Shown here one piece after another: positions 1 through 30,245 of a stretch of 30,245 nt of DNA. The translations under genes were made by a program, and so were the position numbers. This DNA is from a virus. A model generated the notes under the pieces. The model was not told where the DNA came from and did no database searches. It was given only the letters and a program-made list of their open reading frames with translations. Where the stretch lies: IMG/VR virus record IMGVR_UViG_3300035688_000051, positions 1-30,245 of that record; one strand, given 5' to 3'. Numbering within the stretch: the stretch's first letter is position 1; each line of letters opens with the position of its first letter.

Positions 1-83
1 CAACACACGATCTGAAATGCATCGTGGGTTTCGTCGTGGGGAACGGAATCGGGACGTACTGGGCCGTGAGGCATAGCCGATGA
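1..83 (+). CDS. Partial gene, C-terminal end of an unknown protein
   Basis: An open frame runs in from the left edge and stops at TGA 81-83, giving at least 26 residues. The visible end contains a hydrophobic glycine-rich stretch (IVGFVVGNGIGTYW) followed by a basic tail, which could be a membrane segment. The stop overlaps the next ATG as ATGA, the usual sign of translational coupling in this phage. The start lies outside the window, so no function can be assigned. Confidence 0.5.
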   Translation, partial: THDLKCIVGFVVGNGIGTYWAVRHSR

Positions 84-346
84 AAGGCAAAACCTATTTC
101 CTCAGCTTCGTAGAAGAGGCCGTGATGGACCCCGCCTATGCGGGCTATGTCGGCGGGCGCATCGAGGTCTATGAGGTCGGCCCAGATGATACCTGGAACC
201 AATACGCCATCGAGGAGATACGCTTCTTTACGAATAAGCAAAAGGAATATCATCGGTTAAGAGGCCGATACGACTTCGAGGACGTGACGGCGAAAGGGCT
301 GGAGCGGCTACGGGCGAAAATCGTTGCCCTGAACGAGAAGGATTGA
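80..346 (+). CDS. Hypothetical protein, 88 aa
   Basis: I do not recognise this protein. It is soluble-looking and charged, with several aromatic residues near the N-terminus (YFLSFVEEAV) and a helical basic C-terminus. No signal peptide, cysteine cluster or nucleotide-binding motif is visible. The start is chosen because ATG overlaps the upstream stop by ATGA and a GTGAGG Shine-Dalgarno-like stretch lies just upstream. It sits in a run of small accessory genes ahead of the packaging genes, typical of phage genes of unknown role. Confidence 0.7.
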   Translation: MKGKTYFLSFVEEAVMDPAYAGYVGGRIEVYEVGPDDTWNQYAIEEIRFFTNKQKEYHRLRGRYDFEDVTAKGLERLRAKIVALNEKD

Positions 347-360
347 TATGAGGAGGTATG

Positions 361-522
361 ATGTTTAAGAAAAAAGTTTCTCAGGAAGAGTTCGATATGC
401 TCGTACAAAAACAATTGAAACTAGAGGGCCGACTGAGATCACTATGTGAACTTCTTTGCGTGGCATTTACCTTAGATGCGTTTGATGAGGGAATGGCAAT
501 ATATATACAGAAGGATAGATGA
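361..522 (+). CDS. Hypothetical protein, 53 aa
   Basis: This small gene has a perfect AGGAGG at 351-356 and ATG at 361; ATG 358 is in frame but too close to the ribosome site. The product starts MFKKKVSQEEFDMLVQKQ and looks helical and charged, with two cysteines near residues 29 and 33. Its TGA overlaps the ATG of the following membrane protein gene (ATGA), suggesting coupled translation. I do not recognise a family. The strong ribosome site and overlapping neighbours support it as a real gene despite its size. Confidence 0.6.
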   Translation: MFKKKVSQEEFDMLVQKQLKLEGRLRSLCELLCVAFTLDAFDEGMAIYIQKDR

Positions 523-683
523 AGCGCATCGGTCAAGTCATCGGCGCCGTGCTCGTTGGCGTAGTATGCGTTGCTCTGCTTCCCCTGATCGTCCTGGTGG
601 TCATTGTCTATACCCTCATCGCCGTGGCCATTGCTATAATCAAGGCAATCCAGGCGGCTATTAACGCGAAGCCTGTTTTATGA
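519..683 (+). CDS. Small hydrophobic membrane protein, 54 aa
   Basis: The product is nearly all hydrophobic from residue 5 to about 41 (GQVIGAVLVGVVCVALLPL and onward), enough for one long or two short membrane helices, with a short polar tail ending AINAKPVL. It begins at ATG 519, which overlaps the previous stop by ATGA and has AAGGA at 511-515. Possible roles include a holin-like or superinfection-exclusion membrane protein, but nothing in the sequence decides. Its last codons fall inside a 50-bp direct repeat whose second copy (874-923) encodes the same tail with synonymous changes. Confidence 0.6.
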   Translation: MKRIGQVIGAVLVGVVCVALLPLIVLVVIVYTLIAVAIAIIKAIQAAINAKPVL

Positions 684-699
684 TAAAATAACAAGCATG
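650..699 (+). repeat. 50-bp direct repeat, copy A
   Basis: This stretch matches 874-923 at 47 of 50 positions. It covers the last codons and stop of the membrane protein gene, a candidate promoter, and the ATG of the next gene. Two of the three differences are third-position synonymous changes in the membrane protein frame (659, 671), and the third is at 652. Confidence 0.9.
661..689 (+). promoter_or_regulatory. Candidate sigma-70-type promoter in repeat copy A
   Basis: TTAACG (661-666) and TAAAAT (684-689) are separated by exactly 17 bases. The predicted transcription start would fall at or just before ATG 697, leaving essentially no leader. No Shine-Dalgarno sequence precedes that ATG. The elements match the consensus only partly, so this is a hypothesis. 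Confidence 0.3.
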
Positions 700-888
700 G
701 GCAAAGTCAATATCCACAAAAAGACGAAGAGCAAAAAGCCATCAATTATTTATAATGAAATTACCTGTCCGCATTGTAATGCGAAATTTACTTGGGCAAT
801 AATTAAAACAAAAAATAGGGTATATGCTGGACCATATTATAAACCCAAGGCAGAACTTACCGATGCTACCTTTCCTGGCGGCCATTAA
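697..888 (+). CDS. Small CxxC protein, 63 aa, possibly truncated zinc ribbon
   Basis: The protein has a lysine-rich N-terminus (residues 5-15) and one CPHC motif (C24, C27) followed by an aromatic and basic stretch. This resembles half of a zinc ribbon, and no second cysteine pair follows. The last residues (PGGH) are encoded inside repeat copy B, so the reading frame may have lost its original end by recombination. The gene is visibly more AT-rich than its neighbours and has no ribosome site. It may be a transferred cassette gene. Function unknown, perhaps nucleic-acid binding. Confidence 0.5.
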   Translation: MGKVNIHKKTKSKKPSIIYNEITCPHCNAKFTWAIIKTKNRVYAGPYYKPKAELTDATFPGGH

Positions 889-923
889 CGCGAAACCTGT
901 TTTATGATAAAATAACAAGCATG
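874..923 (+). repeat. 50-bp direct repeat, copy B
   Basis: This is the second copy of the 650-699 repeat, offset by 224 bp. It ends in the ATG of the YopX-like gene. Read in the membrane-protein frame it still encodes AAINAKPVL and a stop, so it looks like the remnant end of a homologous membrane protein gene. Confidence 0.9.
885..913 (+). promoter_or_regulatory. Candidate promoter in repeat copy B
   Basis: The same TTAACG, 17-base spacer and TAAAAT arrangement as copy A lies directly before ATG 921. That gene too lacks a Shine-Dalgarno sequence. Conservation of the whole element in both copies is the main support. Confidence 0.3.
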
Positions 924-1334
924 AGAGAAATCAAGTTTAGGGCATGGGAAGATGATGCTGAAGAATTTTGTTATTTTACCATTGGAGACTTATTGTTTGG
1001 AACAGAAGGATTCAATATTAGTAGTGGTCTAGACAGAATAAAGGATATGCTAGAAGAAACATCAAAAAATCTTTCTGGCGATGAAAGAATCCAACAATAC
1101 ACGGGCCTGAGGGACAAGAACGGCAAAGAGATTTATGAGGGGGACATCGTCCAGATGCAGGATGGGATAATGAGGTGGGACGACAGAAATGGTCCACTTG
1201 CTGTTGTTTTCGAGGACGGGGCCTTTGTACCGTTCGGGGGACAGGGCGAGTATTCATGGGAGGATGGCTCGGATGGCCACGTGGCAGTCATCGGCAACAT
1301 CTACGAGAACCCGAAATTATTAAATATTCCCTAA
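921..1334 (+). CDS. YopX-family phage protein, 137 aa
   Basis: The N-terminus REIKFRAWEDD, the central QYTGLRDKNGKEIYEGDIV and the C-terminal IGNIYENPKLL are the hallmark segments of the YopX family, common in phages and prophages. The family forms a small beta-rich protein whose molecular role is not established. Length is normal. The first half is AT-rich while the second half, from about 1100, is GC-richer, a common mosaic in this family. It is the last accessory gene before the spacer leading into the packaging genes, and its ATG lies in repeat copy B with no clear ribosome site. Confidence 0.85.
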   Translation: MREIKFRAWEDDAEEFCYFTIGDLLFGTEGFNISSGLDRIKDMLEETSKNLSGDERIQQYTGLRDKNGKEIYEGDIVQMQDGIMRWDDRNGPLAVVFEDGAFVPFGGQGEYSWEDGSDGHVAVIGNIYENPKLLNIP

Positions 1335-1408
1335 TGGCTCAGGTTGTTATTAAAGCGAAGACCCGGAACCTTTCATAGCGAACGCGCTAATTAAAATAAT
1401 CATCATTA

Positions 1409-1436
1409 ACACTTATTCCTAAGTGTAGGTGTTTTT
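1409..1436 (+). terminator. Weak possible terminator after the YopX-like gene
   Basis: ACACTTA (1409-1415) pairs with TAAGTGT (1420-1426) around a TTCC loop, and a run of five T follows at 1432-1436. The stem is AT-rich and the T run begins five bases after it, so termination would be weak. It lies in the 1335-1493 spacer, where I see no gene other than a 14-codon frame that I reject. Confidence 0.35.
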
Positions 1437-1442
1437 GTCCAT

Positions 1443-1470
1443 TTTAAGGTTAACCGCCGTTAACCTTAAA
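1443..1470. promoter_or_regulatory. Perfect 12-bp palindrome, possible operator
   Basis: TTTAAGGTTAAC (1443-1454) and its exact complement GTTAACCTTAAA (1459-1470) flank a CGCC loop. It lies 23 bases before the first gene of the morphogenesis block. It is AT-rich with no T tract, which fits a binding site for a dimeric regulator better than a terminator, although a hairpin in RNA is also possible. Confidence 0.45.
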
Positions 1471-1493
1471 TCGAGGTTGCCCACAAATAAAGC

Positions 1494-1775
1494 ATGAGAA
1501 CAGCGTTCCCTGCGTTAATAAAATCCATCAGCGTCAAGAGCCTCGTGAGCGGCGACAAGGAAGGCGAAATACGACTCCGATTTCTGCCGACTGACGAGGT
1601 GATGGATGCACTACAGCGACTACATCGGGCCGACGAAGAGGTAATGATCGCCATCGTTGACCCGGCTGAAAATATCAGCGGAATACAGCAATGTCAGGAA
1701 GACCATATCGAAAAGGCCAAAGTGGAAACCCGAAAGGAAAACCGAAGGGGGCAGTCTGTAAATTTACGACTCTGA
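1494..1775 (+). CDS. Hypothetical phage protein ahead of the terminase, 93 aa
   Basis: The central part (KSLVSGDKEGEIRLRF followed by PTDEVMDALQRLHRADEEVM) reads like a compact, well-folded domain with a beta strand pair and helix. Protein-like composition supports a real gene. I do not recognise a characterised function. The last 28 codons overlap the start of the next gene in another frame, an unusually long 85-base overlap, and this tail (ETRKENRRG) looks like an out-of-frame reading of its neighbour. No Shine-Dalgarno sequence precedes the ATG. It may be a regulator or packaging accessory, but that is only from position. Confidence 0.65.
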   Translation: MRTAFPALIKSISVKSLVSGDKEGEIRLRFLPTDEVMDALQRLHRADEEVMIAIVDPAENISGIQQCQEDHIEKAKVETRKENRRGQSVNLRL

Positions 1776-2017
1776 AGGTCGCGTTCCTCAACGTGTTCGA
1801 GCGCATGGGCGGAGAGGACGGGCTCCTCGATTGGGTCAATGCCTCGAATCATAACAAGGCTGCTTTCTACCAGTGGATCACCAAGATGCTTCCGGCTGAT
1901 GTGAATGTTGGCAACGTGTCCGCCCCTTCCGGTAAACCCCAAGCGCTCATCATCAAGGTCATTCACGCACAAGACGACGGTGGTGACAACGGGAACGGCG
2001 ACGGCCATGACAAATGA
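1691..2017 (+). CDS. DUF5681-like protein, presumed small terminase or packaging accessory
   Basis: The N-terminus carries the Gly/Lys/Pro-rich motif GRPYRKGQSGNPKGKPKG typical of the DUF5681 region found in many phage proteins beside terminases. A helical part follows (TLKVAFLNVFERMGG, then KAAFYQWITKMLP), and the end is acidic and glycine-rich (GDNGNGDGHDK). It ends by overlapping TerL (ATGA, 2014-2017). Small terminases recognise viral DNA and regulate TerL. Position and size fit, but no classic helix-turn-helix is obvious, so the role is inferred from context. Confidence 0.6.
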   Translation: MSGRPYRKGQSGNPKGKPKGAVCKFTTLKVAFLNVFERMGGEDGLLDWVNASNHNKAAFYQWITKMLPADVNVGNVSAPSGKPQALIIKVIHAQDDGGDNGNGDGHDK

Positions 2018-3243
2018 AAGAGAATGCCGAACTTGTCGTCTCCCCCTCATTCTGGCCTCTCCTAGAAGATAAACATCGTTATCTCGTCCTTTGCGGTGGG
2101 GCAGGCTCAGGTAAGACGGAATTCGCCGCCAGGAAGATATTCTATCGTTGTCAGAAAGAAGGTGGACATCGTTTCCTAATTCTCCGCAAGGTACGCTCGC
2201 GGGTTCAGGAATCAGTCCTTGAGGTTTTCCGCTGTCTCTTGCGCGAGACTGAAGTTGCCTATGATCTTAATAAGACTAGCCGAGTCATTTCGTGGAACGG
2301 ACCAGACGGAAGATTAAACGAAGTTCTTTTTGATGGCTTGGACGACCCCGAGAAGATTAAGTCGATCAAGGGCTTAACGGGCGAATGGCTTGAGGAAACA
2401 ACTAATTTTACGAAGAATGATTTCCTCCAACTTGATCTTAGGTTGCGTGAACCGGGGCCAGCATATCATCAAATCATCCTGAGTTTTAATCCAGACGAGG
2501 CTCAGGCTCCGTGGCTCAAAGAGATGTTCTTTGACCACGTGAATCCGGATGCTCTTGTCCATAATTCGACTATTGCAGATAACCCGATAGCTGAAGTCAG
2601 GGCACGGTATGCACTCCGCCTTAAAGAACTCAAGGCCCAAGACGAGACGATGTACTCGATCTATGGTCTTGGGTTATGGGCTATGCCGAAGGGCCGTATC
2701 TACAACTGGGACGTCCAGCCTGCGCCGCAACGATATGACGAATTCTTTTATGGACTCGATTTCGGCTATTCGGTCAATCCCTCGGCCCTGATCAAAGTCT
2801 ATCGCAGGGCCGATGAATTCTGGCTTGAGGAGGCCATCTATCAGGCTGGACTGACCAATCAGGCCATCGCCTCCGAGATGCAGGGTATTGGCGTTGGTAA
2901 GTACGAGCAGATATATGCAGATGCCGCCGAACCCAAGAGCATCGACGAGATAGTGCAGTTCGCCTTCAATGTCAAGGCATGCGATAAGGGGCCGGACAGC
3001 GTTAGGGCCGGAATCGGATACCTCAAGTCTCAAAAGATACACATCGTTCAGGGTTCAACAAACATCATCCGCGAGGCCGGCAAGTACAAATGGCGCGAGG
3101 ACAAGAATGGCAACACGCTCCCTGAACCCGTGAAGTTCGATGATCACGCTATGGACGCCATCCGTTACGCCATCATGACGCACATGAGGGCGGCTGGGGC
3201 TGTGTACATTGGCGGTATCAAGAGAAGTGTCTACCCGGAGTAA
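2014..3243 (+). CDS. terL: Terminase large subunit (ATPase and nuclease)
   Basis: This is the DNA packaging motor that powers translocation into the prohead and cuts the concatemer. Walker A is GGAGSGKTE at residues 28-36. The Walker B region is EWLEETTNF at about 124-132, and a SFNP coupling motif lies at 157-160. The RNase H-like nuclease domain shows GLDFGY (D249), YADAAEPKSI (D302) and FDDHAMDAIRYA (D376, D377, D381). At 409 aa it has the usual length of the PBSX/Terminase_3 group. It overlaps the upstream gene by four bases and is followed six bases later by the portal gene, the standard packaging order. Confidence 0.95.
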   Translation: MKENAELVVSPSFWPLLEDKHRYLVLCGGAGSGKTEFAARKIFYRCQKEGGHRFLILRKVRSRVQESVLEVFRCLLRETEVAYDLNKTSRVISWNGPDGRLNEVLFDGLDDPEKIKSIKGLTGEWLEETTNFTKNDFLQLDLRLREPGPAYHQIILSFNPDEAQAPWLKEMFFDHVNPDALVHNSTIADNPIAEVRARYALRLKELKAQDETMYSIYGLGLWAMPKGRIYNWDVQPAPQRYDEFFYGLDFGYSVNPSALIKVYRRADEFWLEEAIYQAGLTNQAIASEMQGIGVGKYEQIYADAAEPKSIDEIVQFAFNVKACDKGPDSVRAGIGYLKSQKIHIVQGSTNIIREAGKYKWREDKNGNTLPEPVKFDDHAMDAIRYAIMTHMRAAGAVYIGGIKRSVYPE

Positions 3244-3249
3244 AAAGGA

Positions 3250-4665
3250 ATGAGCATATTCAACAAAAGCAAAGTCCTTCAGGCCGAAGTCCGTGAACTC
3301 CGGGATAAAACCGCTGAACTTACCGGACAGGTGACGAAATATCGTGAGACGCAGGAACTTCTCGTCAAGGATATTCTCACATTACAGGAAGTGTCCCGAG
3401 CCTATGTCGGCAATGATTACCAGGTCTATGAGGATGCTGTCTATGAGATAAGCGAGAAGTATTGCGGACGTGCCGAGTGGGGGGTGCTCCAGACACGGAG
3501 CATTATCGACTTGCGGAGCGCGTTTATCTTGGGCGAAGGACTCAAGGTGACGCACACGACAGAGACGCGGGCTGAGGCAGAACGCGAACTCCAGTTTGCC
3601 GAGGACTTCATGTCCTTCAATGACCTGGATGGCGAACTCGATCAGGAGATGGCCAAGGAAGCCGAGATCGAGGGCAAGATCGCCATTAAACTTTGGCTGG
3701 ACGAAGAACCCTACCGCGATTGGCCAGGGATGGTATCGGCACGGTTCAAGTCATGGTTATCCAGCAAGTATGTCGTAACAGCCGACCCGAATGATTATCT
3801 TTGGTATAAAAACCTCAGTTGGAAGGCTATGGGAACAACTTCTGCCGGGAGTTATGATGAGGCACAATTCGTCTATGCCAAATTTGGTGGGCGCATCAAT
3901 ATGCCGAACGAGGCCCAGCCGAAGATTGCGGCTTGCCTGACGCAGATAGATCGCCTGGATAGGGCACTCCGAGACCTCAGAGAGATTGACCATCTATTTG
4001 CCTCCCCGACGCCTTACTTCAAGGTCTTGAGCGTTGCCGAGGGCCAGGCCATTGAGACATACATCGAGAGGACGAACTGGAAGATCGGCAAGGCGCTGAT
4101 TACATCTTCCGAGTTCACTCTCGTATCTGCGCCCATCACGGGTGTCGATAACCTGATAGCTGAGATTGAACTCTGCGTGAAGATGATAAGCGGAGCGACG
4201 GGCATTCCCATCCATTATCTCGGGCTTTTGGATTTGCTCAAGAATAGATCGACAGGCGAGAACATCCGCGAACTTATCATGGCATCCACGACAAGGGAGC
4301 GCCAGACGTGGATCGGTGTCTATGAGGAGCTATTGACCAAGGCTATGCAAATGTGGAACGCGACATATCGGGCGCAGAAAACAGAGGGACTTCTTGATCC
4401 GACCAAGGTCAAGGTCGATATCCCGCAGGTGACGCAGGAACATTGGGACCATATCCAGAACGTGCTCATCCCAGCGGTGGCTGCGAACATCATCAGCAAA
4501 GAACACGTTGCGGGGCAGATACCGGGTGTCGATCAGGAGAAGGAAGCTGAACTTCGTGCCGATCAAGAGGCGAAGGACGCTGAGCAGGCTAAGGCAGAGA
4601 TGGATGCGCTCAAGGAAGAGATGAGCCTCAAGGACGCTCGGGACACCCAGGTGGCCAAGGCATGA
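3250..4665 (+). CDS. Portal protein
   Basis: The portal forms the dodecameric ring through which DNA enters and leaves the head. Support comes from the position right after TerL, the 471-aa length, and the portal-core segment SGATGIPIHYLGLLD at 314-328 with the following KNRSTGENIRELI helix. An N-terminal coiled coil (about 8-45) precedes the domain. The C-terminus (about 430-471) is a highly charged Lys/Glu/Asp helix. The stop overlaps the next ATG. The family is likely one of the SPP1- or Mu-like portal groups, and I cannot say which. Confidence 0.85.
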   Translation: MSIFNKSKVLQAEVRELRDKTAELTGQVTKYRETQELLVKDILTLQEVSRAYVGNDYQVYEDAVYEISEKYCGRAEWGVLQTRSIIDLRSAFILGEGLKVTHTTETRAEAERELQFAEDFMSFNDLDGELDQEMAKEAEIEGKIAIKLWLDEEPYRDWPGMVSARFKSWLSSKYVVTADPNDYLWYKNLSWKAMGTTSAGSYDEAQFVYAKFGGRINMPNEAQPKIAACLTQIDRLDRALRDLREIDHLFASPTPYFKVLSVAEGQAIETYIERTNWKIGKALITSSEFTLVSAPITGVDNLIAEIELCVKMISGATGIPIHYLGLLDLLKNRSTGENIRELIMASTTRERQTWIGVYEELLTKAMQMWNATYRAQKTEGLLDPTKVKVDIPQVTQEHWDHIQNVLIPAVAANIISKEHVAGQIPGVDQEKEAELRADQEAKDAEQAKAEMDALKEEMSLKDARDTQVAKA

Positions 4666-4847
4666 TGATAACCACAGCCAAACGAGTTGCGGGGCTGGAG
4701 ATTATAGCAACGCCCTGCCCGAAATGCACGTCGGCCATGTATAAGAAAGTTTGCCCCTGCCATATGCGGAAGCACGGGTGGAACATCTGCGCCAAATGCG
4801 TTAAGTGCGGTCACACCATTGGCCTAACCAAGAGGCGAGGAAGATAA
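4662..4847 (+). CDS. Cysteine-rich zinc-binding-like protein, 61 aa
   Basis: The small basic protein has CPKC (C19, C22), CPCH (C31, C33, H34) and CAKCVKCGH (C43, C46, C49, H51), enough ligands for one or two zinc sites, and a basic end (TKRRGR). Two adjacent in-frame ATGs (4662, 4665) are possible starts; the first overlaps the portal stop. Such genes beside portals are usually uncharacterised. Nucleic-acid binding or a structural role are both possible, and the motif alone does not decide. Confidence 0.65.
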   Translation: MMITTAKRVAGLEIIATPCPKCTSAMYKKVCPCHMRKHGWNICAKCVKCGHTIGLTKRRGR

Positions 4848-4848
4848 C

Positions 4849-5052
4849 ATGCCATACACCGAAATTAAAAAAGAGATGGTCGAAGGGAAAGAGAAGTGGT
4901 GCTTTCGCAACAAGGAAACCGGGCGCAGGATTTGCTCGGATACTGAAGCGGGGGCTATCGCGGCCATGAGGGCGCGATATGCACACGCCCAGGAAATGAA
5001 ATATATCGATCCGTTCTTTAATCCCATGATTAAGACGGACGAGGAGGATTGA
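4849..5052 (+). CDS. Hypothetical protein, 67 aa
   Basis: I do not recognise a family. The product is polar, with CFRNKETGRRICSDTEAGA followed by an alanine/arginine helix (IAAMRARYAHAQEM) and an acidic end. A GAGGAAG ribosome site lies just upstream of ATG 4849. Its stop overlaps the next ATG as TGATG. It sits among portal-proximal genes, suggesting a head-related accessory role, but this is inference from position only. Confidence 0.65.
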   Translation: MPYTEIKKEMVEGKEKWCFRNKETGRRICSDTEAGAIAAMRARYAHAQEMKYIDPFFNPMIKTDEED

Positions 5053-5441
5053 TGTTTACTACGAATACCACGAAGGTAAGGACGCCGGAAGATGACGGCA
5101 AGCGGCGGGTCGTTACTACGACGAGCGGGAATGGTCCAGAAGGTTCAATGGTCTATCGTTATGGAAATGAGGGCAAAGACCGGAAGGTGGTTTTCCCCAA
5201 GACTTCAAAGATTCCCACGAACTTTTCGATGGTCAACAAGCGTGAGACCAACAAGGTCGACCCCAAGATCAAGTTCAATACGACTGAACTAGATCATTTG
5301 ATGAACAGCGTGGGATACAAGCGAGCGATCAAAGTTGACCCCCGCTTTATTTACGAGAGCCATATGCCCGCGCCCGCGATAAAGACCCCGCAACCCAAGC
5401 GCGCCAAGAAGGCTGCGGTCAAGAAACGGAAGGCGAAGTAA
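5052..5441 (+). CDS. Hypothetical protein with basic C-terminal tail, 129 aa
   Basis: The start is placed at ATG 5052 because it overlaps the upstream stop as TGATG and follows GAGGAGG at 5041-5047; a TTG three bases earlier is in frame but less likely. The body is rich in Thr, Asn and Lys. The end is a Lys/Ala/Pro tail (PQPKRAKKAAVKKRKAK) like those that bind nucleic acid. No catalytic motif is visible. It may contact packaged DNA or be a small capsid-associated protein, but no family is recognised. Confidence 0.6.
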   Translation: MFTTNTTKVRTPEDDGKRRVVTTTSGNGPEGSMVYRYGNEGKDRKVVFPKTSKIPTNFSMVNKRETNKVDPKIKFNTTELDHLMNSVGYKRAIKVDPRFIYESHMPAPAIKTPQPKRAKKAAVKKRKAK

Positions 5442-5444
5442 GCC

Positions 5445-5726
5445 ATGAAAATCCGCATTGCTTTTCTGCTATTGTTTATTGTTGTTCTTTTTTCGTGCAA
5501 TTCCACTTTGCAATTTACGGCAACCTTGACCCAGGTTGACCACGAACGGACGTCTGGGCACTACCTTTTTTCGGGCCATGATGTATGGCATTTAACCTTT
5601 GATAACGGAAAAGTTATCGAGGTTTATGTGCTTCCTAAAAATGGACGCTATGAACCTGGAATTCAATATACCGTTTTCAAAGATTGGACGAATACTTATT
5701 TCACGAAGAGTGAGGTTAATCCATGA
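5445..5726 (+). CDS. Probable small lipoprotein, 93 aa
   Basis: The N-terminus MKIRIAFLLLFIVVLFSC is a basic-hydrophobic signal followed by a lipobox-like LFSC with Cys18 as the candidate lipidated residue; the Phe before Ser is not ideal. The mature part is about 75 residues and beta-rich, with a DNGKVIEVYVLPKNGRYEPG segment. The gene is AT-rich compared with its neighbours. A lipoprotein between portal and protease genes is out of place for virion assembly. It resembles a moron gene, for example one acting in superinfection exclusion or host-surface change, but that is inference. Confidence 0.65.
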   Translation: MKIRIAFLLLFIVVLFSCNSTLQFTATLTQVDHERTSGHYLFSGHDVWHLTFDNGKVIEVYVLPKNGRYEPGIQYTVFKDWTNTYFTKSEVNP

Positions 5727-6343
5727 AGATCCGTGTTGCCCTTCATTATATGGCTTCCTCAGAGATAGCCGGGATGATCCCCGAAGAGACTATCCGCGAG
5801 ATTAAAAAGACTGACCCGGCACCCCTATTCCGGGCCTATGTCGTAGCGCATGAAGGCGAAGCGAAGGGGAACTTGGTCGGATATGGCAACATCGTCAAGA
5901 AATGGTATCGCGCCATCGTCGACAAGCTCCATGAGAAGATCGAAGCAGGGTTACAGCTCTTCCACGGACACGGGGCAACCAATGACCAGACGGGACGCAT
6001 CCCCATCGGGCGCGTAGTCGGCAAGGCACTCAAGGAAATAGCCGGACGTTGGTCATCCGTTGTGGCCTGCTATATCGAGCCTGCCAGCCGGCGACTGAAC
6101 CTCGATGTGGCATCCATCGAAGCCGAGATTGACCTCGATGTTGACGGTAAGGGGAACATTATCGCAAACGACGTCAATAACGTATCGGCTATCGCGCTTG
6201 GCAACTCAGAAATCGAGACGCCGGGATTCGCCGGGGCAACACTCCTCGGCCAACTCCAGGCGTTTGCCAAAGATAAGGGCATAAAGACAGAAGTCGGGCA
6301 TAAGATTCCCAGCGCAGAAGTTGGGCATCAAATACATCACTAA
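5723..6343 (+). CDS. Presumed prohead protease or capsid maturation protein, 206 aa
   Basis: The protein lies between portal and scaffold genes, the usual place of the maturation protease. It contains LFHGHGATNDQTGRIPIGRV at about 79-98, with a His pair that could include the catalytic His, and RWSSVVACYIEP with a Ser pair near 109-110. Later comes NNVSAIALGNSEIETPGF, reminiscent of the C-terminal segment of prohead proteases. The exact catalytic triad is not certain from inspection. It overlaps the upstream stop by four bases. Function rests mainly on position and partial motif likeness. Confidence 0.55.
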   Translation: MKIRVALHYMASSEIAGMIPEETIREIKKTDPAPLFRAYVVAHEGEAKGNLVGYGNIVKKWYRAIVDKLHEKIEAGLQLFHGHGATNDQTGRIPIGRVVGKALKEIAGRWSSVVACYIEPASRRLNLDVASIEAEIDLDVDGKGNIIANDVNNVSAIALGNSEIETPGFAGATLLGQLQAFAKDKGIKTEVGHKIPSAEVGHQIHH

Positions 6344-6383
6344 GCCGTCCCGGACAGCCAGGAGCGGAACAAAGGAGTCTCTA

Positions 6384-6965
6384 ATGGGAGATGTCGTAAC
6401 GATTGACCAGCTACGCGACCTGGTCAAAGCGGACAAGATCAAGCCGTCCGATATTTTCGGAGCGGAAGTTTTGGCCGATGACCCATCGGTCAAGGGGTTG
6501 ATCGAGACCGAGAATCGGCGCGCCGTTGCGGGCGAATATGCCCACAGGAAGCGCGGCGAGGAAGGTTTCGACAAGACGAAGGGAGAGCTGGAAAAACAGC
6601 TCGCCGACCTGAAAGCCGAGGCGAACATGCTTCGGATAACAGCGGCAACGGGCAAGGTCAGGCCGCTCTACGATGCACAGAAGGCAACGCGGAAACTCAC
6701 GGAGAAGCAGGCGACCTTCATCGAGGGGCGACTGGACAAGTTTAAGCCGATCAAACCCGAAGACGTTGAGAAGGAGTTCAATTTCTACCTGGACTCCGAG
6801 GTCGATGAGTACGGCAAGATTGCCAAGCTCATGGGGATTGAGGAAAAGGTTGCCGGAGGCGGCGACAAGGGGGGTGGAACCGGCCCGGAGAATCAATCGA
6901 CCGGCGATGCTGTCTTGAACAAATACCTTGATCCCGCGAAGAATCCCTTCATCAGACTCGCTTGA
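6384..6965 (+). CDS. Presumed scaffolding protein, 193 aa
   Basis: The start is ATG 6384 with AAAGGAG at 6371-6377 and a six-base spacer; an upstream in-frame TTG at 6321 would run through the ribosome site and the previous gene. The protein is highly charged and helical, with a coiled-coil stretch (DKTKGELEKQLADLKAEANM) near the middle, a glycine-rich linker (GGGDKGGGTGPENQ) and a short C-terminal anchor-like helix. This composition and its place just before the decoration and capsid genes fit an internal scaffold. No sequence family is certain. Confidence 0.65.
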   Translation: MGDVVTIDQLRDLVKADKIKPSDIFGAEVLADDPSVKGLIETENRRAVAGEYAHRKRGEEGFDKTKGELEKQLADLKAEANMLRITAATGKVRPLYDAQKATRKLTEKQATFIEGRLDKFKPIKPEDVEKEFNFYLDSEVDEYGKIAKLMGIEEKVAGGGDKGGGTGPENQSTGDAVLNKYLDPAKNPFIRLA

Positions 6966-6984
6966 CCCGTCGGGTGGCGGTAAG

Positions 6985-7004
6985 CCGCGCATAGACGTGC
7001 GCGG
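6985..7004 (+). terminator. GC-rich hairpin before the decoration and capsid genes
   Basis: CCGCGCA (6985-6991) pairs perfectly with TGCGCGG (6998-7004) around TAGACG. A pyrimidine-rich stretch with six T in eight bases (CTTTCTTT) follows after AAAT. It could be a partial terminator or an mRNA-processing or stability element. It sits exactly where expression must rise for the capsid genes. Confidence 0.4.
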
Positions 7005-7042
7005 AAATCTTTCTTTCTAAATTCAACAAAGGAGGCACAGGT

Positions 7043-7459
7043 ATGCCAAATGCACTGAGAACCGCCACGCCTATGGGTGATTGGCGGACATTCAAATTCA
7101 TCTGTGAGGATAGCCTCGGCCAGCACGGCATCAAAGATGCCCAGATCGCCGGGGACCCCTATCTTTACCTTGTCAACGACACCGTCGGTGCGCTTCTCGA
7201 AACAATCGCATTCGGTGAGGAAGGCGTCCTCATCTACCACGCCGAGAAGATCATGGTCATGAAGGATTCCGGCAAGGGCGAGTCATTTGATCCGGGGGAC
7301 AGGGTTTATTGGAATCCGACGACCCGGCTCGTTACGCCCGCCTATGATAGTGGTTATTTCTGGATTGGGATCGCAACCGAACCTGCCGGGGAAACCGACG
7401 ATTTCGTCGAAATTGACCTCAAGGGCGATCACGCCGAGGTTGAGGTAGTCCTTCCGTAA
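7043..7459 (+). CDS. Capsid decoration protein, DUF2190-like, 138 aa
   Basis: The C-terminal half carries GDRVYWNPTTRLVT, then WIGIATEPAGETDDFVEIDL, the pattern of the DUF2190 family that decorates or stabilises phage heads. An N-terminal extension of about 30 residues precedes the beta-rich core. It has one of the best ribosome sites in the window, AAAGGAGG at 7028-7035, as expected for an abundant virion protein. It lies 12 bases upstream of the major capsid gene, the normal order. Confidence in the family is good; the virion role is from the family. Confidence 0.8.
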   Translation: MPNALRTATPMGDWRTFKFICEDSLGQHGIKDAQIAGDPYLYLVNDTVGALLETIAFGEEGVLIYHAEKIMVMKDSGKGESFDPGDRVYWNPTTRLVTPAYDSGYFWIGIATEPAGETDDFVEIDLKGDHAEVEVVLP

Positions 7460-7471
7460 GGGGATACAATC

Positions 7472-8599
7472 ATGAACAGCAAAATCTTTAATCTCAACTG
7501 GGAAAAGTTCAATTACAAGGATCCCGAACAGCGGAAGAGCCTCGCGGGCGCGTTGCAGTATTTCTGCGCGCTTCCCAACAAGTATGTTGCGGATCGGTTC
7601 GCCAATGTCCAGGAGTTCGTCAAGGCTCACAAGCAGGTCCAGGAGTTCACCCTCATGTCCGACGGTTGGGTCAACGAGAAGGCCATCGACATCGTTCAGA
7701 AGTTCCACCTCATGACGGATTACGACAACGGCTATGAGCAGATCTTCGACATTCGGGATTATAGCGGCACTAAGGCGAGCGGCTTCGATATCGCGGCCGT
7801 CCGCTCGGGCCTCAAATTCCTTGAGGTCAAGCCGGGCGAGAAACTCAAAGTCTATCAGATGACCGGGGAAAAGGAGCGCGTGTTCTTCTGCTACTATGGT
7901 GGCGCGCTCGGCTGGCATCGTCAGCTCTTCGAGGACGGCGACTGGTGGACAATCGAGGACAACGCCATCGAGTTCCGGAACAAGGCATACAGTCACCGGG
8001 CAAGCGTCTATTATGCGCTTCTGGAAGCCGCGGCAACTGCCAAGGGTTGCTGTTCCGTCGTGGATGCCAATTGCCACGGCTGCGATGCGGATGCTGCGGA
8101 TATTGCGGCATCCATCAATTTCGCCGCAACGGATATCTTGACCAACGTGGCCAATCGCGGCTACGACATCAATCCTGCAACTACTCAATTCATCGTTCTG
8201 ACCCCGCTCCAACTCAGGGGCCGCGTGCGCTATGCCCTTAATCAGCGCATCCAAGCCTATACCGGCGCTGAACTTCGCATCGACTACAACTTCAAGCAGA
8301 TCACCTCAATGATGCTCACCCAAACCGACCGGATCATGGTCATCCTGCCCGGGCGGTCGCTCAAAATCGGCTACAGGATGGACCTCACCCTGTTCGACGA
8401 TTTCGACATCCTCAGCTATACCGACACGGTCGCCGGGTGGATGCGTCACGGTGGATGCATCGGCGACATCGACCAGATCAATTGCATCACGCTCACCGAG
8501 GAAAGCGGCTCATGCCCACCCCCCAGCTTCAACCCCTTGGTTGCTTGCGGGGAAGTTCCCACAGGCATAGGCCAAATGCAGCACGTAGAACCTCTTTAG
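7472..8599 (+). CDS. Major capsid protein (HK97-like fold expected)
   Basis: Length (375 aa), position after the scaffold and decoration genes, and composition fit the main shell protein. It carries an acidic central part with AAVRSGLKFLEVKPGEKL and a long alpha-beta C-terminal region with PLQLRGRVRYALNQRI and ITSMMLTQTDRIMVILPGR, as in peripheral-domain segments of HK97-fold capsids. A Cys cluster (KGCCSVVDANCHGCDADAA, about 190-208) and further cysteines near the C-terminus (SCPP, VAC) are unusual and might form crosslinks or bind metal. AAGGGG precedes the ATG. No cleavage site is obvious. Confidence 0.8.
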   Translation: MNSKIFNLNWEKFNYKDPEQRKSLAGALQYFCALPNKYVADRFANVQEFVKAHKQVQEFTLMSDGWVNEKAIDIVQKFHLMTDYDNGYEQIFDIRDYSGTKASGFDIAAVRSGLKFLEVKPGEKLKVYQMTGEKERVFFCYYGGALGWHRQLFEDGDWWTIEDNAIEFRNKAYSHRASVYYALLEAAATAKGCCSVVDANCHGCDADAADIAASINFAATDILTNVANRGYDINPATTQFIVLTPLQLRGRVRYALNQRIQAYTGAELRIDYNFKQITSMMLTQTDRIMVILPGRSLKIGYRMDLTLFDDFDILSYTDTVAGWMRHGGCIGDIDQINCITLTEESGSCPPPSFNPLVACGEVPTGIGQMQHVEPL

Positions 8600-8605
8600 G
8601 TTCTA
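8586..8605 (+). other. Hairpin at the end of the capsid gene
   Basis: TAGAACC (8586-8592) pairs with GGTTCTA (8599-8605) around TCTTTA, spanning the capsid stop codon. No T tract follows. It may shield the capsid mRNA 3' end or limit read-through, but this is only a structural observation. Confidence 0.35.
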
Positions 8606-8637
8606 AGGGAGAAAGGCTCAAAACAATTTATGCGGCA

Positions 8638-8668
8638 GGGGCCGAGTCGTTCTAGGCGGCTCGGCCCC
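8638..8668 (+). other. Strong GC-rich inverted repeat before the glycan genes
   Basis: GGGGCCGAG (8638-8646) and CTCGGCCCC (8660-8668) are exact complements separated by 13 bases. There is no T tract. It sits between the capsid gene and the start I prefer for the next gene (8684), and may lower read-through or act on the transcript. Confidence 0.45.
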
Positions 8669-8683
8669 GGGCCGATATCTGAG

Positions 8684-9433
8684 ATGCTAACACAACGAAG
8701 TCCAGCGGCAGTACGGATCATGCGTGATCGGGATGCTATCCAAGCCAGAAACCGCGCTGATAGCGCACGGGCTATCAATCCTGATCGACCGGCGGCAGAC
8801 GTGTTGCCTGATGGCGCTTGGGCGGGCCAACCGTGCTTTATTATCGGCGGCGGACCATCACTCATAGGGTTCGACTTCGAGCGCTTGCGCGAGCGCGGGC
8901 ATGTAATTGCCATCAATAAAGCGTATCTATACGCGCCGTTTGCAGACGTGGTGTTCTTTATGGACCACGCGAGCTTCTATATGTACCTTAAGCGCGGCCA
9001 GTTCGGTGCAGACGCGCTAAAGGCATGGGACGAATTCAAGGGTCTCCGGGTGTTCCTAAACCTCCGGGGGCGTGATGTTAAGGATGCTTATTCCATCCGA
9101 AGTATTGGGCGAGTAGGACTTTCAACATCGTTGCGACATGGGCTTTATCACGGCAATAATTCAGGATTCGGGGCTATCGGCGTTGCCATCTGCATGGGAG
9201 CTGACCCGATTTACCTGTTGGGATACGATCTTCGGCATCAGGGCAAGGTGACGCATTTTCACGGTGGCTACGGGCGACATCAGCCTGAGGTCGTCATGCG
9301 GTCATACCTGAAAGGATTGACGGAGTTGGCGCAACTCGTTGCGAAGCGAGGGCGGCCTAGGATCGTCAATCTCAGTCAGTCCTCGGACTTGAGGGCTTTT
9401 CCATTTTCGACAATCGATGAGGTTTTGAAATGA
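8684..9433 (+). CDS. DUF115/GT42-like Rossmann glycosylation protein, 249 aa
   Basis: The core starts CFIIGGGPSL (51-60), followed by AINKAY (76-81) and FADVVFFMDHASFY (86-99). Later come NNSGFGAIGVAI (158-169), LLGYDLR (178-184) and THFHGGY (190-196). This order matches the DUF115/MptE-like and GT42 sialyltransferase-type fold that binds nucleotide-linked sugars. ATG 8684 is preferred over 8630 because the residues encoded before it are low-complexity Arg/Pro/Gly over a hairpin, and because the N-terminus from 8684 then matches two other enzymes in the block. The ribosome site is weak. The donor and acceptor are unknown. Confidence 0.7.
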   Translation: MLTQRSPAAVRIMRDRDAIQARNRADSARAINPDRPAADVLPDGAWAGQPCFIIGGGPSLIGFDFERLRERGHVIAINKAYLYAPFADVVFFMDHASFYMYLKRGQFGADALKAWDEFKGLRVFLNLRGRDVKDAYSIRSIGRVGLSTSLRHGLYHGNNSGFGAIGVAICMGADPIYLLGYDLRHQGKVTHFHGGYGRHQPEVVMRSYLKGLTELAQLVAKRGRPRIVNLSQSSDLRAFPFSTIDEVLK

Positions 9434-9597
9434 AAAGCGATAATCAGATTGAACGAGATGAACGTGACGTTGAGGATATGCGGAAAGACGACGCGCCCGT
9501 TGTCGTGGAAGCCCGTAGGGCCAAAAAGGGACGTGAGGTGAGGGATTGGGCGCACATCGCCAACATAATCGATCCTGGGGCACCTCAGGCCCAATGA
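9430..9597 (+). CDS. Small charged protein, 55 aa
   Basis: The ATG overlaps the previous stop by ATGA, and the frame stays open for 55 codons. The product is highly charged at the N-terminus (MKSDNQIERDERDVEDMRKD), basic in the middle, and ends DWAHIANIIDPGAPQAQ. I recognise no family. Coupled translation with the upstream glycosylation gene suggests an accessory or partner protein. The short length leaves some doubt that it is expressed. Confidence 0.5.
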   Translation: MKSDNQIERDERDVEDMRKDDAPVVVEARRAKKGREVRDWAHIANIIDPGAPQAQ

Positions 9598-9624
9598 TGG
9601 CGTTTTTGGGGACAATCAGCAATT

Positions 9625-11196
9625 ATGATTACTAGCCAGCATACTCGTTCCAGAGAAGCCGTACTTCGGCGACGGGAAACGCGAATTAATCGGCAGAATC
9701 GCGGCAGGACAGTTTCTCCCGCTCCCATATCTCATGTCGCACCCATGCCGGGCAATTCACTAATTACCTGTATTACGCCGACGGGAGATAGGCCACTGGC
9801 TTTTGCACTCTGCCGAAAGTGGATGCTTCATCAAACGGTGAAACCATCACAATGGATAGTCGTGGATGACGGCGAGAATCCGATGATTCCGACGGGCAAT
9901 TTCCAATATGTCCGTAGGGAACCACGGTCGGATGACCCGAAACATACACTTAACCGTAACCTGGCGACGGCGCTTCCGTTGATCACGGGCGATAAGATTT
10001 TTATCATCGAGGACGACGAATACTATGCGCCGGAATATATCGAGGAGATGTCCCGGCGGTTGGATCAACATGAGGTTGTCGGCCTTCGGGATTATAAATA
10101 TTACCACCTCCCGACGGGCGGGTATATCGTCAACGCGAATCACACACACGCGAATCTTGCGGAAACGGCTTTCAGGAATTCCTTTCTTTATGAAATGCGT
10201 GAAATTCTAAACGTCGCCGATACATTTATAGATTTGCGGATATGGCAAAAGATCGGCAGTAGAGGATATCGGTTTGACGATAGCGGTAAATCGTTATTCC
10301 TTGGGATCAAGGGATTGCCCGGTCGGGCCGGGATCGGTATCGGCCACAATCCGGCCATGTATCGAAACATCAAAGATACGGCCGACAGGGGGATGCTCAA
10401 GAAATTTGCACCGAAGGATTATCAGATTTATCTGGATATCCTGACCGGGAAGTTGACCAGTGAAAATTATCAATCATATTTCCCGGCCGATCTTCCCGTC
10501 ACCGGAATCACGGTTTGCTGGAATACGAAAGACTTGATCGAGCGGGCCTATAATTCGATTCGAAAGTTCTATCCCGAGATGCCGATCATCATCATCGACG
10601 GTTCGGATGCAGCCGATCCGTGTGCGGGTTACGTGCGCCGACTGGCATCCAACAAGACGACAGTCATCTCGCTCGGCTACAACATCGGGCACGGGCGCGG
10701 GATGTGCCTGGGCATCGAGAAGGCCAAGACACCGTATGCCCTCATTTTCGATTCCGACATCGAATTATTGAAGCCGTGTGTTCAGGACATGTTGGCCATG
10801 ATGGAAGAAGATACATTCGGCGTTGGGGATGTCGATGAAACGGCAAACCGAAGTCGCCATATCAACTGGACACGCAATCCCATTAATGGCTCGATACGAT
10901 ATCTTCAACCCTCTTTCCAATTGATTGATATAAGGAATTACAAGAAGTTTTATCCCTATGTTCATCATGGAGCGCCCTGTTATTTGACGATGCTCGATAT
11001 CCATCAACGCGGATTGTCCGGCAAGATCATCAAGGTATTTCCAGGCTTGGGCCACTTTACCGAGGGCGGAACCGTCCTAGATGAAGCGCCGGGAGAAAAT
11101 GTTCATCACTACAAGGCGGCGACTCGCCAGTTTCGCGCAAAGAAACACATGCCCGAAATAGAACGGGATTGGGTAGCAAACAACGGGAGGGTATGA
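9625..11196 (+). CDS. Two-domain glycosyltransferase, 523 aa
   Basis: Two glycosyltransferase-like (GT-A) parts are fused. The first begins NSLITCITPTGDRPLAF (44-60), with VVDDGE (79-84) and the DxD-like IIEDDEYY (127-134). The second begins PVTGITVCWNTKDLIERAYN (291-310), with IIIIDGSD (321-328) and the DxD motif FDSDIELL (375-382). Such enzymes transfer sugars from nucleotide donors with a divalent metal. The first 30 residues are an Arg-rich segment (RSREAVLRRRETRINRQNR) shared with neighbouring enzymes. No membrane segment is visible, so it should act in the cytoplasm. Sugar and acceptor cannot be told from sequence. Confidence 0.8.
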   Translation: MITSQHTRSREAVLRRRETRINRQNRGRTVSPAPISHVAPMPGNSLITCITPTGDRPLAFALCRKWMLHQTVKPSQWIVVDDGENPMIPTGNFQYVRREPRSDDPKHTLNRNLATALPLITGDKIFIIEDDEYYAPEYIEEMSRRLDQHEVVGLRDYKYYHLPTGGYIVNANHTHANLAETAFRNSFLYEMREILNVADTFIDLRIWQKIGSRGYRFDDSGKSLFLGIKGLPGRAGIGIGHNPAMYRNIKDTADRGMLKKFAPKDYQIYLDILTGKLTSENYQSYFPADLPVTGITVCWNTKDLIERAYNSIRKFYPEMPIIIIDGSDAADPCAGYVRRLASNKTTVISLGYNIGHGRGMCLGIEKAKTPYALIFDSDIELLKPCVQDMLAMMEEDTFGVGDVDETANRSRHINWTRNPINGSIRYLQPSFQLIDIRNYKKFYPYVHHGAPCYLTMLDIHQRGLSGKIIKVFPGLGHFTEGGTVLDEAPGENVHHYKAATRQFRAKKHMPEIERDWVANNGRV

Positions 11197-11211
11197 GGGG
11201 AGACAGTATCA

Positions 11212-11850
11212 ATGACGTTTAGGGAACGGTTTGAGGCGCTTGTAATTCCCGGGGATCGTTCAGGAAAAGCCATCGAGCAGAATCTTAACGAGTTTCTTTG
11301 TTTCCTTGAATTTGCATACGGCTATTTCGGGGCACGCGGGATTGAGCGACCGATTGTTGTAGAAATCGGCATCTCTAACGGTCGCCAGAAGAGTTTTTAT
11401 GAGACATTATTGAACGCTGAACATATCGGAATGGATATCGGACAGCACATCCGAATAGATCGGTCAAGTTCGCGCTCAGGGCCCGTCTATCCCCCGGACA
11501 TCCTGGGCGATTCCCATGTCCAGGCGACGGTTGAACTATTAAAATCGAGGCTTGCGGGTCGGATGATCGATCTTCTCTTTATCGATGGCGATCATACCTA
11601 TCAAGGTGTCGCCGTGGATTATGCGCTATACGCGCCATTGACGAAACACATAGTTGCGTTCCATGACATTTCAACGGAACGATGGAAGGGCAACGCGGTT
11701 ACCGAGACCTGTGAGGTTAAGCGTCTTTGGAGCGAACTCGTCATTCAGGAAAAAAAACATACGGTTATAGAAATCAGGAATTATAACGACATGATGCCTT
11801 TCGGACATCACCAGATGGGGATCGGACTTGTCGTCAAGGATGCGAAGTAA
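11212..11850 (+). CDS. SAM-dependent methyltransferase, CmcI/Methyltransf_24-like, 212 aa
   Basis: The class I methyltransferase core is visible: VVEIGISNG (49-57), GMDI (73-76), GDSH (99-102), LLFIDGDHTYQG (121-132), and FHDIS (150-154). The IDGDHTY segment is characteristic of the Methyltransf_24 and cephalosporin-hydroxylase-like group, often found in glycan gene clusters and in some cases metal-dependent. It probably methylates a sugar or sugar-linked group made by the surrounding transferases, which would change a surface glycan. GAGGGGAG just upstream of the ATG is a good ribosome site. The substrate is not shown. Confidence 0.8.
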   Translation: MTFRERFEALVIPGDRSGKAIEQNLNEFLCFLEFAYGYFGARGIERPIVVEIGISNGRQKSFYETLLNAEHIGMDIGQHIRIDRSSSRSGPVYPPDILGDSHVQATVELLKSRLAGRMIDLLFIDGDHTYQGVAVDYALYAPLTKHIVAFHDISTERWKGNAVTETCEVKRLWSELVIQEKKHTVIEIRNYNDMMPFGHHQMGIGLVVKDAK

Positions 11851-11852
11851 TC

Positions 11853-12794
11853 ATGATAACCAGCAGGGAAATACGTTCCAGGGAGGCATTGATTCAAAGA
11901 GGACGACGCATCGAGGATCGGAAAAACCGCAAAAATCATGTTTATCGTTCTCGGTTGGGACACGATGCGGCAAGGGAAAGCACGATCATGGAAGATTGGG
12001 CTAGGCTTGCCGGGAACATCACGAAGGCCGGAGTCCCTAAGATGGCCGCCATCGCGGACATTAAGTATGCGCCATATCCGGTATCGCCCTTTCCCGTAAA
12101 CGCGTGCATCCCGACAATCGGCCGGGAGACGGTGATCACGGTCATCGATGCGCTCTTGACATCAACGGCAACGAACCTGAACATCTTCGTTATCGTTCAA
12201 GACAATGACCAGATGGCCGAGAGATTGAAAAATCGATATGGAGAAAAAAAGAACGTCTTCATAGAATCGATTGCAACAAGGATCGGATGGGCCGCGGCGC
12301 AAAACCTCGTGGCGCAGCAACCAGGCGCGCTCTTCATGTTGGGCGACGATTCGGTTGTTACATGCGATACGGTCCGGACGCTTGAGATTGCGATGGCGAG
12401 GATTTTCCCTCACGGAGACGGGGTGGTCGTTCCCCTGGAAACCCAAACGCTCTGGGGGGTTGGGCCGATGCCCGGGTTCGGATTCGTCGGTTCATTTCCG
12501 TTTGTCGGCGACAATTTCCTGAATAGATTTCCGGAACGGCAGATTCTCTGCCCGGATTATTTCGCCCATAGTTCAGATGTGGAACTATTGGATTACGGAC
12601 TTTCGGTTAATCGGTATGTTCAATGTACCGAAGCGACGTTAGATCATTTTGTTTTTCGTCCGGAAGATCACGATCAAACGGCAATGATCATAAAATCCCT
12701 AGCGAACCGGGCCATTGAAATTTATGTGGAACGAAATCGAAAGGGTTATCTTTGGGGGCAGAACTTCCATCGGCTGGATGCATCAAAAAGGTGA
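11853..12794 (+). CDS. GT-A-type glycosyltransferase, 313 aa
   Basis: After an Arg-rich first 30 residues (RSREALIQRGRRIEDRKNR) and a linker of about 50 residues, the catalytic part starts NACIPTIGR (83-91). It has IVQDND (114-119) and the metal-binding-like MLGDDSVV (162-169), then a C-terminal part with aromatic residues (DHFVFRPEDHDQ). This is the layout of a family 2-like enzyme. The gene starts two bases after the methyltransferase stop and runs into the next transferase. It probably adds one sugar in the pathway; donor and acceptor are unknown. Confidence 0.75.
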   Translation: MITSREIRSREALIQRGRRIEDRKNRKNHVYRSRLGHDAARESTIMEDWARLAGNITKAGVPKMAAIADIKYAPYPVSPFPVNACIPTIGRETVITVIDALLTSTATNLNIFVIVQDNDQMAERLKNRYGEKKNVFIESIATRIGWAAAQNLVAQQPGALFMLGDDSVVTCDTVRTLEIAMARIFPHGDGVVVPLETQTLWGVGPMPGFGFVGSFPFVGDNFLNRFPERQILCPDYFAHSSDVELLDYGLSVNRYVQCTEATLDHFVFRPEDHDQTAMIIKSLANRAIEIYVERNRKGYLWGQNFHRLDASKR

Positions 12795-13534
12795 AATTAT
12801 CCGTAATCTCGCGCTGGTATAACGAGGTAATGCTTGCCCCGTTATTTCTAAGCCACTATGCTTTTGCCGACGAGATTATAATCCTTTTGGATGAAGCGAC
12901 AAACGACGGTACGGCGGAGATTATCGCCGAATATCCGAACGCCCATATTAGGAGATATCGGCTTCCCGACAAGATTAACTATGGATTTACCACGGCCCTC
13001 GTGACGCGGGCCGCAGCCACGATAGACGGTGACTGGATCATGGCGCCCGATACGGATGAGTTTATCTTTCCCGCCGGGAACGGAGACGTGCGAACGGCAT
13101 TAAGTCAGGCGAACGGCAATCTGATTTATTCCGACATGTGGACGGTTTATCGGCATAAAACGGACAAAGATCTCGATTCATCTTGGCCGGTCATTCGGCA
13201 GAGGCGACACGGTGATCCGAATAAGACGATCGGATGGAACAGCCTATACCGAAAACCGATTATTGTGAAATCGGGGCTTGGCATTGATTGGTGGCCCGGA
13301 TTTCATCGCTATCGCGCCAACCCCAAAATAAGGGTTTCGAGTACGCGGCTCGTTGGGGCACATTGGATTATGGCCGATGTTGATTTGGCTATAGCGCGAC
13401 GATTGAGGGGGCGGCGAGAATTACAAAGCAAGGAAAACCTACGCTATAACTGGGGATTTCACAATTTTGACATTACCGAGGCAAGGATACGGGCAGAATG
13501 TAAAGCGCACGAAAATGATCCGGAATTATTCTGA
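12791..13534 (+). CDS. Family 2-like glycosyltransferase, 247 aa
   Basis: The product begins KLSVISRWYNEVMLAPLFLS (2-21), the usual first strand and NE motif of the family, followed by DEATNDGTAEI (34-44) and the DxD region DWIMAPDTDEFI (81-92). GTG 12791 is chosen because it overlaps the previous stop by GTGA and places the first strand at the N-terminus. An alternative TTG at 12752 has a better spaced AAAGGG (12740-12745) and would add 13 residues. Unlike its neighbours it lacks the Arg-rich N-terminal segment. Resembles sugar transferases with LpsA-like or RgpF-like short forms; exact role unknown. Confidence 0.7.
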   Translation: MKLSVISRWYNEVMLAPLFLSHYAFADEIIILLDEATNDGTAEIIAEYPNAHIRRYRLPDKINYGFTTALVTRAAATIDGDWIMAPDTDEFIFPAGNGDVRTALSQANGNLIYSDMWTVYRHKTDKDLDSSWPVIRQRRHGDPNKTIGWNSLYRKPIIVKSGLGIDWWPGFHRYRANPKIRVSSTRLVGAHWIMADVDLAIARRLRGRRELQSKENLRYNWGFHNFDITEARIRAECKAHENDPELF

Positions 13535-14066
13535 GCGGATATCACAATCACCCCAGGTTCCGGAGGCGAAGAAATGCCCGGAGATAAAACAATTTCCCTA
13601 TGGCATTGTCAGTCCGGCCATGATCCCGGAGGTTGCCGACAATATTCTCGATGAATATTTTAGCATAACCGGACAACTTGGCATCAAGGCATGCCTAGCG
13701 CTTGGCTTATGTCTGGGGTTCGTTAGAGATGGCGCATACCCCAACGGCGACAATGACCTGGATGTAATCGCTATTGTCAATCAGCAAGAGCGAATCGCCT
13801 TAACGGATGCCATGATCGGCAAGGGCTATATGCAGGGGCATTATTTTCCAGAGAAAGAGAATGCCCATTTTGTTAAGAGTCGGATATTGGTGGACATTTA
13901 TTTCCGAACGGCAGTAGGGTTCTATGCCGAACTGGGTAATGTGAATTACAAGGGGAAACCGTATCCCGTACCGCTACAATTCGACAAGTATCTGACCGCC
14001 TGTTATTCCAATTGGCGGATTCCGGAAGATCAGGGAGCCGGGGATATTCTGGCGAAGGGGCTTTAG
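13515..14066 (+). CDS. LicD-like nucleotidyltransferase-fold protein, 183 aa
   Basis: LicD/fukutin-family proteins carry a G-x-C-L-G-x-x-R then D-x-D motif. Here GLCLGFVRDG lies at 64-73, GDNDLDV at 78-84, and a third acidic site in ILVDIYF (D127). LicD enzymes move phosphorylcholine or related groups from CDP-linked donors to glycans, so this may add such a group to the phage-directed glycan. ATG 13515 is a moderate choice; an upstream TTG at 13467 is in frame and would overlap the previous gene by 68 bases. The N-terminal 50 residues are not part of the recognisable fold. Confidence 0.65.
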   Translation: MIRNYSERISQSPQVPEAKKCPEIKQFPYGIVSPAMIPEVADNILDEYFSITGQLGIKACLALGLCLGFVRDGAYPNGDNDLDVIAIVNQQERIALTDAMIGKGYMQGHYFPEKENAHFVKSRILVDIYFRTAVGFYAELGNVNYKGKPYPVPLQFDKYLTACYSNWRIPEDQGAGDILAKGL

Positions 14067-14384
14067 GTGATCGTTAATGGACATTATATGACGGGCGGCG
14101 GGAAGGCACACCTCTCGAACGCCGTGCATGAATCGATTTTCGGTTGTCCGATGTTCGGGACGTTCAATGTACGAACGATAAAGGATATCAAGACGCTCAC
14201 GCCGACACTCATGAATCAGAAGACCGGATGCCGATATTACCACGTCAGGATTGACGGTCAATATGATGCCTGGGCATGGCGGCGGCAGAAGAGTTTTATG
14301 ACGGGAACGAAATGGGAGTTGATCAGCAAGGAATTGCTGCCGGATATATTGAAACATAAAACCATAACAATGGAAATAACATGA
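14067..14384 (+). CDS. Unknown protein, possible CTP-dependent riboflavin kinase-like fold, 105 aa
   Basis: GTG 14067 has GAAGGGG at 14054-14060 with a six-base spacer; ATG 14088 is an alternative. The segment FGCPMFGTFNVRT (25-37) resembles the G-x-P-x-x-G-T-x-N-V core of archaeal-type CTP-dependent riboflavin kinases, and GCRYYHVRIDGQYDAWAWR (54-72) could be a following sheet. The match is short, and the protein is smaller than the usual family length. It ends by overlapping the collagen-like gene (ATGA). It may be a sugar-related enzyme or a diverged kinase fold; I am not sure of either. Confidence 0.5.
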   Translation: MIVNGHYMTGGGKAHLSNAVHESIFGCPMFGTFNVRTIKDIKTLTPTLMNQKTGCRYYHVRIDGQYDAWAWRRQKSFMTGTKWELISKELLPDILKHKTITMEIT

Positions 14385-15721
14385 AACGCGAAGCTCGGGT
14401 CATTTTCAAAGTACCTTGGTGGATGGACAATTTTCTTGCCAAAATTAACAAGGGCGAAGTCTATGCGAAGGGCGACAAAGGCGATCCCGGTGGCATTGGG
14501 GACAAAGGTCCGACCGGAGATAAGGGGCCGGTGGGAGATGTAGGCAATAAGGGAATTGCGGGGGACAAGGGTCTTGCTGGCGATAAGGGATTAACCGGGA
14601 ATGCGGGGGAAACCGGCCCGTCTGGGAACAAGGGGCCAACCGGAGATAAGGGCTTAACGGGAGATCGAGGCGTCCAGGGTCTCCGGGGCATTGCCGGAGA
14701 TAAGGGTCCATCGGGTGATCAGGGGTCTATCGGTAATCAGGGACCAGTTGGGGATAAGGGGCCAAGCGGTGATAAAGGATTGACCGGGGACACAGGGGCG
14801 AATGGCTCTCCCGGTATTCAAGGTTCGCCTGGTGATAAGGGCGTAGTAGGCGATAAGGGGTTGAGCGGAGATCAGGGACCAGTTGGCAATCAGGGAAACC
14901 CCGGAATTACAGGGGACAAGGGCCTAGCTGGAGATACTGGAAATAAGGGTGCGACTGGCGACCAGTGTTCCATCGGTAATCAGGGTTCTCCGGGCGCAAC
15001 TGGCGATAAGGGGGCAACGGGTGACCAGGGAATTCCAGGAAATCAAGGAAGTCCGGGGGCCACGGGTGATCCGGGGGCTACCGGAGACAAGGGCATAGAA
15101 GGGGATAAAGGTACGACGGGCGATAAGGGCGTTACGGGAGACAAGGGGCCAGCCGGTGATCCTGGTGCCGGATTAGACCTTCATAACTATCGTCATTATG
15201 GAGTTACAACCTACGAGGCCTGGTTTACCTCTCCACGTTCAGGAACGGCACTGGCCGGATCGGCTCTTACGGCGAACCGGATGTATGCCATGCCGTTCAT
15301 TTGTCCAAAGGCCATCACGCTTGATCAGATCGGCGTTTACGTTTCGACACTTAGCACGACCACGGCACGCCTCGGCATTTATTCCGATAATGGAAACTGT
15401 TATCCCGGAAACAAGCTTCTGGATGCCGGAACGATTGACGTGACCGCGACGGGCGCGAAGAAAATTGCAATCAATCAGGCACTCGCGGCCAACACACTCT
15501 ATTGGCTGGTCATCGTATGCGCAGCTACGCCAGCGATTTATTGTATCCCGGTTGCGGGAGTTATCAATGTCCTCGGGACATCAAACGCGCTCGGCACGGC
15601 ACAGAACGCAGGCCTATATGTATCACAGACCTACGGGGCGCTTCCAGGAACCTTCCCGGCCTCGCCGACGATGATTACGGCGGCTCCAATCCCGGCAATA
15701 TTCTTAAGATTAAGTGCATGA
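14381..15721 (+). CDS. Collagen-like fibre protein with beta-sandwich C-terminal domain, 446 aa
   Basis: After a 30-residue N-terminus (possible virion anchor, VPWWMDNFLAKINKGEVYAK) come 78 consecutive Gly-X-Y triplets (31-264), rich in GDK, GAT and GPS. A 180-residue C-terminal domain follows with ITLDQIGVYVSTL and ARLGIYSD, likely a beta-sandwich that could bind carbohydrate and seed trimers. Collagen-like stalks of this kind form triple helices in phage fibres. Only one glycine is replaced, by Cys196 (codon TGT at 14966). The gene ends the glycan block and is followed by the head-tail connector. Whether it sits on the head or tail is not shown. Confidence 0.85.
   Translation: MKREARVIFKVPWWMDNFLAKINKGEVYAKGDKGDPGGIGDKGPTGDKGPVGDVGNKGIAGDKGLAGDKGLTGNAGETGPSGNKGPTGDKGLTGDRGVQGLRGIAGDKGPSGDQGSIGNQGPVGDKGPSGDKGLTGDTGANGSPGIQGSPGDKGVVGDKGLSGDQGPVGNQGNPGITGDKGLAGDTGNKGATGDQCSIGNQGSPGATGDKGATGDQGIPGNQGSPGATGDPGATGDKGIEGDKGTTGDKGVTGDKGPAGDPGAGLDLHNYRHYGVTTYEAWFTSPRSGTALAGSALTANRMYAMPFICPKAITLDQIGVYVSTLSTTTARLGIYSDNGNCYPGNKLLDAGTIDVTATGAKKIAINQALAANTLYWLVIVCAATPAIYCIPVAGVINVLGTSNALGTAQNAGLYVSQTYGALPGTFPASPTMITAAPIPAIFLRLSA
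14471..15172 (+). repeat. Gly-X-Y repeat tract, 78 triplets
   Basis: Nine-base units encode Gly-X-Y without a break in spacing across 234 residues. GDK occurs 17 times, often alternating with other triplets. The only glycine position lost is residue 196, within GDQCSIGNQG, while the near-identical GDQGSIGNQG at residues 112-121 keeps it. Confidence 0.95.
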
Positions 15722-15731
15722 GGAGGCTAAC

Positions 15732-16205
15732 ATGTCAATAGGATGGTTTGCAGACCTGGCCGATGCCGAGGATTATTTTATCAACGAGCGTTTGGAGACG
15801 GAATGCTGGGACGATCTCCTGGAATCGACGCTCCACCAGGAGACGAAGGCTGTCGTCAATGCCTATAACCGGATTTTCTACGACACTCGCTGGGATCTCC
15901 CGACCTATATCACCGCGACTGCGGCTGAACTCACCATACTCCGTATCGTCAACGCGGAGATGGCTTATTACCTGGCCTGTCACATGTCCGACGAGGATCG
16001 ACGCAAGGGCATCCAGGCGCAAGGGGTTATCAAGGCAGGCATAGTCAAGGAAGATTACTCCGAGGCCATGTTGATGGCATTGCCTGTCCCGCCGGTTGTG
16101 GCAGCCATGCTTACTCCCTGGCTTGTTGGCACCTCGTTTATCAGCACGGCAAACCTGAGCCGTGACGAAGAGGAATCCGTTAAAACCAAGGTGAGCAATT
16201 TCTAG
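15732..16205 (+). CDS. Head-tail connector-like protein (DnaT-like/gp6 type), 157 aa
   Basis: ATG 15732 has AGGAGG at 15721-15726 with a good spacer; an in-frame ATG at 15714 lies before the ribosome site. The N-terminal DLADAEDYFINERLETECWD followed by helix NAYNRIFYDTRW resembles the helical connector family that attaches below the portal. It begins the head-completion and tail block after the glycan genes. The C-terminal hydrophobic segment PVPPVVAAMLTPWLVG is uncommon in this family. Identification rests on pattern and position. Confidence 0.65.
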   Translation: MSIGWFADLADAEDYFINERLETECWDDLLESTLHQETKAVVNAYNRIFYDTRWDLPTYITATAAELTILRIVNAEMAYYLACHMSDEDRRKGIQAQGVIKAGIVKEDYSEAMLMALPVPPVVAAMLTPWLVGTSFISTANLSRDEEESVKTKVSNF

Positions 16206-16214
16206 GGCATCGGC

Positions 16215-17072
16215 ATGAAGTTCACGGATCTCCAGCGTATATACGGGGCGGCCGGCCACGAGTTGCGGACGCTCCTGCTATCGATAGATCTATCGACCTT
16301 CGATGGCGCAAAGGCCGAGGAGATCAAACGCAAGGCCCGGCGCATTGTCACCTACCTCAATGGCGTATCGGGACGCTGGACTCGGCAAACGACCAAGGTT
16401 GCCTACGGGAAGGCCGCTGAGAAGGCCAAGGCACAACTTTGGAAGCTGGGCAGGCGTATCCCCAGGGGTAAACCTCCCGCACGCTCAGGCCCGCAAGTGG
16501 TCGAGGCAACAGCCGATACGGCGCTCCTCAAGGCGACGGGTTCGATCATGCGGACAGTTGAGCAATTCATCTCTGCCGCGCTCATGGGCACGGGTGCTAC
16601 CAAGAGCATCATCGGGGCCGTGCAGGAGTTCGATTACGAGGATATAGAGGGCGAGATTGCAACGCTTTCTGTTGAAGCCGTGAGGTTGGAACTTTCGCGG
16701 GGCGCTCTGAAAAAAGCGATTATGGATCGCTTGCGCGAACTTGTCGGCGACGAGAATTTTATCCAGATCGGTGAACGCATGTACAACCTCAAAAGTTATG
16801 CCGAGATGGTCGCCAGGACAACACTTGCAGAAGCGCAGACCCAGGCGACGCTCGATCAATGTGCCCTCTATGAAAACGATCTTGTCAAGGTCTCGGTACA
16901 CGGGACCATCTGCGATATCTGCAAGGAATATGAGGGGAATATATATTCATTGTCGGGGAACGATCCAGATTATCCGATGCTGGATGAATCATGTCCCTTT
17001 CATCCGAACTGTCAGCATGGTCTTCTCCCGACCTCCGAAGCGGCAATCAGTGTCATGGAGCGTGAAGGATGA
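16215..17072 (+). CDS. Minor head protein, Mu gpF/min_cap2-like, 285 aa
   Basis: The C-terminal part has YAEMVARTTLAEAQ (195-208), then CDICKEYEG (233-241) and CPFHPNCQH (260-268). This arrangement of Cys and His is characteristic of the gpF-type or Phage_min_cap2 domain, which likely binds a metal, and such proteins sit in or near the portal vertex, some being ejected with DNA. The N-terminal 180 residues are helical and basic. The gene normally follows the portal, so its location here, about 11.5 kb later, is unusual. Its stop overlaps the next ATG. Confidence 0.8.
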   Translation: MKFTDLQRIYGAAGHELRTLLLSIDLSTFDGAKAEEIKRKARRIVTYLNGVSGRWTRQTTKVAYGKAAEKAKAQLWKLGRRIPRGKPPARSGPQVVEATADTALLKATGSIMRTVEQFISAALMGTGATKSIIGAVQEFDYEDIEGEIATLSVEAVRLELSRGALKKAIMDRLRELVGDENFIQIGERMYNLKSYAEMVARTTLAEAQTQATLDQCALYENDLVKVSVHGTICDICKEYEGNIYSLSGNDPDYPMLDESCPFHPNCQHGLLPTSEAAISVMEREG

Positions 17073-17389
17073 TCTCAGCATATTTGGTGGACAAGATCAC
17101 CGTTGTCAAGGCAAACGGGAATGATCAATGGGGCGAACCGAACCCGACGACGAATGTTGCCACCCGGGGTTACGTCGAATGGAAGACGAACCTGGTCCGC
17201 AACCTTGCGGGTGAGGAGATCGTCTCGCCGATCCATGTCTACCTGCACATGCGGAAGACCGACAATGTTCTCGGGCGTGCGCTCGTGCACGCGGACAGGC
17301 TCATCGTCGATGGAAGGGAGCGATCCATCATAACAATCCACGAACCAAAGGCATTCTCGCATCCGCATTATGAGGTCTATCTCGCATAG
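17069..17389 (+). CDS. Head-closure (stopper)-like protein, 106 aa
   Basis: The beta-rich protein begins MISAYLVDKITVVKANGNDQ and contains VEWKTNLVRNLAGEEI and HVYLHMRKTDNVL, like head-closure or stopper proteins that seal the connector after packaging. Size (106 aa) and order between connector and gp10-like genes fit. It overlaps the minor head gene by four bases and has a GAAGGA ribosome site. The motif likeness is modest, and gene order carries much of the weight. Confidence 0.65.
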   Translation: MISAYLVDKITVVKANGNDQWGEPNPTTNVATRGYVEWKTNLVRNLAGEEIVSPIHVYLHMRKTDNVLGRALVHADRLIVDGRERSIITIHEPKAFSHPHYEVYLA

Positions 17390-17397
17390 GTGACAAC

Positions 17398-17799
17398 ATG
17401 GGCATGACCATCGACATGAGCGACTTCGAGAAAGGGTTCAAGAAGCTTGTGGAAAATGCGGTCCCGCCCGAGATCGCAAAAGGTCTTTTCCAGGCAGCGA
17501 GTCAACTTCTCGCGGACTCCATTGAAGAAGCGCCGCAGGCACCCAAGGACATAGGCGACCTCTGGAAATCGAAAAAGGTCAATCCACCCGTCATGACGAA
17601 AGACGATGTCTCTGTCGAGGCAGGTTTCAGAAGTGTTTATGCAGCACGTTGGCATGAGGCTGAGGGGACGGTTAATTGGACGACAAACAAGGGAGCAACA
17701 AATCCAGGACCAAAATATCTTGAATCCAAGATGGCCCGGAATGCCAAACGATACCTCGATATCGTCGGTGAATATCTGAAGAGACTACTCGGGGGATGA
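17398..17799 (+). CDS. HK97 gp10-like neck/tail protein, 133 aa
   Basis: The sequence has an N-terminal helix (FEKGFKKLVENAVPPEIAKG), VYAARWHEAEGTVNW in the middle, and a conserved end GPKYLESKMARNAKRYLDI. The WHEAEGT and GPKYLESKM segments are typical of the HK97 gp10-like group that sits at the neck. The length is usual. It precedes the tail terminator, the standard order. No anomaly seen. Confidence 0.75.
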   Translation: MGMTIDMSDFEKGFKKLVENAVPPEIAKGLFQAASQLLADSIEEAPQAPKDIGDLWKSKKVNPPVMTKDDVSVEAGFRSVYAARWHEAEGTVNWTTNKGATNPGPKYLESKMARNAKRYLDIVGEYLKRLLGG

Positions 17800-17800
17800 C

Positions 17801-18232
17801 ATGATGTTCCAGGAGATCGTAACGTTCATCGAAGGCAAGACGCCATTCGTCTTGGGCACGACGCTCCAGGCCGGGCATCGGTTGGCTACCGCGCCGGATA
17901 GGTGCGTCCTCATAGCAGAATCGGGCGGAGGGGCGACGGTTCCCGAACTCCCGGATCGCGCCGACTTCCTCATCCAAGCCCTGAGCCGTGCGAAGACGTA
18001 CTTCGATGCTCGCGCCGATGCGTGGACGGTCTACACAGCGCTTCACGGGACGGCCGGCTGGAACATGCCGATCCTCTCCGGGAGCGGCGATGATTATATC
18101 GCATGGACGGTCGAGGCGCTCGCCATCCCTCAATACATCGGCCAGGACGTTGACGGCCGCTTCGAGTTCTCAGTCAACTTTATTTTCAGAATGGCACAGG
18201 CGTCATGCGGGGCTGGGCCCAGCGGACCCTAA
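17801..18232 (+). CDS. Tail terminator-like protein, 143 aa
   Basis: The protein follows the gp10-like gene and precedes the tail tube, where the tail terminator is expected. It begins MFQEIVTFIEGKTPFVLGTT and ends with a beta strand FEFSVNFIFRMA, consistent with minor capsid/tail completion proteins that stop tube growth. Two adjacent ATGs (17801, 17804) are possible. The last residues (SCGAGPSGP) look disordered. Sequence likeness is weak, so order is the main support. Confidence 0.6.
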   Translation: MMFQEIVTFIEGKTPFVLGTTLQAGHRLATAPDRCVLIAESGGGATVPELPDRADFLIQALSRAKTYFDARADAWTVYTALHGTAGWNMPILSGSGDDYIAWTVEALAIPQYIGQDVDGRFEFSVNFIFRMAQASCGAGPSGP

Positions 18233-18265
18233 CCAGAATATAAACGGATTCTACTCTCCAAATAT

Positions 18266-18286
18266 ATTTGCCTTTCATAGGCAAAT
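18266..18286 (+). other. AT-rich hairpin in the tail tube leader
   Basis: ATTTGCC (18266-18272) pairs with GGCAAAT (18280-18286) around TTTCATA. It lies in the 95-base AT-rich gap (18233-18327) before the tail tube gene, the longest gap in the tail block. It may mark a leader or RNA processing site. No convincing promoter was found. Confidence 0.35.
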
Positions 18287-18327
18287 TCCAACGCGTCTTT
18301 AATCTAATTTCAATAGGAGGTTTTATC

Positions 18328-18882
18328 ATGTCCTTGCAAATTAAGGATATGGGCCCATGCGAAATTGTATGGGGCTATGGGGAGTCCGGAGCCATCACCC
18401 TTGGGCCGTTCCTGGGAGCGACGACCTATAAGGGCGAGACCAAGGTTACGGATATCCAAGAAGAGGGTTATGGTGAGGCCGCAGTCGATGCTATCACAAC
18501 CGGAACGGTGGCGACCCTCGAACTTAAGATGACCCGTTCTACACTCGATCAACTCGACCAGGTATTTAACCCCGTCACCTCAGGGATTGTGACCGTATCA
18601 GGTGGTGAGTACATGATTATGAAGAACAACATCACCTGCGAAATGTATGCCGTGGCGAGAGCGGTTGTCATCAAGCCGATCTGCGACAATGTAGCCTCGA
18701 TTGATCCGCTCGAATGGGTCGAAATCTACAAGGCGTTCCCTGTTCCCGGATGGGAATTGACATGGGATCGTTCAACTCAGCGCGTGTTCCCGGTCACGTT
18801 CAAGGTGTTCGTGTCTCAGGAAAGCGGCCAGGAAGGCGAGTTCGGCACGATCGGCATGGATCCTTCGTCTCCTACTATGTAA
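18328..18882 (+). CDS. Major tail tube protein, 184 aa
   Basis: The start is ATG 18328 with a perfect AGGAGG (18315-18320) and a seven-base spacer; the in-frame ATG at 18268 lies inside the upstream hairpin region. The beta-rich sequence with TYKGETKVTDIQEEGYGEAA and YKAFPVPGWELTWDRSTQRV resembles siphovirus tube proteins that polymerise around the tape measure. The strong ribosome site fits an abundant structural protein. The tail chaperone gene follows. Confidence 0.8.
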   Translation: MSLQIKDMGPCEIVWGYGESGAITLGPFLGATTYKGETKVTDIQEEGYGEAAVDAITTGTVATLELKMTRSTLDQLDQVFNPVTSGIVTVSGGEYMIMKNNITCEMYAVARAVVIKPICDNVASIDPLEWVEIYKAFPVPGWELTWDRSTQRVFPVTFKVFVSQESGQEGEFGTIGMDPSSPTM

Positions 18883-18891
18883 GGCGGTATC

Positions 18892-19215
18892 GTGACTACA
18901 GTTCTTGAAATCGATACTACGAAAAGCCTCTATAAGTCAACGGAGATTGTAATCGACGGCAAGCCGTTCCGCGTCAAGACGATCACGCTGGGGGCGTTGG
19001 AGGAAATCCAGCGTCTCCAGGCGGATGCCCAGGCGGGGTCTGCGGCGGCCATCCGTCAGATGATCGAATCGGTCCTTGAAGGGCCGACTGAACTCTTGTT
19101 GAAACTTACCATCGAACAGGTCGCCAAAGTCATCGAGGCGGCTGTCGGGAAGGCCATCACGCCGGAGGCGAAGGAAAAAAACGGGCGCAGGCCCGGGCGC
19201 AAGAAATCGCTTTAA
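18892..19215 (+). CDS. Tail assembly chaperone, gpG-like, 107 aa
   Basis: Starts at GTG 18892 with AAGGCGG at 18881-18887. The product has an N-terminal beta part (IVIDGKPFRVKTITLGALEE) and a helical Ala-rich part, then a basic end (NGRRPGRKKSL). In siphoviruses such a protein coats the tape measure during tail assembly and is made together with a frameshift product. A -1 slippery heptamer lies at codons 96-97. The two-product arrangement identifies it better than its sequence does. Confidence 0.8.
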   Translation: MTTVLEIDTTKSLYKSTEIVIDGKPFRVKTITLGALEEIQRLQADAQAGSAAAIRQMIESVLEGPTELLLKLTIEQVAKVIEAAVGKAITPEAKEKNGRRPGRKKSL

Positions 19216-19505
19216 TTGCCGGAGAGTTTCCGGGCCTGTTCAGGTTCGCCGATTTCCTTGAAATGGACATAAGGGACTTCTCTGCGTGGTCAAGGGAGGC
19301 GGCGCGACGGGCGCTTTTGAGGCGGTCGGAGATGTATGGAGCATCGCTTTTGCCGCATCAGAAAGAGGATTCCATGCGGAGATCGCTCGACGAATTGAAC
19401 ATACAATTTTATGAACTTGACCACGGAGATGCCATTGCCAGGATTGAAGAACTGGCGAAACAGAGGCTTGAGCAAATGAAAGAACGTCGGAGAGGTGCAA
19501 GATGA
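18892..19505 (+). CDS. Tail assembly chaperone frameshift product, gpGT-like, about 204 aa
   Basis: Reading 97 codons to 19182 and shifting -1 gives a continuous frame to the TGA at 19503-19505. The shifted extension starts RAQARAQEIALIAGEFPGLF and continues FADFLEMDIRDFSAWSREAA before a helical charged end. Its frame contains an internal ATG at 19263, but no good ribosome site precedes it, so frameshifting is the simplest way to express it. The extension would recruit the tail tube to the tape measure. Its stop overlaps the tape measure ATG (ATGA). Confidence 0.8.
19176..19195 (+). other. Programmed -1 frameshift signal
   Basis: The heptamer A AAA AAC (19176-19182) is in exact phase with the gpG codons GAA AAA AAC. 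A GC-rich hairpin, CGGGC (19182-19186) with GCCCG (19191-19195) and a GCAG loop, begins at the last base of the heptamer, which is closer than typical. Both frames flanking the site are open. Confidence 0.85.
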
Positions 19506-22500
19506 CTGGTGGTGGATTTGTAGCCGGGGCCATCGTCGGTAAATTACTGCTCGATAAGACGGGATGGAACCAGTCTATCTCGGCGGTCGATAAGGATGCG
19601 GCAAAACTTGCCGGTACGGCTAAAAATCTCGGAGCCAAGTTCGACGAAATCGGGCAGAAGATGCAGGGCATAGGGATTAAGGTTGCCGCTGTTGGCGGGG
19701 TAATTGTTGCATCGTTTGGGGGAATGATTAAAAAGACCGCTGATTACGGCGATGCGATGCATGATCTCTCCGAGCGGACGGGCGTGGCCGTTCCCATATT
19801 GACAAGTCTATCCCTTGCCGCACAGAAGAGCGGGACATCAATGGACGGTCTGGCTCGGGGATTCCGCCTTTTGGCAAATCAAATGCAGGCGGCCAATACC
19901 GGGAATAAAACTGCCGCCGCACTCTTTGATTCACTCGGGATAAAAGTTGCCAATGCCGATGGAAGCCTACGCGACATGAACGATGTCATGCTGGACGTTG
20001 CGGGGCGATTTTCAGGTATGGAGGACGGGGCGCAGAAGGCGGCATTGGCCCAAGACCTATTCGGACGCTCCGGGATGGAACTTATTCCCTTGCTTAACCT
20101 TGGGGCAGATGGACTCAAGCGAGAACAAGAAGAGGCCGCAAAACTTGGCTTAGTTCTTTCTAAAGACGCAGCTGATGCGGCTGATAAATTCAACGATAAT
20201 TTGAAATCTCTCGGTGGAGCCGTGCAGGGAGTCGGGATTCAAATCGGTACGATGCTCATGCCTGCGGTTCAAAATCTAGTTATTCACCTTACGAACATTA
20301 TTGCCAAAGTCAGGGAATGGGCGGCCGCGCATCCCGGATTGGTGACAATGCTGGGCAAGGTTGCACTCGCATTGGGAATACTTGCTGCCGCAATTGGGCC
20401 GATACTGATCGCGCTTCCTGCCCTAATACGAGGTTTACAGACATTAAGGGCCATTGCCGCAAATCCGATTGTTCTCATCATCACCACGTCTATTCCCATT
20501 CTAACGAAAGCGGTTGCCGACTTCACCCATGAATTAAAGAACATGAACTCGGCGATGCAGGAATCCGGGAGGTCAGGATTCGTTTCATTCCTTGAAGGCA
20601 TAAATTCCGGTTGGCGGCGCGTTGCACTCGGGATGAAGGATTCCAACCTCGTTTTGTCTGAGGCGAATGCCTTGGCAAAACTCTATGCGACAGAGGGTGG
20701 GAAGGGAACGAAAGATATCCTACTGGAAGAAGTGGAGGCTGCTGACAAATTTACTCCGGCATTACAGGCTGTCCAGGCCGCGACGACCGAGGTTACCGAA
20801 ACACTTACTCCGCTGGCCAAGGGTGCCGCCTTTGTCCGCGATGTAATGCAGGGATTCGCGGGCGAACTGATGGATACCTTCACCCCTGCGGTCCGCGATA
20901 TGTCGCTGGTCATGGCGGCGGCACCGGGCGTATTTGATGAAGCCGGGAGTGCGGCTGAAGGCTTGGAATATGTGTTCAAGGCCATCGGCGATGCCATCGG
21001 TGCATCGGCCGCAACGGTCAAGGTGGCGATGTGGAACATGATGGCTGATGTCCTCGCGGCCTATGGAATCATCATCGCAAAACTTGATTTTCAGGATTTA
21101 CCAAAGACGGTTGGTTCAGCCATGAATGAAGTATCCACCGTCGTTGCCGATGCTATGCGTAATATCGCTTCGGCCATTGTTGGTATATTCAATTTCAAGG
21201 GACTTTTCGGAGCCATGCCCATAACTCCGAAATTCGATAGTTCTTATTATGATGCGATGGTTAAGGCGGCCGAATCGGCTTATGACAAAATCACAGATGC
21301 GGCCAAGAGAGCTTTTGATATACAGGAATTGCGCATCAGCAGAGTACAAGAAGCCGAAGATCGTCAACGATCATGGACGGAGAAATTTGAAGATAGAGCG
21401 ATTGCGCGTGGATATGAACGTGAGGATCGGAAATTCCAACATCAATATGAACATGAACGAGATGCGATTGAACACAGCAAAATGACGGAGGTTCAAAAGA
21501 ATGCAGCGTTGGCTAAACTAGAACGAAAATATCAGCATGAGCAAGACGTTCGGGAAATGCAACGGCAACATGCGGCAGATGTTCGAGAGCGGGCTCGGGA
21601 AAACGCGGCCGTTGCCCGGGAACGCGCACGGGAAGAAGCGAAGTACAAGAGAGAACAGATACAAGCCGCTAAGCTCTTGGCCCTACAGTGGAAACACGAA
21701 AATGACCTGAATGCCATCCGGATAGCAGAAGATGCGGCGCGGCAGGCCCAGGCCGACAAGGAGGAAAGGCGGCAGAAAAGTCTTTGGTTCAAGGTCAAAG
21801 GGATATTCGCAACGGCCATCGAGCAGATGCTCACAATCTGGATCACGAATCTCATAACGCCGATATTGACTTCTATCATCTCAAAAATCCTTCCAGGGAT
21901 TAAGGGTATCGGTGATGGTGCAAAAGATACGCTGGGACCAAAGGGGCTCGGGAAAACGGTTTCAGATGCTGCTATCAGTATCGGGAGTATTTTCACGACC
22001 TTGGCAACAACTATCGCGACGGTCCTAACGACGCTGGCAACGGGAATTGGCACGACGATTGTGACCCTGGCGACGGCAATCGGCACGGCAGTGGTCACCT
22101 TGGCAACGGCTATCGCTTCGGCGGCAGAGATTATTGCGGCATCGGCTCCAGCTTTTGTCGTCGTCGGATTAATTGCAGTAGGTATCTATGCGACCATAGC
22201 GGCACTTAAACGCCTATTTGGTGGTAGTAAAACCGGCGCGGGCGATGGCATGGGCCGCGTCGTCGAGCGACAGGACGTTCAGATCAGCCTCCTCACGAGG
22301 ATATTTGATACGCTCAACGATAATATCAAGACGACACTCTGGAACATCTCCACGAAGTTGGATAAGGGCGTAAAAGACAAACTGACCTTCTTTAATACGC
22401 CCGTCCAAAAAATCAGGGACTACCTCAAAACGATAGCATCCAAAAACTATCTGAAGGATGTTGTCACGGGCCTCAAGGACGTTGTGTCCGCCATCGGCGC

Positions 22501-22780
22501 ATTGCCTAATGCGGCCAGCGGGGCCATCGTTTCGATTCCAAGTTTAGTCCGGGTCGCTGAAAGGGAACCTGAAATCATCATGCCGCTCCGGGAATACCGG
22601 GCCGATGCTACGCCGAGCGCGGGCGGGCGCAATCTTCCCGTCAACGTAAACTTCTATGTCAACACCCTCGATGCTGATTCGTTCGACCGTGTTCTCAAAG
22701 GAAAAATCGTACCGGGTCTCCAGGCAATATTCAATCATAACGGACTACGCGTGCCCACGGGCGCGGTAGGGGGTGCGTGA
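19502..22780 (+). CDS. Tape measure protein, 1092 aa
   Basis: The largest gene of the window sets tail length. Its N-terminal third matches TP901-type tape measures (SERTGVAVPILTSLSLAAQK and MNDVMLDVAGRFSGMEDG). Several hydrophobic segments follow (about 280-325), then a long charged helical region (605-757) with repeated ERAREEA-type stretches. Next are 11-residue repeats (833-876), a hydrophobic segment, and a C-terminal beta part. At about 1.5 A per residue it predicts a tail near 164 nm if mostly helical. The ATG overlaps the frameshift product stop, and GGAGAGG lies just upstream. Confidence 0.9.
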   Translation: MTGGGFVAGAIVGKLLLDKTGWNQSISAVDKDAAKLAGTAKNLGAKFDEIGQKMQGIGIKVAAVGGVIVASFGGMIKKTADYGDAMHDLSERTGVAVPILTSLSLAAQKSGTSMDGLARGFRLLANQMQAANTGNKTAAALFDSLGIKVANADGSLRDMNDVMLDVAGRFSGMEDGAQKAALAQDLFGRSGMELIPLLNLGADGLKREQEEAAKLGLVLSKDAADAADKFNDNLKSLGGAVQGVGIQIGTMLMPAVQNLVIHLTNIIAKVREWAAAHPGLVTMLGKVALALGILAAAIGPILIALPALIRGLQTLRAIAANPIVLIITTSIPILTKAVADFTHELKNMNSAMQESGRSGFVSFLEGINSGWRRVALGMKDSNLVLSEANALAKLYATEGGKGTKDILLEEVEAADKFTPALQAVQAATTEVTETLTPLAKGAAFVRDVMQGFAGELMDTFTPAVRDMSLVMAAAPGVFDEAGSAAEGLEYVFKAIGDAIGASAATVKVAMWNMMADVLAAYGIIIAKLDFQDLPKTVGSAMNEVSTVVADAMRNIASAIVGIFNFKGLFGAMPITPKFDSSYYDAMVKAAESAYDKITDAAKRAFDIQELRISRVQEAEDRQRSWTEKFEDRAIARGYEREDRKFQHQYEHERDAIEHSKMTEVQKNAALAKLERKYQHEQDVREMQRQHAADVRERARENAAVARERAREEAKYKREQIQAAKLLALQWKHENDLNAIRIAEDAARQAQADKEERRQKSLWFKVKGIFATAIEQMLTIWITNLITPILTSIISKILPGIKGIGDGAKDTLGPKGLGKTVSDAAISIGSIFTTLATTIATVLTTLATGIGTTIVTLATAIGTAVVTLATAIASAAEIIAASAPAFVVVGLIAVGIYATIAALKRLFGGSKTGAGDGMGRVVERQDVQISLLTRIFDTLNDNIKTTLWNISTKLDKGVKDKLTFFNTPVQKIRDYLKTIASKNYLKDVVTGLKDVVSAIGALPNAASGAIVSIPSLVRVAEREPEIIMPLREYRADATPSAGGRNLPVNVNFYVNTLDADSFDRVLKGKIVPGLQAIFNHNGLRVPTGAVGGA
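21998..22129 (+). repeat. Four 33-bp tandem repeats in the tape measure gene
   Basis: Units begin at 21998, 22031, 22064 and 22097, each encoding an 11-residue block like TLATAIGTAVV. Spacing is exactly 33 bp with point differences. Eleven-residue periodicity is typical of hendecad helices. Repeat number could alter tail length by small steps. Confidence 0.8.
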
Positions 22781-23583
22781 TGGCCGCCAAGAAACTTCAG
22801 TTCTTCTGGCAGAATTGGTTTGACGATGCAGTGGTTACGGCGAGTTCTGAGGAATTGGAGTATCCGGTCGAAAATCTTCAGAACCGTTGGGCTACATGGG
22901 ACTGGCGAAGCGGGGTACCGGACACTTCCGGCGTATGGATAAAAGCCGATCTTGGGGGTGCAAAGGAAATTCAGGGATTCGTACTGGAAAACATGAACCT
23001 CCAGGCCGGATCGGGGACAACCGTAATTCTCGGTGGTCATGCTACAGATCCCGGGGTTGGGGCTACCACATATACGCAAGCCATACCGATAACGGCGGAG
23101 ATGGTGACGGCCAAGCGGATTGTCTTTATCCTGCCCGGAAGTGTCGGAGATAGGACTAAGCGGTGGTGGAGGATCCTGATAACAGATATCGATACTTGGC
23201 CCGGATATTTCTCTGCCTCCCGGGTATATCTTGGGCCGGTATTTCAACCGAAGTATCACTACCAACCGCGCCCGACGCAGGTGAGAGCAAGCGATTCCGA
23301 GGTTGGTTATTCAGCAGGTGGACAGACGACGGCAGTGAAGCGACCGCGGTTCTGGACTTACACTTTACCGATATCTATTGTCGGGACCGACGGGGAAAAA
23401 TTCGCCGACATGGATGAGGAGTGCGGAGTCGATACGCCGCTCTGGGTGTGTCTGGATTCAACAAACGACGTTACCAGGGTCACCAGCACCATCTATGTTT
23501 CGTTTATGGAACATATCCCATTCCCGGCAGTTATCGACGGTTGCCTTTGGGAATCATCGCTTAGGTTGAGGCAAGAATTATGA
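22780..23583 (+). CDS. Tail-tip protein with discoidin-like N-terminal part, 267 aa
   Basis: ATG 22780 overlaps the tape measure stop (TGATG); GTG 22777 in frame is less likely. The first half has SSEELEYPVENLQNRW, then WIKADLGGAKEIQGFVLENM, like a galactose-binding F5/8-type domain. The second half (SIVGTDGEKFADMDEECG) is beta-rich. A protein directly after the tape measure is usually the distal tail protein. Here the discoidin-like domain suggests carbohydrate contact at the tail tip. The Dit assignment is positional. Confidence 0.6.
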   Translation: MAAKKLQFFWQNWFDDAVVTASSEELEYPVENLQNRWATWDWRSGVPDTSGVWIKADLGGAKEIQGFVLENMNLQAGSGTTVILGGHATDPGVGATTYTQAIPITAEMVTAKRIVFILPGSVGDRTKRWWRILITDIDTWPGYFSASRVYLGPVFQPKYHYQPRPTQVRASDSEVGYSAGGQTTAVKRPRFWTYTLPISIVGTDGEKFADMDEECGVDTPLWVCLDSTNDVTRVTSTIYVSFMEHIPFPAVIDGCLWESSLRLRQEL

Positions 23584-24308
23584 CCTTCAATCCGGATGCC
23601 ATAACCCAAGACCTTGTTTGGCTGGTGGAAATTGAGGTGGCATTGAGGCTTGAGGATGTCGCATGGATCGGCGCCGGATCTTCTTATCCGAATTGTTATT
23701 ATGTCACACATCCGGAGGGCAAGCCTTCGCGGGTTAAGCAGTGCCTAAAATCGACCGGGGCCTTCGTGACGTATGCGCCGGACGTGGCCGACCTGGCGAC
23801 CTGCCAAGCCACGCCATCCTCATGGTATTGGGACGGAGAGAATCTTTACGTCCACACATCGACGGGAGACCCTCCCGACGCTGGGGGTGGAAGCGGAAGT
23901 GGGAGCGGGGGTGGAAGCGGGAGCAATATGTTCCTGATAAACTCCTACTTTTGGGAAAACATCTCTGATCGTCCGGTTGATCTTTTCGTGGATTCCATTT
24001 GGCACCCCTATCGCCCCCTCCTCGATCCGTCATCTATTGCCGATCTGTCATTCGAGGCGACGCAGTTTTCAACGGGCGGTATCACGCAGAGTTTCGGGAG
24101 CGTTCGAGCTCTCAATGGGGACGGATATTGGGATGCACGGCTTGCGAATTACGTCTATGAGGGCAAGCGGATCATTGTCCGATTCGGCAAATACGGCGAT
24201 GCCTATGCGGATTACGTGAAACTCTTTGACGGCTATACCGGCGGGATAACGTGGAGGGATGAGTCTGTCGAATTCGATATCGAAGACCCCCGGCGATTCC
24301 AGGAATAG
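23580..24308 (+). CDS. Tail-tip protein with Gly/Ser linker, 242 aa
   Basis: Two parts are joined by GGGSGSGSGGGSGS at 102-115. The N-terminal part contains PNCYYVTHPEGKPSRV and a WYWDGENLYVHTSTGD strand. The C-terminal part (SFEATQFSTGGITQSFGSVR, KRIIVRFGKY) resembles hub-proximal segments that pair with the next gene. It overlaps the previous gene by four bases. Such neighbour proteins at the tip often act together in adsorption. I recognise no named family, and the natural low-complexity linker is notable. Confidence 0.6.
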   Translation: MTFNPDAITQDLVWLVEIEVALRLEDVAWIGAGSSYPNCYYVTHPEGKPSRVKQCLKSTGAFVTYAPDVADLATCQATPSSWYWDGENLYVHTSTGDPPDAGGGSGSGSGGGSGSNMFLINSYFWENISDRPVDLFVDSIWHPYRPLLDPSSIADLSFEATQFSTGGITQSFGSVRALNGDGYWDARLANYVYEGKRIIVRFGKYGDAYADYVKLFDGYTGGITWRDESVEFDIEDPRRFQE

Positions 24309-24311
24309 GCC

Positions 24312-25883
24312 ATGCTGAACATCAAGCTCCCCAAGACTCGTTATAATACGACGACCTATCCGAACCTTGAAGTACGGGCCGATGGTGCGCCGATTCCCAT
24401 TGCTTATGGCGACCTTCACGGCGTTATCCCTATTTGCATCGACGAGACGATCTTCAAATACAAACTGGCCGGCCACGCCATCCATGCCATTAATACGATC
24501 AAGAATGTTGAAAAAACATTAGTCCTAGGCTCGGATTATAGCGTTGGCCCCGGCGTCGCTGAATTCACGTTGAGTTCGACTCCGTATCTGAAAGCCCTGA
24601 CGCTTTATTATTTCGTCATAGATGGAAGCTATGGGCCTAGCGGATCAAATTACGTGTCCTTCAAACGCCCTGGAGGGGCAGGGTATCCAGATGGCAATCT
24701 TTTTACTATTAATGCGGGCGGATTGTGGACTTCGGTTCCAGCGAGCGATTTGCATTACCGAATATCTGGCAAGGCCAACCTTGGCGATCAGGAAGTGGTG
24801 AAGGTCAACACTACCAGTTATTCCACCTCATTGGGCATCGGGTTGAATGATGACCCAGCCCGGACCAGATTAGCGCAATCATTTATAACGGGAGCGGATG
24901 CATATTATCTCACCCGTGTCTCGCTCTGGACAAAACGGCATGGAAACGTGACGGGAAATCTTCGCATTACGATCTTATCTGAAGCCGGAGCTCCCGTAGG
25001 GACAGGCGAGAGTCGGGTTGGTGTACAATCAATGCTTCAGGCCATCAATACTAACGATGTTTGGCATAAATATGTTATGTACTTCCCGTTACAAAATCAG
25101 GAAGCGAGTCTGATTTGTAATATCGAGGGCGCAAATAAAACGATTGGTCTTCCACCCCCGGCCGTGGGGGCCACTATTATCGACGGGGCCAATTTCCTAG
25201 AAGACCTGGTCGTGACGCGACTTGGCAAAACAACCGCAGGCTTACTGGACGCGACGGCACTGGCGAACTTCAAGGCCAAGCGAACGCAGGCAATCGCGGC
25301 CTATATCGACCGAGATACGACGTTCGGCGAGATCGTCGGGAAGCTGGAATCGTCGCTCCTATTCAAGTTCGTTCCGCTCCATGATGGAACCTATGCGCCG
25401 ACGGTCTATGAGGCCGACACGGTTGAAGTGCGGCCGCATTTCTTCGATGAACATTTCCTTTCGTTCTCCATGCGGCACGACTTCTCGGCAGTCAAAACCA
25501 TCGTCAAGGTGAAGTATGACGAAAATCCGGGGAACAATGAATTCAAAGTTACCGAGGCCGATTCCGATGTCGCCCGTTTTGTTTATGGCGTGGAGGATAC
25601 GCTGGAGGTCGAAACGTACCTAAAGACGGAGGCCAATGCGGCGACGCTGGCGGCGGACTGTCTTGGCATGTATGAGACACCGCCGTTAGAGATTACCTTC
25701 GAGATTCGGGACTATGGGCTAAACCTCATCCCCGGGCGCGATAAAGTGAAGATCACGCGCACGCGAGCGGCATACGCGGGAGGGGCGCTGAGCGGCGTCC
25801 TGTTCAGGATCACCAAGATTACGAAGAAACGGGGGACGGCATCGACGGAAATCGTCGCTGTCCAGGACGATCAAACCTACTGA
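24312..25883 (+). CDS. Tail-tip/baseplate hub-like protein, 523 aa
   Basis: The long C-terminal half (HFFDEHFLSFSMRHDFSAVK, ITFEIRDYGLNLIPGRDKVK) resembles hub segments of tail-associated proteins that contact the tape measure and initiate infection. The middle (about 190-265) contains ARTRLAQSFITGADAYYLTR and WTKRHGNVTGNLRITI, a beta-sandwich reminiscent of choice-of-anchor-type or carbohydrate-binding domains, possibly an insertion. It follows the previous gene by three bases. The hub role is from position and partial likeness. Confidence 0.6.
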   Translation: MLNIKLPKTRYNTTTYPNLEVRADGAPIPIAYGDLHGVIPICIDETIFKYKLAGHAIHAINTIKNVEKTLVLGSDYSVGPGVAEFTLSSTPYLKALTLYYFVIDGSYGPSGSNYVSFKRPGGAGYPDGNLFTINAGGLWTSVPASDLHYRISGKANLGDQEVVKVNTTSYSTSLGIGLNDDPARTRLAQSFITGADAYYLTRVSLWTKRHGNVTGNLRITILSEAGAPVGTGESRVGVQSMLQAINTNDVWHKYVMYFPLQNQEASLICNIEGANKTIGLPPPAVGATIIDGANFLEDLVVTRLGKTTAGLLDATALANFKAKRTQAIAAYIDRDTTFGEIVGKLESSLLFKFVPLHDGTYAPTVYEADTVEVRPHFFDEHFLSFSMRHDFSAVKTIVKVKYDENPGNNEFKVTEADSDVARFVYGVEDTLEVETYLKTEANAATLAADCLGMYETPPLEITFEIRDYGLNLIPGRDKVKITRTRAAYAGGALSGVLFRITKITKKRGTASTEIVAVQDDQTY

Positions 25884-25890
25884 GAGAATC

Positions 25891-28218
25891 ATGAGCATCG
25901 GGGAAAAATTCGCAACAAAGAACGAGGTGGAAGTTCTGCGGCGCAAGCTACAGTTGGCCCTTAACGGGGCGACCATCGTCCAGATAGAGGCGGAAGAAAT
26001 CGGGGTGACAAACTTCACTGATTTGGCCGACGTTCCGTCGTCATACGCGGCGACCGGGAACTTCGCGGTGCGGGTCAATAGTACGGTTGATGCGCTGGAG
26101 TTTGCCGAGCTGAAGGGCACGACGAACCAGGTCACGGTGACGGCCAACGCCGCCGACTATACGCTATCACTTCCGCAGGATATCCACACCGGAGCATCGC
26201 CGACGTTCGTGACGGCCAAACTGTCGGCCTTAACCGATGGTTATGTTCCCTATCATGTGAGCGACGCGGTGGGGTTGGCGAATAGTCCGGTGTTCACCGA
26301 TGGGATATCCATCGTTACGATCCGCAACCTGACGGATGCCGTGGTCGACCCTATCTATCAGGTCGCCGTCGGAGCCACACCCGTCGTCAAATGGACATGG
26401 GGACTGGACGATAGCGATGCCGATAAATGGAAGCTCGCCAACAATACTGCACTGGGCACGGGTCCAACGGGTGATTTGTTTTTTGGCGATATCCTTTATT
26501 ATACGCATGAAGCCAACAATGGGATTGTCGGCGTGGAATTGGAAGATTTTGTAACGGATGATATTTATATCGTTGGGGGTTTTGGTTCTGGCGATGGCCA
26601 ATTCGATCACGGTAGACAAATTGCCTATGACGGGATGTATCTTTATGCTGTCGATGGGCAAAATGACCGGGTACAAAAGTTTCTGGCGGCAAGCGGAACA
26701 TTTGTCTCGCATACCATCGACAATCTAAGCCTACCCTGGGGATGTGCTTACTGGAATGGATTTATATATGTTTCTTGCGGAACGGGGGCATATACCGGAA
26801 CCATCAGAAAGTTTGATGCCGCGACAATGTTATTCCAATCCGCCTTTGGTTCCAATGGTACAGGAGACAATAATTTCAGCGTACCTCGTTCATTGACTAC
26901 GGATGGAACGTGGCTTTATATCTGTGATACCGGTAATTACAGGGTGAAAAAGCATACCCTGGCTGGAGTGTATGTTGATCAAGTCGGCTCATCCGGTACC
27001 GACGACGGGGAATTTGGCATTTCCATGAGTGGCATAGCAACGAACGGCACTTATCTATACGTTGGCGACTATGGTAATCACAGGGTTCAGATTTTTAATT
27101 GTTCCGATCTTTCTTTCGTTGCCAAGGTCAATATGCCCAACCGAACCGGATCGCCGGGAAGTCCTGCATCTATCACGCTCAATGGAACGCATTGGTATGT
27201 TGGCGTAAATGATGGTGCGCCTTTTGCGGGTTATCATATCAAGTATGATATCGCCACAAACACTTTCCAGGCTTATTACGATTGCTCTGTCGCGGCTGGA
27301 AATGACCCTTTGAGCATTTATGGTTCTATCATCTTCAAAGAATATACGGACAAGGTTATTCATGGTGACTTGATTGTCGTTCACGTGGACGGATCGTTTA
27401 TTGACATATATCCCAAGGCGAGATTTCTTGATTCCATAAGACTCTATGAGAGTGCGGACCTTGCCGGAGAATATGTCGGCATCGAGGCTCCGACCGACGT
27501 GACATTAAGTTATAATCTGGTCTTACCCCCGACGGTAAATACGGTAAAAACGCATTTATATGCAGATGTTGGCGGTATCCTCGATTGGGGCCAGAATGTT
27601 GATAGCGATGGATCGCCGGAATTTGGGGGGGTGACGCTGACGGCGTTTTCCGGAATCTTGGTGGCGACCGCTGGCGTTGTCTCTGATGATGCGGAACTTG
27701 CCGATCTTGCCGATGTTACCTTCCCGTCCGGCGAACCAGACATAGGTGATGTCTTAACTTATGAAAGTGGCGGTTGGACATCGATGCCTCCGGCCGGTGG
27801 AGCGGCGGCATTTCTCGATCTGACCGACGTTACCGAGGTCGATTATGCGGGTCATGCGGCAGAGTTCGTCGTCGTGAATGGTGCCGAAAATGGACTTGAG
27901 TTTTCGGCCTCTTCTGTCGCCGGACACGATATCCTTAGCGTCAACCATACGGACGTAAATACAGCCGCACCGGATGATCAGGATGTTCTCACGTGGGACG
28001 CGGGAGCAGGGGAGTGGTTAGCGCAAAAACTCCCCGCCGCAGGGCCGCATGATTTGGAAAGCCATACCGATGTCTTTTTCTTATCGGGCGAACCTATCGT
28101 GGGCGATGTTCTGACCTATGAAAGTGGGGGATGGACAGCTGTGCCGCCGATCAATATTACGATCTCCGATTCCGCCGCATCGGGCGGTAGTAATGGGGAT
28201 ATCTGGTTGGAATACTAA
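25891..28218 (+). CDS. Tail fibre with NHL-type beta-propeller, 775 aa
   Basis: The N-terminal part (residues 1-220) has FTDLADVPSSYAATGNFAVR, a common fibre module. From about 225 to 505 come repeated YDGMYLYAVDGQNDRVQKF and NGTYLYVGDYGNHRVQIF blocks, the pattern of NHL propeller blades; I count about five or six. The C-terminal part returns to fibre modules, including two SGEP-type repeats. NHL domains bind proteins or glycans, so this may be the receptor-binding part. The propeller is visibly lower in GC than the flanks, suggesting an acquired domain. Start ATG 25891 follows the previous stop closely. Confidence 0.75.
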   Translation: MSIGEKFATKNEVEVLRRKLQLALNGATIVQIEAEEIGVTNFTDLADVPSSYAATGNFAVRVNSTVDALEFAELKGTTNQVTVTANAADYTLSLPQDIHTGASPTFVTAKLSALTDGYVPYHVSDAVGLANSPVFTDGISIVTIRNLTDAVVDPIYQVAVGATPVVKWTWGLDDSDADKWKLANNTALGTGPTGDLFFGDILYYTHEANNGIVGVELEDFVTDDIYIVGGFGSGDGQFDHGRQIAYDGMYLYAVDGQNDRVQKFLAASGTFVSHTIDNLSLPWGCAYWNGFIYVSCGTGAYTGTIRKFDAATMLFQSAFGSNGTGDNNFSVPRSLTTDGTWLYICDTGNYRVKKHTLAGVYVDQVGSSGTDDGEFGISMSGIATNGTYLYVGDYGNHRVQIFNCSDLSFVAKVNMPNRTGSPGSPASITLNGTHWYVGVNDGAPFAGYHIKYDIATNTFQAYYDCSVAAGNDPLSIYGSIIFKEYTDKVIHGDLIVVHVDGSFIDIYPKARFLDSIRLYESADLAGEYVGIEAPTDVTLSYNLVLPPTVNTVKTHLYADVGGILDWGQNVDSDGSPEFGGVTLTAFSGILVATAGVVSDDAELADLADVTFPSGEPDIGDVLTYESGGWTSMPPAGGAAAFLDLTDVTEVDYAGHAAEFVVVNGAENGLEFSASSVAGHDILSVNHTDVNTAAPDDQDVLTWDAGAGEWLAQKLPAAGPHDLESHTDVFFLSGEPIVGDVLTYESGGWTAVPPINITISDSAASGGSNGDIWLEY
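27727..27780 (+). repeat. Fibre repeat module, copy 1
   Basis: Encodes SGEPDIGDVLTYESGGWT (residues 613-630). The same 18-residue block with two substitutions is encoded at 28084-28137, with many synonymous base differences, so it is conserved at the protein level. Confidence 0.8.
28084..28137 (+). repeat. Fibre repeat module, copy 2
   Basis: Encodes SGEPIVGDVLTYESGGWT (residues 732-749), matching copy 1 at 16 of 18 residues. It sits near the C-terminus of the same fibre and probably forms part of a trimeric shaft or tip. Confidence 0.8.
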
Positions 28219-28219
28219 T

Positions 28220-29746
28220 ATGGCTGAAAGACATTTTGTGAATGGTGGCGTCAATCTTCTCTGGAGCACTGTTGGCAACTGGTCTTTGACCGAGGGGGGG
28301 GCGGGGGGTCAAGCAGTACCGACGGCGGCAGAGGATGTATTTTTTGATGTCGGGAGTCCAGATTGTACCCTTAGTTCTACTATAAAAGTGTGCAAGACTC
28401 TTACCACATCGGCATATACCGGCACACTGACATTTAACCAAGAATTAAGAGTATCTGGAAACATCACATTGGGTGCAGGTACGCACTTTGCCGGGGCCAC
28501 AACGAATCAATTACTCATGTATGCTACCGGGACGTGGACTACAAACGGATTAACAATCCCGCAGAATATCGGAGTTGCCAGCGCCGCCATTACTACCGTT
28601 ACATTGGCGGATGATCTAACGACTTCAGGCAATCTATATCTTGGTTGTGGGACAAGTACGACATTTTCTGGAAACTTCCACATTTATGCCGCTACCTGTG
28701 AAATTACCATGACACAGACCGTTACGATTGTGCACGATGTCACGATTTCGGGATTAACGACCATTACTCAGGCCACCGTCATTGACGGGGCTTTTAATTG
28801 GAATACGGGTGGACTTACGACAGCCGGTGCTTTGACCGGGACAGCGACAATAGTTTTGACCGGGGGAACATGGACGGGCGGAAGCGTTGTTTCAAATAAC
28901 GTGACTTTTGCGGGAACCTCAATCGTATCTGGAACTATTGCTTATGCGGCAAGCGGAACCCCAACACTTACCTATTCATCGGGAACCATTACGACAACAA
29001 GTTCTACGCTTTCGATTGCCTCCTCCTGTACACTCAACACCAACGGGATAAGTTGGAATAATATTTCTCTTACTGCCGCTCTAACGCTCACCATTAATTC
29101 TCTATTGACGGTCACGGGAACATTGACATTGCCAAATGCCGCCACTACTTTCGCCGGGACTGCGGGGTTCACGGTGGGGACGTTGACCCATACCACCCTT
29201 GCTACGTCTACGAAAATATTTACTTTTGAAGAGGCTGTTACCTATACAATTACTACTGCGATTACCGCCACTCATGCAACGACCCAAACCCTTAGATACA
29301 CATATACTTCTGCCGATGGTGCTACCAAAGCCATCATCACGCTTGGCTACGGGGCCACGCAGAACATTTCTCACCTTGATCCGACCAGGATAGATAGTTC
29401 GCTCGGCCAACCCATATTCAGTTTTGCCGGAGTGATAACTACTTGTTTTAACTGGTCTAATGACCTGGGTCACGGGCGCATCATCCCAGAAGCGGGGGGA
29501 GAATCCGTGACAGTCGCCGGGATAACCAAGGACAATTCTGGCGTTGCGCTCGGTTCATGCGATGTCTATTTATTTAGAGACAATGGGAATGATACTGCGA
29601 CATACATAGCCTACGTGGAAAGCAATGCCGTTACCGGGGCGTATTCCTTTACCGTCTTTCCTGGTTCAACATATTTCGTCGTGGCTTTCAAGGGCGGGGC
29701 AACACCCGTGATGGACGTGACGGACAGGACGGTAACGGCGGTTTAA
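28220..29746 (+). CDS. Thr-rich fibre/adhesin-like protein, 508 aa
   Basis: ATG 28220 is chosen; an in-frame ATG at 28118 would overlap the previous gene by 101 bases. The N-terminus (FVNGGVNLLWSTVGNWSLTE) resembles the start of surface beta-solenoid proteins. The long middle (about 60-380) is Thr/Ser/Ala-rich with repeated short strands (TLTFNQELRVSGNITLGAG), consistent with a right-handed beta helix. The last 80 residues (VAGITKDNSGVALGSCDVYL, VTGAYSFTVFPGSTYFVVAF) resemble a carboxypeptidase regulatory-like fold. It is likely a tail fibre or receptor-binding protein. Confidence is high that it is secreted/virion type, low on exact role. Confidence 0.65.
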   Translation: MAERHFVNGGVNLLWSTVGNWSLTEGGAGGQAVPTAAEDVFFDVGSPDCTLSSTIKVCKTLTTSAYTGTLTFNQELRVSGNITLGAGTHFAGATTNQLLMYATGTWTTNGLTIPQNIGVASAAITTVTLADDLTTSGNLYLGCGTSTTFSGNFHIYAATCEITMTQTVTIVHDVTISGLTTITQATVIDGAFNWNTGGLTTAGALTGTATIVLTGGTWTGGSVVSNNVTFAGTSIVSGTIAYAASGTPTLTYSSGTITTTSSTLSIASSCTLNTNGISWNNISLTAALTLTINSLLTVTGTLTLPNAATTFAGTAGFTVGTLTHTTLATSTKIFTFEEAVTYTITTAITATHATTQTLRYTYTSADGATKAIITLGYGATQNISHLDPTRIDSSLGQPIFSFAGVITTCFNWSNDLGHGRIIPEAGGESVTVAGITKDNSGVALGSCDVYLFRDNGNDTATYIAYVESNAVTGAYSFTVFPGSTYFVVAFKGGATPVMDVTDRTVTAV

Positions 29747-29747
29747 T

Positions 29748-29987
29748 ATGCCAGCAGACAAGAATCTTTACCTCCGGTCCTTAACCGATAAGGGAGATAC
29801 GGCCAAGAATCTTAGGCTTCGATCTGAGGCGGAAAAGATATCGGCAAAGATTCGGAACCTAAAGGCGAAGGTGGGTGGTGCCTGGACGGCCATATCTAAG
29901 GTTTCGGCAAAAGTGGGTGGCTCCTGGACGGAGGTTACCCTTAGTGCCAAGGCTGGCGGGGACTGGAAGGTGATACATGAAAAGTAG
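29748..29987 (+). CDS. Small triple-repeat tail-associated protein, 79 aa
   Basis: The second half contains three adjacent units, AKVGGAWTAISKVS (40-53), AKVGGSWTEVTLS (54-66) and AKAGGDWKVIHE (67-78). The first half is basic and helical (KNLYLRSLTDKGDTAKNL). KVGGxW-type repeats occur at the ends of phage fibres and may mediate assembly or attachment. The gene starts one base after the previous stop. It is probably a fibre accessory protein, but no function is known for it. Confidence 0.6.
   Translation: MPADKNLYLRSLTDKGDTAKNLRLRSEAEKISAKIRNLKAKVGGAWTAISKVSAKVGGSWTEVTLSAKAGGDWKVIHEK
29865..29981 (+). repeat. Three tandem GGxW units
   Basis: Units of 14, 13 and 12 residues follow one another without spacer and keep AK-x-GG-x-W. 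Base differences between the units show they are not a recent perfect duplication. Confidence 0.75.
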
Positions 29988-29995
29988 GAGCCATC

Positions 29996-30245
29996 ATGTT
30001 CTCTGACGATAAGTGCGGCATCGGCTGGGGCCGTTTTGTCCCAATGGAATTGACGAATTACGGTTCATTTGACGGCAAGAATTTCAAACTGAACGAAGTC
30101 GGGCTGGCTACGGAAGCTCGTGCCATAGCGAACGCGGGCGCGAATTTCGTCCGCGTCTTTCCGTGGGGAGTCTGGGGGACGCACAAATACGGAAAGAAAT
30201 CCCAGTTTCAACCGTATGTCCTAAACACCGCAAAAGACAAATGGG
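29996..30245 (+). CDS. Partial gene, possible TIM-barrel glycoside hydrolase
   Basis: ATG 29996 has AGGAG at 29986-29990 with a five-base spacer; the frame is open to the right edge, giving 83 residues. MFSDDKCGIGWGRFVPMELT is followed by NEVGLATEARAIANAGANFV and RVFPWGVWGTHKYG. The segment NAGANFVRVFPWGVWG resembles the early strand of family 5-like glycoside hydrolase barrels. Such enzymes on phage tails can degrade surface polysaccharide. The protein continues beyond the window, so the catalytic residues cannot be checked. Confidence 0.5.
   Translation, partial: MFSDDKCGIGWGRFVPMELTNYGSFDGKNFKLNEVGLATEARAIANAGANFVRVFPWGVWGTHKYGKKSQFQPYVLNTAKDKW

Follow-up and report, generated by a model that had tools for sequence, protein, structure and literature searches.

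The window, by which we mean the whole 30,245-base stretch of the uncultured virus record IMGVR_UViG_3300035688_000051, carries late genes of a siphovirus-like phage in the order terminase, portal, cement, major capsid protein (MCP), glycan block, collagen-like gene, neck, tape measure and tail (Table 1). The block consists of eight open reading frames (G1–G8), all on the + strand, which overlap or are separated by short gaps. An initial annotation had placed eight same-direction reading frames between the capsid gene and the head-tail connector, and all eight are present at about the positions given there. However, the interval holds nine genes, the collagen-like gene that overlaps the end of G8 having been missed, so the connector is not the next gene after the block; the gene that closes the island has only a weak match to phrog_477. 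The neck genes that begin at this point include those for a minor head protein and a tail terminator.

Table 1. Features of the glycan island and the adjoining genes in the window.
Feature	Position	Strand	Evidence
Head cement/decoration protein, candidate acceptor	7043..7459	+	PF09956 Phage_cement_2 E 8e-7; phrog_122 head decoration
Major capsid protein (MCP), island anchor	7472..8599	+	phrog_24071 E 2e-24; PF25209 Phage_capsid_4 E 0.0033
GC-rich hairpin between MCP gene and island	8638..8668	+	fold z -3.0
G1, GT42/DUF115-like transferase with N-terminal helical tag	8684..9433	+	phrog_4603, PDB profile, Foldseek
G2, charged 55-aa protein	9430..9597	+	homologues in L003, L004, L111
G3, tag and two GT-A/GT2 domains	9625..11196	+	PF00535 E 1e-19
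G4, SAM-dependent methyltransferase	11212..11850	+	PF13578
G5, tag, ~50-aa linker, GT-A glycosyltransferase	11853..12794	+	family-level PF00535 and profile
G6, GT2-type glycosyltransferase, GTG start at 12791	12791..13534	+	PF13704 E 4e-8
G7, LicD-like phosphotransferase, ATG at 13515	13515..14066	+	PF04991 E 0.0021
G8, CTP-dependent riboflavin-kinase-like domain	14067..14384	+	AF2 model and Foldseek
Collagen-like fibre protein, alternative candidate acceptor	14381..15721	+	PF01391 E 5e-37; phrog_5073 tail fibre E 5e-60
Neck gene closing island, probable head-tail connector	15714..16205	+	phrog_477 Ad1 E 0.057 (weak); boundary conserved in relatives

A search with the capsid protein retrieved 73 homologous viral loci (L-numbers below), and we counted the 58 that extend at least 1 kb past the capsid gene, a set that includes the window, a 100%-identical twin and two MAG contigs and in which a few of the other loci are near-duplicates. 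A G1 homologue directly follows the MCP gene in 58/58 loci; relatives lacking the block, which the initial annotation had named as evidence against its reading, were looked for and none lacked G1 at this place. Wherever the far side is visible, a connector homologue is found 2.8–9.6 kb downstream of the MCP gene, with variable glycan genes in between. The genes form one unit, as had been proposed from the window, and in every relative examined they lie within the head module. Because the MCPs of lineage members share a mean identity of 49%, the arrangement of capsid gene and island is old. The other islands encode NAD-dependent epimerases, radical SAM proteins, sulfotransferases, a PIG-L deacetylase, cupins, many methyltransferases, and GT2 or other glycosyltransferases, and approximately 97% of the island coding length lies on the head-gene strand. 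The closest capsid protein among isolated phages is 27% identical, and neither G3 nor G8 was found in isolated phages. Two of the loci are Aminicenantes MAG contigs, and this binning, the sole host evidence, provides a lead.

The first protein of the block had been described as DUF115/GT42-like, and several lines of comparison agree with that description. G1 matches phrog_4603, annotated as an alpha-2,3-sialyltransferase, with an E-value of 1.5e-26, and the best PDB matches of a profile built from ten family members are the Campylobacter GT42 sialyltransferases CstII and CstI, over collinear stretches. The AlphaFold model of G1 (pLDDT 91) places CstII (1ro8) at rank 1 in Foldseek (E 1.7e-4, probability 1.00), followed by an archaeal MptE-type HPPK and then by human ST6GALNAC2. 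The collinear motifs and the fold match together indicate a GT42-like fold with a GGGPSL-type nucleotide motif, and HFHxGY and NPxS motifs are conserved in the family. Because CstII, MptE-type HPPK and ST6GALNAC2 are the top fold matches, the model makes G1 a remote member of the group of folds that comprises GT42, DUF115 and MptE. The placement should be taken with caution, as the GT42 match is a distant one (TM 0.45) and the same fold family includes the MptE pterin kinases.

The remaining genes largely bear out the earlier description of a block encoding glycan-building and glycan-modifying enzymes, as judged from family and fold matches. G2, the small charged protein, has no family match. 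G3 was rightly taken for a two-domain glycosyltransferase: PF00535 matches its C-terminal half, the two halves occur as separate reading frames in L066, L069 and L075, and G1–G3 fusions are present in L087, L098, L103, L106 and L108. G4 is a methyltransferase (PF13578 Methyltransf_24, 30.0 bits against a cut-off of 26.3); the more specific label, CmcI-like, is not borne out, as no CmcI-specific match was obtained. The "two more transferases" of the initial annotation correspond to G5 and G6. G5 alone has no Pfam match, but 7 of the 12 members of its family match PF00535 and the family profile reaches GT-A structures, including heparosan and chondroitin synthases, with E-values down to 7.5e-8. 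The homologues of G6 begin at the same residue as its GTG start. A GT2 profile match is combined with a DD/DxD motif in G3, G5 and G6.

For G7, the proposed likeness to LicD holds at the level of the family: the L103 homologue scores 31.1 bits (E 3e-7), above the cut-off of 22.6, whereas the window protein stays below it at 18.6 bits. A cytidylyltransferase gene lies downstream of the G7 homologue in L103, as expected for CDP-alcohol chemistry, and comparison of G7 with the PDB gave nothing meaningful. G8 had been called an uncertain kinase-like protein, which suits the fold we obtained. Its AF2 model (pLDDT 86) gave six top Foldseek matches that are all MJ0056/RbkR, the CTP-dependent riboflavin kinase, with a probability of 1.00, and the GTxN motif of the riboflavin-kinase fold is conserved in G8 as GTFN. 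Sequence searches of the PDB and Pfam gave nothing, and a sequence-profile comparison by itself was not significant; only the fold search succeeded. The model thus gives G8 the fold of the archaeal enzyme MJ0056. L067 encodes a fusion of a G8 domain with a methyltransferase.

Comparison of pairwise identities separates G1 from the genes behind it. The identity of G1 correlates with that of the MCP (r = 0.69), close to the values for the portal, cement, protease/scaffold-region and connector proteins (r = 0.72–0.82), whereas G3 and G6 do not follow the MCP (r = 0.26 and -0.18, respectively) and instead follow each other (r = 0.79). L111 is 84%, 88% and 76% identical to the window in MCP, G1 and connector, respectively, and has kept G2, yet it lacks G3–G8 and carries a different gene set in their place. 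The reverse is seen in L105, whose MCP is only 38% identical but whose G3 and G6 are 64% and 75% identical. Compared with L120, dS is 0.22–0.66 for G4–G8 and 1.0–2.5 for the adjoining connector and minor head genes. From these correlations, the two contrasting loci and the dS values, we conclude that G1 stays with the head genes while the genes behind it move between phages. Co-inheritance was also considered as a pointer to the acceptor and set aside, since G1 follows the portal, cement and connector proteins about as closely as the MCP, which is therefore not singled out. All eight island genes are under purifying selection, with dN/dS of 0.05–0.29 against close relatives, including 0.19 for G2. 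The block is thus a real, conserved and functional glycan island linked to the capsid gene.

Between the MCP gene and G1 lies a hairpin with a stem of 14 bp, 10 G-C pairs and a 3-nt loop, without a T run. A hairpin with a stem of at least 9 bp and at least 6 G-C pairs is found right after the MCP gene in 50 of 59 relatives, in very different sequences, whereas the same search after each of eight other genes gave 0–4 cases among 14–74 sites. In 23 of the 50, a T run lies 3' of the hairpin, resembling an intrinsic terminator. The hairpin is probably an attenuator or an mRNA 3' stabiliser, which would sustain a high output of capsid protein and a smaller one of the enzymes.

The catalytic domains of G1, G3 and G5 have at most a remote relationship, yet the three proteins have in common an N-terminal stretch of approximately 25 residues, MIT[TS]-x-x-x-R-x-[RV]-x-x-[IL]-...-R, which is helical in the AlphaFold model of G1. 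Among 2,816 reading frames, an HMM of this tag matched 32 G1 proteins and 9 other island proteins, some of which were seeds of the profile, and it gave no match outside the islands and none in the reversed sequences. Four proteins carry two copies. The tag is the most novel element of the system. We tentatively suggest that it may be a short docking module, doubled in some proteins, that brings any tagged enzyme to the assembling head, in which case the surface glycotype could be changed by swapping tagged enzymes while the GT42-like starter gene in front of them stays fixed.

Given a glycan island in this position, we asked how its product would reach an acceptor. The initial annotation had seen no membrane enzymes, and this extends to the lineage: a hydropathy scan of 363 island proteins predicted two or more transmembrane helices in just one, a non-enzyme. 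Lipid-carrier enzymes, flippases, polymerases, oligosaccharyltransferases and Gtr membrane proteins were likewise not seen in these 363 proteins. The locus offers phage-encoded glycosyltransferases linked to virion genes, as in virion glycosylation, and not the membrane-embedded flippase, polymerase or Gtr protein that marks a Gtr/Wzx/Wzy system. Because the membrane enzymes of glycan export appear to be absent, the simplest reading would be that soluble enzymes act one after another on a protein in the cytoplasm. With a probability of roughly two in three (0.66), we propose that the island encodes a cytoplasmic, carrier-free pathway that glycosylates a virion protein and is begun by G1, most likely on the MCP. 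G1 is proposed as the first-sugar enzyme, with the MCP as its most likely target, because it is universal, adjacent to the MCP gene and co-inherited with the head.

We infer the acceptor, the order of steps, the donors, the functions of the tag and the hairpin, and the biological benefit as follows. Late in infection, the island would be transcribed with the head genes, below the level of the capsid gene owing to the hairpin. In the cytoplasm, the soluble G1 would put the first sugar directly onto a virion protein; the MCP is the most likely one, and the cement protein and the collagen-like fibre are further candidates. The glycan would then be lengthened by G3, G5 and G6, methylated by G4 and given a phospho-substituent by G7, perhaps with G8, through CTP-derived chemistry. 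The tag on G1, G3 and G5 could dock these enzymes on the same substrate or on each other. Keeping G1 beside the capsid gene while exchanging the genes behind it would alter the surface glycan.

Instead of the capsid, the acceptor might be one particular protein, the variable fibre-like one that ends the island, which is collagen-like in the window and has PKD or other repeats elsewhere. The collagen-like gene overlaps G8, the collagen gene of L048 has glycan genes on both sides and is followed by a GT2-methyltransferase fusion, and Thr occupies 10 of the 55 Y positions in the longest collagen repeat run. Bacterial and giant-virus collagens are commonly glycosylated, and for phage glycosylation of collagen-like fibres we found nothing direct in the literature. 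Against the universal presence of G1, however, collagen was recognised in only two arrangements, the window type and L048, and in phages of the D3 type the region with the G1 homologue has no collagen gene. The repeat chemistry also differs, with Lys/Thr at the Y position in the window and Gln in L048. We rejected a hydroxylysine-type collagen glycosylation because the Y positions change from Lys-rich to Gln-rich and no lysyl hydroxylase turned up. The collagen-like fibre is the main alternative to the MCP, but an acceptor role for the fibre protein alone seems rather unlikely to us.

Remodelling of the host O-antigen or capsule, for superinfection exclusion or progeny release, would turn the head-gene site into one that merely tolerates insertions. 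Many GT2 enzymes of phages are of the GtrB-like kind that serves seroconversion, LicD-type enzymes usually decorate surface polymers, and G6 matches a GtrB-like PHROG marginally (E 0.075). Against such a role speak the late-operon site, the presence of G1 after the MCP gene throughout the lineage and its inheritance with the head genes, and no GtrA/Gtr partner, flippase or polymerase was seen in the 363 island proteins. Host surface modification is disfavoured by position, universality and the lack of membrane partners, and we regard it as unlikely. Phages also modify DNA bases with glycosyltransferases, and G8 resembles a vitamin kinase, so the enzymes might make a modified nucleotide, a DNA modification or a soluble metabolite apart from virion glycans. 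This is highly improbable in view of the tight linkage to the capsid gene and of island families typical of glycan clusters (GT2, epimerase, sulfotransferase, PIG-L and methyltransferases), and neither the window nor the island inventory showed base-hypermodification enzymes. Glycosylation of a virion protein, begun by G1, remains our preferred reading.

To date, few phages have been shown to carry glycans on their particles. The mycobacteriophages Che8, Corndog and Myrna are reported to use transferases of their own to glycosylate capsid or tail proteins (Freeman et al. 2023, cited after PMC12363180 and PMC11256854). The transferase genes of Maravista, which is closely related to Che8, are located near the 3' end of the genome. 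The present lineage resembles these phages in having phage-encoded glycosyltransferases and, as we propose, covalent glycans on capsid or tail proteins. It differs in a multi-enzyme island, anchored by a GT42-like gene right after the capsid gene, that is lineage-wide and exchanged, and no mycobacteriophage was among the matches in searches with G1 and G3. Virion glycosylation as such is therefore known already; what is new is a modular, exchangeable, capsid-linked island at a fixed position in an uncultured lineage. Tied to the capsid gene throughout the lineage and varying in content, the island resembles a bacterial O-antigen or flagellin glycosylation locus. In flagellin islands (Maf, FlmG), a self-assembling surface protein is modified by cytoplasmic, carrier-free transfer, as we propose for the virion. 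FlmG of Caulobacter is a cytoplasmic protein O-glycosyltransferase with a separate N-terminal domain that binds the flagellin acceptors (PMC7591256), a functional parallel to the tag, although FlmG is a GT-B enzyme with a TPR domain whereas the window lineage has GT42-like and GT2 enzymes with a helical tag of approximately 25 residues and a proposed virion acceptor. CstII and MJ0056 provide the folds of G1 and G8, respectively, and their sequence relationship is distant.

If the pathway is confirmed, phage surface chemistry would be a trait that evolves quickly and affects adsorption and persistence in the environment, and the islands would offer a source of soluble enzymes that carry the tag and glycosylate proteins without a lipid carrier. 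A GT42-like gene and a hairpin after the capsid gene would then serve as a signature for finding further glycosylated phages. Members of the G1 family also occur in isolated phages. In the Caulobacter jumbo phage CcrColossus (gp126–gp131), a G1-family gene is followed by an annotated sugar transferase, a methyltransferase and a GT9 gene, but these adjoin the gene of a giant tail protein and not the capsid gene. Different phage groups may therefore glycosylate different acceptors, or the acceptor may be a protein of the tail or fibre. In Pseudomonas phage D3 (orf6.5/orf7, orf13) and in PMG1, PP9W2 and IME307, a G1-family gene, located in D3 at 5813–6409 of AF165214, occupies the slot between capsid and connector with a methyltransferase nearby; the identity is approximately 26% and the slot holds no multi-glycosyltransferase island. 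The D3 family thus provides an isolated relative in which the proposal can be tested.

Transferases from different families share a helical N-terminal tag of about 25 amino acids, copies of which occur in the window and which is doubled in four related loci (L111, L087, L106, and L108). L111 and another relative of the window phage, L112, are contigs of two Aminicenantes MAGs, and their binning there weakly hints at Aminicenantes as the host phylum. In the relative L067, a SAM methyltransferase is joined in one protein (16680-17579) to the riboflavin-kinase-like domain. The homologue of the GT42/DUF115-like transferase in Pseudomonas phage D3 (AF165214) is one uninterrupted frame (5813-6409), which the record splits into two overlapping ORFs, orf6.5 and orf7, an annotation that looks mis-framed.

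Several glycan gene islands end on the neck side with proteins bearing an apparent Sec signal peptide, an unusual feature for virion genes, and some of these proteins contain PKD or Ig-like domains.

Coordinates of N-terminal tags and of neck-side proteins that appear to carry a Sec signal peptide
Feature	Locus	Position
N-terminal tag	window	8684-8761
N-terminal tag	window	9625-9702
N-terminal tag	window	11853-11930
N-terminal tag, doubled	L111	10948-11103
Signal-peptide protein	L090	14036-17098
Signal-peptide protein	L096	11358-13372
Signal-peptide protein	L054	16632-17429
Signal-peptide protein	L049	12034-12804

A strong, GC-rich hairpin lies 3' of the major capsid protein gene (window 8638-8668) and has a counterpart in 50 of 59 relatives, where its position is conserved, its sequences are diverse, and a T run often accompanies it. 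Elsewhere in the window, a tail-region protein (25891-28218) matches NHL repeats, and a YopX-family protein (PF09643) is encoded at 921-1334 with the terminase genes downstream.
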